Under the pieces are notes generated by a model. The model was not told the origin of the DNA and searched no databases. It saw only the letters and a program-made list of their open reading frames with translations. Below, one piece after another: positions 1 through 64,000 of a stretch of DNA of 64,000 nucleotides. Source of the stretch: Gemmatimonadota bacterium (GTDB lineage: Bacteria > JBHIER01 > G020348925); the NCBI GenBank assembly GCA_020348925.1, contig CP070758.1, forward strand, positions 1,669,590 through 1,733,589. The letters run 5' to 3'. How positions within the stretch are numbered: the first letter of the stretch is position 1; every line of letters begins with the position of its first letter. The translations under genes and the position numbers were made by a program.

Positions 1-368
1 TTTTGAATGGCGCCATCGAAGTGCGCACCACGTTGAAGCCTTTGGAACTCCTCGCTCTTCTCACAGCCATTGAAGAAAAAGTGGGCAGAGACCGTGAGAA
101 CCGCAGCGGTCCGCGTACTGTCGATCTCGACATACTCCTCTATGGTGATCGTATCGTGAAGGAGCCTCAACTCGTAATACCCCACTCTCACTTAGCACAG
201 CGTTCTTTTGTTCTCATTCCTCTTCTAGAAATTGATTCATCCCTCGTCCACCCCGTCCAAAAGAGACCGTTGCGTCATCTTTTAGCCGAGATTGAACAAC
301 CAAGTGTGGTCCGGTTCTTCAAAAGATTGCCTGTTGAAGAGACCTGTTCAGTGGATTGGTGCTTATGA
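1..368 (+). CDS. folK: 2-amino-4-hydroxy-6-hydroxymethyldihydropteridine pyrophosphokinase, C-terminal part
   Basis: FolK transfers pyrophosphate from ATP to 6-hydroxymethyl-7,8-dihydropterin in cytosolic folate synthesis. The reading frame (third base of the window onward) is open at the left edge, so the true start lies outside; about 121 residues remain, covering the second half of a typical 160-residue protein. The family signature GPRTVDLDILLYGD, with the two metal-binding aspartates of the DLD segment, is followed by the usual P-H-x-x-L-x-x-R-x-F-V-L-x-P-L segment. The stop overlaps the panB start in an ATGA, so folK and panBCD are probably one transcript. Folate and pantothenate genes share the one-carbon donor methylenetetrahydrofolate, which makes the pairing sensible. 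Confidence 0.93.
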   Translation, partial: LNGAIEVRTTLKPLELLALLTAIEEKVGRDRENRSGPRTVDLDILLYGDRIVKEPQLVIPHSHLAQRSFVLIPLLEIDSSLVHPVQKRPLRHLLAEIEQPSVVRFFKRLPVEETCSVDWCL

Positions 369-1168
369 CAGAGACGCGTGTGACGACCAGCACTCTCATG
401 GACATGAAGAGAGAGGGTGAGAAGATCGCCGTCCTGACTGCCTACGATTTCTTGACGGCCAGGTTCCTCGATGAAGCCGGTATCGATATGATCATTGTGG
501 GTGATTCGGTGAGCATGGTTTTTGCCGGTCATGAGACAACGCTTCCCGTGACGATGGATGAGATGCTCTATCACACCAAAGCGGTGAGCAGGGGATGCCG
601 GAGACCGCTCATCATCGGGGATATGCCCTTTCTGTCATACCAGACCTGCGTGGAGGATGCCATCCGAAACAGTGGCAGGTTCCTGCAGGAGGGAGGAGCA
701 CAGGCCGTAAAACTGGAGGGCGGGACGGAAATGGCAGACACCATATCGCGCGTTGTCGAACGAGGCATTCCGGTTATGGGGCATATTGGTTTGACACCGC
801 AATCCATTCATAAGTTTGGCGGTTATAAGGTTCAAGGGAATACGGAGGATTCGGCGCAGTATCTCTTGAGCAGCGCCAAAATTTTAGAACAAGCAGGTGT
901 TTTTTCCATGGTGTTGGAGAAAATACCGGCGCACCTGGCGAGGGAGATCACACAAGCTGTCTCGGTGCCGACGATTGGTATCGGAGCTGGTGTGCACTGT
1001 GACGGTCAGGTGCTCGTGACCCAGGATATGTTGGGAATCTTTGACCTGTTCCAACCAAAGTTTGTGAGACGATATGCCGACCTGGCTGAGTCGATGAAAG
1101 CGGCCTTTCAAGAGTACATCAAGGATGTGAAAGGTGGGGCGTATCCCTCTGAAGAGGAAAGCTATTAA
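365..1168 (+). CDS. panB: 3-methyl-2-oxobutanoate hydroxymethyltransferase
   Basis: PanB makes ketopantoate from 2-oxoisovalerate and 5,10-methylenetetrahydrofolate, the first committed step to pantothenate and CoA. At 267 residues it has normal length. Visible active-site elements are D47 in VGDSVSMV and D86 in IGDMPFLSY, which bind the metal, and E185 in LEKIPAHLA. An upstream in-frame TTG at 356 exists, but the ATG at 365 overlaps the folK stop as ATGA and starts the protein at MTETRV, so I take 365. The panC start follows the stop directly with no spacer. A cytosolic enzyme in a folK-panB-panC-panD run. Confidence 0.96.
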   Translation: MTETRVTTSTLMDMKREGEKIAVLTAYDFLTARFLDEAGIDMIIVGDSVSMVFAGHETTLPVTMDEMLYHTKAVSRGCRRPLIIGDMPFLSYQTCVEDAIRNSGRFLQEGGAQAVKLEGGTEMADTISRVVERGIPVMGHIGLTPQSIHKFGGYKVQGNTEDSAQYLLSSAKILEQAGVFSMVLEKIPAHLAREITQAVSVPTIGIGAGVHCDGQVLVTQDMLGIFDLFQPKFVRRYADLAESMKAAFQEYIKDVKGGAYPSEEESY

Positions 1169-2014
1169 ATGCGGACTCTTATCGACATTGTTGAAATGCA
1201 GTCGATGGCTGACGGACTTCGAAAACAGGGGAACCGCATCGGGTTCGTGCCAACCATGGGTTTTTTCCATGAGGGGCATCTCAGTCTCATGCGCAAAGCC
1301 AAAGAGCTCTCCGATGTGGTGGTTGTGAGCCTCTTTGTGAATCCCGCCCAATTTGGCCCTGGCGAAGATTTTGAAGAATATCCTCGGGACGAAGAGCGGG
1401 ACAGTATGTTGGCGATGAAGAATGGATGTGATGTTCTCTTTGTACCTGGAGTCGAAGGAATGTATCCGAAGGGGTATGCCACGTATGTGCAGGTGAATGA
1501 TCTCTCGACCGTTTTGTGCGGCGCTTCACGGCCTGGTCATTTTCAGGGCGTAACGACTGTCGTCACGAAATTGTTCAACATTGTGAAACCGCATGTGGCC
1601 ATCTTTGGTCAGAAGGATGCGCAACAAGCCATTATTATCAGACGCATAGCTGAAGATTTGAATTATGGTGTGGACATCGTCATTGCGCCTATCGTGAGAG
1701 AATCTGATGGGTTGGCCATGAGCTCACGCAATATGTATCTCAATCGAAAGGAGCGGGCTGAAGCTGTCGTCTTACATCAATCTCTGTTGGAAGCCGAGAA
1801 ATTGATCGCGGCGGGTGAGCGCCGGGCGCACGTCATCAGGGAGGCGATGAAAAGTCTCATAACGGCGAAAGATTCTGCTCGCATAGATTATGTCTCCATC
1901 CTTGATGCCGACACCTTACAGCCTCTTGATCTGTTGCAGGGCCGCATCTTGATTGCTCTGGCCGTGCGGTTCGGAAAAGCACGTTTGATTGATAACACTA
2001 TCATGACCTGTTAA
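1169..2014 (+). CDS. panC: pantothenate synthetase (pantoate-beta-alanine ligase)
   Basis: PanC joins pantoate and beta-alanine using ATP through a pantoyl-adenylate intermediate. The 281-residue length is typical. The nucleotidyltransferase HIGH-type motif is seen as PTMGFFHEGHLSL near residues 25-37, and the KMSKS-like loop as MSSRNMYL near residue 180. The substrate loop FGQKDAQQ is present. The ATG lies immediately after the panB stop, so the two are translationally coupled. Its beta-alanine would come from the panD product encoded just downstream. Confidence 0.96.
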   Translation: MRTLIDIVEMQSMADGLRKQGNRIGFVPTMGFFHEGHLSLMRKAKELSDVVVVSLFVNPAQFGPGEDFEEYPRDEERDSMLAMKNGCDVLFVPGVEGMYPKGYATYVQVNDLSTVLCGASRPGHFQGVTTVVTKLFNIVKPHVAIFGQKDAQQAIIIRRIAEDLNYGVDIVIAPIVRESDGLAMSSRNMYLNRKERAEAVVLHQSLLEAEKLIAAGERRAHVIREAMKSLITAKDSARIDYVSILDADTLQPLDLLQGRILIALAVRFGKARLIDNTIMTC

Positions 2015-2034
2015 AATTTGTACGGAGGATGTCC

Positions 2035-2382
2035 ATGCAGCGTATTCTCTGCAATTCGAAAATTCATGGTGCGACAATAACGCAAACCAATTTGAACTAC
2101 GAGGGCAGTATTTCTATCGACGAGACACTCCTAAAAGCTTCTGACATATTACCATACGAAAGAGTTCAAGTTGTCAACCTGAACAACGGTCAGCGATTTG
2201 AAACGTATGTTATTCGAGGGGAGCCGGATTCGTGTGAGATCAGCCTGAATGGTCCGGCAGCGCGTTTGGGGCAAGTTGGTGATACGGTGCATATCCTATC
2301 GTATATCCTCATGGAGGCTGATGAAGCATCGTTTCATGAGCCAAAAATTATCCGTGTCGATCATGAGAATCGAATAGGGTGA
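2035..2382 (+). CDS. panD: aspartate 1-decarboxylase, pyruvoyl-dependent
   Basis: PanD decarboxylates aspartate to beta-alanine for PanC. It is a self-cleaving enzyme: the Gly24-Ser25 bond in NYEGSISID is cut and Ser25 becomes the pyruvoyl cofactor. At 115 residues it is slightly shorter than most PanD proteins (about 126). Two ATGs are available, at 2029 and 2035. The SD sequence GGAGG at 2024-2028 abuts the first but lies 6 bases before the second, so 2035 is the start. It closes the folK-panBCD operon, 20 bases after panC. Confidence 0.95.
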   Translation: MQRILCNSKIHGATITQTNLNYEGSISIDETLLKASDILPYERVQVVNLNNGQRFETYVIRGEPDSCEISLNGPAARLGQVGDTVHILSYILMEADEASFHEPKIIRVDHENRIG

Positions 2383-2525
2383 GGCCAGGGAGCCGTCACG
2401 TCCGCCCCACCATTATCCTGAAGGGTCCGGGGCCTTCGAGTGGAAACCTATCTCTTCAATAATCGTTTATCTATAAGAAGCATGGAGGGCGAAAGAGACA
2501 GACGTCGAGTTCACCCGCCAATGCA

Positions 2526-2543
2526 AATTTTTGTGCAAAAATT
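2526..2543. repeat. 18-bp palindrome just upstream of a promoter, possible operator
   Basis: AATTTTTG and CAAAAATT form a perfect 8-bp inverted repeat around a TG spacer. It ends two bases before the -35 box of the promoter at 2546-2573, a usual place for an activator or repressor site. No T-run follows, so it does not look like a terminator. The regulatory role is inferred from position only. Confidence 0.45.
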
Positions 2544-2545
2544 GG

Positions 2546-2573
2546 TTGACTTTTGTTGATAATTTGTTATACT
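2546..2573 (+). promoter_or_regulatory. sigma70-type promoter for the gene at 2621
   Basis: TTGACT (2546-2551) and TATACT (2568-2573) are separated by 16 bp. Each matches the consensus at five of six positions. Predicted transcription start is near 2580, giving a leader of about 40 bases before the ATG at 2621. Confidence 0.75.
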
Positions 2574-2620
2574 AAGGGTATGATTGTGGGCAGCGTCCAC
2601 CTGAAACTGGAGAAATCTGT

Positions 2621-3094
2621 ATGAAGGCGAAAGGTATCATCCTCGGTGTTCTTCTTGTTTTCCTGATACCGTACCTCCTCGGAGGTCAAGAAAGGAGCAG
2701 CGGTCAGACATTCCTGTCGAGGTCGTCGACGGATGACCTTGGTTACGGCCTCTCGCGCGGCTTGAGTTTGCTCAATCCTGATCGATTTTCAATGTCTCAC
2801 AGCTACACCATGTCCCTTTTTTCCAGCGGAGGTGAGGGGCACATGGTGGGGCTCTATATGAACACGATGAAATACCAGTTTTCGAATCCTTTGTTACTCA
2901 CTGTCCACGTGGGCTATATGCATCAACCGTTTGCCACAGCGCATGCTCGTCGTATGACAGATGCGAACGCCGTTCTCTCCGGGTTCGAACTGGAGTATCG
3001 ACCAACCAAGAATTTTTTCCTGAAGGTCGAGTACGGGACGACGCCCGCACTCTACAATTCATACAATCGAAACGGATTCTGGTATGGCTGGTGA
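2621..3094 (+). CDS. small predicted secreted or envelope protein, unknown function
   Basis: This 157-residue protein starts with a charged MKAKG followed by a hydrophobic run (residues 6-21, IILGVLLVFLIPYLLG), which looks like a signal peptide. The mature part is rich in S, G, Y and alternating aromatic residues (FSMSHSYTMSLFSSGG, NTMKYQFSNPLLLTVHVGYM). This resembles short beta-strands of an outer-membrane or surface protein. No catalytic motif is visible. It stands alone behind its own strong promoter and a palindrome. The downstream gene is 353 bases away. I recall similar proteins from uncultured FCB-type genomes but cannot name a family. Confidence 0.7.
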   Translation: MKAKGIILGVLLVFLIPYLLGGQERSSGQTFLSRSSTDDLGYGLSRGLSLLNPDRFSMSHSYTMSLFSSGGEGHMVGLYMNTMKYQFSNPLLLTVHVGYMHQPFATAHARRMTDANAVLSGFELEYRPTKNFFLKVEYGTTPALYNSYNRNGFWYGW

Positions 3095-3447
3095 GCCATG
3101 CCTCACTCCAGATCCAGAAGCGTTTTCTATGATTGGGCGAATTCATCGAAGCCGCGGATTCATAACACACTGTACTTCTTTGGGGGTCACTTTTCTTTTC
3201 ATTCATGTTCTTGAGTAGAGTAAGCAATTCCCATCATCTTTTCTCGCAGTATACTGCTTTTCATATTTTCCACCTGGAAAGACTATTTCTCTATATTCTT
3301 ATTCTTGTCACAAGCCGAAGGATCGTCACTGTGCTTGAATACAGTAACGATTCGTACGATAGGAGGAGAGAGCTTTTCATTGCGGTACTCTTCGAATGCC
3401 AGAAGTACACGTGACGAAAGGGAAACGCGGCTTCTCACAGAAAGAAT
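3095..3447. other. 353-bp intergenic region with two inverted repeats
   Basis: I see no convincing gene here. TTTCCA-CC-TGGAAA at 3267-3280 is a 6-2-6 inverted repeat close before a TATATT (3292-3297) that has no good -35 partner. A longer imperfect repeat occupies 3320-3353. An AGGAGGAG at 3361-3368 precedes a 23-codon reading frame starting TTG at 3380. Its stop overlaps the ATG at 3448, but that frame is too short to call a gene. Confidence 0.5.
3320..3353. repeat. imperfect inverted repeat in the leader of the LytR_C-rsfS operon
   Basis: ATCGTCACTGT (3322-3332) and ACAGTAACGAT (3341-3351) pair at 10 of 11 positions around an 8-base loop, and one outer G-C pair (3320 with 3353) extends the stem past a G-T pair. 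No T-run follows. It may be an operator or an RNA hairpin. Confidence 0.45.
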
Positions 3448-3981
3448 ATGAAGGGCACATACCGTTCGCGACAAACGAAAGGAGGTCGATTTTGGAATAA
3501 AGCTATCCAATGGAAGCGGTCGCTCTTAACGGGCATCATTGTTGTCGTCCTTGGTCTTCTTTTTGTCTTGAATGGTCTCTTCATCTACTCACTCATAACG
3601 AAGTTGTTCTCAGTGGAGAAAGGGGTTCCCGGGGAGGAAACACCGCTCGGCGAAGGAGTATTTGAGAGGGATCGAACCATACGAGTCGAAGTCCTCAATG
3701 GAGCCGGTATCGCGGGACTCGCACAAAGAATGACTGACTTCCTGCGTCGTGAAGGTTTTGACGTCATCGATTTCGGAAATGCCGAAACATTTAATTACTA
3801 TGAAACCGTAGTTCTTGTCAGAAGCGAAGATCGAACTGCGGCCAAGCTCCTGGCCGCAGCTGTCAACACAACGAATGTCGTGGAGCAGAAAAACCTTTTC
3901 CTAACATTGGATGTCACCCTGATTATCGGACGCGATTACAGGAAATTGCTCCCGTTTCAATCTGAAAGGAGATGGCAATGA
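3448..3981 (+). CDS. single-pass membrane protein with LytR_C domain
   Basis: At 177 residues, it has a basic N-terminus, one transmembrane helix (about residues 26-50) and a LytR C-terminal domain (about residues 75-165), recognisable by IRVEVLNGAGIAGLAQRM and the later VTLIIGRDY. LytR_C domains occur at the end of some LytR-CpsA-Psr proteins and alone on membrane anchors. The catalytic LCP domain is absent here, so no ligase activity is implied. The stop overlaps the rsfS start as ATGA. An LCP or LytR_C protein next to rsfS is a frequent arrangement, but its meaning is unclear. A short AGAAAGA serves as a weak SD. Confidence 0.8.
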   Translation: MKGTYRSRQTKGGRFWNKAIQWKRSLLTGIIVVVLGLLFVLNGLFIYSLITKLFSVEKGVPGEETPLGEGVFERDRTIRVEVLNGAGIAGLAQRMTDFLRREGFDVIDFGNAETFNYYETVVLVRSEDRTAAKLLAAAVNTTNVVEQKNLFLTLDVTLIIGRDYRKLLPFQSERRWQ

Positions 3982-4331
3982 TTGCCAATTCTGCCAAGTT
4001 TGCCGAACTTTCCACCCAACTGGCTTTATCGAAAAAGGCCGAGGACATAATACTTATGGATGTCCGTAAAGTCACAAGTGTTGCTGATTTCTTCGTCATA
4101 TGCAGTGGAAACTCAGATACGCAGATCAAGGCTATTGCCGATGCCATTATTGAAGGTCTTGAAAAGGAGAATATGAGCATGTGGCACATGGAAGGATATT
4201 CCCACCTGAAATGGGTGCTGTTAGACTATGTCGATTTTGTCGTTCACGTATTTCATAAGGATACGAGAAATTATTACGGTTTGGAGCGACTTTGGGGTGA
4301 TGCAAACATTAGAATAATTGAGACCAATTGA
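3978..4331 (+). CDS. rsfS: ribosomal silencing factor RsfS (Iojap family)
   Basis: RsfS binds ribosomal protein L14 on the 50S subunit and blocks subunit joining when nutrients are short. The 117-residue protein shows the Iojap core: DVTSVADFFVICSG-type segment (here DVRKVTSVADFFVICSGNSD), then EGYSHLKWVLLDYVDFVVHVF and the conserved YYGLERLWGDA. ATG codons occur at 3972 and 3978. AAGGAG before 3972 is 6 bases from 3978, and 3978 overlaps the upstream stop as ATGA, so I use 3978. Its 3' end lies close to argS. Confidence 0.92.
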   Translation: MIANSAKFAELSTQLALSKKAEDIILMDVRKVTSVADFFVICSGNSDTQIKAIADAIIEGLEKENMSMWHMEGYSHLKWVLLDYVDFVVHVFHKDTRNYYGLERLWGDANIRIIETN

Positions 4332-4386
4332 ATATCAAAACCATACCCGTATTAAAGAAAACCATTACGACCGAGCGAAAGAGTTT

Positions 4387-6042
4387 ATGCGAGATTATTT
4401 AACCAAGTTACTCCTCCAAGGGATCCACCGGATCGATTATATGAAAGGTGTCTCGTTGCCCCATAGTCTCATTGAAAGACCGAAGACAGATATGCACGGC
4501 GATTATGCCTCAAGCATTGCACTTGCTGTTGCCAGGCAGGTCAAGCGTTCCCCACAAAATATCGCCCGGGATATTGTCGCACACCTTCCATCCGATCCGA
4601 AATGGATTGATCAGGTGGATATTGTTGCACCGGGTTTTATCAATTTCAGATTAACCAAGCAATGGTTGTGGCATGCATTGAGAGGCATTCTCGAAGAGGG
4701 ATCGGTCTATGGCCGGGCCCATCTGGGAGGAGGCAAAAAGGTGCAGCTCGAATTTGTAAGTGCCAATCCGACAGGGCCACTCAATGTCGTCAGCGCTCGA
4801 GCCGCAGCTGTGGGTGATGCTCTGGCCCATATACTCACCTCGGTTGGCTACAGGGTAGAGAGAGAATATTATGTCAATGATGCGGGCAGACAGATGGATC
4901 TTCTGGTTGCATCGGTCGATGCTGCTTATCATCGATTGCAGGGGATAGATGTGTCTCCGCCCGAGGGTGGCTATCATGGAGACTATATTGAGGGTGTCGC
5001 CAGAAGAATCCTGGACGAGGATAATGGGAAATACGTGAACATGACGCCCCCGGAACGGCAGGCCACTTTTCGCGATCTTGTTCTCGAAAAGATACTCGAT
5101 AATCAGCGAGAATGCCTCAAACGATTTCGACTGCGCTATGATGTGTGGTTTCGTGAGCAGGAGTTACGCGAGTCCGACGCCTTGGACGATGTGTTATCAC
5201 GTCTTCGTGATGGAGGCTATGTCTACGAAAACGATGGAGCGACGTGGTTCAGATCGACGGGCTTCGGCGATGAGAAGGACCGCGTGTTGGTGACGAGTGA
5301 TGGCCACCCCACATATTTTCTGTCAGACATTGCCTATCATCGAAACAAGTTTGAGCGGGGCTTTGAATGGATCATCGATCTGTGGGGTCCGGATCATCAC
5401 GGGCATATTACAAGAATGAAGGCGGCCATGGAGGCCCTCGGATACGATCCTGGAGCCTTGGAGTTGAGAATCGTACAGCAGGTGAACCTCCTCCAAGCCG
5501 GCGAGAAGGCGAAGATGTCGAAACGGGAGGGACGGTTGGTCTCCATGGAGGCGTTCATCGAAGAGGTCGGGGTTGACGTCGCGCGGTTCTTTTTTCTCAT
5601 GCGTAAGACAAGTGCACATCTGGACTTCGATATTGATCTCGCCAAACGGCAATCCGAGGAGAACCCTGTCTATTACATCCAGTATGCCCACGCCAGAATT
5701 TGCAGCATCCTGCGCCATGCCGATGAATCGGAAGCAGGCACTGCCAGGGCTGAGGATGTCTCGATGACGCTTTTGGATACCGAGGAGGAACTTACGCTCG
5801 TCAAGAGACTACTGATGTATCCCGAGGTGATCGAGAGATGCGCCGCGAGTCTCGAACCTCAGGGTCTGACCGCGTATCTTCAGGAAGTCGCCTCGGATTT
5901 TCATCCCTTCTACCATCGTCATCGCGTCGTCACCGAAAACGGTGACTTGACCGCCGCCCGCCTCATGCTGGTTGAGGCAGTGAAACTCGTTTTAAGGAAT
6001 GGCCTGTCTTTACTCGGCATTTCTGCACCTGAAAAGATGTAG
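4387..6042 (+). CDS. argS: arginyl-tRNA synthetase
   Basis: ArgS charges tRNA-Arg with arginine using ATP. The protein has 551 residues: an N-terminal additional domain (about 1-110), the class I Rossmann core, and a DALR anticodon-binding domain at the C-terminus (about 430-551). The KMSKS motif is intact as KMSKR from residue 376. The HIGH motif is not: at the expected place after ANPTGPL, residues 133-136 read NVVS, with both histidines missing. The frame extends upstream to a TTG at 4318 overlapping rsfS. However, MRDYLTKLL at 4387 matches where family members begin. The SD is weak. Everything else supports a functional ArgRS. Confidence 0.93.
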   Translation: MRDYLTKLLLQGIHRIDYMKGVSLPHSLIERPKTDMHGDYASSIALAVARQVKRSPQNIARDIVAHLPSDPKWIDQVDIVAPGFINFRLTKQWLWHALRGILEEGSVYGRAHLGGGKKVQLEFVSANPTGPLNVVSARAAAVGDALAHILTSVGYRVEREYYVNDAGRQMDLLVASVDAAYHRLQGIDVSPPEGGYHGDYIEGVARRILDEDNGKYVNMTPPERQATFRDLVLEKILDNQRECLKRFRLRYDVWFREQELRESDALDDVLSRLRDGGYVYENDGATWFRSTGFGDEKDRVLVTSDGHPTYFLSDIAYHRNKFERGFEWIIDLWGPDHHGHITRMKAAMEALGYDPGALELRIVQQVNLLQAGEKAKMSKREGRLVSMEAFIEEVGVDVARFFFLMRKTSAHLDFDIDLAKRQSEENPVYYIQYAHARICSILRHADESEAGTARAEDVSMTLLDTEEELTLVKRLLMYPEVIERCAASLEPQGLTAYLQEVASDFHPFYHRHRVVTENGDLTAARLMLVEAVKLVLRNGLSLLGISAPEKM

Positions 6043-6053
6043 GGGAGCGATCA

Positions 6054-6962
6054 TTGAGCATTTTGGTTGTCGGTTCTGTCGCTTACGATACCATTCGTAC
6101 ACCAACCGGGGAGGTTCAGGATGCGCTCGGTGGTTCGGCCACTTATTTTTCGGCAGCTGCCAGCTTTTTTGCACCCGTGAAAATAATCGCAGCTATCGGG
6201 GATGATTTTTCAAGAGAACAGCTCTCCTTTTTGGGGGAACGCGGAACGGATTTGGATGGCTTGCACATGATGCCGGGAAAGACTTTTCGATGGACCGGTG
6301 TCTACAATGAAAACATGAACGAGCGACAAACGGTTTGTACGGAATTGAATGTGTTTGAACGCTTTCAACCGCATCTTTCCGAGGGAGAGACTCACACACC
6401 TCTTCTTTTTTTAGCCAATATCGATCCTGATCTTCAGAATCGAATTTTAGATCAAGTGCAGGGCGCGAGACTTATTATGAGCAACACCATTCATTTATGG
6501 ATCGAAAAAAAGCGGGAGACGTTTCTCAGTACGCTTGACCGGGTGACTGTCCTCATGATCAATGATTCAGAGGCGAGAGCTTTAACGGGCGAGTATAATC
6601 TGTTGAAAGCCGGCCGTAGGATTCTTCTTTTCGGACCGAAAGCGGTGCTCATAACAAAGGGTGACAACGGTGTTCTCATGGTCATGAAGGACTCCGTCTT
6701 TACCCTGCCGGCTTACCCCAAGGAGGAGGTCTGCGATCCGACCGGAGCCGGGGACTCCTTCGCCGGAGGATTTATGGGGTATGCGGCTCAAGCGAGTGCT
6801 TTGAATGAGATGACCTATCGAACGGCTGCCGTGTACGGAAGCATCATGGCCTCTTTTACAATCGAGGCCTTCGGTGTGGAGAGGCTGAGGGATCTGACCC
6901 GCCAGGAGATCGAAAAAAGATATCGGGAGTTTGTCGAGATAACACGGTTTCAGGGGGGATAA
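6054..6962 (+). CDS. PfkB-family sugar or nucleoside kinase
   Basis: A 302-residue ribokinase-fold kinase. The N-terminal glycine-rich region (ALGGSATYFSAAASFF, about residues 23-38) binds the sugar. DPTGAGDSFAGG near residue 225 contains the catalytic Asp and the anion hole. The start is TTG at 6054, with GGGAG about 7 bases upstream. The substrate cannot be read from sequence. It lies 11 bases after argS and 6 bases before the YjbQ gene, with mtnA next, so a role in methylthioribose, ribose or nucleoside salvage is a reasonable guess. It does not resemble the unrelated MtnK family. Confidence 0.85.
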   Translation: MSILVVGSVAYDTIRTPTGEVQDALGGSATYFSAAASFFAPVKIIAAIGDDFSREQLSFLGERGTDLDGLHMMPGKTFRWTGVYNENMNERQTVCTELNVFERFQPHLSEGETHTPLLFLANIDPDLQNRILDQVQGARLIMSNTIHLWIEKKRETFLSTLDRVTVLMINDSEARALTGEYNLLKAGRRILLFGPKAVLITKGDNGVLMVMKDSVFTLPAYPKEEVCDPTGAGDSFAGGFMGYAAQASALNEMTYRTAAVYGSIMASFTIEAFGVERLRDLTRQEIEKRYREFVEITRFQGG

Positions 6963-6968
6963 GAGGCG

Positions 6969-7388
6969 ATGGCTGTTTCAACACAAAAAATCATAGTTCA
7001 AACAAGGGGGAATACCGACATCGTCGATATCACAGGGCAAGTGGCCGATGCTTTGAGCACAAGTGGATTTCACAGCGGCATCCTCACCGCTTTCGTTCCG
7101 GGGGCCACAGCAGGAGTGACGACGGTTGAGTATGAGCCTGGTTTGCTCAAGGATCTCCCTGAGGCTTTCGAGAAGTTTGCACCGACCGGAGTGAGGTATC
7201 ATCATGATGATACCTGGGGTGATGGGAATGGCTCTGCTCACGTCCGATCGGCCTTGCTGGGGACGTCCTTGACCGTACCTTTTTCCGAGGGCCACATGAT
7301 TTTAGGGACGTGGCAGCAGATTGTTCTGGTCGATTTCGACAACCGTCAGAGACGTCGTGAAGTGATTGTCCAGATCGTCGGTGAGTAA
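6969..7388 (+). CDS. YjbQ/UPF0047 family protein
   Basis: A 139-residue single-domain protein of the YjbQ (UPF0047) family, some members of which have weak thiamine-phosphate synthase activity. The family signature appears as YHHDDTWGDGNGSAHVRSAL near residues 78-97, with histidines and aspartates clustered as in a metal or phosphate site. This is followed by the SLTVPF and GTWQQIVLVDFDNR segments. The length is normal. It is embedded tightly between a PfkB kinase and mtnA. The physiological role of the family is not settled, so I do not assign a reaction. Confidence 0.88.
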   Translation: MAVSTQKIIVQTRGNTDIVDITGQVADALSTSGFHSGILTAFVPGATAGVTTVEYEPGLLKDLPEAFEKFAPTGVRYHHDDTWGDGNGSAHVRSALLGTSLTVPFSEGHMILGTWQQIVLVDFDNRQRRREVIVQIVGE

Positions 7389-7399
7389 AGGAGACAGCG

Positions 7400-8455
7400 G
7401 TGGCTCGCGAGACAGAGGTGAAGACGATCGAGTGGATCGATGGGCAGGTGAGAATTATCGATCAGACACGCCTTCCGAACAGACTGGTCTATGTGATCCT
7501 TGATACCTATCCTTCTGTTCTGAAAGCCATCACTCGCCTTCAAATTCGCGGGGCACCGGCCATCGGTATTGCAGCTGCCTTTGGGATGGTTTTGGGTATG
7601 CGTGCCGCCCGGACGGAAACCTACGGGGCGTTTCGTCGGAAATTTGACCGGATAAAACGTGAGTTTCTCGAAACACGACCAACAGGGGTCAACGTGTCGA
7701 ACGCCCTCGATCGCCTGGAAAAGAGAGTGAACGGAAACCGGGATGCATCCGTTCGTGAGATTCAGGATGTGCTGCTCCAAGAGGCGCTCAGGATATATGA
7801 GGAGGATCGAACAACGTGTCGAAAAATTGGGCGGAATGGGGCGGAGCTCCTCCGGGACGGATGGGTGGTAATGACACACTGCAATGCCGGAGCTTTGGCC
7901 ACGGCTGATTATGGGACGGCACTGGGCTGTATCTATGCGGCCGTCGAAGAGGAGAAACGGATCCGTGTTTATGTCGACGAGACACGCCCTCTGCTCCAGG
8001 GGGCCCGTTTGACCGCCTGGGAGTTGCAGCGGGCCGGGATTGCTGTCACCCTCATCTGTGACAGCATGGCCGCGTGGGTTATGCAAACCAGGGAAGTGAA
8101 CTGTGTTCTCGTCGGGGCCGATCGGATCGCAGCCAATGGAGATATTGCCAATAAGATCGGAACGTACGGCTTGGCCGTTTCAGCCAAGGAACACGGCATA
8201 CCCTTTTATGTGGCTGCACCGACCGCCTCCTTCGATCTCTCTCTGGACACAGGAACCTCAATCCCTATTGAGGAGAGAGATGGATCAGAAATCACCCGGG
8301 GATTCGGCCGGCGCACGGCTCCGGAAGGTGTGCAGACGTACAATCCTGCTTTTGATGTTACCCCCGCCTCTTTCGTTACCGCCATCATCTGCGAAACCGG
8401 AATCGCGACTCCACCTTACGGCGAAAGTATCCCTCGCCTTGTGAAGACGAGATAA
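7400..8455 (+). CDS. mtnA: S-methyl-5-thioribose-1-phosphate isomerase
   Basis: MtnA isomerises methylthioribose-1-phosphate to methylthioribulose-1-phosphate in the methionine salvage pathway. The 351-residue protein belongs to the eIF2B-like family. It contains the RGAPAIGIAAAFG segment (50-62), the catalytic Cys161 in THCNAGALAT and Asp241 in VGADRIAANGD. These are the residues that separate true MtnA from eIF2B regulators. The start is GTG at 7400 behind AAGGAG. None of the later salvage enzymes (MtnB, MtnC, MtnD) are in the window. It ends the 3448-8455 gene run, and a 290-bp gap to the convergent ubiA-like gene shows no strong terminator. Confidence 0.93.
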   Translation: MARETEVKTIEWIDGQVRIIDQTRLPNRLVYVILDTYPSVLKAITRLQIRGAPAIGIAAAFGMVLGMRAARTETYGAFRRKFDRIKREFLETRPTGVNVSNALDRLEKRVNGNRDASVREIQDVLLQEALRIYEEDRTTCRKIGRNGAELLRDGWVVMTHCNAGALATADYGTALGCIYAAVEEEKRIRVYVDETRPLLQGARLTAWELQRAGIAVTLICDSMAAWVMQTREVNCVLVGADRIAANGDIANKIGTYGLAVSAKEHGIPFYVAAPTASFDLSLDTGTSIPIEERDGSEITRGFGRRTAPEGVQTYNPAFDVTPASFVTAIICETGIATPPYGESIPRLVKTR

Positions 8456-8745
8456 GGTCAGCCGAAATTCTCTCGTACTGAGAAAAATGCGAGCCTTTTT
8501 CAGGAATGTGAAAGTGTCTGCTGCCTCTGACGCTTCACTGTTCATGGTTTGCTTTCAAGAGAGGGAGATATCTTTTCATAGTGAATATGTCTCTGCGTAC
8601 CAACGAATCTCTCTCATTCAATCATGAAAGTGGTCTTTGATTGCTTTGATATTTTAACAACAGACCTGTTGATCCCCTGATGATTCGTTGTTTGCAACCC
8701 TTCTTTCCATCGGGTACAAAAAGGAGGATGAGACCATTGCTCTCC

Positions 8746-9630
8746 TCATGCGGCTCCCAGATAAATCGCCAGCAGCCCGATGAGCATATCCACTTTGAGA
8801 ATGAGGCTGAGGCGGCTGATGTTGGCCCGACCCGCATCGCGCCACATGGAGCGGATAATATAGAGCAAGGGCAGATCAACGCCAAGAACGACAACGACCA
8901 GGTAGGCTGTGCCGTAGATTCTGAAGAGCGCGGGGATTATGGTGGAAAGGATGAGGAGGAGGAAGAGATGTGTGCCTACAATCAGGGCGGTTCGTTCTCC
9001 ACAACGGAGGGGAAGTGTTCCCGCCTGAAAAATGGTATCACCAATACAGTCCTGAATGTCTTTGAGAATCTCGCGTCCGAAATGGAAGAGAAAAGCAAAC
9101 CAGGCCGGGATGAGGGTCGGCCCGAACCGGCCGACGGCCAGACCACCGTAGATGAAGGCCATGGCGGCAACGAGGCTGACGACGCCGTTGCCCACAAGGG
9201 CAATCCTCTTGAGTCGATGTGAGTAGAGGGTCAGGAGCAGAGACGCACACACTGCGATGATCCCTGTTTTCCAGCCCAACGCCGCCCCCAGACCCACACC
9301 CACCGCAAGAAGAATCTGCGAGAAAAGAAGAGCTCCTTTTCGAGAGACTCGGTCCGATGGGATGGGGCGTTGCGGTCGGTTGATTCGATCGATCTCGGCG
9401 TCGTAATAGTCGTTGATGGCATTCCCGCCTCCGGCAATGCACATCCCTGAGAGACAGGCGATCAGCACATGCCGAAGCGGTTCAATGCCTCCGCTGACGA
9501 AGGCCCCGATACTGATCGATGCTGCCGCGATCAAAGCGTTCCCAGGTCGGGTCAGTTCAATGTATGACGGGAGTTTTGACATTCTCAAGTCGATGGTTCC
9601 TTTCTCGGAGTCTGTGCGCCTCTGTGGCAC
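8746..9630 (-). CDS. UbiA-family prenyltransferase, archaeal DGGGP synthase-like
   Basis: This 294-residue integral membrane protein has about eight hydrophobic helices. The first aspartate-rich motif is NDYYDAEIDRINRPQRPIPS (about residues 93-112) and the second is DIQDCIGD (about 195-202). Both bind prenyl diphosphate through Mg2+. The EIDRINRPxRPIPS wording is that of geranylgeranylglycerol-phosphate geranylgeranyltransferase and of chlorophyll synthase, not of ubiquinone or menaquinone UbiA/MenA. A GTG at 9630, 6 bases after the Omp85 gene, gives the longest form; ATG at 9582 (MSKLPSYIELTRPGN) is an equally likely start. It is the last gene of the minus-strand envelope operon. The exact acceptor is inferred. 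Confidence 0.85.
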   Translation of the reverse strand: MPQRRTDSEKGTIDLRMSKLPSYIELTRPGNALIAAASISIGAFVSGGIEPLRHVLIACLSGMCIAGGGNAINDYYDAEIDRINRPQRPIPSDRVSRKGALLFSQILLAVGVGLGAALGWKTGIIAVCASLLLTLYSHRLKRIALVGNGVVSLVAAMAFIYGGLAVGRFGPTLIPAWFAFLFHFGREILKDIQDCIGDTIFQAGTLPLRCGERTALIVGTHLFLLLILSTIIPALFRIYGTAYLVVVVLGVDLPLLYIIRSMWRDAGRANISRLSLILKVDMLIGLLAIYLGAA

Positions 9631-9635
9631 AAGAA

Positions 9636-11405
9636 TTAAAATTGATTCTCCAGTCCGAAATGAATCTTGGCTTGGCTGAAGGAATCCCCTTCACCCAGCC
9701 CGAAATCGAGCCCGATAACTCCCAATCGTGATTCCACCCTGAATCCCATACCATATCCGTACTTTCTTTTGTCGATGGTCTCCAGGTGGCCGGTGTTCAC
9801 ATTGCGCTGCTCGCGGTAATACATTCCAAAGTCGAAGAACAGAAAAGCTCTGGATCTCGACGTCAAGAGGTACCGATATTCGAGGTTGGACCAGGCGACC
9901 CGAGTTCCGGAAAATTGATCCTGCCTGTATCCACGGAGTGACCGCGTTCCCCCGAGGCGGAAGTGTTCCGATATCGGGACGGGTTTTTCTCCACTCCGGA
10001 ATTCTCTACCGTGGAGGGCGGCTGCAATAACGTGTCTCGAAAAAGTAGGAATAAAATGCTCGAGATCCAAGGTGAATTTGGACGTTCTCACTTTGAACCT
10101 TTCGGCCGACGCAGAGTGCGTGGACCGGTTGCGCTTCCGCCCGTATTCCACTGAAGTGCGGTAATAGAGGCCCTGTCTTGGATTCCATGGATTGTCACGA
10201 GTATCGTAGGACGCTTGAACCCCAGCCGTGTATTTTGTGCTCCTGGCCAGGAAGGCGCCAGCCGTGGAGTCGGGCACGACCCGTTCCCAACCGAGACGTA
10301 CTCTGCTGCTGAGATTGTATCCGAGTTCGACACCGATGGTAAACCCTGCTCCTGTATAGATATAGCTGGAATCCTGATCGATTTGCTCCAGGGCCAAACC
10401 AACCCGAAAAGGCGTCCCGAAGAGCCACGGCTCTTCATACCCGAAGGCGAGGTTCGATGAGAATGGATCGCGACGATGCCATTGTGCCTCAAGCCTTCTT
10501 CCGGTTCCGAAGAGATTGGCCAGGGAAAGATCAACGAGCCCGGTCATGTAGCCCTCTTGTTGTCCTCGCGCGGGATTGTATCCGATGGCGCCATTGATCG
10601 TACTGGTCCTGCCCTCTTCGACGGTGATGACAATATTCACCGTATCTCCACGTGCGAATACAATCGAGAACGGTGACACCTTGGAGAAATAGCCCAGATG
10701 TTCAAGTCGCTTCTGAGCTGCCTCAATCTTGACCTGGTTGAAGAGTTCTCCCTTGTCGAGCCGCGCCTCTCTGAGCAAGACATAGTCCTTCGTCGTCTCA
10801 TTTCCCTCAACGACAACATCACCGATCACGACTCGCGGACCTTCGACAACGGTCAAGTTAAAATCGATGTCGTCCTCCTCGTTGATGCGAAACCGTCCCG
10901 GTTCGACCCGGCAGAACGGATAACCATTCTCCTCATACAGGCTCAAAACTCCTTCGATATCCCGCTCAAGCACTGCGGCGTTATAGGGATTCTCAGGACG
11001 GGTGTCGAACATCTCCAGCAATTGCTCATCCCGAAATTGGTTGTTTCCCGAAATGGTCAGGGTTCCGACGTTTTGTACCTGACCTTCATCGATGAGAAGA
11101 GAGACGGCCACATGCGAGCTGTCCCCATTGAATCCGAGATTTGAAATCAGCACTTCGGTCATCAGGTAACCGGCATCTTGGTAGAGTTGAAGGATTTTGA
11201 AGAGATCCTCTCGGAGGAGATTGGGGGTGAAAGGTTTTCCCGGCGCTAAGCTCATGGTCCGAAGAATGTCACGATCTGAGTAGCGCCGGTTCCCCCGAAG
11301 CGTAATAGTGTTGACCACCGTCCTTCCCTCCGCTTTGATCACACACGGAAAAACAGTCATCACTAAGAGAACAAGAACGAGACTTTGCTTGAAGTACTTT
11401 ATCAT
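9636..11405 (-). CDS. Omp85/BamA-family outer membrane protein with three POTRA domains
   Basis: The 589-residue protein has a signal peptide (about residues 1-25). Three POTRA domains follow, at about 29-107, 110-190 and 192-270, each with a G-N/V-x-G-N pattern and a D-x-G-Y or N-G-Y turn. A 16-strand-type barrel runs to the C-terminal Phe. The conserved barrel loop is present as LGGTRSLRGYRQDQF. Canonical BamA has five POTRA domains and about 800 residues. Three POTRAs match TamA-like proteins or a dedicated paralogue. It follows the 1092-residue predicted outer-membrane protein by 12 bases in the same operon, so it may insert that protein. It could instead be the general BamA of this lineage. 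Confidence 0.88.
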   Translation of the reverse strand: MIKYFKQSLVLVLLVMTVFPCVIKAEGRTVVNTITLRGNRRYSDRDILRTMSLAPGKPFTPNLLREDLFKILQLYQDAGYLMTEVLISNLGFNGDSSHVAVSLLIDEGQVQNVGTLTISGNNQFRDEQLLEMFDTRPENPYNAAVLERDIEGVLSLYEENGYPFCRVEPGRFRINEEDDIDFNLTVVEGPRVVIGDVVVEGNETTKDYVLLREARLDKGELFNQVKIEAAQKRLEHLGYFSKVSPFSIVFARGDTVNIVITVEEGRTSTINGAIGYNPARGQQEGYMTGLVDLSLANLFGTGRRLEAQWHRRDPFSSNLAFGYEEPWLFGTPFRVGLALEQIDQDSSYIYTGAGFTIGVELGYNLSSRVRLGWERVVPDSTAGAFLARSTKYTAGVQASYDTRDNPWNPRQGLYYRTSVEYGRKRNRSTHSASAERFKVRTSKFTLDLEHFIPTFSRHVIAAALHGREFRSGEKPVPISEHFRLGGTRSLRGYRQDQFSGTRVAWSNLEYRYLLTSRSRAFLFFDFGMYYREQRNVNTGHLETIDKRKYGYGMGFRVESRLGVIGLDFGLGEGDSFSQAKIHFGLENQF

Positions 11406-11417
11406 AAGGTGATACTC

Positions 11418-14400
11418 TTAAAAAAAGGCTCGCATTTCAGCTCTTCCTGAGTGAATAACCCGCCGGTCCGGTTCACTCCGGCCGGTGTACGAGATGAATG
11501 CCGTCACGTAGCGGTGCACTCGATAATCGAGGTTCAAACTCCAATCGATGTTGTTTCCGAGCTTCTTGCCACCTGCCATCGTGTAATAGAGGGCAAGGTT
11601 TTCTCGTTCCACTGACACACGGGTCCAGGATACGTCAGCCCGAACGCGACCTTTTCTCAAAATAGAGTAAGAGATGCCGGGAACAAGAGTCACGGCCCTG
11701 GAACGTTGCTCCGATTCTCGATCGATATCTCGATCGTAGTTGGTTTTCAACGAGAGCTCCAAGCGGGATTGAGGGCGGAATCCCAGGTCGGCTGAGACAC
11801 TGCTGGAGCGAATGTCGTAGGTGATCTGATCCTGGATCTGTCGCATGTTCCGCCCACTCTTGAATTCGGTCTGAAGATCGAACTGAGCTGCGATTTTCGA
11901 TCTGACTCGAACCGATGCATCCCTGCGCAGATGCTCTTCACCAAAAATCCGAGATGATCCTTGTTCCAGCAGTTGATTCTTCTCGTCACGGCTGTGTTCG
12001 TAGCGCAAACGCACGTTGAACTTCTGCCTGCGCGGGAAGAGAAAACAGTCCTGGCGAAGGGTGATGCGACCATCGACCGTGGTGCTGTCCTGTTGAAATG
12101 CGCTCAGATCGAAGAGATAGATGGCCCACTTGTCTTTCTCCTTGGATTTCTCTTCTATTTTTATCAGGGTTTCTGTTTCAATCATGCTCAGCCACTGGGC
12201 AAAGCCCGTTATGTCCCCCTTTTTTTCGGAATAATATTTGTGCGGACTGAGTTTAAGGTTTAAACTGGCTTTCAACTCAAGAACAGGTTCAAATTCTCCC
12301 ACAGTTTTCGTCCGCAGGATATAGCGGCTCTCCTGTTTCCCCGGATCGTAAACGTATTCCCCAGTCGAATCGCCGCTTTCATCCTGAAACAGTTCGAATC
12401 GATAATTCCCCCTCCATTCACCGACATCGATGAACTGACGTTCTCTCTGAGCTGCCTGGAGGCTGGAGATCTGATAGCGGAGATGGGAGGATAGGGCACG
12501 ATCCAGGGGCGTGTAATCGATCTTCAAATCCGCCAGATCCGTCGTGCGGTCGCTGCCGCCGGTCTCTAAAAAGTGTTTCATCCGTCGCGTGTATTCCGCC
12601 GAAACAGACAAGGATCGCCATTCCTTCAAGGCAAAACCCTGCCGGATGGTCTTCGATTCGGAAGCTTCCAACCAGCGTTCCTCATACGTCCAATCCTTAC
12701 GCAGGGTGAATCCGGTGTACACACCGATGGTTCTCACATCGAAGGTGGAGAGCATGCCTTCAATTTCATAGAACTTAAAACCGTCCTCTATCCTACCGAA
12801 TCGTGTGTCCTCCTTGCGCTCACCTTCAAAGCTGATATTCGGCTTGAGCTTCCAGAGAGTGTACGCGCTTCGGAGATTGTGCCTCGTCCAGTCACTCTCC
12901 AAAAGACCTGCCGAATCGGGTTGGCTGCTGTCTCTGCTGTGAATTGATTCCAGGAGATAATTTATATGCGGCAGCCCCCGTATCGCGAGATCCGTTCGTA
13001 TTTCGTCTCTCGATCCCTGAAATGCCGTCCCCCGTTCGATACGACCCAGACCGAAGCCGAAAGCGGATCTGTTGTTCGGCCGGTAGACGGCATTGAGTTC
13101 ACCCACGTTTTCCGTGCCCGGGCTGAGGTCAGAGGGCAAGTTCCAGCGCCGGTCGTATTCGGCGATCCGGATCCGCCCGACCGGTTGAAAGCGTTCCCCG
13201 AAACTTCGGTAAAAACCGGTCAGTTCGATGTTTCCGACGGTGTGATTGCCCCAGGTCAGGCGAGGGGATGTCAACGCGCCTGTGATCTTGAAGGCCTGTC
13301 CGACGTTGTCCGAATCATCCATCTCCGATAAAACATTGTTGTCCAATCGGCTGATTCCCAATTCTCCACCCAAAGCAAGACCTCCGCTCGAGTAAGTGAG
13401 ATCGAAGTCGGCCAGACTGTGACTGTGCGGCAGGGGCAGATAGACTTTTGTTGAACCGTCGTCAGCGTAGCTGAAAGCCGCTTCCGGATCGTCACCCGCA
13501 GCGCTCAATGCATCTCGGTCGATATCGGACAGGGTGATCCCAAGAGGATCGTTCTTATCATCCGCCTCATGGAAGAATGCTGCTCCTAATCGTAATTTCT
13601 CTGTAGCCGGTGCGTAAAATCCCCTGGCCGTGTAGAGGCTTCGTCTGTATTTCTCGTCAACATGCTCGAAGTCGATCACAATCCTCGATTCGACGGTGAT
13701 GAGGCGATGTCGGGTAAAGGTGATCTGCCCATTGGCATATTCGATGATATAGTCGTTGTTTTCGCCTCGTGTCATGTGCTCGCCGTCGATCCACACCCGC
13801 TCGGTCCCGGCCAGCACGATAATATCGGTCGACCCGTCATCGGCCCGGAGCTGGTACGGTCCCTGGTTGCCCTCAATTCCCGTAAAACGATTCGTCGTGA
13901 AATGGCCCTTGGAAGATGCTCCTGATACGGCCAGTTGCCCTGAGGGCCGTGTCAGCTCTCCCAGAGCACCCTGAAGTTTGCGTTCAAAACGCCCGAACTC
14001 GGTCTTCTGATAGGAGAGCGTGTAATCGCCAAAGGCGGCTCTGGCATGTTTTCCCCGAAGCTCGATGGAGACTTTATCCAACTCCTCCAGCGTCTGGGTC
14101 GTCCCCTCCGGCTGCAGAGGGCTGCTCTGGTCCGAGAGAAGGGCAATCACCTCAACATTCCGGGCGATCTGTCCGGTGATGTTCACGCGGAGCGATTGTT
14201 CCAGCGAGAGATCCCGATCAGAGCCGAGGGAGATGCCCAGGCTTTTACTCCCGCCGACTCGCAGAGAGGACATGTCCGGGAGGTCGAGTCTTCTTTGTGG
14301 AAGTTTTTTTGCAATCGTGAGTGGGCGTTGAACCGGCCCTTCGGAGCGGACGAGATGGCGATGGAGGTAGGTGCGCTTCAGCCCGATGGGCAGCCTTCGA

Positions 14401-14696
14401 TACGTGATGCGGATGGAGGTTCCAACCGGTACACTTTGAGCAAAAGTGATTTCCCCCTTGTCGACGTCGATGACGTAATCAAGATCTCGCTTCAGAAACT
14501 GTCCCTCCAGTTCGACCTTTTCGCTCTGTGCCAAAACAAAATAGTCCGGGAGAGGGTACGGGCCGCGGGTACCGTCCCCCTGCAGGACAGTCTCCTTATG
14601 ATGGAGACTCAGCCCGGTATGCTCCTGGGTCTGGAGCGGTGCAAGGGGAAGGAGGGAAATGAGAGCTATAACGTAAGCAAACCTGTGTCTCGGCAT
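11418..14696 (-). CDS. large predicted outer-membrane beta-barrel protein, unknown family
   Basis: This 1092-residue protein begins with a signal peptide (residues 1-24) and ends in RAEMRAFF. The terminal Phe is a typical signal for insertion by the BAM machinery. From about residue 350 to the end it is a long series of amphipathic strands with alternating charged and aromatic residues, and no catalytic motif. Two copies of a small module are visible, at residues 45-100 and 279-345: GPY-x-L, then VLA-x-x-E-x-V, a G-x-x-(L/M)-x-R, DY-x-I and G-x-ITF. Between them lies a segment about KSLGISLGSDRDLSLEQSLR and IELRGKHARAAFGDYTL. Its place between an NHL lipoprotein and an Omp85 protein suggests one envelope system. 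I do not recognise a named family. Confidence 0.8.
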   Translation of the reverse strand: MPRHRFAYVIALISLLPLAPLQTQEHTGLSLHHKETVLQGDGTRGPYPLPDYFVLAQSEKVELEGQFLKRDLDYVIDVDKGEITFAQSVPVGTSIRITYRRLPIGLKRTYLHRHLVRSEGPVQRPLTIAKKLPQRRLDLPDMSSLRVGGSKSLGISLGSDRDLSLEQSLRVNITGQIARNVEVIALLSDQSSPLQPEGTTQTLEELDKVSIELRGKHARAAFGDYTLSYQKTEFGRFERKLQGALGELTRPSGQLAVSGASSKGHFTTNRFTGIEGNQGPYQLRADDGSTDIIVLAGTERVWIDGEHMTRGENNDYIIEYANGQITFTRHRLITVESRIVIDFEHVDEKYRRSLYTARGFYAPATEKLRLGAAFFHEADDKNDPLGITLSDIDRDALSAAGDDPEAAFSYADDGSTKVYLPLPHSHSLADFDLTYSSGGLALGGELGISRLDNNVLSEMDDSDNVGQAFKITGALTSPRLTWGNHTVGNIELTGFYRSFGERFQPVGRIRIAEYDRRWNLPSDLSPGTENVGELNAVYRPNNRSAFGFGLGRIERGTAFQGSRDEIRTDLAIRGLPHINYLLESIHSRDSSQPDSAGLLESDWTRHNLRSAYTLWKLKPNISFEGERKEDTRFGRIEDGFKFYEIEGMLSTFDVRTIGVYTGFTLRKDWTYEERWLEASESKTIRQGFALKEWRSLSVSAEYTRRMKHFLETGGSDRTTDLADLKIDYTPLDRALSSHLRYQISSLQAAQRERQFIDVGEWRGNYRFELFQDESGDSTGEYVYDPGKQESRYILRTKTVGEFEPVLELKASLNLKLSPHKYYSEKKGDITGFAQWLSMIETETLIKIEEKSKEKDKWAIYLFDLSAFQQDSTTVDGRITLRQDCFLFPRRQKFNVRLRYEHSRDEKNQLLEQGSSRIFGEEHLRRDASVRVRSKIAAQFDLQTEFKSGRNMRQIQDQITYDIRSSSVSADLGFRPQSRLELSLKTNYDRDIDRESEQRSRAVTLVPGISYSILRKGRVRADVSWTRVSVERENLALYYTMAGGKKLGNNIDWSLNLDYRVHRYVTAFISYTGRSEPDRRVIHSGRAEMRAFF

Positions 14697-14728
14697 CGGA
14701 TTGAAACTGTCCTACCCGTGTGTTAGGC

Positions 14729-15685
14729 TCATGGAAATTCTATGGAGTATTTTTGGACACGGCCGTTCCCGGTGTCCAGAACATAGAGATGGCCGTGACG
14801 ATCGACGACCAGATCGTGAGGTGAGCGAAAGGAGCCGTAGCCGTCGCCCATGGATCCAAAGGCGAGGATCACAGTGCCTGCTCGATTGAAGGCCGCAATT
14901 CGATTGTTGCCCGTATCGGCGACAAAAACGTTTCCGTGTCCATCGAGATCAATACCCCGAGGAGCTCGAAGGACGCCTTCGCCCAAGCTGCCCTGATATT
15001 CGCCGAAGATATCGTAGGTAGCGACACGGTCGTTGCCGGAATCGCAGACGTAGACCGTGCCCTTCTGATCGACGGAGAGAGAGGTCGGAGCTCGGAGGAG
15101 ACCGCGCCCGTATCCGATGTCGCCGAAGCTCCGTTCCGGACGCTCGAAGGCATCGATTTTGAGAATTCGGTCGTTCTCCGAGTCGGACAGATACATGTCT
15201 CCGGAGGAGGAGATGTCTATGCCGCTCACCATACCGAACTGCAGCGACTCGTCCAGATTGGGATTGGGGACCAGGGTCGAGAGGTAATTGAGGTATCGGT
15301 CATAGCGCTGAAGGCGTCTGTTCTGGGAATCTGCCACGTAGATATCGAGCCCGACCGTGGCGCACAGATCGCGGGGCTCGTTAAACTGTTCCTCTTCGAA
15401 GCCGAAGCCGCCGATCTCCATCACGAAATTGCCGTCGGAATCAAACTTCTGAACGCGGTCGTTGCCCGTGTCAGCCACGTAGATGCTGCCCTCCGGATCG
15501 ACGGATATGCCCTGGGGATTGAGAAATTGGCCGGGACCGCTTCCCGGCGAGCCGATCACCTGGAGAAATCGTAATTCGAGTTGACCCTGCGCAATCTCCC
15601 TGGGTTCTTGTCCCTCGAAGCGTGTCGTCCCGCAGGAGAGGAGCAGGAGATGTATGAGGGTGCACTGAATCAAATGTTTTTGCAT
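14729..15685 (-). CDS. NHL-repeat beta-propeller lipoprotein
   Basis: The 318-residue protein has a short signal peptide ending in the lipobox LLSC (Cys18), so it should be acylated and membrane-anchored. The mature part is a six-bladed propeller of NHL repeats. Each has the pattern P-x-G-(I/L)-x-(V/L)-D-x-x-G-x-(I/V)-Y-V-A-D-(T/S)-x-N-x-R-(V/I), for example YVADTGNDRVQKF near residue 68 and VFVADTGNNRIAAF near 250. NHL propellers usually bind protein or peptide. It is the first gene of the operon, 32 bases before the 1092-residue protein, and its own promoter lies at 15741-15769. No good SD is visible before the ATG. Confidence 0.88.
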   Translation of the reverse strand: MQKHLIQCTLIHLLLLSCGTTRFEGQEPREIAQGQLELRFLQVIGSPGSGPGQFLNPQGISVDPEGSIYVADTGNDRVQKFDSDGNFVMEIGGFGFEEEQFNEPRDLCATVGLDIYVADSQNRRLQRYDRYLNYLSTLVPNPNLDESLQFGMVSGIDISSSGDMYLSDSENDRILKIDAFERPERSFGDIGYGRGLLRAPTSLSVDQKGTVYVCDSGNDRVATYDIFGEYQGSLGEGVLRAPRGIDLDGHGNVFVADTGNNRIAAFNRAGTVILAFGSMGDGYGSFRSPHDLVVDRHGHLYVLDTGNGRVQKYSIEFP

Positions 15686-15740
15686 TGGCTTTTTAAAATT
15701 GTGTCATATCTGTTTGCCTATCCGTCCATCCTTATTCCCA

Positions 15741-15769
15741 AATATAACTCTTTCATATGCTTATGTCAA
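15741..15769 (-). promoter_or_regulatory. sigma70-type promoter of the outer-membrane operon
   Basis: On the minus strand, TTGACA (15769-15764) and TATATT (15746-15741) are separated by 17 bp, an almost perfect consensus. Transcription should start near 15734, about 50 bases before the NHL lipoprotein ATG at 15685. Confidence 0.8.
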
Positions 15770-16440
15770 TCAATTACCATACATGGAAAGTGTCACCTCA
15801 GACTTGGAGTATTTCCTTTCATCTCTGATACATCTGAGGGAAGCTTAAAAAATATTGGAAACGGTGCTGGGGCAGAGACTGTGCTTTCGAAGGAGTTCTC
15901 AGGCGAGGTTCCCGAATGAAGTTCGGGCATCCGAATTCAATCGGAGCGTTTTGCCGGACCAGATCCTCCAACATGTCGAATCGCTTGAGAATGCTACTCC
16001 CCAATCGAGCGGCTGAGATTCAGATATCCTTTCAATCATTTGCGTGGAGTGTCTGATACGTTTTCTCTTTTTGCGTTGGCTGGATACATGATCAGATATT
16101 ATGTGGGGGAAGGAAAAACATGGTAATATCAGGAAATGGACTTGGGTTGAACAGTAATCAGATACCACCTGAGGCGACAGGGGGGGAGCTTTGGTGCGGG
16201 GGATTATGTACAAGACGCGATTGTGGATGTGGCTGTTCTCGGTTTGATTGACCATGTTGTTTTGGGGATTGGGGAGTGATAGGTTTTTGGGGAGGTCACA
16301 CGGTTTTCAGGTACGCCTCGTTTCATATCGGATGGCAAAAAACCTTTTGTCTCAAAAAACGTTACATCAAAATAGGAATGAATCATAGGGATTCAAATTT
16401 GAGAGCCGGCGAGACAATTATGGGGATCGAGAGAAAAATC
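15770..16440. other. 670-bp stretch without a recognised gene
   Basis: This lies between two divergent promoters. The longest frames (for example a 118-codon minus-strand frame, 15899-16255) are rich in S, R, H and rare patterns and look non-coding. I see no tRNA, known riboswitch core or clear terminator. It is the longest gene-free stretch of the window and might hold an unrecognised small RNA or regulatory region. Confidence 0.5.
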
Positions 16441-16469
16441 TTGACATATATGGAAAGACTGATTAAATT
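16441..16469 (+). promoter_or_regulatory. sigma70-type promoter for the HNH-scpAB-rpsA gene run
   Basis: TTGACA (16441-16446) and TAAATT (16464-16469) have a 17-bp spacer. The predicted start near 16476 leaves a 30-base leader that carries the SD GGAGGT (16495-16500) of the HNH gene. Confidence 0.7.
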
Positions 16470-16506
16470 TAAAAAACTTTATATCTTATGTTGTGGAGGT
16501 GTTTGT

Positions 16507-17010
16507 TTGTTAGACAGAGACGTTCTGGTTTTGAATCAGAACTATGAGCCACTCAGCGTATGCAGCGCCAAGCGGGCCATCATCTTAGTCTTTTTGGGAA
16601 AGGCGGAAATCATTGAACACCATGATTTGTCAGTACGTTCAATTTCACGGTCCTTTCCATTGCCCAGCGTGGTGCGTCTGATCCTCTATATCCAAATCCC
16701 CAGAAAAGGCGTCATCTTATCCCGAAGGAACGTGATTAAAAGGGATGGCCATAGGTGCCAGTATTGCAGCACAACCCAGGGGGCCATGACGGTGGATCAT
16801 GTTATTCCCAAAACCCTTGGAGGAAAGGACAGCTGGGACAATCTCGTGTGTGCGTGCATCGGCTGCAATAACAAGAAAGGAAATCGGACGCCGGAACAGG
16901 CACATTTGCAACTTATACGCCAGCCTCGCGTGCCCAACCGGATCACCTTTATTCAACACTTCATAGGCATTGCGGATGCTCGTTGGCGTCCGTACCTTTT
17001 TCTCAGCTGA
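16507..17010 (+). CDS. HNH endonuclease family protein
   Basis: A 167-residue protein beginning LDRDVLVLNQNYEPLSVC, typical of a widespread stand-alone HNH family. The nuclease motif spans about residues 85-125: a CQYC zinc pair, then TVDHVIPKTLGGKDSW with the catalytic His, DNLV with the central Asn, and CIGCNNKKGNRTP with the second zinc pair. The frame is open far upstream to 16276. The TTG at 16507 sits exactly 6 bases after GGAGGT and downstream of the predicted promoter, so I use it. It is followed 4 bases later by scpA. No methylase or other restriction gene is near, so a restriction role is not supported. Confidence 0.88.
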   Translation: MLDRDVLVLNQNYEPLSVCSAKRAIILVFLGKAEIIEHHDLSVRSISRSFPLPSVVRLILYIQIPRKGVILSRRNVIKRDGHRCQYCSTTQGAMTVDHVIPKTLGGKDSWDNLVCACIGCNNKKGNRTPEQAHLQLIRQPRVPNRITFIQHFIGIADARWRPYLFLS

Positions 17011-17014
17011 AACT

Positions 17015-17755
17015 ATGGAAAACAGAAGTACAGAATCACAATCCGGCTATAAGGTCCGTCTTGAAAACTTTGAGGGGCCTTTGGATCTCTTGCTCTTTTT
17101 GATTAAACAACAGGAGATAGACATCTACGATATTCCTATAGCGTCGATTACGAAGCAATATCTCGATTACATTGGGCTCATGCAATCCCTGGATCTTGAA
17201 GTGGCGGGCGAATATCTCGTCATGGCAGCGACGCTGCTTTTGATCAAGTCGAGAATGCTTCTCCCTCAGGAAATGGTCGATGAGGACGTCGAAGGGGATG
17301 ATCCACGACAGGAGCTCGTGCAAAGACTTTTGGAATATCAACAGTATAAGGAGGTTGCCACCTCCCTGTCAGACAGAGAGGAGGAACAGCGCCATGTGTT
17401 TCTAAGACAATCCTGTCCTCCTGAGGAAGAGGGGGAAGGTCTGGAAGCTTTCCAAAAGGTGACGCTCTTTGATCTGCTTTCAGCCTTTCGCCAGGCCCTG
17501 CAAAGGATCTCTGAACCGTCATTTTATCCGATCCATAGAAACGCGCTCTCGGTTGAGGACAAGATAGAGGAGATCTCGCAGCGCCTCTCGCGACAGGGGA
17601 AGATCCTCTTTGTGGATCTCCTCGCCTCCGATGCCACACGAGCTGCTCTGGTGGTGACATTTATTGCACTCTTGGAAATGATACGAAAGAGAAGCGTTAT
17701 TATCAAACAGACGAAACTCTTCGGTGATATCTGGTTGTTTCGCCCTGAGTCCTAA
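17015..17755 (+). CDS. scpA: segregation and condensation protein A
   Basis: ScpA is the kleisin that bridges the SMC heads and, with ScpB, forms the bacterial condensin. The 246-residue protein carries the N-terminal kleisin motif NFEGPLDLLLFLIKQQEIDI (about residues 17-36), the EYLVMAATLLLIKSRMLLP helix, and a C-terminal winged helix (about 170-245). The ATG at 17015 directly follows the HNH stop; an upstream in-frame ATG at 16970 would overlap the HNH gene. scpB follows after 42 bases. smc itself is not in the window. Confidence 0.94.
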   Translation: MENRSTESQSGYKVRLENFEGPLDLLLFLIKQQEIDIYDIPIASITKQYLDYIGLMQSLDLEVAGEYLVMAATLLLIKSRMLLPQEMVDEDVEGDDPRQELVQRLLEYQQYKEVATSLSDREEEQRHVFLRQSCPPEEEGEGLEAFQKVTLFDLLSAFRQALQRISEPSFYPIHRNALSVEDKIEEISQRLSRQGKILFVDLLASDATRAALVVTFIALLEMIRKRSVIIKQTKLFGDIWLFRPES

Positions 17756-17797
17756 ATAGAGAGCAGTGCTCTTCAATTTTCAGAATACGAAGCGTCC

Positions 17798-18394
17798 ATG
17801 GAGACTCAAAACATAAAACCGATTGTGGAAGCCATTCTTTTTTCTTCGGATGCTCCTGTCCCGCTGGAAAAGTTACGATCCATTATTGAGACGGCAGGGA
17901 CACGACAGATTCAAGAGAGTATTAAGCTTTTAAACGGAGAATACGGGGCAGAAGGCAGGTCCTTTCATATTATCGAAGTGGCCGGGGGGTTTCAATTTGC
18001 AACGCATCCCAGATACGCCTCCTGGATTAAGAAACTATTTCGGGGGAGACGGTTACCTCGTTTATCTCAAGCTGCTCTCGAAAGTTTGGCCATAATTGCT
18101 TTCAAAGGACCGATCATTCGGGCTGAGATCGAGGCCATACGAGGAGTTAATGTGGAAGGTGTTTTAAAAACACTTCTTGAGCGTAATCTCATTACTGTCA
18201 TGGGCAGGCAGCACGCCCCGGGCAGACCGTTGTTGTACGGTACAACGCAGGACTTCTTGATCTATTTTGGTATCAATTCGCTGTCGGATCTTCCCCAGCC
18301 GAAGGAGCTGGAGGAAATCATGAGCCAGGAACAGGACCTTTTTGACCGAGAGGAGGTATTGGTCAGCACGGAAGAGAAGCATGCGTCTCAATAA
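17798..18394 (+). CDS. scpB: segregation and condensation protein B
   Basis: ScpB is the KITE subunit of bacterial condensin and dimerises on ScpA. The 198-residue protein has the two expected winged-helix domains. The first contains PIVEAILFSSDAPVPLEKL (about residues 7-25), and the second the SQAALESLAIIAFKGPIIRAEIE segment with the conserved RG-V-N helix. A C-terminal acidic tail is normal for the family. Its last 14 bases overlap the rluB start, so translation is coupled. Confidence 0.94.
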   Translation: METQNIKPIVEAILFSSDAPVPLEKLRSIIETAGTRQIQESIKLLNGEYGAEGRSFHIIEVAGGFQFATHPRYASWIKKLFRGRRLPRLSQAALESLAIIAFKGPIIRAEIEAIRGVNVEGVLKTLLERNLITVMGRQHAPGRPLLYGTTQDFLIYFGINSLSDLPQPKELEEIMSQEQDLFDREEVLVSTEEKHASQ

Positions 18395-19118
18395 ATATTT
18401 GGCTTTTCACGGAGTGGGAGCCCGAAGAACGTGCGACGAGTTCATCCGGGAAGGACGAATACGGGTGAACGGGTGCGTAGTCAGGGAGCTTGGCACTCAG
18501 GTGAAGGTGGGACAGGACAGGGTAGAGGTGGACGGGAAGCGTCTGGAGTTGACCCGTAGGTTGGTCTATATTCTGCTGAACAAGCCCGCCGGATATGTTG
18601 TTACGGCAAAGGATCCGCGACACAGACCAACCGTTTTTGATTTTCTCAAGGATATTGAACAACGGGTATTTCCCGTCGGTCGGCTCGATCTGGATGTTCA
18701 GGGTCTGCTGTTGCTCACCAATGACGGTGCGCTGAGCTTTCGATTGATGCATCCACGTTTTCAGGTGGAGAAGGTGTATAGGGTGGTGGTGGAGGGAAGA
18801 CCTGAGGGGGAAATCCTGCGGTCGATTCGGTCAGGCCTTCGGTTGGACGATGGTCCCACTGCTCCCGCTGACGTGAAACAGATAGGTGGTGATGATAGGG
18901 CGACGATGTTTGAAATGAGAATGCATGAGGGCAGGAAGAGGCAAATTAAAAGAATGTGGTCGGCCCTGGGCCATCCTGTCCTTGCGTTGGAGAGAATCTC
19001 CTTTGCGGGTTTGACGACGAAAGGCTTGGCCCAGGGTGAGTGGAGATTTCTGGAGCGTGAGGAGATCGAGAAGCTCAAGGAGCGCGCCGGCCTCCTCAGG
19101 GAGGTGTCAGTGGAATGA
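18381..19118 (+). CDS. rluB: 23S rRNA pseudouridine synthase, RsuA/RluB/E/F family
   Basis: The 245-residue protein has an N-terminal S4 RNA-binding domain (MRLNKYLAFHGVGARR onward, residues 1-60) and a TruA/RsuA-type catalytic domain. The active-site Asp lies in PVGRLDLDVQGLLLLTNDG (about residues 97-115). The KVYRV and EGRKRQIKRM motifs also fit. RluB modifies U2605 of 23S rRNA in E. coli; the exact target here is inferred from the usual scpAB neighbourhood. The ATG at 18381 lies inside the end of scpB, and its stop overlaps the cmk ATG as ATGA. Confidence 0.9.
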   Translation: MRLNKYLAFHGVGARRTCDEFIREGRIRVNGCVVRELGTQVKVGQDRVEVDGKRLELTRRLVYILLNKPAGYVVTAKDPRHRPTVFDFLKDIEQRVFPVGRLDLDVQGLLLLTNDGALSFRLMHPRFQVEKVYRVVVEGRPEGEILRSIRSGLRLDDGPTAPADVKQIGGDDRATMFEMRMHEGRKRQIKRMWSALGHPVLALERISFAGLTTKGLAQGEWRFLEREEIEKLKERAGLLREVSVE

Positions 19119-19810
19119 AGGGTCCCATTATTGCTATCGACGGAACGGCAGCTTCCGGAAAGAGTACGACAGCTCGGAAAGTTGCCGAACACTTTCATTA
19201 TGTCTGCGTTGATACTGGGGCGATGTATCGAGCCGTGACGTTGAAAGCATTACGACAAGGCATCGACATGAGAGACCGGTCGGCATTGGCCAAGATGGTC
19301 AGGGATACCAATATTGCTTTTGAGCCCAAGAATGGATCCGTGCGGATCTTGTGTGATCATGAGGATGTGACGGAGAAGATCCGCATGCCTGACGTGACGA
19401 GAAACGTTTCAGCCGTTTCCGAGGTGAAGGAGGTGAGGGAAGCGCTGGTGCTCAAACAGAGGGAGTTGGGTCGCGAGGGAGGGGTCGTCATGGAGGGGCG
19501 TGACATTGGAACGGTCGTGTTTCCACAGGCTGATGTCAAAGTATTCATGGATGCCGATGTCCAAGAGCGGGCCAGGCGAAGGGGCCGCGAATATGAGGAC
19601 AGGGGAATACAGGCCAAGTCGACGGAGCTTACCCATGCAATCCAAGAAAGAGATACGTGGGATAGCTCGCGGATACACAGTCCTATGCGCAAGGCCGCTG
19701 ATGCTCAATACGTCGATACGACTCAGCTGACGATTGAGGAACAGGTTTCGATTCTTATCAAAAAGGTTGAACATGTTCTCAAACAAAACGAAAAGGAGCG
19801 TTTGGAATAA
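19115..19810 (+). CDS. cmk: cytidylate kinase
   Basis: Cmk phosphorylates CMP and dCMP with ATP for pyrimidine nucleotide supply. The 231-residue protein shows the P-loop IDGTAASGKSTTARKVA (about residues 7-23), the nucleotide-monophosphate motif VDTGAMYRAVTL, and the MEGRDIGTVVFPQADVK segment with the lid arginines. It overlaps rluB by 4 bases and abuts ispH. cmk close before rpsA is a very common bacterial order, here separated by ispH. Confidence 0.95.
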   Translation: MKGPIIAIDGTAASGKSTTARKVAEHFHYVCVDTGAMYRAVTLKALRQGIDMRDRSALAKMVRDTNIAFEPKNGSVRILCDHEDVTEKIRMPDVTRNVSAVSEVKEVREALVLKQRELGREGGVVMEGRDIGTVVFPQADVKVFMDADVQERARRRGREYEDRGIQAKSTELTHAIQERDTWDSSRIHSPMRKAADAQYVDTTQLTIEEQVSILIKKVEHVLKQNEKERLE

Positions 19811-20695
19811 ATGCGGGTTCTTGTCGCTGAAAATTCAGGTTTTTGCTTCGGAGTGAAGCGAGCCATAAACATGGCCTTTGAGGCGGTTGAGAATGACAAA
19901 GGACCTGCCTACACCTTGGGACCAATTATTCACAACCCGCAGATGGTGGCCAAAATGAAAAAATCGGGCATCCGTGTTGTCGATGACATTTCCGAGCTGT
20001 GGAGGGAGACGCTCATCATCCGATCGCACGGTGTCAGTCCTCTGGTTCTTCAAGAAGCGAAGCGGAGGGAGTTGCGAGTCGTTGATGCGACCTGTCCTTT
20101 TGTGAGAAAGTCACAAATGTACGCCCAGTCCCTCTTGAAAGAAGGGTACCAAGTGGCCATTGTTGGGGATCCCGATCATCCTGAAGTCGAGGGGCTCTTG
20201 GGGTACACGAAAGACACGGCTCTCGTTCTCAGCGAGGAGAGCCATCTGAACCGGCTGGAGCTTGGTCATCGGATAGGGGTCATTGCACAAACGACCATCT
20301 CGCTCGATCATTTTCAAAACATTGTCGATCGATTAAAGACGAAGACGCGTGAGTTAAAGGTCTATAATACGATCTGTGACTCTGTTGTAACTCGCCAGAG
20401 ATCTACAGCTGAGCTGGCCAAAAAAGCTGATGCGATGGTTGTTATCGGAGGGAAAAACAGTGCCAATACGGCTCGATTGGCCCACCTCTGCCGGGACCTC
20501 TGCCGGACGACGTATCATGTGGAAACGGCCGAAGAAGTCCAAGCGGATTGGTTCCACCGCATCGATGTTGTCGGTGTGACCGCCGGGACGTCGACACCGG
20601 ATTGGATCATCAAAGAAATTCTTGATCGTATTCATGAAATACAAGATATCTGTTATGATGGTGAGACCATAGAGACACTACTGCCTTCACGATAA
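19811..20695 (+). CDS. ispH: 4-hydroxy-3-methylbut-2-enyl diphosphate reductase
   Basis: IspH performs the last step of the MEP isoprenoid pathway, reducing HMBPP to IPP and DMAPP with a [4Fe-4S] cluster. The 294-residue protein keeps the three cluster cysteines, in SGFCFGVKRA (Cys12), VDATCPFV and YNTICDSV. It also has the catalytic Glu in HPEVEGL and the VVIGGKNSANT substrate loop. It begins immediately after the cmk stop and is 33 bases before rpsA. In some bacteria ispH is fused to rpsA; here the two are separate but adjacent. It indicates MEP-derived isoprenoids, which would also feed the UbiA enzyme at 8746-9630. Confidence 0.96.
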   Translation: MRVLVAENSGFCFGVKRAINMAFEAVENDKGPAYTLGPIIHNPQMVAKMKKSGIRVVDDISELWRETLIIRSHGVSPLVLQEAKRRELRVVDATCPFVRKSQMYAQSLLKEGYQVAIVGDPDHPEVEGLLGYTKDTALVLSEESHLNRLELGHRIGVIAQTTISLDHFQNIVDRLKTKTRELKVYNTICDSVVTRQRSTAELAKKADAMVVIGGKNSANTARLAHLCRDLCRTTYHVETAEEVQADWFHRIDVVGVTAGTSTPDWIIKEILDRIHEIQDICYDGETIETLLPSR

Positions 20696-20728
20696 GGCAA
20701 ATTCTATAGATAAAGGAGGAACAGTTTT

Positions 20729-22963
20729 ATGTTCGAGGATACGTTGCATGTGAACGAAGCTTCCGAGAAAGATGCACGCAAGGAGGTGAAAACAGATGAT
20801 GCGGTCTCGGAAGACAGTGGGACGACCGTTTCTGGCGACGGGATATCTGCCGACAAGGTCCCGACGACCGATGGTCAGGAGGCACAGCGGCCCCGGCGGA
20901 AAGTTCAGAAAATGACTGTGGAAGAGGCGCTCTCCGAACAAACCGCCGAGCTTGAGCGCACCTCTGAGCAGGCGGTCCCACAAACTGCCCGGGTGTTTTT
21001 ACCGATCAATGTTGTGGATGAGGAAGCTCCTCCCTCAGAGGATTTCCATCAGATGCTCGCGCTGTACGAGAACACCCTGAAGCCCTTTGAGGAGGGTGAA
21101 ATTGTCAAAGGAAAGATTCTCCAAGTCGACGAGAAGGAAGTGGTTGTTGATGTGGGATTCAAGTCGGAAGGAGCCATTCCCCTCGGAGAATTCGGTGAGC
21201 CGCTCAATATTCAAGTAGGCGATGAAATTGAGGTGTTCCTGGAAAACATTGAAAACCAGGACGGCCAGGTCGTCTTATCCAAACTGAAGGCCGATTTCAT
21301 GAAGGTCTGGGACAGAATAAAATTGGCCTTTGAAAACGAAGAGGTCGTTGAGGGAAAACTGCTGCGACGGATTAAAGGTGGTATTGTCGTCGATCTTTTC
21401 GGTGTCGATGCTTTTTTGCCAGGGTCACAGATCGACATTAAACAGGTCAAGGATTTCGATCAGTATATCGGTCATGCCATGGCTTTTAAGATTATTAAGT
21501 TGAACAAAACACGGCGCAATATCGTCATTTCCAGACGCGTTGTCCTTGAAGAGGAGAGAGCTCGGCGGCGGGAACAGATTCTTGCCGAACTGGAGAAGGA
21601 CCAGGTTCGCGAGGGTATTGTCAAAAACATTACGGACTTCGGTGCCTTCATCGATCTCGGAGGGGTTGATGGATTGCTTCATATAACGGATATGTCGTGG
21701 GGGAGAGTGAGTCATCCCTCCGAAATGTTGGCCATCGGCGATAAAATAAACGTGAAGGTCCTCGACTTTGCTGAGAATAAGGAACGTATTTCACTTGGGT
21801 TGAAACAGCTCACACCATATCCCTGGGAAAACATTGAGGAGAAATACCCCGTAGGAAATCGGGTCCGCGGGACGGTGGTGAGTATTGCTGATTACGGTGC
21901 TTTCGTAGAGCTTGAGAAGGGAGTCGAAGGACTGATCCATATCTCCGAAATGTCGTGGACGCAGCATATACGACATCCATCCAAAATGGTTGCTATCGGT
22001 GATGTTGTAGAGACCGTCGTGCTGAGCGTGGATAAGGACGGAAAGAAAATCTCCCTGGGTCTTAAGCAAATCGAACCGGATCCGTGGGAAGCACTGGACG
22101 AAAAATATCCGGTGGGCAGCCGAATTACTGGGAGGGTGCGCAATCTTACCCCCTTCGGTGCGTTTGTCGAAGTCGAGGAGGGTATCGACGGTCTCGTTCA
22201 TATCTCCGATATGTCATGGACGAAGCGCATTCGCTATCCCAGTGAAGTGATGAGAAAAGGCGATCGTGTAGAAGTGGTCGTGCTTAAAATCGATAAAGAG
22301 AACAGAAGAATATCCTTGGGCTACAAGCAGACCGAGGAAGATCCGTGGGATACCCTCGCAGAGGATTACGCTCAGGGGAACGAAGTGGAAGGGGTCATCG
22401 CAAAAATTTTGGAAAAGGGGTTGGTCGTTAATCTGCCGAAAGATGTGGAAGGATTTGTCCCAATGTCCCAACTCAATGAACCCATCAGGAGAATGCACGA
22501 GGTCTTTTCGGAGGGGGAAACCATTCCTCTCAAGGTGATCAAGTTTGATCGACAGAACAGGCGTATTGTCCTGAGCGTCAAGGCATATTTTGAAGATAAG
22601 GAACGCAATGAGCTCGATGACTTTGTGAAGCGTCATCCCCGGAAAGCAATAAAAGTAACCGATCATGTTGAGAAACAGGAGGTTATGGCTGCTCCTGCCA
22701 AGGAGAAGGAAACATATAAAGAGGTGAAGACCGAAGCGGAGACGCAAGACGCTGACGAGGAGACCGGTCCTGAGGGGGAGAAACAGGAGGCAGCCCGTGT
22801 TTCGGGTACAGAGGCGACGGAGCCGAAAGCTGCTGTTGCCACGGAATCCAGAACCGATAGTGAAACGTCTCCAACAGGACAAGCCGACAGTCCTGAGGAA
22901 CAGACAGAGGCTCGTTCTGAAGTTGAAGAACCCACGGAGGATCAACACAAAGCGGATTCATAA
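20729..22963 (+). CDS. rpsA: 30S ribosomal protein S1 with extended tails
   Basis: This is a 744-residue S1 protein with six S1 RNA-binding domains at about residues 122-190, 206-272, 290-360, 372-445, 457-532 and 548-615. The middle ones show the classic GAF-(V/I)-(D/E)-L and G-L-(L/I)-H-I-(S/T)-(D/E)-M-S-W motifs. Domains 1 and 2 are more divergent, as usual for the ribosome-docking part. There is a 115-residue charged N-terminal extension and a C-terminal tail (about 640-744) of E, T, K, A and Q that looks disordered. A strong SD AAAGGAGG (20712-20719) precedes the ATG. It brings mRNA to the 30S subunit. Confidence 0.94.
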   Translation: MFEDTLHVNEASEKDARKEVKTDDAVSEDSGTTVSGDGISADKVPTTDGQEAQRPRRKVQKMTVEEALSEQTAELERTSEQAVPQTARVFLPINVVDEEAPPSEDFHQMLALYENTLKPFEEGEIVKGKILQVDEKEVVVDVGFKSEGAIPLGEFGEPLNIQVGDEIEVFLENIENQDGQVVLSKLKADFMKVWDRIKLAFENEEVVEGKLLRRIKGGIVVDLFGVDAFLPGSQIDIKQVKDFDQYIGHAMAFKIIKLNKTRRNIVISRRVVLEEERARRREQILAELEKDQVREGIVKNITDFGAFIDLGGVDGLLHITDMSWGRVSHPSEMLAIGDKINVKVLDFAENKERISLGLKQLTPYPWENIEEKYPVGNRVRGTVVSIADYGAFVELEKGVEGLIHISEMSWTQHIRHPSKMVAIGDVVETVVLSVDKDGKKISLGLKQIEPDPWEALDEKYPVGSRITGRVRNLTPFGAFVEVEEGIDGLVHISDMSWTKRIRYPSEVMRKGDRVEVVVLKIDKENRRISLGYKQTEEDPWDTLAEDYAQGNEVEGVIAKILEKGLVVNLPKDVEGFVPMSQLNEPIRRMHEVFSEGETIPLKVIKFDRQNRRIVLSVKAYFEDKERNELDDFVKRHPRKAIKVTDHVEKQEVMAAPAKEKETYKEVKTEAETQDADEETGPEGEKQEAARVSGTEATEPKAAVATESRTDSETSPTGQADSPEEQTEARSEVEEPTEDQHKADS

Positions 22964-22984
22964 GGTTCAGACTTTATTCAGATC

Positions 22985-24298
22985 ATGCCGACAGCTGCTT
23001 TCCATACGCTGGGTTGTAAACTCAACCAATATGAAACCGAGGCTCTGCGGGAGCAATTTGAGACACAGGGTTACACTGTGGTCCCCTTTTCGTCGGTGGC
23101 CGATGTTTACGTGGTTAATACATGCACAGTTACGGCGAAAAGTGATCGAAGTTCCCGAAAGGCAATCTACCAGGCGCTGCGCCGTGCTCCTGGGGCTCGT
23201 ATCGTGGCGACCGGATGCTCCGCCGAACTGTTTCCGCAGTCTTTTGCTGACATACCAGGGGTCGACCTGGTTGTCAGCAACAAGAGGAAAGGTAAGGTGT
23301 ACGAAACATTGACTCAGACGCTGTCACAGGATGTGGTCCTGTCTCACGATTCGAAACCTGAATCCATTGATGAGAACGGCTGGTTCGACATCTCTCGATT
23401 TCGAAATTACTCCCGTGCTTTTCTGAAAATTCAAGACGGATGCAATGCGCGCTGTTCCTATTGTGTTGTCCCTTTTGCACGAGGAGGTTCCCGAAGTCGG
23501 CCGCTTCAGAGCATTCTCTCTCAGAGCCACCAATTGATTGATTCGGGCTATAAAGAGATCGTGTTGACAGGTGTTCATCTTGGAGCATACGGGGCTGATT
23601 TTTCCGAAGAGATTTCACTCGCGGATGTCCTCGAAGCCCTGATCGATATCGAACAGCTGTGGCGTGTGCGGCTCAGCTCCATAGAGCCGATGGAGTGCTC
23701 TCCACGACTCGTCGATGTTATCGCCTCTTCGTCTAAAATATGTCGACACGTCCACATCCCTCTTCAGAGCGGAGACGACAGGATACTGAAAAGGATGAAC
23801 CGGAATTACACCACGAAAGATTACCTTGATGTCATCGAAACGCTTGTCGCACACATTCCCGATATCGGGATTGGTTCGGATGTGATGGTGGGATTTCCGG
23901 GGGAGACCGATTCCCACTTTCACCAGTCATTTCAATTTGTGAAAGAGTTGCCTCTCTCATATTTTCACGTCTTCAGCTACTCCAGGCGACCGAAAACATC
24001 GGCGGCACAATATCGTGAACACGTTCCTGACGAGGTGAAAAAGGACCGAAGTGCAATCTTTCGACAGCTCAGATCTGAGAAAATGGATCAGTTTCGGAGA
24101 CGATTTATCGGGGATTGTTTGGACGTTTTATTTGAGTATCGGCGTGATCAGCAGACGGGCATGCTCACCGGTCTGTCCGACAATTATATTCGGGTTAAAG
24201 CGGACGGACCCGATTGCCTTCAGGGCGAGCCTGTCACAGTCCACATCCACGATGTCGCAGGTGAACAGACGTATGGGTCAGTGGTGAAAGTGAATTGA
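22985..24298 (+). CDS. mtaB: tRNA t6A37 methylthiotransferase MtaB
   Basis: MtaB converts t6A to ms2t6A at position 37 of tRNAs reading ANN codons. The 437-residue protein has the N-terminal methylthiotransferase domain with three cluster cysteines (TLGCKLNQYE, VNTCTVTAKSDR, ATGCSAEL). The radical SAM cluster is CNARCSYC near residue 152, and a C-terminal TRAM-like region ends the protein. The GCKLNQ wording separates MtaB from MiaB (GCQMN). It lies 21 bases after rpsA and is followed by a strong terminator at 24338-24369, so it ends this operon. Confidence 0.94.
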   Translation: MPTAAFHTLGCKLNQYETEALREQFETQGYTVVPFSSVADVYVVNTCTVTAKSDRSSRKAIYQALRRAPGARIVATGCSAELFPQSFADIPGVDLVVSNKRKGKVYETLTQTLSQDVVLSHDSKPESIDENGWFDISRFRNYSRAFLKIQDGCNARCSYCVVPFARGGSRSRPLQSILSQSHQLIDSGYKEIVLTGVHLGAYGADFSEEISLADVLEALIDIEQLWRVRLSSIEPMECSPRLVDVIASSSKICRHVHIPLQSGDDRILKRMNRNYTTKDYLDVIETLVAHIPDIGIGSDVMVGFPGETDSHFHQSFQFVKELPLSYFHVFSYSRRPKTSAAQYREHVPDEVKKDRSAIFRQLRSEKMDQFRRRFIGDCLDVLFEYRRDQQTGMLTGLSDNYIRVKADGPDCLQGEPVTVHIHDVAGEQTYGSVVKVN

Positions 24299-24337
24299 AT
24301 GACTGCCCCTGACATTTCTCGTCCAGTCATAACACTT

Positions 24338-24369
24338 AAAAAGTGACTGCCGCGCGCGGTCACTTTTTT
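24338..24369 (+). terminator. Rho-independent terminator after mtaB
   Basis: AAAAAGTGAC (24338-24347) pairs perfectly with GTCACTTTTT (24359-24368), with further G-C pairs inside the loop. A run of six T follows the stem, and the mirror-image A-run suggests some activity on both strands. It sits between mtaB and the miaB promoter. Confidence 0.88.
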
Positions 24370-24370
24370 A

Positions 24371-24399
24371 TTGACAAAGATTTCTCGTCATGCTATTTT
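24371..24399 (+). promoter_or_regulatory. sigma70-type promoter with extended -10, for miaB-lapAB-mutS
   Basis: TTGACA (24371-24376) starts right after the terminator. A 17-bp spacer ending in TGC (extended -10) leads to TATTTT (24394-24399). Transcription should begin near 24406, about 30 bases before the miaB ATG. Confidence 0.78.
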
Positions 24400-24436
24400 G
24401 ATAGAACTTCCTGATCTTGTGGAGGCACCGTTTCGA

Positions 24437-25756
24437 ATGAATGGAATTTTTTATATTGAAACATACGGTTGTCAGATGAATAAGTACGATTCCGAACTGA
24501 TGGCAGGTCTTCTGGCGAGCAAGGGGTACGGACAGGCTTTCGATATGGAAAAGGCAGATATTGTGTTGATCAATGCCTGCACTGTCCGGGATCATGCGGA
24601 ACAACGCGTATTCGGCAGGCTGGGAGAATTGAAACGTTTCAAGGACAATAATCCGAACCTCATCGTAGGGCTCTGCGGTTGCATGGCCCAACGCCTGGGA
24701 ACTGAAATATTTCACAGGGCTCCACACGTTGATTTGATCGTCGGTCCGGATATGTATCGCCGATTGCCCGAACTCATTCAAAGGCTCAATGGCAGACCCA
24801 CCTGCGATGTCACGCCCAATACGCGAGAAACGTATACGAATATTACTCCTGAGAGGGGAACGCGATTGAAAGCCTGGGTGGCCATCATGCGGGGTTGCGA
24901 CAATGATTGTTCGTACTGCATCGTTCCCTCTGTGCGAGGTCCGGCCCGAAGTCGACCCTTGAGCGACATCTCACATGAGGTCAACAGACTGGTCCGAGAG
25001 GGGTGTCGGGATGTGACGTTATTGGGGCAAAATGTGAACGCGTATCGGCACGACGGAATTGGATTCGGGGGGGTGCTCCGGCGTTTGAACATGGTCGATG
25101 GAAATTTCCGGATGCGGTTCACAACCTCCCATCCGAAAGATATGTCTCGTGAGATTATTGATGCCATTGCAGAGGGTGGTCACATTTGCGAACACATCCA
25201 TCTTCCCCTCCAATCCGGATCGACTCGAATATTGAAGGCCATGAGGAGACACTATACTGCTGAAGAGTATGTCAATGTCGTGAGGGCGATCCGGGAAGCC
25301 ATTCCCGGTGTGAGTATTTCAACTGATGTGATCGTAGGATTTCCGGGAGAAACCGAGAGGGATTATGAGGCGACAGTGAGCATGGTTGAGAGCATCAAGT
25401 TTGACTCGGCATTTACCTTTCGATATTCGCCTCGGCCAAATACGGATGCCACTCGACTCGATGACAATGTTCCCGAAGCTGAAAAAGGCGCCCGATTGGA
25501 GCATCTCATTTCCGTACAACGCACGATTACGGACCAGAAAAACAAAGAACTCGTGGGACAGGAAGTTGAGGTGTTGGTGGAGGGGGAAAGTCGGAAAGGG
25601 GGTGGGCAGTTGATGGGGAGGACACGGACGGACAAAACAGTTGTCTTTGAGGGTGATCTAAAACTTGTTGGAACCTGTATTCCAATCCGAATAGATCGAG
25701 CGAAGGGATGGACGCTATGGGGAAAACGCATCGAAACAACTACTTCATTCTCATGA
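24437..25756 (+). CDS. miaB: tRNA i6A37 methylthiotransferase MiaB
   Basis: MiaB adds a methylthio group to i6A37 of tRNAs reading UNN codons. The 439-residue protein has the three N-terminal cluster cysteines (ETYGCQMNKYDSE, NACTVRDHAEQRV, LCGCMAQR), the radical SAM motif CDNDCSYC near residue 153, and a C-terminal TRAM domain (about 375-437). The frame is open upstream to 24371, inside the promoter. ATG at 24437, with TGGAGG 11 bases before it, gives the standard N-terminus. The miaA isopentenyltransferase that provides its substrate is not in the window. Confidence 0.95.
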   Translation: MNGIFYIETYGCQMNKYDSELMAGLLASKGYGQAFDMEKADIVLINACTVRDHAEQRVFGRLGELKRFKDNNPNLIVGLCGCMAQRLGTEIFHRAPHVDLIVGPDMYRRLPELIQRLNGRPTCDVTPNTRETYTNITPERGTRLKAWVAIMRGCDNDCSYCIVPSVRGPARSRPLSDISHEVNRLVREGCRDVTLLGQNVNAYRHDGIGFGGVLRRLNMVDGNFRMRFTTSHPKDMSREIIDAIAEGGHICEHIHLPLQSGSTRILKAMRRHYTAEEYVNVVRAIREAIPGVSISTDVIVGFPGETERDYEATVSMVESIKFDSAFTFRYSPRPNTDATRLDDNVPEAEKGARLEHLISVQRTITDQKNKELVGQEVEVLVEGESRKGGGQLMGRTRTDKTVVFEGDLKLVGTCIPIRIDRAKGWTLWGKRIETTTSFS

Positions 25757-25772
25757 AAGAGGAGGCTGACCC

Positions 25773-26102
25773 ATGTGGATTGTTCGATGGATTTTAATCG
25801 CAGTTGTCATCGTGCTGATCCTGTTGTTTTCACTTCAGAATCAGGCACAGCAGGTATCCGTCAACATCGGTTATTGGACAAGCCCGGAGATACCCCTTTA
25901 TTTCGCCCTGTTTATCGCTTTTGTCATAGGTCTTTTTGTCTGGTTCATCGTAGCCACGTTTCAGATTTTACAACTCAAGTCCCACATCAAATCGTGTCGG
26001 CGGGACAACAAAAAGCTTCAAGACGAATTGACAGCTCTCAGAAATCTTCCCTTGGAAGAACCTGAAGAGAAACCACAACCGGACGACCAATCAGGGCAAT
26101 AG
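25773..26102 (+). CDS. lapA: LapA-domain inner membrane protein
   Basis: The 109-residue protein has two transmembrane helices (about 4-22 and 43-67). The LapA signature QNQAQQVSVNIGYW lies between them, and a short coiled coil with an acidic tail follows (about 72-109). In E. coli LapA works with LapB to control LPS synthesis by directing FtsH to LpxC. It sits 16 bases after miaB and 21 bases before the lapB-like gene, which supports the assignment. The family is short and divergent, so the call rests on topology, motif and neighbour. Confidence 0.85.
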   Translation: MWIVRWILIAVVIVLILLFSLQNQAQQVSVNIGYWTSPEIPLYFALFIAFVIGLFVWFIVATFQILQLKSHIKSCRRDNKKLQDELTALRNLPLEEPEEKPQPDDQSGQ

Positions 26103-26123
26103 TCTCACGTGAGGGAGATCGTA

Positions 26124-27257
26124 ATGACTGAAAAAATTCTTTTGAGCACCGTTATCGTCGTTGTCGTTTTCCTTATTCTGGTTCTGGTGTGGTTCTTATT
26201 TCGGAAGCAGAGGCCCGGGAAGAAGAAAACACCCTACATTGAAGCCCTGAACGCCATCATCTCAGGTGATATGAAGACCGCGCTCCAGAAGCTGCGGGAA
26301 ACCGTTCACATCGATTCCCATAATGTCGATGCCTATTTGAAACTGGGAAATCTCTTGCGCCAGAGCGGTGATATTGAAAGGGCTCTGAAAGTCCATAAAA
26401 GTCTGACCGTTCGGCCCCTTTCCTCAAGGCAGCGAACGGAAGTTCTGAAAGCATTGGCTTGTGACTATTTGGAAGCGCGAAAATTTGACAAAGCCCGCTC
26501 TTCCGTTCAGGAAATTCTATCGCAAGAGAGAAAAGAACTGTGGGCTCTCGAAACGCTCCTGTCGATTCATGAGGAGACCTCTGAATGGGACGATGCCTGT
26601 GACACGTTAAAGCAGATTCAGAAGCTTCAAGGACAAAGAGATGACGTGTTGCTGGCCCTCTATAAAGTTTGTGCGGGAAAAACCTTGGATGAAAAAGGAG
26701 ATCACCATCGAGCTCGGTTGAAGTATAAGGAAGCACTCCGAATCGATGCGCGGTGCACGCCTGCGTACCTCTCTCTGGGGGATTCGTATGTTTCCGAACA
26801 GAGGCTGACCGATGCTATCGGATATTGGAAAAAACTCATTGAGGTTACCCCGGAACACGCATTTCTAACCTTTGAACGTTTGGAAAAAGCCCATTTTGAA
26901 CTCGGTGATTTCGGTTCCATGGTTCGCATCTATCAGGATCTCATCAATCGTAGGCCGAATGACCTCCGCGCGCTTTTTGCATTCGTGCGCATCAAGGAAA
27001 AGATGGGTGATGTTGATGAGGCTCTTGCCTTGTGTCATCAGGCCCTTGAAAAGGAGCCGCAGTGCTTGGATGCTCAATGGTGCCTCGTAAAATGCTATCA
27101 CGCTCGGGGTGACGATGCCCGCGCAATCGAGTACGCCCTGAACCTTGAAAAGGAATTCAAGAGGAAACAACCATTCCGCTGCTCGCAATGTGGGTTTCAG
27201 TCACAGGAGCCCCTTTGGCGATGTCCTCAATGTAAACAATGGCGAACATTCGTGTAA
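26124..27257 (+). CDS. lapB: LapB-like TPR protein with rubredoxin-type zinc domain
   Basis: The 377-residue protein has an N-terminal membrane anchor (about residues 5-27), about nine tetratricopeptide repeats (40-340), and a C-terminal metal domain of two CxxC pairs (CSQC and CPQC in the last 30 residues). This is the architecture of LapB (YciM), which links LPS transport status to FtsH-dependent degradation of LpxC. An earlier in-frame GTG at 26109 is less likely, because GGGAG sits well before ATG 26124. With lapA it indicates regulated LPS synthesis. FtsH and LpxC are outside the window. Confidence 0.88.
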   Translation: MTEKILLSTVIVVVVFLILVLVWFLFRKQRPGKKKTPYIEALNAIISGDMKTALQKLRETVHIDSHNVDAYLKLGNLLRQSGDIERALKVHKSLTVRPLSSRQRTEVLKALACDYLEARKFDKARSSVQEILSQERKELWALETLLSIHEETSEWDDACDTLKQIQKLQGQRDDVLLALYKVCAGKTLDEKGDHHRARLKYKEALRIDARCTPAYLSLGDSYVSEQRLTDAIGYWKKLIEVTPEHAFLTFERLEKAHFELGDFGSMVRIYQDLINRRPNDLRALFAFVRIKEKMGDVDEALALCHQALEKEPQCLDAQWCLVKCYHARGDDARAIEYALNLEKEFKRKQPFRCSQCGFQSQEPLWRCPQCKQWRTFV

Positions 27258-27292
27258 ACAGATCATACGTCATTACTCAGAAGATCATCACT

Positions 27293-28333
27293 ATGTGGTG
27301 TCGGATTGTCTCGAAAAAACGTTTTCCCGATTTCGTATTCGTTGTTTTCATTACGATGCAGATGTTTCTTCCGTTTCATGCGTCTCTTGCTGAAAGTGAA
27401 TTGGAGAAGGGAGTGGAATTGTATGAGAAAGCTCAGTACGAAGAGGCGAAAGTTCTCTTTGAAAACTACCTTGCCACGCATCCCAATCATCCGGAAGCTC
27501 TGTACTATATCGGTTTATTGGAGATGGATGGGACGAAATCTCAAAAACATTTTCGGACACTGTGGATCAATCATCCGATGCATCCTTTTGCCGACGATGC
27601 TTTGTATGCTATCTGCCAGTATCATTACGCCAAGGGGTATTACATTACTGCCGGGAAAATGTTGAAAAATCTTGTGAAGAATTATCCAGGAAGCAATGTG
27701 GCGGATGATGCCACTTACTGGGCAGGATCGTGTCAGCTGGCAGCCGAACATCCCGACTCGGCCCTTTCCATATGGCAAAAGCTGTTAAAAGATTATCCGA
27801 AGTCCAATATGTATGATTGGGCTGTTCTTGGAATTGGGGATGCCTACCGTGCCCTCTCGAAATACAATGAAGCCTGTCAAGAATATCATAAGATTATTGA
27901 CTCGCCTTTCAGCGAAGAACTCAAATGTTCAGTCCTGTATAAATTGGGGAATTGCTACGAGCAACTCGGGGAAAATGCAACTGCTCGCAAGTACTTCAAT
28001 ACACTTATCGAACAGTGCCCGGATAGTTATGAGCGGATACTTATCAGTGGACGTGAAAAGAAAAAGCCAGCCTCCGAGGTGGAGGGTGCAGAAACCTATA
28101 CCGTCCAGGTGGGTGCATTCATTCATAAAGAGAACGCGCTCAAGCTTCATACTCTGCTCTCGGGAAAAGGATATGAAACGAGCATTACTTCCAAGTATAA
28201 AGATGACGGTGAGTTACTCCATGTCGTTCACGTTGGTTCGTATTCCACGAGGGAACAAGCGCAAAACGTTGCAGAACGTCTCGAGAATGAGGAGGGATTT
28301 CAGCCGCACATCGTTCCGAAGAGCACGCAATGA
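27293..28333 (+). CDS. exported TPR protein with C-terminal SPOR domain
   Basis: This protein has about 346 residues. From ATG 27293 it has a basic start (KKR) and a hydrophobic signal segment ending near HASLAES. TPR repeats follow (about 40-250), then a SPOR domain (about 268-340) with YTVQVGAF and VHVGSY, the two typical strands. SPOR domains bind denuded peptidoglycan at division sites. TPR plus SPOR resembles YbgF/CpoB-like envelope helpers, but the function is not proven. Another ATG at 27239 would overlap lapB by 19 bases. The stop overlaps the mutS ATG. Confidence 0.85.
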   Translation: MWCRIVSKKRFPDFVFVVFITMQMFLPFHASLAESELEKGVELYEKAQYEEAKVLFENYLATHPNHPEALYYIGLLEMDGTKSQKHFRTLWINHPMHPFADDALYAICQYHYAKGYYITAGKMLKNLVKNYPGSNVADDATYWAGSCQLAAEHPDSALSIWQKLLKDYPKSNMYDWAVLGIGDAYRALSKYNEACQEYHKIIDSPFSEELKCSVLYKLGNCYEQLGENATARKYFNTLIEQCPDSYERILISGREKKKPASEVEGAETYTVQVGAFIHKENALKLHTLLSGKGYETSITSKYKDDGELLHVVHVGSYSTREQAQNVAERLENEEGFQPHIVPKSTQ

Positions 28334-30957
28334 GTCGGGATACCATGTCGAAAACAACGCCCATGATGGAGCAATACCTGAGTATTAAGCGTCAGCATCA
28401 AGATGCCATTCTCTTCTTTCGCATGGGCGATTTTTATGAGACCTTCTATGAAGATGCCCACACTGCCTCAAAAGTCCTGGGAGTCGCTCTCACTTCCAGA
28501 AGTCAGGGCACGCAAGGTCGGATTCCACTGGCGGGCATCCCCCATCACGCTCTCGACACATATCTTTCAAAGCTGTTGAAAGCAGGTCATAAAGTCGCCA
28601 TCTGTGAGCAAGTCGAGGATCCAAAGAAAGCCAAGGGGATTGTGAAACGGGAGGTGGTTGAAGTCGTGACTCCGGGGACGGCTCTGTCCGATGGCGTCCT
28701 CAAGGAGAACACGAATAACTATCTTGTTGGAATCTGTTCTGATGCGAAAAGATACGGATTCGCGACCGTTGATATTTCGACTGGTGAGTTCACTGTCACC
28801 GAATTGAAGGCGGAGGATCTGCACGACGAATTACAGCGGGTGGGTCCGACGGAGATCGTTGTTCCTGAAACGTGGTTTCGCCACAACGGCCACATCATTA
28901 CAGAACGCTTTCCGCAGCTGACGGTCAGCCCTCGAGATGATTGGACGTTCACCTATGATTATGCTCGAGAGAGACTTCTCGCGCATTTTCAGGTACACTC
29001 GTTGCGAGGATTCGGATGTGAAGAACTCTCGGTAGGCTTGAGCGCCGCAGGTGCAATCTTGGTTTATCTTCAAGAGACCCAGAAGGGATCGCTTTCACAT
29101 ATACGGAGTCTTGCTCCGTATGCCCATTCGGAATATATGGTTCTCGATGCAGCAACACAACGGAACCTGGAGTTGCTCACGTCGCTGACAGGAGAGCGTC
29201 ACGGCACTCTTTTGGGTATTTTTGATCGGACCAAAACCCCGATGGGAGCCCGGCTTGTGAGACGTTGGCTTCAAAAACCATTGCGCAGTGTGGACGGCAT
29301 CCGCTCCAGACTTGATGCGGTGGAATACCTTGTGGACACCGGTGATGTTCGAAAGCACCTCATCCGCCTCATGGGATTGTGCGGTGACTTGGAACGTTTG
29401 ATCGCCAAGGTATGCACGGGTCGGGCCAACGCGCGAGACATCGTGAACCTCAAAGATTCTCTGAAGATTGTGCCGGAACTGCGCCTCGTCGCATCGCAAG
29501 CCCGCGGACCTCTCTTTGAACAGGTGCGCGACCACCTGAAAGAGGTCGGTGACATTGTCGATGTGATTGAGAAGACCCTGGTGGACGACCCGCCGCTGTC
29601 CTTAACGGACGGAGGTATCATACGTCAGGGGCATCATTCGGAATTGGATGAATTGAGAGCAATTCGTTTTCATGCCAAAGACTGGATCGCGCAACTTCAA
29701 GGGAAAGAGAGGGAACGAACGAAAATTGCATCCCTGAAAGTTCTCTATAACAGGGTCTTCGGTTACTATATCGAGGTCACAAAACCGAATCTTTCTAAAG
29801 TGCCTGAGGATTATGTTCGAAAACAGACTCTGGTAAATGCCGAGCGTTTCATCACTCCTGAGTTGAAAGAGTACGAAACGAAGGTCCTGGGTGCGGAGGA
29901 GCGGATCAACGATCTCGAATACGAACTCTTTGTGAGCGTGCGTGAACAGGTTGCCAACCAATCCGAGAGAATTCAGGACGTGGCCAAGGCGATCGCTCTT
30001 TCGGATGTCCTCGGTACCGTGGCCGAAGTGGCTGTCGCACATGGCTACTGTAAACCTGAGATCCATGACGGACCGGAAATAGACATCCGGGATGGTCGGC
30101 ATCCGGTGGTGGAACGGCTTCTCGTGGGGGAGACGTTTGTACCGAACGATACGCATATCAGTACTGAACATGAACAGATTTTAGTGATCACCGGCCCAAA
30201 TATGGCGGGGAAATCCACCTACTTGCGACAAGTGGCCCTGATTGTCCTCATGGCTCAAGTGGGCTCATATGTTCCCGCCAAGGAGGCTTCCATTGGTGTT
30301 GTCGATCGTATTTTTACGCGAGTCGGAGCTACGGATAGACTGGTTCAGGGTGAATCGACCTTCTTGGTTGAAATGAATGAAGCGGCCAATATCCTGCACA
30401 ATGCTACTCCTCAAAGCCTTATTATTCTTGACGAAATCGGACGAGGAACATCAACCTTCGATGGGTTGAGTATCGCTTGGGCCGTCACCGAATATCTTCA
30501 TAAGAATCCACGCGTTGCGGCGAAAACTCTTTTCGCGACCCATTACCATGAGCTGACCGAGCTGGAACGCATTCTGCCGAGAGTGAAGAACTATAATATT
30601 GCCGTGAAAGAGTGGGGAGATGGTGTGGTCTTTTTGCGCAAGATCGTTGAGGGCGGGTGCGACCGCAGTTACGGCATTCAGGTCGCACGCTTGGCAGGTT
30701 TCCCACCGGAAGTCATTGAACGGGCAAAGGAAGTCTTGTCAAATCTGGAAGAGAATGAACTCACTCCGAATCGAATTCCGAAGATTGCCAAAGGTGCTCA
30801 TGCCCCGGATATTGTGGGCTCCGAGCAGTTCGATCTGTTCGCTTCGTATGACTCTCCTCTTTTAAAGGAGTTGGAGGATTTGGATATTTCCAAGATCACC
30901 CCCTTGGAAGCTTTGACCAAGCTTCACGAATTGAAAGAAAAATTGAAGAGACAGTAA
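28330..30957 (+). CDS. mutS: DNA mismatch repair protein MutS
   Basis: MutS recognises mismatches and recruits MutL. The 875-residue protein is full length, with the mismatch-binding domain at the start (the FYE wedge in GDFYETFYEDA, about residues 36-46), then connector, lever and clamp. The ATPase domain has Walker A GPNMAGKSTYLRQ (about residue 623), Walker B LIILDEIGRGTST and the ATHYHEL motif. The short C-terminal tetramerisation region is present. It is coupled to the SPOR gene by an ATGA overlap. mutL is not adjacent. Confidence 0.97.
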   Translation: MSRDTMSKTTPMMEQYLSIKRQHQDAILFFRMGDFYETFYEDAHTASKVLGVALTSRSQGTQGRIPLAGIPHHALDTYLSKLLKAGHKVAICEQVEDPKKAKGIVKREVVEVVTPGTALSDGVLKENTNNYLVGICSDAKRYGFATVDISTGEFTVTELKAEDLHDELQRVGPTEIVVPETWFRHNGHIITERFPQLTVSPRDDWTFTYDYARERLLAHFQVHSLRGFGCEELSVGLSAAGAILVYLQETQKGSLSHIRSLAPYAHSEYMVLDAATQRNLELLTSLTGERHGTLLGIFDRTKTPMGARLVRRWLQKPLRSVDGIRSRLDAVEYLVDTGDVRKHLIRLMGLCGDLERLIAKVCTGRANARDIVNLKDSLKIVPELRLVASQARGPLFEQVRDHLKEVGDIVDVIEKTLVDDPPLSLTDGGIIRQGHHSELDELRAIRFHAKDWIAQLQGKERERTKIASLKVLYNRVFGYYIEVTKPNLSKVPEDYVRKQTLVNAERFITPELKEYETKVLGAEERINDLEYELFVSVREQVANQSERIQDVAKAIALSDVLGTVAEVAVAHGYCKPEIHDGPEIDIRDGRHPVVERLLVGETFVPNDTHISTEHEQILVITGPNMAGKSTYLRQVALIVLMAQVGSYVPAKEASIGVVDRIFTRVGATDRLVQGESTFLVEMNEAANILHNATPQSLIILDEIGRGTSTFDGLSIAWAVTEYLHKNPRVAAKTLFATHYHELTELERILPRVKNYNIAVKEWGDGVVFLRKIVEGGCDRSYGIQVARLAGFPPEVIERAKEVLSNLEENELTPNRIPKIAKGAHAPDIVGSEQFDLFASYDSPLLKELEDLDISKITPLEALTKLHELKEKLKRQ

Positions 30958-31043
30958 TTGGACTGCACTCAATTTATTGTATACGAATCCCCGTGCCTAT
31001 CGATGGCAGCCATGCCGTCACCCTTTCACTCCCACCCCCAAAC

Positions 31044-31799
31044 TTAGAACGTCTCCATTGCATCCTTTAATTTTTGACGGGTTTCATCCGAAAACCAGCA
31101 GTCGACGAACAGTTGTTCTTTCTCCTTGAGGTGTTTTTGAATTTGCGTTTCCACCGGTTCCACGCGATTGCTCTTAATGATCTGGAACGCCCTGTGAGGT
31201 AATTCCCCTATCGTCTTTGCTTTTTCAATCGATTTCGGTATGACGTCCGCAACCGGCACCACACGGTCTACCATACCCATTCGGACGGAATCTTCGGCTC
31301 TGTAAAACTCACCGAACTCCGAGATTTCACGAGCGTATCGGGCTCCGACCAGATCCCGGAGAATGCGATCGCCGGGGTAGGGGACGGGCACGCCAAGTTT
31401 CGCCTCGTTCAAACCCATCAATTTTCTACCTCGGGCGATGATCCGGTAGTCGCAGCAGAGAGCCAAGAGACATCCTCCGGCAATGGCATGACCTGTTACT
31501 GCTGCCACTGTCGGCTTGGGAAATGTATAGAGCTCAATACACGTGTGATTAAAGGCTTGGTAAAATTCTTGAAATTCTTTTGGGGTGAGTTCGAACAGTC
31601 TGGGAATATTGAAGCCGATCGAGAAGAACTTATTATTTGAACTGCAGAGGACAACACTTCTTACCTTCGAATCATCTTTTTTTCCCCTGAGTGTCTCCGT
31701 GAGTTGTTGGATGAGTTGAAGGTCGATTGGATTTGTAACGTCTCTATTCAATTGCACAAGAGCGACGGACGCTCTGTCCTCTGTTCGTATGAATTCCAT
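31044..31799 (-). CDS. enoyl-CoA hydratase/isomerase family protein
   Basis: A 251-residue crotonase-fold protein. The oxyanion-hole segments are FFSIGFNI and HAIAGGCLLALCCDYRI (about residues 58-65 and 105-122). Glu residues at both canonical catalytic positions seem present, in GLNEAKLG and in YAREISEF, so hydratase or isomerase activity is possible. The substrate is unknown. AAGGAG stands before the ATG. The gene follows the lipoprotein gene at 31845-33017 by 45 bases on the same strand, but the two have no obvious functional link. No other beta-oxidation gene is near. Confidence 0.85.
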   Translation of the reverse strand: MEFIRTEDRASVALVQLNRDVTNPIDLQLIQQLTETLRGKKDDSKVRSVVLCSSNNKFFSIGFNIPRLFELTPKEFQEFYQAFNHTCIELYTFPKPTVAAVTGHAIAGGCLLALCCDYRIIARGRKLMGLNEAKLGVPVPYPGDRILRDLVGARYAREISEFGEFYRAEDSVRMGMVDRVVPVADVIPKSIEKAKTIGELPHRAFQIIKSNRVEPVETQIQKHLKEKEQLFVDCWFSDETRQKLKDAMETF

Positions 31800-31844
31800 T
31801 GAATTACTCCTTCTTGCAGTGACGCTCTCTTGGCGAGAAAGATA

Positions 31845-33017
31845 TTATTTGAATCTGCTTTGGATCTTTTGGATTAAGGATTGGTCGTCCGCTCGTTGTG
31901 CCAGAATGAGAGCCTTCAGGCTCCATTTCCGTGCTGATGCAATGTTCCCTTGAGAATTCAAGTAATCCGCCAATTTCACAAAAGGTTCAACGTAATGGAG
32001 GTTCAGTTGTTTCACTAATGGCTCCGAAACGTGGACGTCGCTGTACCAATCATGATCCAAATAGTCCAATCTCAGTTTGTTTTCCACAATATCCTGATGG
32101 AGTGCGTCCTTATCTGATGGATCGACACGAAAAGTATACACAAGACCTGTGAGGCTGAGATCGTCTCGAAAATTGGCATAATACCCTTGGTGGAGGGTGC
32201 GTGCAAGATGAATGGGTATGTGGGGATATTTTTGGTGTATCCCACGAATGAACCTTTCCAAAAATGAAGGTATCTGAACATCGGAGAGGTCGCTCACATG
32301 AAACTCGATCCCTTTTTCTCTTAACTTGGATTGAAGATATGATCTGTTGCCAAATATTGCGTGGATGTTGAGGATCAAAATATCTTCTCGAACTTCTTTC
32401 ACCACCTGGAGAATCCAGGCGGGATATGTGTCGTTATCACCGTTTACAATGAGTATCGCGTTTTCTTGGGCGGAGATCAACATATTATAATTGAAATTCA
32501 GGATACCGGGAGAAATCGCTTTGCTCCGATATAATTTTGTGCAGAACTCTTTCTTTTTTTCTTTATTCCCGGTCATTTCATATTCTTTCATGAATTCCCA
32601 ATAGAGATCGGGTTCACCGGGATGTATGCCATAGGCTTTTTCCAATCGGGAGAAGTCAGTCCCGTAGTTATAATAATGTATGTAATGATAGACCCAGGAA
32701 TCCGGTATCGCTTTTCCCATCTCACTGTAGATAGAATCCAAGAGTGCTTCTCTTGTCTCTGTCTGTCCCTCAACATTCGCCCAGCCGTAGCGAGCGGCAA
32801 AGAAATAATTGTACCACGCATCTTCATTTTGTGGATTAATGCCTATCTCGTTCTTCCACAGGATTTCTTGTTTCTTGTACCACTCTTTCGATTGTACTGA
32901 ATAACAATATCTGTATATTCTTTGAGGACTCTCATGGGGCGACTGGCCGCAAGCAAAAGATGAAGTTGTGAAAATTATGAGGAGAAGGTTCAGACAGAGA
33001 TGCCGATTCGGTGCCAT
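31845..33017 (-). CDS. putative lipoprotein with a GDNDTYP motif, TPR-like
   Basis: From ATG 33017 (AAGGAG 6 bases before it) the 390-residue protein starts with a signal segment ending in SSFAC (Cys23), a lipobox-like site. The mature part is helical, with TPR-like stretches near the middle and C-terminus (KLADYLNSQGNIASARKW). A striking ILIVNGDNDTYPAWILQ lies at about residues 210-226. I know this motif from the soluble C-terminal region of DUF2723/TMEM260-type glycosyltransferases, whose membrane half is missing here. The upstream extension of the frame to 33197 has no SD support. Function is unknown. Confidence 0.75.
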   Translation of the reverse strand: MAPNRHLCLNLLLIIFTTSSFACGQSPHESPQRIYRYCYSVQSKEWYKKQEILWKNEIGINPQNEDAWYNYFFAARYGWANVEGQTETREALLDSIYSEMGKAIPDSWVYHYIHYYNYGTDFSRLEKAYGIHPGEPDLYWEFMKEYEMTGNKEKKKEFCTKLYRSKAISPGILNFNYNMLISAQENAILIVNGDNDTYPAWILQVVKEVREDILILNIHAIFGNRSYLQSKLREKGIEFHVSDLSDVQIPSFLERFIRGIHQKYPHIPIHLARTLHQGYYANFRDDLSLTGLVYTFRVDPSDKDALHQDIVENKLRLDYLDHDWYSDVHVSEPLVKQLNLHYVEPFVKLADYLNSQGNIASARKWSLKALILAQRADDQSLIQKIQSRFK

Positions 33018-33472
33018 GCCATACTCCTTAGGTTGTACTCGACTGGGATCGCCCCTACGCCTGTTTCTGTTGCTTCCCTGTGTCGTATCGTCCGAATTCG
33101 TATCAGTTCTCTTCTGCTTCATTCGGAGGGTGTCGTGCCGGCCGAAGTGATGTGCTTGTCCTGATGTATCGGGGAATCTTCTTGTTGAAGCTATCATTGT
33201 TTGCCTAACTTGCAGACAAATTTTATGAATATCTCAGACATTCTCCTCAAAATAGGACACATCTTGGTTCGTGTGAGTTTCATCATCTCGACGTGAATTC
33301 ATTGTGATTTCTCATTCAGATCAAATCACTTCTTCTGTGGTTCAGACCGGTATCCCGATTGTGCAAGCTGAGTATCGTCAGCCATTTTTCCCTTGACTTT
33401 GACAAAATTCTGTTAGAGATTTGACCTCATAATTTTAATTTGTTGTGTTTTCTCTAACGACGGGATCAGCAT
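33018..33472. other. 455-bp divergent intergenic region
   Basis: This separates the minus-strand lipoprotein and the plus-strand ABC gene. TTGACT (33393) and TTGACA (33399) occur close together, but neither has a good -10 at the right distance. CATAAT at 33428-33433 is 23 bp from the nearer one. I see no RNA gene or terminator. Confidence 0.45.
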
Positions 33473-34366
33473 GTGAACGTGTTAACACTCAAGAATGTCT
33501 CCAAGACATTCGGAGACTTTTACGCAGTCAACGATCTGAGTTTTTCTATTGCATCGGGAACGATGTACGGGCTTCTTGGTCCGAACGGTGCAGGGAAGAC
33601 AACGACAATTCGTATGATAATGGACATCATCGTACCGGATCAAGGGGAGATCGAAATTCTGGGCAGACGGAATTCTTCTTTCGTTCGAGACCGTATTGGG
33701 TATCTGCCGGAGGAGCGTGGTTTGTATCGGAAGATGAGGGTCGGTGAACTGCTTCTCTTTTTCAGTCAAACGAAAGGCATGAAAAAAGCCGATGCGAGAG
33801 AAAAAATCGATTTCTGGCTCGAGCATCTGGACTTGTCAGAGTGGAAAGATAAAAAGGTGGAAGAGCTTTCACGAGGCATGCAGCAGAAGCTTCAGTTCAT
33901 CACGACGGTTTTTCATGAACCGGAACTCATTATCCTCGACGAGCCGTTTACTGGTCTCGATCCTGTGAACGTCAATCTCCTGAAGGAAATCATGCTGGAA
34001 CTGCAGAAGAATGGGGTCACCGTCATTCTTTCAACCCATCTGATGGATCAAGTGGAGAAACTCTGCAACTCTATCTGTCTCCTTCACCAAGGCAAGAAAG
34101 TGCTCGAGGGACCACTCGCTCACATCAAAAAACAGGTTGGCCGAAACAGCATTGCTCTTGCCTACGAGGGGACGGCCCGTTTTCTTCGCGATGCGAGACT
34201 CATTAACCGCTTTGATAACTACGGCAATTATGTTGAAGTGCACCCTGCCGAGGGAGTCGATCCTCAAGAGATACTGCATAGGGCTGTCCAGGAGGTGACA
34301 GTCTCGCGCTTTGAGATTGTCGAACCTTCGTTGAACGAGATTTTTATTCAAACCGTCCAGAGGTAA
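33473..34366 (+). CDS. ABC transporter ATP-binding protein (NatA-type)
   Basis: The 297-residue ATPase has Walker A GPNGAGKTTTIRM (about residues 37-49), signature ELSRGMQQKLQ, Walker B LIILDEPFTGLD and the H-loop STHLMDQ. A C-terminal extension of about 75 residues follows, as in NatA and other ABC-2 exporters. The start is GTG with only a weak SD. It is followed 12 bases later by the matching permease. The substrate cannot be read; Na+ or drug export and envelope roles are all known for the family. Confidence 0.92.
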   Translation: MNVLTLKNVSKTFGDFYAVNDLSFSIASGTMYGLLGPNGAGKTTTIRMIMDIIVPDQGEIEILGRRNSSFVRDRIGYLPEERGLYRKMRVGELLLFFSQTKGMKKADAREKIDFWLEHLDLSEWKDKKVEELSRGMQQKLQFITTVFHEPELIILDEPFTGLDPVNVNLLKEIMLELQKNGVTVILSTHLMDQVEKLCNSICLLHQGKKVLEGPLAHIKKQVGRNSIALAYEGTARFLRDARLINRFDNYGNYVEVHPAEGVDPQEILHRAVQEVTVSRFEIVEPSLNEIFIQTVQR

Positions 34367-34378
34367 TGGAGCGCATTG

Positions 34379-35659
34379 ATGAGAAAACTGTTCGCTATCA
34401 TTCAAAGGGAATACCTCACCCGAGTCAAGACGAAAGGATTTGTCATCGGTACGCTATTAATGCCAGTTTTTATCGTTTTTATTACCATCGCTCCTGCCGC
34501 TTTTATGGCTATGAAATCTGAAGAACCGAGGCACATTGCCTTGGTGGATCTGACGAAACAGGTCTATGATCCGCTCTCGGAAACATTGGACGAACGGACG
34601 AAAACTGGGGAACGGATTTATCAACTTCATCTCGTTGCGGCCAGATCTGATCGCTTCGAGGAGGTTAAAAATAATTTGAAAGCGGATATCAATCAAAAAA
34701 AGATTGATGCGTATCTCATCATTCATCAAGATGTCTTTGAAACGAACAACGTTGAATATCACTCCACAAACGTCTCCAATTTCAGAGAAAACAGTGAGAT
34801 CGAAAGGGCCATCTCACGGGTCGTCACGAAACTTCGTCTGGAGCGGAGCGGTTTCGTACCGGATGAGGTCAACCACCTGGTGCAAAGCGTGAAATTGAAT
34901 ACGTTCAAAATCGGCCCGGGGGGCAAGGAACAGAAAGATGTGGGATTAAGCTTTGCGATCACCTATATCATGGTCTTTGTTCTCTATCTGGCTCTCATTC
35001 TGTATGGGGCGATGACGATGCGGAGCATCGTCGAGGACAAGAACAACCGCGTTATCGAGGTCATTATCTCAGCCGTAAAGCCCTTTCACCTTATGGCGGG
35101 AAAGATTCTCGGCATTGGAGCGGTAGGGCTCACTCAATTTTTCATCTGGGCCGCTGTGGCCGGATTCTTATCTCTCTATAGCTCCAACCTCGTCGCCTCG
35201 TTTCTGCCGTCAGCCGGAGATGTCCCGTTGCCTTCCGTGTCCCTGTCACAATTGATCTTTTTTGTTCTCTTTTTCATCCTGGGCTTCTTCTTCTATTCCA
35301 CACTCTACGCCGGTATCGGGGCACTGGTCAATTCTGACCAGGAAGCACAGCAGTTGCAATGGCCTGTGATTTCATTTCTCATTGTGGCTTTTCTGCTTGT
35401 TTTTTATACGATGAGTAATCCTGACAGTAACCTCTCAATTCTTTTTTCAGTATTGCCGATGTTTTCACCTATTCTGATGTTCATGCGCATCTCTGTTCAT
35501 ACGCCTCCCACCGCTCAAGTGGCTGCTGCGGTCATCATTCTCATTCTTTCCGTGTGGGCGATGATCTGGTTTGTGGCTCGAATTTTTCGGATCGGTATTC
35601 TCATGTACGGGAAACGACCGAACCTGCCAGAAGTGGTGAAATGGGTCAAGCACGGTTAG
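34379..35659 (+). CDS. ABC-2 type permease (NatB-type)
   Basis: The 426-residue membrane protein has a first helix at about 20-40 (VIGTLLMPVFIVFITIAP) and a large extracytoplasmic domain (about 45-195). Five more helices lie between 200 and 415. The motif RSIVEDKNNRVIEVIISAVKPFHLMAGKI, seen here at about residues 222-250, is typical of NatB-like exporters. ATG at 34379 has GGAG 7 bases upstream; a TTG three bases earlier is possible. It pairs with the ATPase at 33473. A lipoprotein of TolB-like fold follows after 59 bases. Confidence 0.9.
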   Translation: MRKLFAIIQREYLTRVKTKGFVIGTLLMPVFIVFITIAPAAFMAMKSEEPRHIALVDLTKQVYDPLSETLDERTKTGERIYQLHLVAARSDRFEEVKNNLKADINQKKIDAYLIIHQDVFETNNVEYHSTNVSNFRENSEIERAISRVVTKLRLERSGFVPDEVNHLVQSVKLNTFKIGPGGKEQKDVGLSFAITYIMVFVLYLALILYGAMTMRSIVEDKNNRVIEVIISAVKPFHLMAGKILGIGAVGLTQFFIWAAVAGFLSLYSSNLVASFLPSAGDVPLPSVSLSQLIFFVLFFILGFFFYSTLYAGIGALVNSDQEAQQLQWPVISFLIVAFLLVFYTMSNPDSNLSILFSVLPMFSPILMFMRISVHTPPTAQVAAAVIILILSVWAMIWFVARIFRIGILMYGKRPNLPEVVKWVKHG

Positions 35660-35718
35660 TCATGAAGGAAGGGTGACATACTTTTGTTGAACATTGAAGC
35701 TATAGAAGGAAGTGACTG

Positions 35719-36579
35719 ATGATGCACACAAAAAAAGTACGGATATGGGTATTACTTCTTGCAGTATTCGTGGTTCAGTGTGAGAGAAAAATCCCCTCAA
35801 ACGAGATTGCCTTTGTCTCTGATCGGGCGGGGAACCAGGACATTTACCTATTGGATGTGGACACAGACTCTGCCCTGGCACTGACTCAGCATGAGGCGGA
35901 GGACTGGGCACCGAACTGGTCACCGGACGGGAGGAAACTGGCCTTCGCTTCGACACGTGCTGGGGGGTGGAACATTTTTATCATGGACATGGAGAATCGG
36001 AGAATAGTACAGCTTACTGATACCGGCAAAGATCGGCGGCCATCGTGGTCGCCGACAGGTTCGCGAATAGCCTTCACCTCTGAACGGGATGAGAATTCTG
36101 AAATCTATATTATGAAGTCCGACGGATCCGAGCAGATGAATGTGACCCATCATCGGGCTCGTGATGATCGCCCCCTCTGGTCGCCGGACGAACATCGCAT
36201 TGCCTTCAGTTCCGATCGGGATGGCAGTTGGGACATATATATTTTGAACATTGAGACAGGTACGACAGACAAGATTACGGAGGATGTGTTGTCCGAATAT
36301 CCGGGCGCGTGGTCCGAAGATGGTGCAAGGCTTCTTTTTGTGTCCGGTGACGACATTGTTCAATATTCATTCGAGGGGGAACGAACAACAGTCCTGACAC
36401 AGGATGATTCACGAGAAGGAACGCTCAGTTATTCTCCCGATGGAGCGCAGATCGTTTTTGATTCGGACCGTTCCGGGGATTATGATATCTGGATCATGAA
36501 CGCTGATGGAACCGATCCGAAAAACGTGACTCAGCATCCAGCTTTTGATTGGTTTCCGCAATGGAGACCTTGTCCCTAG
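35719..36579 (+). CDS. TolB-like beta-propeller protein (PD40 repeats), exported
   Basis: The 286-residue protein has a signal segment ending VVQC (Cys21). The Q before Cys is unusual for a lipobox, so lipidation is possible but uncertain. Five or six PD40/WD40-like blades follow, each with W-S-P-D/T-G and I-A-F-x-S-(D/E)-R, for example at about residues 75, 116, 158 and 240. It resembles the propeller half of TolB without its N-terminal domain, so it is not the TolB of the Tol-Pal system. Its neighbours are an ABC exporter before it and grpE after it. It may belong to the ABC operon. Confidence 0.82.
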   Translation: MMHTKKVRIWVLLLAVFVVQCERKIPSNEIAFVSDRAGNQDIYLLDVDTDSALALTQHEAEDWAPNWSPDGRKLAFASTRAGGWNIFIMDMENRRIVQLTDTGKDRRPSWSPTGSRIAFTSERDENSEIYIMKSDGSEQMNVTHHRARDDRPLWSPDEHRIAFSSDRDGSWDIYILNIETGTTDKITEDVLSEYPGAWSEDGARLLFVSGDDIVQYSFEGERTTVLTQDDSREGTLSYSPDGAQIVFDSDRSGDYDIWIMNADGTDPKNVTQHPAFDWFPQWRPCP

Positions 36580-36675
36580 TCCGCCCACATGGGCTCACAC
36601 GGCACCCTGGGACGTCGTTGCGAAATTTTAAGCTTAAAAAAGGAGCGTTTCCTCTTTTTCGTAAAAAGTTTCCTC

Positions 36676-36704
36676 TTGACAATCTCTCTTGAAAACAATA
36701 TTTT
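36676..36704 (+). promoter_or_regulatory. sigma70-type promoter for grpE-dnaJ
   Basis: TTGACA (36676-36681), a 17-bp spacer and TATTTT (36699-36704) place the transcription start near 36711, just before an inverted repeat. The box sequences are housekeeping type; I do not see a sigma32-like heat-shock promoter. Confidence 0.75.
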
Positions 36705-36714
36705 ATTGGTGATT

Positions 36715-36742
36715 TAGGCACCTCATCGGGTGCCTATTTTTT
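36715..36742 (+). promoter_or_regulatory. inverted repeat with T-run at the grpE transcript start: operator or attenuator
   Basis: TAGGCACC (36715-36722) and GGTGCCTA (36729-36736) form a perfect 8-bp inverted repeat around a 6-base loop. Six T follow the repeat. It would be the first structure of the grpE leader, about 5 bases after the predicted start. It is not the CIRCE element (TTAGCACTC, 9 bases, GAGTGCTAA), although place and shape are similar. It may also end transcription from the upstream gene. Confidence 0.6.
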
Positions 36743-36783
36743 AAGAACGACGCCGATGAAAGACAGGTTGAAGGAGTGTATGT

Positions 36784-37326
36784 ATGACTGAGAAAGAAGT
36801 TGCCGAGACCGGGGAAAAATCTTCTGATGCAAAAAAAAGAACGAAAAAGAGGACGGAACGGGGGGGAGAAAGGCTCAGGAAGGAACTCGAAAAATATAAG
36901 ACTGAGCTGGAAGAAGGCCACGACAAATATTTAAGGCTGGCGGCTGATTTTGACAACTATAAAAAGCGAACTGTGCGGGAGTTCAGCGATTTAATCCAGA
37001 GTGCGAATGAGGAACTCATCTTGCAACTTATTCCTGTTTTGGACAACTTTGAGAGGGCCCTGGACGCTGCCAAATCGTCGGATGATTTCGACTCCTTTCA
37101 CAAGGGCGTTGAAATGATTCACCAGCAATTGAAGGATGTTCTGGAAAGGCAGGGAGTGAAGGAGATCGAGGCTCTGGGGGAGCCCTTTGATCCACACAAA
37201 CACGAGGCGGTCATGATGGTGGAGAAGGATAAAAGTCCATCCGAGATAGTCGTTGAAGAGATGGAACGGGGATATATGCTGAACGACAGAGTGCTCCGTC
37301 CGTCAAAGGTCGCCGTCAATAAATAG
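36784..37326 (+). CDS. grpE: nucleotide exchange factor GrpE
   Basis: GrpE releases ADP from DnaK. The 180-residue protein has a charged, lysine-rich N-terminal tail and a long coiled coil (about 28-85, with LRLAADFDNYKKRT). The beta-wing domain at the C-terminus contains GVKEIEALGEPFDPHKHEA and the final GYMLNDRVLRPSKVAV, both highly conserved. hrcA, commonly upstream, and dnaK, commonly downstream, are missing here; dnaJ follows after 317 bp. Confidence 0.95.
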   Translation: MTEKEVAETGEKSSDAKKRTKKRTERGGERLRKELEKYKTELEEGHDKYLRLAADFDNYKKRTVREFSDLIQSANEELILQLIPVLDNFERALDAAKSSDDFDSFHKGVEMIHQQLKDVLERQGVKEIEALGEPFDPHKHEAVMMVEKDKSPSEIVVEEMERGYMLNDRVLRPSKVAVNK

Positions 37327-37642
37327 CGATTGTTCCCCGAACCTGCTCCATAGGGCAGGATCGTAGAAATGTCGGTTGTGTCGGGGGTAGACTGTATTGC
37401 ATTGAAATTCGAAACAATATCATCATCCAAGTGTTAAAAACTCGAAGTCACTCCAAAGCGAACAGTTTTAGGCATAGGATTTTCGGTTTCGAGTCCTGGG
37501 GTTTTCGCGGGTGGAACCTGTCCCGGATGTCTCTGTTTGAACTTTGGATTGTGTCACAGGCTGTGCTTCTTGTCGATTGGAGGCGAAACGTTGCTGTCTA
37601 AAGCTTACCGAGAACAATTCTCATTGTCTTGTGGTGGTATGC
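37327..37642. other. 316-bp gap between grpE and dnaJ
   Basis: This is the place where dnaK often lies, but no coding frame of any size is present. A short CCTGC/GCAGG hairpin near 37340-37360 has no T-run, and GAGAA-CAA-TTCTC is found just before dnaJ. I see no well-spaced promoter, so dnaJ may be read through from grpE. Confidence 0.45.
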
Positions 37643-38803
37643 ATGGTAAAACGTGATTATTACGAAGTATTGGGATTGCAGCGAAACGCTTCGGAGGGAG
37701 AGATCAAGAAGGCGTACCGGCAGATGGCTATGAAATACCATCCTGACCGCAATCCCGACAATAAAGGGGCTGAGGAGAAAGTCAAAGAGGCAGCCGAAGC
37801 TTACGAAGTGTTGAGTGATTCCCAAAAGCGGGTAACGTACGATCAGTTTGGTCATGATGGACTGAGGGGAACGTTCAGCCAAGGTGGATTTCAGTGGTCC
37901 GATTTCACCCATTTCGGAGATTTTGAGGATATCCTCGGAGATCTCTTCGGCGGGAGCTTTTTCGGAGATATTTTTGGGGGACGGCGAACGTCCGCGCGGC
38001 GGCGCAGAGGTCCTCAACGCGGTGCCGATCTGCAGGTTCGGTTAAAACTGACCCTCGAGGAGATTACCCGCGGTGTCGAAAAGAAAATCAAGCTGACACA
38101 GTTGCAGACATGTTCTGCATGTCACGGAACAGGAGCGAAGAGCAGCGACCATGTAAAGACGTGCCCGGCGTGCCACGGCTCCGGTGAATTACGCCAGGTT
38201 TCACGGTCACTCCTCGGTCAATTTGTGAATGTGAGCACCTGTCGAACCTGTGGGGGTGAGGGGCAGGTGGTCGACCAGCCCTGTCCGACCTGTTCCGGCC
38301 AGGGTAGAGTTCGGGGGACGACGACGATTACGGTGAAAGTACCTGCTGGTGTCGCCTCCGGGAATTACATCCCCATTCGGGGGCAGGGGAATGCCGGTCC
38401 CCGGGGTGGACCTGCAGGCGATGTTATCGTCTTTATTGAGGAGAAGGAACACCCTGATTTTGAGCGGCACGGCGATGATATCATCTTTCATAAAGCTATC
38501 AGTATCCCTCAAGCGATCCTGGGCGATGATGTCGAGATTCCGACACTCACCGGAAAGGTGCGTATGCACATTCCACCCGGAACACAATCGGGAAAAGTAT
38601 TTCGGCTGAAAGGAAAAGGAATCCCACATCTTCACGGGTATGGGCATGGTGATCAACTGGTGAAGATCTACGTGTGGATTCCGACAAAACTTTCGTCACA
38701 AGAGAAGAAACTCTTTCAGGATATGGCCGATCGGGAGGGGCTTCACCCTCCCAAGAGTGCCAGGGGACTGTTCGGTAAAATGAAAGAGGTTTTTGGAGTT
38801 TAA
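37643..38803 (+). CDS. dnaJ: chaperone protein DnaJ
   Basis: DnaJ stimulates the DnaK ATPase and delivers unfolded substrates. The 386-residue type I protein has the J-domain (residues 1-70, with the HPD motif in KYHPDRNP), and a G/F-rich linker (about 80-115). Four zinc-binding CxxCxGxG repeats follow ([32 protein letters not shown]), then the C-terminal substrate domain. The frame extends upstream to 37544, but [12 protein letters not shown] at 37643 is the family start. rsmE follows at once, a common neighbour of dnaJ. Confidence 0.96.
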
Positions 38804-38810
38804 GGGTAAT

Positions 38811-39572
38811 TTGAAGACCATTTCGGAAACAAGTTTTTACGTCCCACCTGAGCACATCTGCAGAGATTCTCTCCACATCACCAACCAAGAAGCAAAACAC
38901 GCACACGGTGTCTTACGGTGTGCCGTGGGTGATGTGTTCACGGTCGTTGACGGATGTGGGCTTGAGTATCGAGCCTCTGTTCAGAGCATCCGCAAGAACC
39001 GAATTGACTGTAAAATTTTGAGTTCACAAAAAAATCCGAAAGAACCGACTGTGCATATAACGTTGGCCCAGGCTCTGTGTCGGTTTGCAAAATTTGATAC
39101 TCTCGTTGAAAAGTGTACCGAGATTGGAGTCGGCACCATTCTTCCGACCCTCACCCAACGGTCCCGTCCCATGCCTCCAAAAGACCAATTTCAAAACCGA
39201 TTGCGCCGCTGGCATAAGATAGCCGTGGCTGCTATGAAGCAGTCGGGTCGATCCGTTTTACCCCGGATAGAGTCGGCGGTGCCCATCGACACGCTTCTCG
39301 CGTACACTGAGAATTTTGATCTATCCCTTCTGGCCTGGGAAGACGAGCAAGCGGTGAGCTTGAGGAGTTTGCTCTCACCAACACACGAGATTCAGAGTGT
39401 CCTGATCTTCGTGGGTCCGGAGCGCGGATTCAGCAAAGAGGAGGTAGAGAAGGCACGGAGGGCGGGCTTCCAGCCCTTTTCCCTCGGTCCCAGGAGACTG
39501 AGAACGGAGACAGCCGGAATAGTGAGTGTCTCGCTTGTGATGTATGAACTTTGTGAACTGAACCCTCGCTAA
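38811..39572 (+). CDS. rsmE: 16S rRNA (uracil1498-N3)-methyltransferase RsmE
   Basis: RsmE methylates U1498 in the decoding centre of the 30S subunit. The protein has about 253 residues. It begins with a small PUA-like domain (SFYVPPEH, then the EAKHAHGVLR segment), and a SPOUT methyltransferase domain forms the rest. The trefoil-knot SAM site is clear in VGPERGFSKEE and LGPRRLRTETA near the end. No ATG start exists. TTG at 38811 (AAGGG close before it) gives a normal N-terminus; another TTG at 38793 would overlap dnaJ. The usual prmA neighbour is absent. Confidence 0.9.
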   Translation: MKTISETSFYVPPEHICRDSLHITNQEAKHAHGVLRCAVGDVFTVVDGCGLEYRASVQSIRKNRIDCKILSSQKNPKEPTVHITLAQALCRFAKFDTLVEKCTEIGVGTILPTLTQRSRPMPPKDQFQNRLRRWHKIAVAAMKQSGRSVLPRIESAVPIDTLLAYTENFDLSLLAWEDEQAVSLRSLLSPTHEIQSVLIFVGPERGFSKEEVEKARRAGFQPFSLGPRRLRTETAGIVSVSLVMYELCELNPR

Positions 39573-39633
39573 GACACTGCAACACGTTGAGACACCTCAG
39601 CGACACAATCGAGACAACATTGCGACAGGTGTT

Positions 39634-41298
39634 GTGCCTTATCCTTTCGTGCCGGATGGTCGGGTATTTTTGCGGGGACAAATGTTTTCAAAGACAAGAG
39701 GTTTCCGGAGTAAGGAGAACGATCGTATAGCCGTGGCTTTGGTCTATCCCAATACGTACGAAGTGGGCATGGCCAACCTCGGATTTCAGGCCATCTTTCG
39801 TCTGCTGAACAGTTTCGGGAGCGTTGTTTGTGAGCGGGTCTTTCTCCCGCAAGGAGAGCGTCCGGTGACATCCACCGAGTCGGGTCGCACACTCACTGAA
39901 TGCGACATCATTGCTTTCTCCTTCTCCTTCGAGCTCGATTATGTGAATGCCGTTCAAATGTTGATGCATTCCGGGATATCGCTACGATCGGAGGACCGTG
40001 ACGAGAGAACGCCACTCATCATGGCCGGAGGTGTGAGTGTCACCTTAAACCCGGAGCCAATGGCATCCATTATCGATCTCTTTGTTATCGGCGAATCCGA
40101 GGAGGTGCTTGGGACCCTCCTGAATAGCTACATGAGGCATCGTCGGCAATGCGCCTCCCGGCACGAGATCCTTGTCTCCCTGGCCCGCCTGCCAGGGATC
40201 TATGTTCCGCGTTGTTATCAACTCCACTACAATCCTGACGGAACCATTGCCAAAATTGAGCCGCTCCAAGGGGCTCCTGCCCGGGTTCGAAGGCAGCATG
40301 TGCAGGAGATCGGCACAGTCCACGCTTTTTCCCAGGCGGTATCACCGAGAAGTCATTTCAAGGATATGTTTTTGGTTGAGGTGGGTCGGGGATGCCCTCG
40401 CGGCTGCTCCTTCTGTGCTTCGGGTTATATTTATCGGCCGTTCCGGTGCCGTTCGAAGGAGGCGCTTTTGTCCCTCATTGAAAACAATGATTCGGGTGCA
40501 AAGAAAGTCGGGTTGGTCGGTTCCGCGATTTCGGATCACCGAGACTTTGAGGAACTGTGCGTTGAATTGGTCGACAGAGGCTATCAATTGGGAGTCTCTT
40601 CCTTTCGGGCTGATGCCCTTACACCCCGCCTCGTTGAGGCCTTCGTTCGAGGAGGGATTCGGACCCTTACCATGGCTCCTGAGACCGGCTCCGAAAAGCT
40701 TCGATTCAGGATTCACAAGAGACTGACTGATGATCACATCTTCAAAGCGACCCACAGAGCATCAGCAGGCGGCATCATAAATCTCAAGCTTTACTTTTTA
40801 ATCGGAATTCCCTTCGAAGAGGAGAGTGATGTTGCGGCAATTGTCTCGTTGGTAAAAAGGACACACCGTGTGTTTTTTCAGCAGAGAGGGAAAAAGGGAA
40901 CAATTACTGTGAGTGTGCACCCCTTTGTTCCCAAAGCGTCGACGCCCTTTCAATGGAGCCCGATGCAGCCGGTCAAGCCTCTCAAGGAAAAACTGAACAT
41001 ACTTGAAGCAGGCCTGCGCGGGATTCGGGGCGTGCGATTTTCCCCGAAGAGTCCGAGAAATGCGCTCTTACAGGGTATGTTTTCGGTCGGAGACAGGCGG
41101 ATAGGGGAGGCTCTTCGTGCCAAAGTCCAAGGCGGAGTTCTTTGGAAGAGAGCTTGGGAACAGGCGAAGGTCGAACCAGAATTTTTCCTACATCGGGAAA
41201 AGACTTTTGAGGAGGTCTTACCCTGGGATGTTCTCGACTCGGGAATTGAAAAGAGGGTTTTATGGAATCAATACAAGAAGGCAAGAGATTCAGGTTGA
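39634..41298 (+). CDS. B12-binding-domain radical SAM protein (TIGR03960-like)
   Basis: The 554-residue protein has an N-terminal B12-binding-like domain (about 25-190; [19 protein letters not shown] is typical). A radical SAM domain follows, with the cluster motif CPRGCSFC near residue 256 and later [16 protein letters not shown]. The C-terminal third carries [13 protein letters not shown]. These features match the family that often precedes a DUF2344 protein and the rne/rng, rplU and rpmA genes. No DUF2344 gene follows here. The reaction is unknown. The GTG at 39634 is the longest likely start. Its last 9 bases overlap rpmB on the opposite strand. Confidence 0.88.
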
Positions 41299-41523
41299 TC
41301 GGATGGGTTTTGAAGCTTTTACTGAAGATTGTTTCACCGCTTTTTCCACTTTTCCCGAACGCAGACACTGCACGCACACGTTCACTTTCTTGGGTGTGCC
41401 GTTCACCAGAATTCTCACCCGCTGCAAATTGGGCATCCAGCGACGCTTCGTGACATTATGGGCGTGGCTGATCTGGTTGCCTACCATAGGCCTTTTACCA
41501 CATATTTCACATTTCTGAGCCAT
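41290..41523 (-). CDS. rpmB: 50S ribosomal protein L28, zinc-binding form
   Basis: The 77-residue protein starts [21 protein letters not shown] and contains THNVTKRRW-type RNA-binding residues (here [14 protein letters not shown]). A second CVQC pair makes a four-cysteine zinc site with the first CEIC, marking the C+ form of L28. GAGG stands 7 bases before the ATG. It is monocistronic, with its own promoter at 41597-41625. Its 3' end overlaps the end of the convergent radical SAM gene by 9 bp. Confidence 0.95.
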
Positions 41524-41596
41524 TCTGCAACCTCACTTCAATTCGATTCATTCAAAATTCAAAATGCACACAACCGCATCAATTTTAAGCTGGATA

Positions 41597-41625
41597 AAAA
41601 TAAGGCGTACAGAGGGAAAAGGCAA
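41597..41625 (-). promoter_or_regulatory. sigma70-type promoter of rpmB
   Basis: On the minus strand TTGCCT (41625-41620), a 17-bp spacer and TATTTT (41602-41597). The transcription start near 41590 leaves a leader of about 65 bases before the L28 ATG. Confidence 0.6.
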
Positions 41626-42200
41626 GTTTTTTATGGCCCGGAGTGAAAAGTGTTTGATTCTTCAAAAATTACTTATTATTCTATGCAGTTGGACAGTTTG
41701 AACATCGATCAGACGCTTGATTGAAAGTTGCCCAACGGTTTTAGGACGGCTTTTCTCATATAACGATTTGATTTCTGTAGTATTATCTTCAAAGAAGAAA
41801 ATTGTGCCGAGGGGCCATGCGGTGAGCTCACTTCTCGCCAGGTTGAGGGGAAATCGGGGTCAAGAAAAGGATTCTGTTGAAAATGGTGTCCCCTGCGCAA
41901 TAGAATGTATAGGTCCGTCTCCGCGCAATTCAAGGTGTCCGGAGTTCAAGATGAAACAGTGCTTTCTCATCGTTCGCAAATACCATTCCTCAGGAAAGAA
42001 CCTGATTGTTTGCTTTCATTGCCGGAAGCGATACGGTGAGGAAGGTTCCTCGCTGCATGCGGAACAAGTTCTGTCTTGGCATGTGGGATTGTTTCGTCTC
42101 ATACTTGTTGAGGGACACGCAGTGGCAGATGCTGTGGGTATATGTGGAGGGTCTCATTTTCTTCAGATGCATTCCGTAAAACCGAGAGGAGAAAACCGCA
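41626..42200. other. 575-bp stretch without a confident gene
   Basis: A 164-codon plus-strand frame (41717-42211) crosses this stretch but has no recognisable domain or clear SD, and runs into the phosphoesterase start. I see no tRNA, tmRNA, SRP RNA or RNase P core. An AGAGGAG at 42185-42191 is the SD of the next gene. A small RNA cannot be excluded. Confidence 0.45.
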
Positions 42201-42962
42201 TTGTGCGATAGCACCCTGGCCGTCATATCCGACATTCATGGAAACCGATGGGCTTTGGAGGCAATTCTGCAGGATATCGAGTGCAGGAAAATCCGGCACG
42301 TGGTCAATCTCGGAGACTGCGTCTACGGTCCGCTTGATCCTTCAGGTACCGCTACTATCCTTATGGATCTCGACATCCTGACCGTTCGGGGCAATGAGGA
42401 CCGGATTCTTTTCGAACCGTTTGGGGATTCGGAGAGATCGCCTTCGCTGAACTACACTCGTGAGAGCTTGCGTCCAGAGCAATTGCAGTGGTTGAAGCTT
42501 TTAGAAAAAACGACAACGGCGTACGAGAATTTTTTATTGTGTCACGGAACGCCTGAACGCGATGATGCGTATCTGTTGCAGGAAGTATCCGAACAGGGTA
42601 TTACTGTGAGAACGGCCGGTGAAGTTGAAGAAAGAGTTCGGGAGGTGACACAACCGGCGGTGCTGTGCGGGCATGACCACATTCCCAGAACGGTCAATTT
42701 ACTGGATGGAAGGATTGTGGTCAATCCAGGCAGTGTTGGATTGCCCGCCTATCGGGATGATCGACCGTATTTCCACGTGATGGAGACGGGGACGCCGCAC
42801 GCCCGATATAGTCTCGTAAAGCGGGTTGAGGCTGCGTGGCGTGTTGAAAATATCGCCGTATCGTATGCCTGGGAGACGGCCGCAGAAGTTGCCCGGGAGA
42901 ATGGTCGTCCGGATTGGGCCGATTGGCTCAAGACGGGGAGAGCGATGCTCCCTCATCCCTGA
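42201..42962 (+). CDS. YfcE/MJ0936-type metallophosphoesterase
   Basis: The 253-residue protein has all metal-binding motifs of the calcineurin-like superfamily: SDIHGN (residues 10-15), GDCVYGP, GNED (the GNHE motif with D for E), CHGTP and CGHDH, where GHDH stands for the usual GHTH. Compact size and motif order match cyclic-nucleotide or general phosphodiesterases. The substrate is unknown. Start is TTG at 42201, 9 bases after AGAGGAG. It stands alone between rpmB and recG. Confidence 0.87.
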   Translation: MCDSTLAVISDIHGNRWALEAILQDIECRKIRHVVNLGDCVYGPLDPSGTATILMDLDILTVRGNEDRILFEPFGDSERSPSLNYTRESLRPEQLQWLKLLEKTTTAYENFLLCHGTPERDDAYLLQEVSEQGITVRTAGEVEERVREVTQPAVLCGHDHIPRTVNLLDGRIVVNPGSVGLPAYRDDRPYFHVMETGTPHARYSLVKRVEAAWRVENIAVSYAWETAAEVARENGRPDWADWLKTGRAMLPHP

Positions 42963-43027
42963 ATGATTCTTCCAGAGTCCGTCACTCTGCTCATGGTGAT
43001 CTTCTCGGTTTTGCCATGAAAAATATT

Positions 43028-43056
43028 TTGACTTCAAACGGCTGAAACTGTATATT
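43028..43056 (+). promoter_or_regulatory. sigma70-type promoter for recG-queC
   Basis: TTGACT (43028-43033), a 17-bp spacer and TATATT (43051-43056). Transcription should start near 43063, giving a 35-base leader before the recG ATG at 43098. Confidence 0.75.
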
Positions 43057-43097
43057 GTTTTTCGTCGGACACCGAGAGATAAAAGAAGCCAAATTCT

Positions 43098-45230
43098 ATG
43101 AATGTCGTGACCCGTCAAAAGAGTGTGAAGCCATTATCACCGCAAATCGATCTGTTCTCTCCTGTTCAATATCTGAAAGGAGTCGGGCCGAAAAGGGCAG
43201 CTCTTCTCAGGACAGTCGGGATTGTATCGATAGAAGATCTGCTCTATTACATTCCGAGACGGTATCTGGATCGTCGGCTCCTGGCTCCCATTTCTCATAT
43301 CAAAGTCAATACCGAAGCCACTGTGGTGGGACAGGTTGAAACCTTCGGGTTCACTGAGGGGCGACGTCCTCGGTTTGTGGTCATTCTGAACGATGGCACA
43401 GGGATGCTCCAGTGTGTGTGGTTTCAAGGTGCGCACTTCGTCCAAAAGGCTTTTCATGTCGGGGACACGGTTGTGGTGAGCGGTCCTGTACGCTTTTATC
43501 GCGGCAAGCAGATGACCCACCCGGAGTTTGAGATTCTGTCAAACAGTCATGGTGGGGACCTGCTTCACACCGGGCGCATTATTCCCCTCTATCCTTCAAC
43601 CGCTGAATTAAAAGCACGATACTTGGACAGTCGCGGCTTTCGCAGAATTATAAAACCTGCATTGGATCGATTTCTCAAACTGGTACCCGAAACGCTTCCG
43701 GAGTCAATCCGGGAACGATGTCATCTTCTTCCTCTGTGTGAGGCGGTGAGAGGCATCCACTTTCCTGAGACTATGGATGGTGCGGAAAAAGCTCGACAGC
43801 GACTTGACTTTGACGAGCTGTTCTATTTGGAACTCATGTTGGCACGACGAAAGAGAAAGTGGACAGAAGCACAGGACGGTATCGCCTTCAAAAAAGTGGG
43901 GGAGAAGGTCAGAGAGCTGCTGGATCTTTTGTCCTTTGAACTTACGGAGGCTCAGAAGAGAGTCGTGAAAGAGATTTGGTCGGACATGAAGAGCAAGAGA
44001 TCCATGAACAGACTACTCCAGGGTGATGTGGGCTCGGGCAAGACCGTTGTGGCCCTCATCGCCATACTCATCGCTGTCGAGAACGGGTACCAAGCAGCCC
44101 TCATGGCCCCGACGGAAATTCTGGCCGAGCAGCATTACCTCACCGTGCGACATGTTCTGAAGGATTTGGGCGTTACCGTGATCCTTCTCGTCGGGAGTAT
44201 GCGGAAATCGTCCAGGCAGAAAGCATTGGAGGCCATAGGAAAAGGTGAGGCAGAGGTGATCATCGGAACGCACGCCCTCATTCAAGAGGATGTGGCTATC
44301 GGACGTCTGGGACTTGTCATCATTGACGAACAGCATCGCTTCGGTGTCCAGCAGAGAGCAATTCTTCGGGAGAAAGGTCTGCAGCCCGATGTACTGGTGA
44401 TGACGGCCACCCCAATTCCCAGAACGTTGGCTCTGACTGTCTATGGAGATCTTGATGTTTCCGTCATCGACGAGATGCCACCCGGACGAAAGGAAGTTAA
44501 GACAGTCTGGAAGAGCGATCAACACAGGGATGAAATCTATTCGTTTCTACGGGATCAAGTGCGAAATGGTGGACAGGTCTACATCGTTTATCCCTTGGTT
44601 GAAGAGTCCGAGAAGATCGATCTCAAAGCGGCCAAGGAGAGTTATGAGCATCTGCGAAGTGAGATTTTTTTCGATCTGCGGATGGCTCTTATCCACGGAC
44701 AAATGGGAAGTGAGGCGAAGGACAGGGTGATGGCTTTGTTCAAGGCCGGTGGAATCGACATCCTGGTGAGCACGACCGTCATTGAAGTCGGAGTGGATGT
44801 TCCCAATGCCACAGTGATGATCATCGAGCATGCTGAGCGATTTGGACTGTCCCAGCTTCATCAGCTCAGGGGTCGGGTGGGGCGTGGACCGCGTCAATCC
44901 TATTGTATTCTGTTGGCTCGATATCCCATCTCCGAAGAGGCCAAACAGAGACTCAGAGCCATACGGGGCTCAACGGACGGTTTCAAAATAGCCGAGGCGG
45001 ATTTAAAACTCCGCGGTCCTGGAGAATTTTTTGGAACGAGACAGCACGGTATGCCAGAGTTGAAAATTGCCAACATGATCACAGATGCATCCCTTCTCAG
45101 TGCGGCTCGGAGGGAAGCGTTCTCAACGGTGGAGCAAGATCCGGAGTTGAAAGCATCTGAAAATACGATCATCCGGAGGACATTTGAAACAAAATACAAG
45201 GGAAAATTTGAATTGGTCGATGTCGGATAA
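43098..45230 (+). CDS. recG: ATP-dependent DNA helicase RecG
   Basis: RecG remodels stalled forks and Holliday junctions. The 710-residue protein has the N-terminal helical part with YLKGVGPKRAALL, and the OB-fold wedge domain (about 60-155). Two helicase lobes carry GDVGSGKT (Walker A, about residue 309), DEQHRFG (Walker B), TATPIPRTL (motif III) and the QLRGRVGRG motif VI segment. Full length. Its end overlaps the queC start by 11 bases, so recG and queC are on one transcript. Confidence 0.96.
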   Translation: MNVVTRQKSVKPLSPQIDLFSPVQYLKGVGPKRAALLRTVGIVSIEDLLYYIPRRYLDRRLLAPISHIKVNTEATVVGQVETFGFTEGRRPRFVVILNDGTGMLQCVWFQGAHFVQKAFHVGDTVVVSGPVRFYRGKQMTHPEFEILSNSHGGDLLHTGRIIPLYPSTAELKARYLDSRGFRRIIKPALDRFLKLVPETLPESIRERCHLLPLCEAVRGIHFPETMDGAEKARQRLDFDELFYLELMLARRKRKWTEAQDGIAFKKVGEKVRELLDLLSFELTEAQKRVVKEIWSDMKSKRSMNRLLQGDVGSGKTVVALIAILIAVENGYQAALMAPTEILAEQHYLTVRHVLKDLGVTVILLVGSMRKSSRQKALEAIGKGEAEVIIGTHALIQEDVAIGRLGLVIIDEQHRFGVQQRAILREKGLQPDVLVMTATPIPRTLALTVYGDLDVSVIDEMPPGRKEVKTVWKSDQHRDEIYSFLRDQVRNGGQVYIVYPLVEESEKIDLKAAKESYEHLRSEIFFDLRMALIHGQMGSEAKDRVMALFKAGGIDILVSTTVIEVGVDVPNATVMIIEHAERFGLSQLHQLRGRVGRGPRQSYCILLARYPISEEAKQRLRAIRGSTDGFKIAEADLKLRGPGEFFGTRQHGMPELKIANMITDASLLSAARREAFSTVEQDPELKASENTIIRRTFETKYKGKFELVDVG

Positions 45231-45927
45231 TCGCGAAAAAAGTATTGTTCTGTTATCGGGGGGATTGGACTCTGTTGTCTCGTCTGCCTGTGCTTGTGAG
45301 GAGAGCGACCTGTGTCTGGCGTTGACCTTTGACTACGGACAGAGAGCTGCCCGGAAGGAGATTGAGGCTGCCCATGCATGTTGCCGCGTATTGGGTGTGA
45401 GCCACCGAGTTATTCCCCTCAATTGGCTCGCTGAGGTCACAAAAACGGCTCTGGTCGATAGGGCGCAAAAGGTACCTCAGATGGACCTGAAGGATCTTGC
45501 AACGTCAGGAACCGAAATTCTTGAAACCACGAGACAGGTCTGGGTGCCGAATCGAAACGGACTCTTCATCAATATTGCGGCCGCTTTTGCCGAAAGCCTG
45601 AACGCGTCCTGGATCGTGACCGGTCTGAACCGTGAGGAGGGAGTTGCTTTTCCAGATAATGGCCCTCAGTTTGTCGAGACAATTAACAATGCTCTGAAAT
45701 TGTCAACCTTGGAGTCGGTTCGCGTTGTCAGCCATACACTGCATTTGACAAAGGCTCAAATTGTACAATTAGGTATCGAGAAAAATGCTCCTTTGCACAC
45801 GGTCTATTCCTGCTACCTCGGAGAAGAGCTCATGTGTGGCACTTGTGAGAGCTGTGTGCGCCTGAAGCGAGCTTTTTACTCAACGGGAAATTGGGAGTTG
45901 ATTCGAGACAAATTTTGCGGGAAATGA
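45220..45927 (+). CDS. queC: 7-cyano-7-deazaguanine (preQ0) synthase QueC
   Basis: QueC converts 7-carboxy-7-deazaguanine to preQ0 with ATP and ammonia, on the way to queuosine. The 235-residue protein has the PP-loop SGGLDSVV (about residues 13-20) and four zinc cysteines at the end (CYLGEELMCGTCESC). It also has the VPNRNGLFINIAAAFAE and GLNREEGVAFPDN segments. ATG 45220 lies inside the recG end; an upstream TTG at 45211 and a frame to 45184 are less likely. DUF366 and queE genes follow, forming a partial queuosine cluster. Confidence 0.94.
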   Translation: MSDNREKSIVLLSGGLDSVVSSACACEESDLCLALTFDYGQRAARKEIEAAHACCRVLGVSHRVIPLNWLAEVTKTALVDRAQKVPQMDLKDLATSGTEILETTRQVWVPNRNGLFINIAAAFAESLNASWIVTGLNREEGVAFPDNGPQFVETINNALKLSTLESVRVVSHTLHLTKAQIVQLGIEKNAPLHTVYSCYLGEELMCGTCESCVRLKRAFYSTGNWELIRDKFCGK

Positions 45928-46077
45928 TCATGATTCTCCGTTCGATTTTTATCAACCACTGAGCCGGTGAGGAGACGCACGTGCCGAGCTGCCGGCATGA
46001 CTCACTGCCGCGCTCAAAGAGAAGGTTCTTCGAGTCTCTGCGTCTCAGCGGTCCATGCTCCTGAGGAGGGTAGCGAT

Positions 46078-46635
46078 GTGAAATCAAAATTAATATCGGA
46101 TGTTATCACCTATACGGGGGACCAGCTCAGATCGCATTGGGCATTTGAGCAGTATGACGTTCAGGGGGATAGTATTGTCGCTTTCATGGGTCCCTGTGAT
46201 GTGGGCACTGAGAAACTTGTCGATTTGGCTGATCGCAAGGAACTCAAAAAGATCTACAGCCAAGAGATGCTTCACTTCCTTGTCGAGCACTTTGATCGTG
46301 ATCTGGAAAAGACGCTCCTGAGACAAAAACTATTGATCACGATTATAATGGAAAAGTTGAATCATCGCATGAAACATAGTGTCATACATCGCCTTGGAGA
46401 CGATCTGTTTGATGGGGACAAGAAGCTTTCAGTGTCTATTGCCACATTGACGCCTGTTTCTACTATGATTCATGTGGGCATTAATATCAGCAGCAAGAAC
46501 ACACCGGTAAGGACCAGCGGGTTGAAGGATTATGGAATTGAACCGGAGGAGGTGGCGGAGGTTGTGATGAATCAGTACATGGCTGAGATGAAATCCTTGA
46601 CCTTGGCCCGGAGTAAGGTCAAGGGCGTCCTATGA
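46078..46635 (+). CDS. DUF366 family protein in a queuosine cluster
   Basis: The 185-residue protein contains GDSIVAFMGPCDVGTEKLVD at about residues 26-45, the wording I associate with the DUF366 family. A His-rich middle follows (MLHFLVEHFD, LNHRMKHSVIHRLGDDLFDG). The family has no established function to my knowledge. The start is GTG at 46078, 8 bases after GAGGAGG; the frame extends upstream to 45967 without support. It lies between queC (150 bases away) and queE (ATGA overlap). No queD or folE is in the window. A role in making or handling a deazapurine precursor is an inference from position. Confidence 0.82.
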   Translation: MKSKLISDVITYTGDQLRSHWAFEQYDVQGDSIVAFMGPCDVGTEKLVDLADRKELKKIYSQEMLHFLVEHFDRDLEKTLLRQKLLITIIMEKLNHRMKHSVIHRLGDDLFDGDKKLSVSIATLTPVSTMIHVGINISSKNTPVRTSGLKDYGIEPEEVAEVVMNQYMAEMKSLTLARSKVKGVL

Positions 46636-47378
46636 GCAGCACGGGTTATCTGAAAGAGATCTTCTCATCGATTCAAGGGGAGGGATTGCTTGTTGGGTGC
46701 CGCCAAATATTCGTCCGCTTTTTAGGCTGTAATCTCAAATGTTCCTACTGCGACACACCCGAGAGTCGGGAGATGAAGGGGGACTGTCATATCCAGGCCT
46801 CGCCGGACATGGTGAAATCTCATACTGTTATGAATCCTGTTCATGTTGAGGATACTCTTGCCTTCATTGAATCTTTGAATGTGTCTCGTCATCATTCGGT
46901 CAGTATCACGGGAGGTGAAGCGTTGTTGCAATATGAGTTCCTCGAAGAGTTGGCAGTCCGATTAAAGAGAAAGAACTTGAAAAACTACTTGGAGACCAAC
47001 GGCACGCTGCCCGAAGCGCTGAGCAGATGTCTTGATGCGATCGATATCATTGGTATGGATTGGAAACTCTCAAGCGCAACCGGACAGGCGGATGTTACCC
47101 GGGAACACATTCGTTTTCTTAACGTTGGGGCAAAAAAAGACATTTTCGTGAAAATTGTGGTTACTGAGACGACGGAGTTGAATGAGTTTGAAGAGGCGTG
47201 CCTCCACATTTCCAAAATAGGATCACATATTCCAATTGTCGTGCAGCCCGTGACAGCAACGTCTGCGATCAAATCTCCCTCGAGTGACTTTTTATTGAGG
47301 CTGACGTCCATTGCCCTTGACTATGTGGACGACGTTCGCGTCATACCGCAGATTCAGAGATTGCTGGAGTTGCGGTGA
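46632..47378 (+). CDS. queE: 7-carboxy-7-deazaguanine synthase QueE
   Basis: QueE is the radical SAM enzyme that turns 6-carboxytetrahydropterin into 7-carboxy-7-deazaguanine. The 248-residue protein has FSSIQGEGLLVGCRQIFVRF at the start. The cluster motif CNLKCSYCD follows (about residues 33-41), then SITGGEALLQ and the LETNGTLPEAL segment. Size and motifs match the longer QueE type. It overlaps the DUF366 gene by 4 bases. Its substrate would need QueD, which is not seen here. Confidence 0.93.
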   Translation: MSSTGYLKEIFSSIQGEGLLVGCRQIFVRFLGCNLKCSYCDTPESREMKGDCHIQASPDMVKSHTVMNPVHVEDTLAFIESLNVSRHHSVSITGGEALLQYEFLEELAVRLKRKNLKNYLETNGTLPEALSRCLDAIDIIGMDWKLSSATGQADVTREHIRFLNVGAKKDIFVKIVVTETTELNEFEEACLHISKIGSHIPIVVQPVTATSAIKSPSSDFLLRLTSIALDYVDDVRVIPQIQRLLELR

Positions 47379-47480
47379 CCTCTTGTCGATGATGAAAGTT
47401 GTTGGGACGAAACCAAATGAGCGGCCGGCGTGTCTAATTCAGCAGATTGACAGAAGACGTATGTGCGAACAAGGTAATGG

Positions 47481-48194
47481 ATGATGAATGACGAACAGAA
47501 AAATCAAAAGGACGTTCATGTGACAACCGCATCGAGGCGTCTCTACCGCTCTCAACGAGGAAAAATGATTGGGGGGGTGTGTGGTGGCATCGCCGAATAT
47601 TTTCGGATCGATCCCACTCTCGTCCGTATTGCTTTTGTTGTTCTGGCCTTCGCCGGTGGTTGGGGAATTGTGGCATACATCATAGGGTTGGTTATTATCC
47701 CAGAGAATCCTGAAAAGGTCGAGGAGGACGTCAAACGAGAGGGATCTGAGGAATCGGAAGTCAGGGGCGCGGGTACCGTGTGGGGGGTAGTATTCATTCT
47801 GGCCGGTCTCATTCTCCTCTTAATCAATTATGACATGTTGCCCTGGCAGATGTGGAGATATTGGTACTTCCCGTGGAAACTCTTCTGGCCTTTTGTCATC
47901 ATTATGATCGGAGTTATCCTTCTTCTTTTCCGGTCAAAGGGAAAAACGGATCCCGAGGAGAGCGAGCCACATTCTGGGAGAGGCCGGAACAGAAAACTCA
48001 CGCGATCAAAAAGAGAACGGATGATTGGAGGCGTCTGTGGGGGCTTAGGCTTGTATTTTCGTCTTGATCCGGCCATCGTTCGTTTCCTCTGGGCCATCGG
48101 TACGATCGTATCCCACGGACTTGGCATCATTGCCTATATTCTGTTGCTCATTGTCTTGCCGGAAGAGGAGGTTCAGACTGAGCCAGAAGCGTGA
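47481..48194 (+). CDS. membrane protein with two PspC domains
   Basis: The 237-residue protein has a PspC domain at about 20-76 (GKMIGGVCGGIAEYFRIDP) and a second at about 172-232 (ERMIGGVCGGLGLYFRLDP). A two-helix hairpin rich in W lies between them (about 95-155). PspC proteins sense or regulate envelope stress in the phage-shock system. Two copies in one chain look like an internal duplication. No pspA, pspB or pspF is near. The following LiaF-like gene starts 17 bases later, which supports an envelope-stress module. Confidence 0.87.
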   Translation: MMNDEQKNQKDVHVTTASRRLYRSQRGKMIGGVCGGIAEYFRIDPTLVRIAFVVLAFAGGWGIVAYIIGLVIIPENPEKVEEDVKREGSEESEVRGAGTVWGVVFILAGLILLLINYDMLPWQMWRYWYFPWKLFWPFVIIMIGVILLLFRSKGKTDPEESEPHSGRGRNRKLTRSKRERMIGGVCGGLGLYFRLDPAIVRFLWAIGTIVSHGLGIIAYILLLIVLPEEEVQTEPEA

Positions 48195-48211
48195 CTTCAG
48201 GGAGTATGATT

Positions 48212-48778
48212 ATGAGTACGAATACAGAACGCAAGAACGAGAACACAGCACCATGTTGTTCAAAAGTTGAAAACTCGGGGCCCAAAAGACGCAGTCTCTT
48301 TCCCGCTCTCTTTCTCATTTTTATTGGGAGTTTATTTCTCCTCCGCAGCTTTGACATCATTCGTTGGCACGATGTGTGGCCCATTCTGCTCTTCGGTGTT
48401 GGAGTATTGCTCTTTTGTTCGGCATTTGGGAAAAAGGATAGGGGAGCAGTATTCCCGGGAACAATACTCGTTTTCATTGGTGCCTTCTTCTATTTGTGGA
48501 AAAATTATTATCTGCCGTGGTATATGGATGAACTGTGGCCTGTTTTTCCTCTTATCGTGGGCCTTGCTTTTTTCGTACTCTTTCTCTTCTCACCGAGAGA
48601 ATGGGGCGTTTTAATCCCCGCCGCCATGCTCACGTTTGTCAGTGCTATTTTCTTTTTGAATAACTTCGGGACAATTCCTTGGTCGGCGTGGGCATTGATC
48701 GGTAGGACATGGCCAATTGTTCTCATTGTTATTGGGGTTCTTATCCTCGTGAGTCATACCCGCAAGCGTGCACCGTAG
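48212..48778 (+). CDS. LiaF/DUF5668-like membrane protein
   Basis: A 188-residue membrane protein with a polar N-terminus and about seven short hydrophobic segments. They show the repeated pattern of LiaI/LiaF transmembrane regions, in which (L/I)-W-P-(I/V)-(L/V)-(L/I) recurs: VWPILLFGVGVLLF, LWPVFPLIVGLAFF and TWPIVLIVIGVLIL at about residues 58, 108 and 165. AGGGAG (48199-48204) is 7 bases before ATG 48212, so earlier starts (GTG 48191, ATG 48206) are less likely. Its partner is the double-PspC gene before it. The C-terminal LiaF domain is absent, so only a general envelope role can be suggested. Confidence 0.78.
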   Translation: MSTNTERKNENTAPCCSKVENSGPKRRSLFPALFLIFIGSLFLLRSFDIIRWHDVWPILLFGVGVLLFCSAFGKKDRGAVFPGTILVFIGAFFYLWKNYYLPWYMDELWPVFPLIVGLAFFVLFLFSPREWGVLIPAAMLTFVSAIFFLNNFGTIPWSAWALIGRTWPIVLIVIGVLILVSHTRKRAP

Positions 48779-48853
48779 CAATCGTACCTCAGGGCACACT
48801 TTGCTCACACCAGTTGAGTGCACTGTAAGAGCATTTATTCGATGCTGAGAGGA

Positions 48854-49543
48854 CTATGGCAGCAGACTTTTCTCCTTCAGACTCAGAAAACTGCGTTCCG
48901 AAACAATCACATGGTCCAGAACTTCAATACCCATCATTTCACCCGCTTTGACCATTCGTTTCGTCAATTGAACATCATCGTTACTCGGTGAGGTATCACC
49001 TGAGGGATGATTGTGAACGAGGATAATGCTTGCAGCGGAGTGCATGACTGCCGGCTGAAAGACCTCCCGTGGATGCACAATATTTGCATTGAGCGTTCCG
49101 ACGGACACGATCTCTTTGTGGATCAATTGATTTCTTGCGTTCAAATAGAGGACGACAAAATGCTCCCTTTTCAATCGACGGATATCAACGACTTCATCCG
49201 CAACATCCTTTGACTTTTTAATCGTTGGGAGTGTATCTTGATCGATGGCAAAAGCCCGCTTACTCAGTTCGAAGGCAGCTTTGATGGTACACGCCTTCGC
49301 AGGGCCGATCCCTTTCACCGCTCTCATTTTTTCCAGGGGAGTTTTGGTCAGCGTCTGAAGAGGATATTCGGAGAGAATGCGACGGGCAATATCCAATACA
49401 TTTTTCCCCTCGCATCCGACTCGTAAGAGAATAGCCAGCAGCTCATAATCTTTGAGAGCCTCAGGCCCCTTTTCCATGAGCCGTTCCCGCGGTTTCTTCA
49501 CCCGCGGCATGTCTCTCATTTTGGAATGACCAATTTTGCCCAT
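48854..49543 (-). CDS. radC: RadC family JAB/MPN domain protein
   Basis: The 229-residue protein has a UPF0758 N-terminal part (PRERLMEKGPEALKDYELLAILL), a helix-hairpin-helix (MRAVKGIGPAKACTIKAAFE) and a metalloprotease-like domain. That domain carries the HNHPSGDTSPSNDD metal motif near residue 175. Despite its name, RadC is not proven to act in DNA repair. ATG at 49543 is 13 bases after gcvPA; ATG at 49519 (MRDMPRVKKPRERL) fits family alignments as well. It ends the long minus-strand operon that starts at 56653. Confidence 0.92.
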   Translation of the reverse strand: MGKIGHSKMRDMPRVKKPRERLMEKGPEALKDYELLAILLRVGCEGKNVLDIARRILSEYPLQTLTKTPLEKMRAVKGIGPAKACTIKAAFELSKRAFAIDQDTLPTIKKSKDVADEVVDIRRLKREHFVVLYLNARNQLIHKEIVSVGTLNANIVHPREVFQPAVMHSAASIILVHNHPSGDTSPSNDDVQLTKRMVKAGEMMGIEVLDHVIVSERSFLSLKEKSLLP

Positions 49544-49556
49544 CAAGATTGGGTTG

Positions 49557-50915
49557 TTACGCGGAGGATATTTTTCCTCGGAACTGTGCCAAACGAGAAA
49601 GAAGTGTATCGATGTCTTCCACGGTTCGTTTCTCTGTTACAGCGATGGACAGGCAATCATCGAGCCCGATTTTAAAGCGATCGAGGTCAATACCTGCAAA
49701 TATTCCCTGCTCGGCAAGCGTGTTGACAATTTCTCCCGGAGGTTTCGGAGTCTTGACCACAAATTCTTTGAAGAATGGCGAGGTAAATCTTCGTCCGAAT
49801 CCGCCGAGTTCCTCAAGTTTTTCAAGAGTGTAATGGCTTTTTTGAAGACTGAGTTCGGCCACTTTTCGAAGCCCCTCTTTCCCTAACAGAGAGAGGTACA
49901 CCACCCCTGCCAGCGCGTTCAACGCTTCATTCGTACAAATGTTTGATGTCGCCTTCTCTCGGCGAATGTGCTGTTCACGGGTTTGAAGGGTCATGACGAA
50001 CCCGCGTTGCCCCTTGCCGTCCGCTGTTGTTCCTACGATCCTTCCGGGTATCCTTCGAATGAGGTTCTTTGTGGTCGTTAAAAAGCCAAAAGATGGACCG
50101 CCGAAGCTTAGAGGATTCCCCAATGCTTGGCCTTCACCCACACAGATATCGGCTCCGTAAGTTCCGGGAGGCTTCAAAAGTCCCAGTGAGATGGGGTCTA
50201 CGGCAGAGACGAACAAAGCCCCTACCCGATGGACGTGGCGTTCTATTTCGTCCATGGGTTCGAGGTAGCCGAAGAAGTTGGGGTGCTGAATGAGACAACA
50301 TGCTGTCTCGTCGGAAAGGGCTTTTTGAAGTTTCTCAATATCTGTAACACCGTCGCCATAATCGATTTTTCGAATTACGAATCCCAAATTACGACCGTAT
50401 GTCTCGAGAACGCTCGCATAAAAGGGGTTGAGCGTGTGAGAAACGACCATCTCATTGCGCCGCGTCGCATAATGGGCTAAAAGTGCGGCCTCGGCCAAGG
50501 CTGAGGCTCCGTCATACAGAGATGCGTTGGAAACATCCATGTCTGTGAGCTGGCACATGACTGACTGATATTCGTAAATGGCTTGAAGGGTACCCTGACT
50601 CACTTCGGCTTGATAGGGAGTGTAGGCGGTATAGAATTCGGACCGGCGAATCATATGATGTACTGCTCGCGGAAGTGCATGATCGTAGACACCGCCGCCA
50701 AGAAAAGAGATGGTATGGTCAAGATCTCTGTTACGCTCAGCCAATTGTGACAGGAGACGGCTTACTTGCAACTCAGAAATGCCTTCAGGGAGATCCAGTG
50801 CGGATGTGAGAAGAACCTCGTCAGGAATACACGCGATAAGTTCATCAAATGAAGAAACATCAGTGGATTCTAACATGTGGCGTCGAATTTCTGCGGTGTT
50901 CGGAACAAATGACAC
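49557..50915 (-). CDS. gcvPA: glycine decarboxylase (P-protein) subunit 1
   Basis: GcvPA is one half of the two-chain P-protein that decarboxylates glycine. The 452-residue protein is full length and begins with the typical YxPxTxxxxxxML pattern (FVPNTAEIRRHML). It has the QPEISQG-like segment as PYQAEVSQGTLQAIYEYQ and later QTREQHIRREKATSNICTN. The PLP lysine lies in the other subunit, GcvPB, which should follow but is not found in the window. The start is GTG, 5 bases after AGGAGG and 1 base after the gcvH stop. Confidence 0.94.
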   Translation of the reverse strand: MSFVPNTAEIRRHMLESTDVSSFDELIACIPDEVLLTSALDLPEGISELQVSRLLSQLAERNRDLDHTISFLGGGVYDHALPRAVHHMIRRSEFYTAYTPYQAEVSQGTLQAIYEYQSVMCQLTDMDVSNASLYDGASALAEAALLAHYATRRNEMVVSHTLNPFYASVLETYGRNLGFVIRKIDYGDGVTDIEKLQKALSDETACCLIQHPNFFGYLEPMDEIERHVHRVGALFVSAVDPISLGLLKPPGTYGADICVGEGQALGNPLSFGGPSFGFLTTTKNLIRRIPGRIVGTTADGKGQRGFVMTLQTREQHIRREKATSNICTNEALNALAGVVYLSLLGKEGLRKVAELSLQKSHYTLEKLEELGGFGRRFTSPFFKEFVVKTPKPPGEIVNTLAEQGIFAGIDLDRFKIGLDDCLSIAVTEKRTVEDIDTLLSRLAQFRGKISSA

Positions 50916-50916
50916 A

Positions 50917-51297
50917 CTATCCTCCTATCAAGTCTTTGTACTGGCCAGCGGAAAGCAGATCCTCCAATTCAGATTCGTCACGTACTTTGATTTTTATCAT
51001 CCACCCGTTGCCGTATGGGTCGGAGTTGATCTGTTCCGGCTCATCCTCCAAAGACGTATTCACTTCAATGACCTCCCCCGATAGAGGAGCGTAGAGGTCG
51101 GAAACTGCTTTCACGGCTTCAATCGTTCCGAACGGCTCTGTTTGTCTCACTTCACTGCCAACTTCAGGAAGTTCGATAAAAACAATATCTCCCAGCTCGC
51201 TCTGAGCATAATCGGTGATTCCAACGGTAGCAATGTCCTCCTCGAAGGCAATCCATTCGTGCTCTTTTGTATACAGAAAATCCTCTTGAATGTCCAT
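50917..51297 (-). CDS. gcvH: glycine cleavage system H protein
   Basis: GcvH carries the lipoyl arm of the glycine cleavage complex between P, T and L proteins. The 126-residue protein shows the EHEW start, GITDYAQSELGDIVFIELP and the lipoylated Lys63 in GTIEAVKAVSDLYAPLSG. The full-length lipoyl fold and the final C-terminal helix are present. AAGGAGG stands just before the ATG. It lies between accC and gcvPA on the minus strand. gcvT is absent from the window. Confidence 0.95.
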   Translation of the reverse strand: MDIQEDFLYTKEHEWIAFEEDIATVGITDYAQSELGDIVFIELPEVGSEVRQTEPFGTIEAVKAVSDLYAPLSGEVIEVNTSLEDEPEQINSDPYGNGWMIKIKVRDESELEDLLSAGQYKDLIGG

Positions 51298-51331
51298 GAG
51301 TTCCTCCTTGAAAGAAATGTGTGTGTGAACG

Positions 51332-52687
51332 TCAAGGCGTGTTGCTTGTTGCGATCAGTTCCTCGACAAAGCCAGTGTGAACGTCACCTCTTTGAAAGCG
51401 TTCGTTGTGAATCATTTTTTGATGGAAGGATTTTGTTGTCGGAATCCCTTCAATCACCAACTCTTCTAAGGCCCGCTCCATGCTGTTTATAGCTTCCGGA
51501 CGGGTTTTTCCAAAAGTGATCACTTTGGCTAAGAGTGAGTCGTAATACGGCGGGACTTGATAGTGAGCATAGACATGGGTATCAACTCGGACACCCGGTC
51601 CCCCTGGGACATGAAAAGTGGTGATTGTGCCTGGCGCGGGTTGAAATCCCTTATCAGGATCCTCTGCATTGATCCGACATTCAATGGCATGACCTTGGAG
51701 AACGATATCGCTCTGAGTACAGGCCAGGTGTTCACCGGCGGCCAGTCGTATCTGTTCCTTGATCAAGTCCATGCCAATGACCATCTCAGTCACCGGATGT
51801 TCGACTTGAATGCGTGTATTCATCTCCATGAAATAAAATTCTTTTTTTGAATCCAACAGGAATTCAACGGTTCCGGTACTCTGGTAGTGAATACTTTGGG
51901 CCCCACGAATTGCTGATTCTCCGAGTCGCTGTCGTAACGGCTCATCAACGGCTGGTGACGGCGCTTCTTCCAACAGCTTTTGATATCGTCGTTGAAGGGA
52001 GCAATCGCGTTCACAAAGGTGAACGATGTTATTGAATTCATCACCGATAATTTGAATCTCAATGTGCCGCGGATTTTCAATCCAGCGCTCCAGGTACAAT
52101 TCCGAATTGCGAAAAGCCACTTCGGCCTCAGCTTTTGCCGTATGAAAACTATGTTCGAGTTCACCTTCTGAGCGGACGATCCGCATGCCGCGTCCTCCTC
52201 CTCCTCCGGAGGCCTTCACAATGACGGGGTACCCTATTGTGTGGGCTACCTTTCGGGCCTCTCTGACATTCGATACGGGTCCCTCGCTGCCGGGGACAAC
52301 CGGGACACCGGCAGCAGCCATGATTTTTCTGGCCGTGACTTTATCACCCATTTGGCGTAGGATGTTGGAGGAAGGTCCAATAAATTTGATGTCGCAGGAT
52401 TCGCAGATTTCAGCGAAGCGAGCATTTTCTGCCAGGAACCCATACCCAGGATGGATGGCGTCAACATTCGCTACTTCAGCCGCGCTGATAATAGCGGGGA
52501 TATTCAGATAACTCTGATTGCTGGGGCCCGGTCCAATGCAGACGTCTTCGTCGGCGAAGCGGACGTGCAGCGAATCGACATCAGGCTCAGAATAGATTGC
52601 CACTGTGGCAATGTTTAACTCCTTGCACGCCCGGATAATGCGCAGTGCGATTTCACCGCGGTTCGCTATGAGAATTTTTTGAAACAC
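51332..52687 (-). CDS. accC: acetyl-CoA carboxylase biotin carboxylase subunit
   Basis: AccC carboxylates the biotin on AccB with ATP and bicarbonate, starting fatty acid synthesis. The 451-residue protein has the KILIANRGEIALRIIRACKE start and the ATP-grasp loop KASGGGGGRGMRIV (about 160-173). EFLLDSKKEFYFMEMNTRIQVEHPVTE contains the catalytic metal residues. The start is GTG at 52687 behind AAGGAG. A pilT gene stands between it and accB. Confidence 0.96.
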   Translation of the reverse strand: MFQKILIANRGEIALRIIRACKELNIATVAIYSEPDVDSLHVRFADEDVCIGPGPSNQSYLNIPAIISAAEVANVDAIHPGYGFLAENARFAEICESCDIKFIGPSSNILRQMGDKVTARKIMAAAGVPVVPGSEGPVSNVREARKVAHTIGYPVIVKASGGGGGRGMRIVRSEGELEHSFHTAKAEAEVAFRNSELYLERWIENPRHIEIQIIGDEFNNIVHLCERDCSLQRRYQKLLEEAPSPAVDEPLRQRLGESAIRGAQSIHYQSTGTVEFLLDSKKEFYFMEMNTRIQVEHPVTEMVIGMDLIKEQIRLAAGEHLACTQSDIVLQGHAIECRINAEDPDKGFQPAPGTITTFHVPGGPGVRVDTHVYAHYQVPPYYDSLLAKVITFGKTRPEAINSMERALEELVIEGIPTTKSFHQKMIHNERFQRGDVHTGFVEELIATSNTP

Positions 52688-52742
52688 CTTCTCCTTAGGA
52701 CGGTCAGATTATGAATTCATCACAAGGCGAGGATTCTTATCC

Positions 52743-53846
52743 TCACGTTTCAAATGAACGACGGGTTTGATAGTCGATGCCCTGAATCCCTTTGATGCGC
52801 AAATCGAAATCGGCGGGATTCGTGCAGTTTGCTTTCGCCACCTCGTAGCCAATGAGCCCCTCCTGATACAACGTCATGATGTTTTGATCGAAAGATTGCA
52901 TACCATAGGCAATCGTCCCCTCTTCAATCAAAGTCGAGATTTGATGCGTTTTGGAACTGTCACGAATGTAATCTCGAATGAGACCAGTGCAGACCATCAC
53001 TTCCACGGCAGGGACAAGACCGATGGCATCTGAACGAGGGAGCAATCTCATGGCAACGATGGCTTCCAGTGTATCGGCCAAGAGATTCCGAATCTGCTGA
53101 TTTTCATGTGGAGGATAGAACGAGAGAGAGCGGTCAATGGTCTGAGCAGCATCCAGCGTATGGAGCGTACAAAAGACGAGATGGCCGGTTTCGGCAGCCA
53201 TCAGAGCTATTGACATTGTCTCCACATCTCGAATCTCTCCGATCAGGATCACGTCTGGATCTTGACGAAGGATGTATCTCAGTCCGGAATGAAAAGAATC
53301 GGTATCCAATCCGACCTCCCGCTGGGCGATGATGGCTTCTTTGTCTGTAAACACATACTCTATGGGATCTTCAATAGCAATGATGTTCACTGGGGCATGG
53401 TTATTAATGTGTTCGATCATCGCTGCCAGCGTCGTTGTCTTCCCACTGCCGGCTGTGCCGGTTACGATGATCAATCCACGTTTTCGCATGGCAAGATCCA
53501 AAAGAATGGGCGGGAGGTGAAGATCTTCAAATTTTGGGATAACGTGAGACACATAGCGAAGGCTTAACGCTTTCACTCCCATATGCTGATAGGCGTTAAC
53601 CCGAAACCTTCCCAATCCTTCCAAACTGATAGCAAAATCATATTCGTTACTTTTCTCCAAGTGGTTGCGGTGCCGTTCATCGACAGTCTCAGCGATAAAC
53701 GTCTCGATATCTTTCTCGGTCAGACGTGGAAGGTCGAGTTTCTTAAGTATATCAGCGATCCTAAGGACAGGAGGCGATCCTGGTCGAAGATGCAAATCAG
53801 AGGCGTTCGCCTCGACAGTTTTTTGTAATAGTTCAATAGCATTCAT
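52743..53846 (-). CDS. pilT: type IV pilus twitching motility ATPase PilT
   Basis: PilT is the hexameric ATPase that retracts type IV pili. The 367-residue protein begins with a PAS-like N-domain (MNAIELLQKTVEANASDLHL). It has Walker A GTAGSGKTTTLAAMI (about residues 129-143), the Asp box and the Walker B GEIRDVETMSIAL, and the His box HLVFCTLHT. No other pilus gene (pilB, pilC, pilU) is in the window. It is placed between accB (18 bases) and accC (55 bases) on the same strand, an unusual position. A non-pilus role is possible but not shown. Confidence 0.93.
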   Translation of the reverse strand: MNAIELLQKTVEANASDLHLRPGSPPVLRIADILKKLDLPRLTEKDIETFIAETVDERHRNHLEKSNEYDFAISLEGLGRFRVNAYQHMGVKALSLRYVSHVIPKFEDLHLPPILLDLAMRKRGLIIVTGTAGSGKTTTLAAMIEHINNHAPVNIIAIEDPIEYVFTDKEAIIAQREVGLDTDSFHSGLRYILRQDPDVILIGEIRDVETMSIALMAAETGHLVFCTLHTLDAAQTIDRSLSFYPPHENQQIRNLLADTLEAIVAMRLLPRSDAIGLVPAVEVMVCTGLIRDYIRDSSKTHQISTLIEEGTIAYGMQSFDQNIMTLYQEGLIGYEVAKANCTNPADFDLRIKGIQGIDYQTRRSFET

Positions 53847-53864
53847 GGCTCAACATCTCTCAAT

Positions 53865-54317
53865 TTAAATGGATTCCAAAAGAAACAGTGGTTGATTATA
53901 CTCAACCGGTTGCCCGTTCTCGATGAGAATTTTAACAATACGCCCTTCAATCTCGGATTCAATTTCGTTCATCAATTTCATTGCCTCGACAATACACACC
54001 GTCTGGCCGGGTTTGACAATGTCGTTTACTTCAACGAATGGGGTCGCATCTGGAGCAGGTGCTCGATAGAAGGTCCCGACCATGGGAGAGACGATGTGAA
54101 GTGCACCAGGTTCCGTGGTTGATGGTTCGGTTTTGAGTGCAAACTGAGTTTCTGGTTGGGCACTGTTGGGAGAATGTGGTTCTGATGGTCGTTCCGACGA
54201 CGCGGGAATAACACCTTTTCGGATGCGAACTCGCTTTCCCCAGCGGGAAATTTCAAGTTCGCTGATATCGCTTTCCTCGACGATTTTGATCAGCTTTTTA
54301 ATTTCTTTTTCTTTCAC
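53865..54317 (-). CDS. accB: biotin carboxyl carrier protein of acetyl-CoA carboxylase
   Basis: AccB carries biotin between AccC and the carboxyltransferase AccAD. The 150-residue protein has the N-terminal helix ([20 protein letters not shown]) and a Pro/Ser/Thr-rich linker (about 35-70). A biotinyl domain follows, with Lys114 in [12 protein letters not shown]. The GTG at 54317 has GAGGG 6 bases before it; the longer frame to 54347 is less likely. It follows efp by 35 bases, the classic efp-accB-accC arrangement apart from the inserted pilT. Confidence 0.95.
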
Positions 54318-54352
54318 AATGCACCCTCGACACGTTGTGTGAATCACATTGA

Positions 54353-54913
54353 TCAGGTGACCCGTTCGATGTATTCATTTTTCCTTGTCTCAACTTTTAA
54401 AGTGTCACCGACATCAATAAACAGTGGAACCTGAATGACGGCTCCGGTTTCAAGCGTAGCCGGTTTCGTTCCTCCTGTGGCCGTATCACCTCGCACGCCG
54501 GGATCCGTAGCCGCCACCGTCAGTTGGACGAAGAAAGGAAGCTCAACCGCAATGGGAGAATCTTCATACATGAGGACAGAGATCTCGAGTCCTTCTTTCA
54601 AATATTTCTTTGCGTTCCCCATGGTGCTTTGGGAAATGGGAATCTGTTCGTAGGTCCTCGGATCCATGACGTAGTACATATCTCCAGATGCGTACAAATA
54701 TTGCATCGTGCGCCGCTCAACCCGCGCCTCCTCCGTCCGCTCTCCTGCACGGAATGTCTTATCAATCACTTTCCCGGTAACCACACCCTTCAATTTTGTC
54801 CGAACAAAGGCACCGCCTTTCCCCGGCTTCACATGCTGAAATTCAATGATTGTATACAAGGTTCCATCCAAAACAATAACCATTCCATTTCGAAAATCAG
54901 CCGTCGTTGCCAT
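54353..54913 (-). CDS. efp: translation elongation factor P
   Basis: EF-P rescues ribosomes stalled at polyproline. The 186-residue protein has its three beta-barrel domains. The tip of domain I reads PGKGGAF with Lys32, the residue that is beta-lysylated by EpmA in many bacteria; no arginine for EarP-type rhamnosylation is seen. The C-terminal [17 protein letters not shown] is typical. Its first 17 bases overlap the end of the upstream TPR gene, and accB follows. epmA and epmB are not in the window, so the modification is unknown. Confidence 0.96.
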
Positions 54914-55547
54914 GGTCTCCTCCCGTTTTCGTCATCTTCAATTCCTCCTCCAATTCGGTGATCCTGTGCAAAACGTCCTCTTTGTCTGGGGCGCGTTCCA
55001 GAAGACGGCGAAGCACAGTGATGGCTCGTTCAGTCAAACCCTGGGAAGCGTAAATATCGGCCAAGGTGGGCGTAACGATTGAAGCTTCCGGCGATGTCCT
55101 GCCCTCGTCTCCAGCACGATCGTCCGTGAGCTTGGTAACATTATCTCCTGTATGGTGTTGAAGCTGAACAATGCGTTCTCGAGCAGCCTCATTGTACGGA
55201 TCAAGTTGGAGAACCCTCTGGTAGGCATTAAGGGCTTGCTCAAAGTTTTTTTGCTCAACATAGATGTCACCGAGATGATACAGAACAGCCATGTGTTCCG
55301 GATCAAGTTCCAAAACGTGTTCACATTCCCGAATGGCTTGCTCCAGAAGTCCTACTTTAAAATAACACGCAGCCATAATCATGTGGCCGGTTGCGTAGTC
55401 AGAGTGATGGGAAAGCCCTTGTTCGCAGATTTGAATAGCCTGATTCACTTTATCCGCCTTCAGATACGCGCCGGCCACCCGGGCAAACACCAAGGATCCA
55501 GGATGGGCATCCAATTTTCCCAGAAGTGTGTCAATCTCACTGTTCAC
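54897..55547 (-). CDS. TPR-repeat protein
   Basis: The 216-residue protein holds four or five tetratricopeptide repeats in its first two thirds (for example ATGHMIMAACYFKVGLLEQA and LYHLGDIYVEQKNFEQALNA). A linker rich in T, D and G and a last helical hairpin with acidic tail follow. No signal peptide or membrane segment, so it is probably cytosolic. The start is GTG at 55547 with GAGAAG as SD. It overlaps efp by 17 bases and lies 15 bases after the heptose kinase gene. Its partner proteins cannot be read. Confidence 0.8.
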   Translation of the reverse strand: MNSEIDTLLGKLDAHPGSLVFARVAGAYLKADKVNQAIQICEQGLSHHSDYATGHMIMAACYFKVGLLEQAIRECEHVLELDPEHMAVLYHLGDIYVEQKNFEQALNAYQRVLQLDPYNEAARERIVQLQHHTGDNVTKLTDDRAGDEGRTSPEASIVTPTLADIYASQGLTERAITVLRRLLERAPDKEDVLHRITELEEELKMTKTGGDHGNDG

Positions 55548-55562
55548 AAACTTCTCGATTTC

Positions 55563-56576
55563 TCAACACGATTCCTTCCGTTCCTGAACCGCAAGTTTCA
55601 TCTCTCGTGAGAGCTCTTCTTTGACCACTGGGAAAATACCCAATTCAGCACAAACGATGCCCGAGGCATGGTTTGCCATGGTGGCAGCCTCCGTTATGGA
55701 AGCCCCCGCCGCATGGGCCACTGTGAGGACGCCAATGGCCGTGTCTCCCGCACCTGAAACATCATAGACTTCTTTTGCCCGTGTTGGAATATGAGTAACC
55801 TTTCCCTTTCGATCGAAGAGGGCCATGCCCTGCTCGCCCCGTGTAATGAGAAGATATGAGCATTGGAGCCGCTTTAAAATTTTCTCGCCCGCCTTTTGAA
55901 GTTGTCTTTCATCCTCGATCTTGAATCCCAAGGCATTTTCTACTTCTCTCTGATTGGGCTTGAATACCGTTGCTCCGCCAAAGGAAAAAAAGTGATCGAA
56001 TTTCGGATCAACAGCCAAGATCTTCCTGTATTGCTGGGCCAGTCCTGTTACCTGTTTGATAAGATCTTTCGTAATGGTTCCTTTATTGTAGTCTTGAATA
56101 AGAAGAGCGTCGGCTTTGTGGGCCAACCTCCGTATCACATCGATTGTCTGCTGTTCAATTTTTTTACTGATACGCTTCTTTGATTCCCGATCAGTACGCA
56201 GGACCTGTTGGTGATGAGCAATGATTCGAGTTTTGATCGTTGTTGGCCGGGACTCATCGATAATGATGCCATCTGTTGACATGTGATGGATCTTCATCTC
56301 GTCCAGAAATCGTCTCCCGTACCCATCGTTCCCTATAACGCCCACAAGCCAGGGTTCCGCTCCCAGCGAGCGAATGTTGTTGGCCACATTGGCCGCGCCT
56401 CCGAGTCGAATCGACTCGGAACCGATGTCCACGACAGGCACGGGGGCTTCCGGTGAAATGCGATTGACCGTTCCCCAACAGTATTGATCAAGCATAATGT
56501 CGCCGATGACGAGGATCCTCTGCTCTTGAATAGCGGCGAGAATCTCTTTCACTCTGTTCCAAGGTATTACGGTCAC
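55563..56576 (-). CDS. hldE: D-glycero-beta-D-manno-heptose-7-phosphate kinase (RfaE domain I)
   Basis: This kinase phosphorylates heptose-7-phosphate at C1 for ADP-heptose and LPS inner core synthesis. The 337-residue PfkB-fold protein matches domain I of RfaE/HldE: VIGDIMLDQYCWGTVNRISPEAPVPV (about residues 23-48), LGGAANVANNI, and the anion hole DVSGAGDTAIGV. The adenylyltransferase domain II is absent, so a separate HldC-type enzyme would be needed. The start is GTG behind GAGGAGG. It is the first gene of the operon from the promoter at 56625-56653. Confidence 0.92.
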   Translation of the reverse strand: MTVIPWNRVKEILAAIQEQRILVIGDIMLDQYCWGTVNRISPEAPVPVVDIGSESIRLGGAANVANNIRSLGAEPWLVGVIGNDGYGRRFLDEMKIHHMSTDGIIIDESRPTTIKTRIIAHHQQVLRTDRESKKRISKKIEQQTIDVIRRLAHKADALLIQDYNKGTITKDLIKQVTGLAQQYRKILAVDPKFDHFFSFGGATVFKPNQREVENALGFKIEDERQLQKAGEKILKRLQCSYLLITRGEQGMALFDRKGKVTHIPTRAKEVYDVSGAGDTAIGVLTVAHAAGASITEAATMANHASGIVCAELGIFPVVKEELSREMKLAVQERKESC

Positions 56577-56624
56577 TGAAAAACCTCCTCGGTATAAGTC
56601 TCAGAAAAACCAGATTCGAAACAA

Positions 56625-56653
56625 ATATTACCCAAAAATGTTATGAAAGTCAA
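56625..56653 (-). promoter_or_regulatory. sigma70-type promoter of the hldE-efp-acc-gcv-radC operon
   Basis: On the minus strand TTGACT (56653-56648), a 17-bp spacer and TAATAT (56630-56625). The start near 56618 gives a 40-base leader before the heptose kinase GTG at 56576. Confidence 0.72.
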
Positions 56654-56681
56654 GGGAAAATTCAAAATTATCCTTGACTTT
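56646..56681. repeat. perfect 10-bp inverted repeat covering two divergent -35 boxes
   Basis: AAAGTCAAGG (56646-56655) and CCTTGACTTT (56672-56681) are exact reverse complements with a 16-bp AT-rich spacer. Each arm contains the -35 box of one of the two divergent promoters. A protein binding both arms could control both genes together. Confidence 0.7.
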
Positions 56682-56702
56682 TTTGGGGAGTGCTTCCATA
56701 TT
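56674..56702 (+). promoter_or_regulatory. sigma70-type promoter of the DUF3467 gene
   Basis: TTGACT (56674-56679), a 17-bp spacer and CATATT (56697-56702). The transcription start near 56709 leaves a long leader of about 165 bases before the ATG at 56876. Confidence 0.6.
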
Positions 56703-56875
56703 TAGTTTTTGAGAAATGAATACGCTTGCCGGCTTCACTCACTCATCAGGATCCACAAAGTCCGGTTGGTTCCGTGTCAGAGCAAGCGTACTTCGCAACG
56801 ACGTGAGGAACGGAACACGGCGTAAGTTCTTTGAAAGCGCTCATGCTCCACGGTAAGCTACATGGAGGTCCAGTG

Positions 56876-57181
56876 ATGAATCAGGCTCAAAAACAGATCA
56901 ATATTGAACTTGGCGAAAAAGAATCGGAAGGGATTTACTCCAACTTGGCCCTTATTAGTCATTCCCCTTCCGAATTCATTATCGATTTCGCGCGCGTCCT
57001 CCCGGGAACACCGAAAAGTAAGGTGTACGCTCGTATTGTCATGACGCCACAACATATCAAAATGCTTCAAAATGCTCTCGAGGAGAACGTCAAAAAATAT
57101 GAAAATAGATTTGGCAACATCAAACTCCTCGGGAAAAACGAGGGGAAAGACATTGGGTTTCAAGTTAAGAAAGCGGAGTAA
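56876..57181 (+). CDS. DUF3467 family protein
   Basis: The 101-residue protein starts NQAQKQINIELGEKESEGIYSNLA. It has the family segments SPSEFIIDFARVLPG (about residues 30-44) and VYARIVMTPQHIKMLQNALEEN, ending in a charged tail. DUF3467 is a small cytosolic family of unknown function, common in Bacteroidetes and other FCB-type bacteria. ATG 56876 has GGAGG 7 bases upstream; the frame to 56831 has no support. It is alone on the plus strand and faces hflC. Confidence 0.9.
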   Translation: MNQAQKQINIELGEKESEGIYSNLALISHSPSEFIIDFARVLPGTPKSKVYARIVMTPQHIKMLQNALEENVKKYENRFGNIKLLGKNEGKDIGFQVKKAE

Positions 57182-57219
57182 GGCTTCTCTTTGCCCACGA
57201 TCATTTCCGACGGAGTTTT

Positions 57220-58161
57220 CTACTTGAGCCAACTGCTCTTCAGATATTTCAGATAGTCGCTGTCGGTGGTCAGAAGCAGCCAACTTTCCCCTCCGAGCGT
57301 CTCCTCATATGTTTCGAGCGTCTTGACATAGGAATAGAACTCAGGATCCCTGTTGTACGCTGCGGCGTATATCTTGGTGGCTTCGGCATCGGCCTGACCT
57401 ATGATCTCCTGAGCTGTTCTGTACGCCTCAGATGTAATCCTCTGGAGCTCTTTCTCCATCTGCCCCTCAATCTCAGCCTTTTTCCCCTGTCCCTCCGAGC
57501 GGTACTTTTCAGCGATCCTTTTTCTCTCCGAGATCATCCGTTCGTACACCTTGAGACGTACCTCCTCCACGTAATTGATGTGTTTGATGCGGACGTCCAC
57601 GAGTTCAATTCCATACTGGGGTACTGCCTGGGAAGCCCGTTCGAGTATTTGGCGCGTAATCTCTTCTCGGCCCCATGCAATTTGATGCATGAGCACCTCT
57701 TCAGCCAGCTCCATCTCTGTGCCGGCCACGGCCATCTCTCTGTTCGAGTTTCTGACGACTTCGATCAGCACATGGGAGGTGATGTAGTCCCTGGTGGCCG
57801 CATCGATAATGTCGTCCAGGCGACTCTGAGCACCCATTTCGTCGCGCACAGACTGAAAGAATTGCAGGGGGTCGGCAATGCGCCACCGGGCATATGTGTT
57901 CACCCAGAGGTATTTTTTGTCCTTGGTCGGTATCTGATTGGGATCGCCGTCCCATTCTAAAAGCCTCTTCTCAAAGGTGTTCACTTTCTGAATAAATGGT
58001 ATTTTCATATGGAGCCCCGGCGACGTTATCGGATCTCCAATGGGGTTTCCGAACTGCGTGATCACAACCTGCTCTGTCATATCGATGGTATACAGACTAC
58101 TGCTCAGAATTATGAGGATCAGGACCGCCACGCCGAGGGTCAACCAACTTTTCTGTCTCAT
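57220..58161 (-). CDS. hflC: membrane protease regulator HflC
   Basis: HflC and HflK form the large SPFH cage around FtsH in the periplasm-facing side of the inner membrane. The 313-residue protein has one N-terminal helix (about 8-26) and the SPFH/band-7 domain (QVVITQFGNPIGDPITSPGLHMKIP, about 34-58). A long coiled coil (about 195-270) and a YVKTLETYEE tail end it. The ATG overlaps the hflK stop as ATGA. ftsH is not in the window. Confidence 0.92.
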   Translation of the reverse strand: MRQKSWLTLGVAVLILIILSSSLYTIDMTEQVVITQFGNPIGDPITSPGLHMKIPFIQKVNTFEKRLLEWDGDPNQIPTKDKKYLWVNTYARWRIADPLQFFQSVRDEMGAQSRLDDIIDAATRDYITSHVLIEVVRNSNREMAVAGTEMELAEEVLMHQIAWGREEITRQILERASQAVPQYGIELVDVRIKHINYVEEVRLKVYERMISERKRIAEKYRSEGQGKKAEIEGQMEKELQRITSEAYRTAQEIIGQADAEATKIYAAAYNRDPEFYSYVKTLETYEETLGGESWLLLTTDSDYLKYLKSSWLK

Positions 58162-59156
58162 TTCGTTTCACCCCCTTTTCCCAACTGGAGCAGAGGCACG
58201 AGGCTTTTCGCATCTTCATCGAGAATGACTTTTTTCTGGATGTTTGGCAAGACGTTCGAAAGTGCCTCCAGATAGAGTCGTCGACGGGTCACATCCTTGG
58301 CCCGACTGTACTCGGCCCAAATAGCCTGGAACTTGTTGGCATCACCCTGGGCTCTGTTGACCCGATTAAGGGCATAGCCTTCAGCCTGTCTGATCGTTTT
58401 TTCCGCCTCCCCCTCTGCTTTTGGAACGGCTTTATTGTAGGCCTCCCAAGCTTCGTTGACCATCTTGTCCTTCTCTTGTTTTGCTTCATTGACTTCGTTG
58501 AAGGAAGGCTTCACCGGATCCGGCGGATTGACATCCTTCAGCTCGACCGTGACCACATCGATCCCCGTTTCGTACGTATCCAATCTCTTCTGGATCTTCT
58601 CCTGGCACTCCAGGGCGATTTCCCGGCGCGACAGGATGATGACTTCGTCCACACTCCGATCACCGACCACTTGTCGGGTTACCGCCTCTGAGATGTCGCG
58701 AATGGTCTTCGTGATTCCCCTGACGTGGAAGAGGAACGCCACCGGGTCTTTGACCTTATACTGGACGATCCATTCCACCACGGCCGAGTTGAGATCGCCG
58801 GTGAGCATCAGCGACTCCTCCAGTGATTTGTCCCGAGCGTATTGGGACCGAACCCCTGCTTTCAGGGTTCGAAATCCAAACTCCTCTTTGAAGACGTATT
58901 TCACCCTGACTTTCGTCACAGTCTCGATGCCGAAGGGCAACTTCAAATGGAGTCCGGGCTGAGTGGTCGTCACGTATGCTCCAAACCGCTTGATGACCCC
59001 GACCTCATCGGGGCCGATCTGATAGAAGGATGTCACCAGGATGATCAGGACAAGTATGGCACCAATAATAGAGAGCACCCACCGTCTGTTCACGGCAGGT
59101 ATTTGGAAGGTTTCCCCTCCCATTTGAACGGTTCTTCTTTGATACACCATATCCAT
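58158..59156 (-). CDS. hflK: membrane protease regulator HflK
   Basis: HflK is the partner of HflC in the FtsH-regulating complex. The 332-residue protein has a short cytosolic start, one helix (about 28-46) and the SPFH domain with GPDEVGVIKRFGAYVTTTQPGL-type wording (about 48-70). A coiled coil rich in E, A and K follows. LKDVNPPDPVKPSFNEVNEAKQE is a typical HflK segment. ATG at 59156 or 59150 is possible behind AAGGAAGG. It lies 124 bases after the PfkB gene. Confidence 0.93.
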   Translation of the reverse strand: MDMVYQRRTVQMGGETFQIPAVNRRWVLSIIGAILVLIILVTSFYQIGPDEVGVIKRFGAYVTTTQPGLHLKLPFGIETVTKVRVKYVFKEEFGFRTLKAGVRSQYARDKSLEESLMLTGDLNSAVVEWIVQYKVKDPVAFLFHVRGITKTIRDISEAVTRQVVGDRSVDEVIILSRREIALECQEKIQKRLDTYETGIDVVTVELKDVNPPDPVKPSFNEVNEAKQEKDKMVNEAWEAYNKAVPKAEGEAEKTIRQAEGYALNRVNRAQGDANKFQAIWAEYSRAKDVTRRRLYLEALSNVLPNIQKKVILDEDAKSLVPLLQLGKGGETK

Positions 59157-59280
59157 CACCCCTTCCTTTTCAGAAATGTTGCCTCGTACAGAATTCGCTC
59201 CACGGGAAATTTATGCGCTCATTATCACCCCCTCCATTCGATCTCAATAAGATTGAAAACAGCCTGGCAAAGAAATGGTT

Positions 59281-60198
59281 CTACCGGTGTTGCGAAAGAA
59301 GCGATCCTAATCTGTTCAGCTCGTCCAGACCGCTTAAGGTACAGTTCATTCCGGCCACGCGGTTGGCGAACACATTGGCTGCAATAGGATCTCCGGACCG
59401 AAGATATTCAACAATAAAGCCGGCTGAGAAGACATCACCGCAACCGGTCCCATCACGGACGCTCAGGCAAGAAGCGGCACACCGGTCAATCCTGATTTCT
59501 CCATCGCTTTGATATCCGACAAGGGACCCTCTGTCGGCAAGCGTTACGAGAACGATTTTTGGGCCGCTTTTGACGACCTCTTCGATAAATGGGATTAAGC
59601 TGTTCCCCTTCCACTGTGGAGCCCCTTTTAAAATGAGTGCTTCTTGACCGTTCAGTTGCACCGTGTCGGCTTGTTGAATCCACTCAAGCCAGTTTCGGGG
59701 TCGTTTCGGAAAACGACGCCCGTCTTTGTCAATATGGAGAGTCAGACTATGAATGTCAATGAAAATATGCCGTGTAAAATTACTTCGCAACCGTTTCAGC
59801 GTCTTCAACGTCATGTCGAAACCGGATATAAAATTGACGAGAATAAAGTCACAGTCAAGGGCACATTCCAGTTGCCTGAAGGTGAGCGGAGGGACTCTGT
59901 TTTCTAAATACTCTGTTCGCTCGTTGGGGGAGATGTATCGTAATACAGCGTGGTTGTTTTTCTGTCGGACGATTCGAATTCCTCGTGTATCAATATTCTG
60001 AAATTGTGTTATCCTTTGAAACACCGGCTCGTGGACATCCTCTCCGAGATTACAGATGGGCAGGAGGGTCATGTTGCTGGGCTTTAATGTAGCTAAGGCA
60101 ATGATATTGTAAAGGATACCGCCGTAGCTCTCCATTTTGGGTCCTGTAAACGGATAAATCGTGTCGCGGTTTATTGTTCCTATGACGGCAACGTTCAT
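59281..60198 (-). CDS. PfkB-family carbohydrate kinase
   Basis: The 305-residue ribokinase-fold protein starts MNVAVIGTINRDTIYPF, has a shortened substrate lobe (YGGILYNIIAL near residue 28) and DGTGCGDVFSAGF near residue 250 as catalytic motif. The Cys in GTGCGD, in place of the usual Ala, is a variant seen in some PfkB members. The frame is open to 60228, but ATG 60198 gives the family start. Substrate unknown. It is 75 bases after the heptosyltransferase and 124 bases before hflK, so a role in sugar metabolism of the envelope is possible. Confidence 0.84.
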   Translation of the reverse strand: MNVAVIGTINRDTIYPFTGPKMESYGGILYNIIALATLKPSNMTLLPICNLGEDVHEPVFQRITQFQNIDTRGIRIVRQKNNHAVLRYISPNERTEYLENRVPPLTFRQLECALDCDFILVNFISGFDMTLKTLKRLRSNFTRHIFIDIHSLTLHIDKDGRRFPKRPRNWLEWIQQADTVQLNGQEALILKGAPQWKGNSLIPFIEEVVKSGPKIVLVTLADRGSLVGYQSDGEIRIDRCAASCLSVRDGTGCGDVFSAGFIVEYLRSGDPIAANVFANRVAGMNCTLSGLDELNRLGSLLSQHR

Positions 60199-60273
60199 AG
60201 TTTTCACAATCGCATCAGTATGTATCAAGGGTCGAGGTTTGATGAGCCATGTGAATGATGAGGCTTTTGCCCT

Positions 60274-61281
60274 TCACACATACTTGAGAACAGCCTCGTA
60301 GACCTCCTGCGAACGAATCATCTTCATACAGGCAAATGTCCCTTCACGGCATTTTTTCGTTCCATGTGCCCCACACGGACGACAGGGGAGCTTTGCCTCC
60401 ACAATCGTGTGACCGTCACCAAGCGGAGCAAAACCGAAAGCGGGAATTGTTGCTCCGAAAAGGGCCACAACGGGAACGTGCATTGCTGCTGCAAGGTGCA
60501 TGAGCCCGGTATCGTTCGAAAGGAAGACTCGGCACTTGGCAATGAGAGCCGCGGATTCCTTGAGCGAAAAATGACCCGCGGCAATGAGGGGTGTCCGATC
60601 CATCATTGCTGAGATACGGTTGCAGAGCGTTCTGTCCTCTGGTCCACCAAAGAGGATGACGGTTCCTTTTTTCTCTTTAATGAGTCGGTCGGCAACTTCA
60701 GCAAATCTTTGTGGGATCCAACGCTTCGTCGGCCACACGGAACCCGCGGCTATTCCAAAGAGAGATTGCGCATCCGAATCGGTATGCCTTGTGAGGAAAT
60801 CGAGAGCCTTTTGCTCATCAGTGTGCGTGCAGAATATTTCTGGAGCAGGATCCATTGCGTGAACGCCGAAAGGGGAGAGAAGATTGAGATTTCTCTCTGT
60901 TTCGTGGAAATTCTTCCGATAAGCGACCCTATGAGTATAGAGTATCGAAGCCGAACTTGCATCGAAGCCAATTCGAGTTGGGATTCCTGCCAAGAGGACC
61001 AGAGAGGCGCTTCTCCAGGATCTGTGAGGGATGAGTGCTGCATCGTATTTCCTTCTGCGAAGAGTTTTGACCAATGCGAGAAAGTCTCTCAGGCTGCTCT
61101 CAGTTCTTCGTTTGTCATAGGGAATAATATGATCCACGTGAGGATTGTTGGTGATGAGGTTTGCTGTCTGGGGCAATACAACACATTCAATAGAGATCTG
61201 CGGAAAGGATTTTTTTGCAGCTCGCAGCAAGGGTGTTGTCAAAATAAGATCCCCGATAAATGCCGTTTGTATAACGAGCAT
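60274..61281 (-). CDS. glycosyltransferase family 9, LPS heptosyltransferase II-like
   Basis: The 335-residue GT-B protein begins MLVIQTAFIGDLILTTPL, the standard GT9 start. It has the donor motif FLSNDTGLMHLAAAMHVPVVALFG (split here as FLSNDTGLMHLAAA and VPVVALFG, about residues 253-277) and a Cys-rich end CRPCGAHGTKKCREGTFACM. The last is typical of WaaF-type heptosyltransferases. It would transfer ADP-heptose to the LPS inner core. The frame runs to 61362 and other ATGs exist (61314-61320). The promoter at 61368-61396 requires a start downstream of about 61361. No SD helps decide. Confidence 0.87.
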   Translation of the reverse strand: MLVIQTAFIGDLILTTPLLRAAKKSFPQISIECVVLPQTANLITNNPHVDHIIPYDKRRTESSLRDFLALVKTLRRRKYDAALIPHRSWRSASLVLLAGIPTRIGFDASSASILYTHRVAYRKNFHETERNLNLLSPFGVHAMDPAPEIFCTHTDEQKALDFLTRHTDSDAQSLFGIAAGSVWPTKRWIPQRFAEVADRLIKEKKGTVILFGGPEDRTLCNRISAMMDRTPLIAAGHFSLKESAALIAKCRVFLSNDTGLMHLAAAMHVPVVALFGATIPAFGFAPLGDGHTIVEAKLPCRPCGAHGTKKCREGTFACMKMIRSQEVYEAVLKYV

Positions 61282-61694
61282 GCGATGGAATTGGCATTGT
61301 CTTTGACTTCTGTGCATCATGAAAGCAGTCATCGAAATCACGTTCATTGTGTTCGGTTGCATCAGCCAAAATATCGACCAGAGGAATGGATGTCAAGCGG
61401 AAATTCCGTCTTAAAAAGTGCACAGTCAAAAATATGTGTCTCCTGTGTGAACGTTTCGTCCAAAAAAATGTTCTGTGATGGAACGAAAAAGAGCCTAATT
61501 GGTTTAAGGGTGAATAGTGAGGTGCTCTGGGATGCATACCAGGGATTCCGTCCAATATTTCGTTTGAGACAGTGAAGTGCGCCATGTCAACCCGAAGAAC
61601 CGGAACTTGTTGGATTGAAGCTGCTGATTCGGGAAGAGTTGCAAAGAAGCGCGGCAACTGCTCTTTTTGCTCTGAAAAAGGGACACGTGAAGGT
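61282..61694. other. 413-bp divergent intergenic region
   Basis: The minus-strand promoter of the heptosyltransferase lies at 61368-61396. TTTCGTCC (61454-61461) and GGAACGAAA (61480-61488) form an imperfect inverted repeat with one bulged base. The frame upstream of the NTPase start is open to 61572 but looks non-coding. I could not find a good plus-strand promoter. Confidence 0.5.
61368..61396 (-). promoter_or_regulatory. sigma70-type promoter of the heptosyltransferase-pfkB-hflKC operon
   Basis: On the minus strand TTGACA (61396-61391), a 17-bp spacer and TATTTT (61373-61368), as in the miaB and grpE promoters. The transcription start should be near 61361. Confidence 0.72.
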
Positions 61695-62219
61695 ATGAAA
61701 AACATTCTGCTGACAGGAGTACCGGGTATTGGAAAGACAACGGTGATTGAAAAGATACTCTCTGAAATTTCACTCAATATTGGGGGATTCTACACTCGGG
61801 AACTGAGACGAGGGAAAGTTCGAATTGGGTTTCGCATCGTCACTCCCGATGGCCATGAGGGTATATTGGCGCATACGGATTGCGAGAGTCCATGGCGGGT
61901 CGGGAAATATGGTGTGAATGTCCGAGAAATGGAGAGAGTTGGAGTCGCAGCTCTTGATCAGGCCCTTCAAGAACGCGATCTCATCGTCATGGATGAAATA
62001 GGGAAGATGGAACTGTTTTCAAAACGGTTTCAACATGCGGTCCTTCGATGTCTTCGTTCAGAGAAGAGGGTCTTGGGAACAATCCAGAAATCGAAAACTC
62101 CTTTTCTTGAGGCCATACGGGCGAGAAAAGATGTCAGACTAGTAGAGGTGACAATCTCCAACCGCGATGCCCTGCCCCAGGAGATTGCGGGTATTCTTTT
62201 GAAAGAATGCGATGGCTAA
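61695..62219 (+). CDS. THEP1-type nucleoside-triphosphatase
   Basis: The 174-residue protein is a small P-loop NTPase: Walker A GVPGIGKTTVIEK (about residues 8-20), then GGFYTRELRRGKVRIGFRIV and Walker B LIVMDEIGKMELFS (about 97-110). The family (THEP1, NTPase_1) includes human cancer-related NTPase and archaeal enzymes; the biological role is unclear. It hydrolyses NTPs slowly in studied members. ATG at 61695 has GAAGG only 3 bases before it. It stands alone, with smg and topA behind a separate promoter. Confidence 0.88.
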   Translation: MKNILLTGVPGIGKTTVIEKILSEISLNIGGFYTRELRRGKVRIGFRIVTPDGHEGILAHTDCESPWRVGKYGVNVREMERVGVAALDQALQERDLIVMDEIGKMELFSKRFQHAVLRCLRSEKRVLGTIQKSKTPFLEAIRARKDVRLVEVTISNRDALPQEIAGILLKECDG

Positions 62220-62320
62220 CCTGGACCATTCGTACGTTGTGTCGCAATGTCAGCAGCAGGAACATTCGCAGTGTCTCATGAAGGTTGATGGTGTGCGCTT
62301 CGTTTTCATCATGAATCTGT

Positions 62321-62338
62321 CGAGCCCACGCGGGCTCG
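62321..62338 (+). terminator. GC-rich hairpin after the NTPase gene, weak terminator
   Basis: CGAGCCC (62321-62327) pairs perfectly with GGGCTCG (62332-62338) around a 4-base loop. The following GATTGTTTC is only partly T-rich. It lies between the NTPase gene and the smg promoter, where a terminator is expected. Confidence 0.45.
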
Positions 62339-62376
62339 GATTGTTTCATGCCGGACAAGGAGTTCTAAAAAAAGAC

Positions 62377-62404
62377 TTGACTTAGAGGACAGTTGAATTA
62401 AATT
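62377..62404 (+). promoter_or_regulatory. sigma70-type promoter of smg-topA
   Basis: TTGACT (62377-62382), a 16-bp spacer and TAAATT (62399-62404). Start near 62411; the smg ATG at 62454 follows AAGGGAG (62443-62449). Confidence 0.65.
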
Positions 62405-62453
62405 TCCTGAAGGCTTCGTGTACCTTTATGTTTCTTGGAAATAAGGGAGTTCT

Positions 62454-62927
62454 ATGCAAGAACGATTGATGGAGATATTGTTAAAACTGCTTAGAGAGAT
62501 TGATGCCTCGGGGAATGACATGATTCGGTTGAAGGAGCTGTCGGATAAACTGAAGGGGCAGGGAATTTCTGAGTTGGAACTCGATGAGGCCCTGTCGTGG
62601 CTCACGGATCGGCTCCAGGCACAGACGTATGGTGCCACCGAACTGTTTTCCTCTGCTGGATCTGTACGTATACTGCATCCGGTGGAACGGATGGTGTTCA
62701 CACCTGAGGCATACGGCTACCTGCTCCAATTGGAGCACGCCCGTTTGATCGATAAAGATCAGATGGAAGCCGTGATCGACAGAGCCATGTCAAAAGGCTC
62801 ACGCGAAATAACGCTCACTGATATTAAAATGATTACTGCGGCAGTTGTATTCAGCCCGGAAAACTCGGATTGGATGACACCTGCAAGTGTGTTATCCGAT
62901 GATGACACAAAAATGAAGGTTCAATAG
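62454..62927 (+). CDS. smg: Smg/DUF494 family protein
   Basis: The 157-residue protein matches the Smg (DUF494) family. It starts MQERLMEILLKLLREI, and the segments DEALSWLTDRLQ (about residue 45) and VFTPEAYGYLLQLEHARLID (about 82-101) are typical. Smg is a small all-helical protein of unknown function. In gamma-proteobacteria it lies between dprA (smf) and topA. Here it also precedes topA by 18 bases, which supports the call, but no dprA is seen. Confidence 0.9.
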   Translation: MQERLMEILLKLLREIDASGNDMIRLKELSDKLKGQGISELELDEALSWLTDRLQAQTYGATELFSSAGSVRILHPVERMVFTPEAYGYLLQLEHARLIDKDQMEAVIDRAMSKGSREITLTDIKMITAAVVFSPENSDWMTPASVLSDDDTKMKVQ

Positions 62928-62945
62928 AGTTACTCACAGGGAATC

Positions 62946-64000
62946 ATGGGACGAACAGCTTTCAAATCATTAATGATCGTGGAATCTCCAGCAAAGGCGA
63001 AGACCATCGAAAAATTCTTAGGTGGTGAATTTGAAGTCAAGGCCTGCATGGGGCATGTCAAAGATCTGCCGGAACGAAAATTGGGAATCAGCCTGATCAA
63101 CCATTTTGAACCAACGTACGTTATTGTGCGAGGAAAAGCAAAAATTTTGCAGGACTTGCGAAAAGCTGCCAAAGATGCAAAAAACATCCTATTGGCTACT
63201 GATCCGGATCGGGAGGGTGAAGCCATCGCGTGGCATGTTGCTCAAGAAATTTCACCCGGTACCGACGGGAAAAGGCGGGTTCTGTTCAATGAAATCACTG
63301 AGAAGGCGGTTAAAAATGCGGTCAACAATCCGTCGGTAATCGACGAAAAAAAGGTGAATGCCCAGCAGGCCCGCAGGATCATGGATAGATTGGTGGGATA
63401 TCAAGTCAGTCCGCTTTTGTGGAAGACTGTAGCCAAGGGTCTGAGTGCTGGCCGCGTACAATCTGTTGCCTTGCGGCTTGTGTGCGAACGTGAACAGAGC
63501 ATTGCTTCTTTTATCTCTGAGGAGTATTGGTCTGTTCTTGCAGAGGTGAAAGGTGCCAGAAGTGACGCGTTTCAAGCAAAGCTCGTGTCTCTTCACGGTG
63601 AAAAAGTGGCCATACCGAACGAGAAGACGGCACAGGAGATAGTGGATGATCTCAAGGGGAAAACCTTCTCCGTTGAAGATATTAAAAAGAAAAAGGTCAA
63701 AAAAAATCCGCAACCACCGTTTATTACGAGCACCTTGCAACAGGAGGCAGCGCGCAAGCTTCGTTTCTCCCCCCAGAGAACGATGGTCCTTGCCCAGCAG
63801 CTCTATGAGGGTATTGATGTAGGCAATGGGGGCCTGGTTGGCCTGATCACATATATGCGAACTGATTCGACCAACATATCACCGCTGGCCCAAAATGAGG
63901 CTGCCAAGTTCATCGCCCAACGCTATGGAGAAAAGTTCCTTCCAGCAAAACCAAACGTTTACCGTAAAAAATCTCGCCGTGCCCAGGAAGCCCATGAAGC
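62946..64000 (+). CDS. topA: DNA topoisomerase I, N-terminal part
   Basis: TopA relaxes negative supercoils. The frame is open to the right edge, so about 351 of a usual 700-850 residues are seen. It begins MGRTAFKSLMIVESPAKAKT, the TOPRIM domain with Glu and the DPDREGEAIAWH metal motif (about residues 82-93). AGRVQSVALRL follows, then the active-site Tyr303 in ITYMRTDSTNIS. No zinc fingers can be checked since the C-terminus lies outside. It follows smg by 18 bases and is not broken within the window. Confidence 0.96.
   Translation, partial: MGRTAFKSLMIVESPAKAKTIEKFLGGEFEVKACMGHVKDLPERKLGISLINHFEPTYVIVRGKAKILQDLRKAAKDAKNILLATDPDREGEAIAWHVAQEISPGTDGKRRVLFNEITEKAVKNAVNNPSVIDEKKVNAQQARRIMDRLVGYQVSPLLWKTVAKGLSAGRVQSVALRLVCEREQSIASFISEEYWSVLAEVKGARSDAFQAKLVSLHGEKVAIPNEKTAQEIVDDLKGKTFSVEDIKKKKVKKNPQPPFITSTLQQEAARKLRFSPQRTMVLAQQLYEGIDVGNGGLVGLITYMRTDSTNISPLAQNEAAKFIAQRYGEKFLPAKPNVYRKKSRRAQEAHE

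Follow-up and report, generated by a model that had tools for sequence, protein, structure and literature searches.

Four genes lie on the minus strand between positions 15685 and 8746 of the window, the 64,000-nucleotide stretch of a Gemmatimonadota chromosome that was analysed (Table 1). An ORF check of the window found all four present, encoding an NHL-repeat protein, a giant protein here called BIG, an Omp85-family protein and a UbiA-family prenyltransferase. The initial annotation described these as read together with gaps of 32, 12 and 5 bases (NHL-BIG, BIG-Omp85 and Omp85-UbiA, respectively), and the reading frames, strand and spacing are as it stated. The UbiA gene has an internal ATG at codon 17, near the start of the family-profile matches, and counted from there the last gap is 53 bases. 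The strong promoter that had been proposed corresponds to the best candidate of the region, a match by sigma-70 rules that are unproven in this host and one that does not imply function. The genes flanking the cluster on the outside are housekeeping genes.

Table 1. Features of the four-gene cluster; positions are those of the window
Feature	Position	Strand	Characteristics
Candidate sigma-70-type promoter	15741-15769	minus	TTGACA-17-TATATT, 11/12 matches, top of 8 kb; sigma-70 consensus unproven for host
NHL gene	14729-15685	minus	318 aa; first gene of cluster; signal peptide and six-NHL-repeat beta-propeller
BIG gene	11418-14696	minus	1092 aa; predicted giant outer-membrane beta-barrel protein; C-terminal Phe
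BIG N-terminal beta domain, residues 45-110	14367-14564	minus	homologous to inserted plug domain (hhalign of two sub-alignments, E 2.4e-12)
BIG barrel region, residues 146-1092	11421-14261	minus	about 38 predicted transmembrane strands
BIG inserted plug-like domain, residues 277-350	13647-13868	minus	between barrel strands 8 and 9 (DSSP of model)
BIG-linked Omp85 gene	9636-11405	minus	589 aa; signal peptide, three POTRA, Omp85 barrel
Omp85 loop-6 LRGYR motif, residues 490-494	9924-9938	minus	Omp85 hallmark
UbiA-family prenyltransferase gene	8746-9630	minus	294 aa; Pfam UbiA

BIG and its relation to SprA

A Pfam scan assigns BIG to no family. Its score against the NCBIfam SprA model TIGR04189 is 22.5 bits, below the curated cut-off of 200, and the SprA_N domain (PF14349) was not found in it by Pfam at E values up to 1, whereas the SprA of the same genome matches this domain at 2e-44. 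Among the sequences of solved structures the BIG profile had chance matches only. The predicted structure is more informative. AlphaFold2 models of two BIG homologues (~29% identity), the first with a pLDDT of 86.6, have the same ~38-strand barrel, homologous N-terminal domain and inserted plug. In each of the two models there are 39 long DSSP strands outside the inserted domain, matched one-to-one. The count is approximate, and an odd number would not suit a closed barrel whose two ends are both periplasmic. Structural alignments of porins to these models join the first and last strands. The very large outer-membrane protein predicted initially is thus in all likelihood a giant membrane barrel, and is predicted from the models to be among the largest membrane barrels known. 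Both barrel-type proteins of the cluster end in Phe, as first noticed, and so do 62 of the 75 BIG proteins that were aligned and all 26 Omp85 proteins of the clade described below.

Among giant single-chain barrels the reference is SprA, the translocon linked to type 9 secretion, which binds PorV or Plug, opens laterally and transports CTD cargo. Foldseek ranks it first for both BIG models, with the best four PDB matches of the first model all being SprA (E 6e-12 to 5e-10), and for the second model the alignment with SprA runs from one end to the other, over 700 residues (Z 14.7). The comparison of profiles agrees with this. Alignment of BIG to the SprA family by hhalign gives a probability of 96.9 and an E value of 1e-10 over 939-967 columns, while none of the controls (reversed, shuffled or Omp85) exceeds a probability of 0.8. 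The inserted domain of BIG contains an element common to SprA, and over this part of BIG the SprA of the host genome matches with an hhalign E value of 4e-7. BIG, taken initially for a protein without known family, is therefore very likely a remote homologue of SprA.

The two are nonetheless distinct. Like the SprA/Sov translocon of the type 9 secretion system (PMC10994853), BIG is predicted to be a giant single-chain outer-membrane barrel; it contains the common beta-domain element, matches at the profile level over most of its length and has an overlapping phyletic distribution. At 1092 aa it is half the length of SprA (about 2000-2400 aa), it is without SprA_N and under the SprA family cut-off, and a true SprA coexists with it in the genome. 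The SprA barrel has 36 strands as against ~38 in the BIG models (39 by DSSP, approximate). In addition BIG has its own Omp85, and this Omp85 does not track SprA. Since BIG lacks SprA_N and has half the length of SprA, its cargo and partners may differ.

The BIG-linked Omp85

The Omp85 protein has three POTRA domains and an Omp85 barrel (PF01103) by Pfam, as described initially. Its best NCBIfam match is BamA, and it also has weak matches to the ShlB and POTRA_2 profiles. The loop-6 motif is present in the form L/V/M-R-G-Y/F in 26 of 26 members of the clade. In the tree, the BIG-adjacent Omp85 proteins form a clade of their own, apart from BamA, TamA and patatin-Omp85, on a branch supported at 100/100. 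Only two non-adjacent proteins share their side of this branch, and these belong to G053 and G003, which among the seven genomes analysed are the two that have BIG but no adjacent Omp85. The clade has the POTRA repeats, barrel and L6 LRGY motif of BamA and TamA (PMC4104836), and differs from them in its separate position, its three POTRA domains, the absence of an adjoining TamB and a distribution that follows BIG.

The same genome encodes a BamA with five POTRA domains, located next to skp, as well as two TamA-TamB pairs, LptD and a SprA of full length. The separate BamA, the presence of which was raised as a check in the initial annotation, rules out the Omp85 of the cluster being the only BamA of the genome, and the tree separates the two. 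It is not TamA either, as both TamA-TamB pairs are elsewhere and the 100/100 branch separates them from it. A TpsB identity is likewise rejected, since TpsB has two POTRA domains and the partner here is a predicted barrel rather than a secreted TpsA beta-helix.

Homologues of BIG were verified at 577 sites in named genomes, most of them from the FCB superphylum. This search used a six-homologue alignment in place of peptide patterns taken from the single BIG protein, which are poorly conserved and had no match in genome contigs. The NHL-BIG-Omp85 gene order recurs in many lineages, spread over numerous bacterial phyla, in keeping with the gene-order test suggested initially, and the pairing of BIG with Omp85 persists when the two genes are unlinked and on different contigs. 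All 18 of the genomes with a solo BIG encode one Omp85 of the clade elsewhere, which scores 339-671 bits, and the next-best Omp85 reaches no more than 134.5 bits. Across 290 sampled genomes, BIG and the clade Omp85 occur together in 40, Omp85 only in 1 and BIG only in 16, with clade membership set at 225 bits, at a small gap (227 vs 204 bits) under which 16 divergent BIG genomes fall, some of these with an adjacent but diverged Omp85. BIG is thus present in 40 of the 41 sampled genomes that carry the clade Omp85. In the 40 with both, the two are adjacent in 26 and apart in 14.

SprA co-occurs with BIG in 52 of 56 BIG genomes. Within SprA-positive genomes the pairing of BIG with the clade Omp85 still holds (both 37, BIG only 15, Omp85 only 1, neither 14; p 9e-6), and the clade Omp85 is missing from 14 of the 15 that are SprA-positive and BIG-negative. 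It therefore follows BIG and not SprA, and tracking of SprA by this Omp85 is ruled out. The p-values ignore phylogeny, and the co-occurrence is in part shared FCB ancestry. BIG and this Omp85 are very probably a functional pair.

The addition of parts to outer-membrane protein assembly has a counterpart in the Bacteroidota BAM complex, which has BamG, BamH and BamP (PMC12611786). In these FCB bacteria the added parts plausibly help to handle big and complex clients, SprA and SusCD among them. There the subunits are added to BamA itself, whereas in the present cluster a second Omp85 seems to serve a single giant barrel; the passages of PMC12611786 that were consulted mention neither BIG nor the clade Omp85.

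The NHL propeller and the UbiA prenyltransferase

The first gene of the cluster encodes a protein with six Pfam NHL stretches (E 7e-43). The initial annotation made this a surface propeller lipoprotein. The propeller is borne out by the six repeats; the lipoprotein is not, as, of about 45 homologues, just two to three others have a counterpart of the candidate lipobox LLSC. Most homologues have ordinary signal peptides, and the propeller is probably a periplasmic partner. An NHL homologue lies directly upstream of BIG in 33 of 44 KSB1, Calditrichota and other loci and in 2 of 31 Ignavibacteria and Bacteroidota loci. Its link to BIG also exists without Omp85. In Ignavibacteria, a gene overlapping the unlinked Omp85 was considered as a conserved propeller and is a PfkB kinase. 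BamB is comparable in being a propeller encoded with an Omp85 and in its proposed periplasmic role, but it is an eight-bladed PQQ-type propeller lipoprotein; the NHL protein has six NHL repeats, linkage to BIG rather than to Omp85, no conserved lipobox and no BamB family match in Pfam or NCBIfam.

The UbiA protein matches Pfam UbiA at 1.3e-44, and both motifs, N73DYYDAEID81 and D191IQDCIGD198, are intact as read in the sequence. Its closest models are of the archaeal-type DGGGP synthase, with a score of 222 bits against the NCBIfam geranylgeranylglycerol-phosphate geranylgeranyltransferase (cut-off 296), and a GGGP synthase-like PcrB gene is present in the genome. It shares with archaeal DGGGP synthase and FCB ether-lipid genes (PMC7852524) the UbiA fold, the two Asp-rich motifs, the best NCBIfam matches and the accompanying PcrB homologue, and differs in falling under the equivalog cut-offs and in its location in an outer-membrane assembly cluster. 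UbiA follows Omp85 in 17 of 80 loci, including 7 of the 32 in which Omp85 does not adjoin BIG, so the link to Omp85 exists without BIG and in several lineages. Most of the BIG loci of Ignavibacteria lack the NHL protein and UbiA. The linkage of UbiA proposed initially thus exists, though in part of the loci; a direct role of UbiA in the BIG-Omp85 system is doubtful.

Possible function of the cluster

The initial annotation suggested a dedicated pair of Omp85 and client with an NHL protein and UbiA, and the separate BamA and the co-occurrence support this, with the partial linkage of UbiA as its weakest element. On balance, the cluster is best read as encoding an outer-membrane conduit of SprA type, assembled by a private Omp85 and with the propeller as a periplasmic partner. 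BIG would form a SprA-type barrel of ~38 strands, with its N-terminal domain in the periplasm and the plug domain, homologous to it, inside or beneath the pore. The three-POTRA Omp85 would fold and insert it, as the general BAM machine may handle so large a barrel poorly; that this Omp85 is the assembly factor of BIG is probable. By analogy with BamB-BamA and the periplasmic subunits of SprA, the propeller could act on the periplasmic side as a chaperone, docking or gating subunit. BIG might then move large cargo across the outer membrane as SprA does, most likely proteins, and its being a protein translocon is a real possibility that falls somewhat short of probable. The least certain part is UbiA, which probably makes a prenylated lipid, archaeal-type ether or related, that is co-regulated with outer-membrane assembly.

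The link between UbiA and the Omp85 clade, which several lineages show even where BIG is not nearby, would together with the PcrB gene and the LptD structures among the Foldseek matches of BIG also suit a lipid or glycan exporter. BIG would then resemble LptD as a conduit, passing a lipid or glycan that is prenyl-linked, with UbiA acting in precursor synthesis and the propeller as a shuttle or clamp in the periplasm. This is unlikely, as Foldseek scores SprA above LptD, the cluster has no transport ATPase or bridge protein and UbiA is missing from about four fifths of loci. The genome also has its own LptD, which rules out BIG as a replacement for it. It is less likely still that the genes are an ancestral FCB envelope neighbourhood without shared function, their co-occurrence mirroring lineage only. 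Shared ancestry would place BIG and SprA in the same lineages, as is seen, and the genes beyond the cluster are housekeeping, but Omp85 follows BIG when unlinked, is missing from nearly all SprA-positive, BIG-negative genomes, and every neighbour link persists independently of the others.

An Omp85 beside one large substrate is also the layout of TpsB-TpsA, and the ShlB and POTRA_2 matches could be taken to indicate that the Omp85 is itself an active secretion pore in the style of two-partner secretion, with BIG as its surface product or receptor. The three POTRA domains, the best match to BamA and the nature of BIG as a predicted membrane barrel with a C-terminal Phe, not a secreted beta-helix, make this very improbable. 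The structural comparisons raise FimD, which ranks first in VIA-align with a Z of 17.9 for one model and 17.8 for the other, over about 340-350 residues, and with the plug-like domain inserted near the barrel start this could suggest an usher-like or adhesin-assembly platform in which the first ~24 strands and the plug work as in FimD. BIG has no usher match in Pfam, its likeness to FimD and PapC being structural only, and about 14 extra strands; no chaperone-pilin genes were seen adjoining the cluster, SprA is the leading Foldseek match and can be aligned along the whole length, and the VIA-align barrel rows score close together. Such a platform is therefore the least credible of these explanations.

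No description of the cluster was found in the open-access literature searched (SprA with Omp85 and UbiA; SprA in KSB1 or Ignavibacteria; NHL repeats with BamA). We tentatively suggest that the SprA-type conduit may represent an undescribed FCB-wide export system, with a SprA-related channel of ~38 strands (36 in SprA) that has a plug of its own, an NHL propeller in the periplasm and an Omp85 reserved for this one barrel. Among the named BIG matches are Ignavibacterium, Melioribacter and Caldithrix; these genera have cultured members, and experiments are therefore possible. If the reading is correct, many FCB lineages would have a further transport route in a second, distinct barrel of SprA type, and the associated Omp85 would be a rare paralogue dedicated to one giant client. 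The pair would make the insertion of barrels more than twice the size of BamA directly testable.

Gene cluster and its conservation

The strand, order and gaps described for the four genes in the initial annotation agree with the ORFs re-read in the sequence. An internal ATG may be the start of the prenyltransferase gene, UbiA, in which case the last gap would be 53 bases, not 5. Pfam identifies six NHL repeats in the first gene product (NHL), three POTRA domains with an Omp85 barrel in the third, and UbiA in the fourth. The 1092 aa predicted outer membrane protein, BIG, matched no Pfam family. In NCBIfam it matches only SprA, the giant barrel of type 9 secretion (T9SS), and does so weakly, scoring 22.5 bits where the cut-off is 200. 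The components of the cluster all fall in known superfamilies. The top promoter-like site of 8 kb lies 56 bases upstream of the NHL start codon, as judged by a sigma-70 consensus that may not apply here. PfkB-type kinase and MtnA genes adjoin the cluster and are convergent to it; both families are also found downstream of BIG at many Ignavibacteria loci.

Locations of features associated with BIG, the clade Omp85 and SprA
Feature	Location	Remark
BIG	window 11418-14696 (-)	
PfkB-type kinase	window 6054-6962	
MtnA	window 7400-8455	
PcrB/GGGP synthase homologue	G000:C1:1965805-1966464 (own genome)	150 bits
Clade Omp85 and SprA (L269)	G282:C52, 5484-7235 and 11465-17797	~4 kb apart, same contig; Omp85 unlinked from BIG
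Short divergent BIG-like ORFs	G088:C1:667533-670298 and G229:C6:96306-96896	968 and 954 aa; SprA of both genomes >1100 bits

A single-sequence search with BIG found homologues in 14 of 59 sampled genomes, the weakest matches being SprA-like proteins. The genomes compared share no rank below domain with the source genome. Homologues were confirmed at 577 or more places in named genomes and, among the matches listed, the named relatives are mostly from candidate division KSB1, Calditrichota, Latescibacterota, Ignavibacteria and other FCB lineages. In the KSB1/Calditrichota/other group NHL is directly upstream of BIG at 33 of 44 loci and Omp85 is downstream at 23 of 34, versus 2 of 31 and 0 of 28, respectively, in the Ignavibacteria/Bacteroidota group. 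The NHL-BIG-Omp85 order, whose conservation the initial annotation had left to be checked, recurs in the former group, and does so again in most linked cases among 40 additional loci picked around BIG or around its Omp85. NHL remains beside BIG at loci without Omp85 (e.g. L073, L091, L109 and L281).

An Omp85 protein that accompanies BIG

The source genome, a single contig of 5.04 Mb, has 13 Omp85-family matches. These include a five-POTRA BamA adjoining skp, a patatin-Omp85 and two three-POTRA TamA proteins, each adjoining TamB; there are two distinct TamA-TamB gene pairs in one genome (L132 and L133). LptD and an SprA of 1992 aa are also encoded away from the cluster. Since a separate five-POTRA BamA is present, the case raised against one system in the initial annotation, of the cluster Omp85 being the only BamA in the genome, does not hold.

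In the maximum-likelihood phylogeny, Omp85 proteins encoded next to BIG are grouped by one 100/100 branch, away from BamA, TamA1, TamA2 and patatin-Omp85. The same side of this branch, the clade Omp85, holds two non-adjacent proteins from G053 and G003, which are the two of seven genomes analysed without an Omp85 beside BIG. Each of the 18 solo-BIG genomes searched carries a single full-length clade Omp85 at another site, scoring 339-671 bits, with the runner-up Omp85 reaching at most 134.5 bits. Computed over a sample of 290 genomes, the pairing is close: a clade Omp85 above 225 bits, a line set post hoc at a small gap in the scores (227 to 204 bits), is present in 41 genomes, 40 of which have BIG, with the genes adjacent in 26 and apart in 14. 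The one that lacks BIG, G117, is a draft of 84% completeness and belongs to a family in which another genome does have BIG. Sixteen BIG genomes score below the line, several of these carrying a strongly diverged BIG. Fisher p-values for this co-occurrence take no account of ancestry. The clade Omp85 is also absent from 14 of the 15 SprA genomes without BIG, and it therefore tracks BIG. The L6 motif is intact in all 26 clade members. The start of an unlinked clade Omp85 is overlapped by a PfkB kinase gene in several Ignavibacteria, and in G282 such an Omp85 is found near SprA.

At 17 of 80 loci, a few of which repeat a genome, the clade Omp85 has a UbiA gene no more than 1.5 kb downstream; these comprise 10 of the 48 loci where the Omp85 is next to BIG and 7 of the 32 where it is not. 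All six UbiA proteins tested have their best scores, under equivalog cut-offs, against models of archaeal-type DGGGP synthase and related prenyltransferases. Two further UbiA proteins are encoded in the source genome. Together, its PcrB/GGGP synthase homologue and DGGGP synthase-like UbiA indicate, from sequence similarity, a potential for archaeal-type ether lipids.

Predicted fold of BIG and relationship to SprA

The computed AlphaFold2 model of BIG is confident (mean pLDDT 86.6, pTM 0.76). After the signal peptide, residues 45-110 form a small beta domain, which a low-confidence linker joins to a long series of transmembrane-length strands up to the C-terminal Phe, interrupted between strands 8 and 9 by a second small domain (residues 277-350) that is homologous to the first (E 2.4e-12). 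The strand list of L083, a homologue from the Ignavibacteria group with 29% identity, matches one to one (pLDDT 86.1), the alignments behind the two models having most rows in common. DSSP assigns 39 strands outside the inserted domain; because a barrel that closes with its two ends in the periplasm must have an even strand count, the number is put at ~38. Small-porin matches from VIA-align span the first to last strands of BIG, which suggests that the barrel is closed.

SprA is the top Foldseek match for both models, and the top four for the first are all SprA. Global TM-scores are low, at most 0.3, which is expected when barrels differ in size and have long loops. With VIA-align, SprA 8GL6 aligns end to end with the second model over 700 residues (Z 14.7, rmsd 8.4), and ushers slightly outscore SprA over the first 24 strands of BIG. 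The computed homology is significant: hhalign aligns BIG with 21 SprA sequences from BIG-positive and other genomes across 939-967 columns (prob 96.9, E 1e-10), while the controls, reversed SprA, column-shuffled SprA and Omp85, reach a prob of at most 0.8. From these profiles, BIG is judged a remote relative of SprA and not itself an SprA. Unlike SprA, it is under the family cut-off and has no SprA_N domain, and a true SprA coexists in the genome. SprA is present in 52 of 56 BIG genomes. Short divergent BIG-like ORFs are found in two genomes, and in T9SS-bearing lineages the reach of BIG may be wider than strict counts show.

Proposed role

In SprA, proteins pass through a pore that is capped and opens laterally (PMC10994853). 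The best-supported reading is that BIG is an SprA-type conduit. It would cross the outer membrane, putatively gated and with a presumed cargo, the clade Omp85 would act as its assembly factor, and the NHL propeller would serve as its partner in the periplasm. A literature search found no paper describing BIG or its Omp85. An enlarged BAM complex, perhaps serving complex clients, is known in Bacteroidota (PMC12611786). A second giant barrel with its own Omp85 would suit this picture of BAM enlargement.
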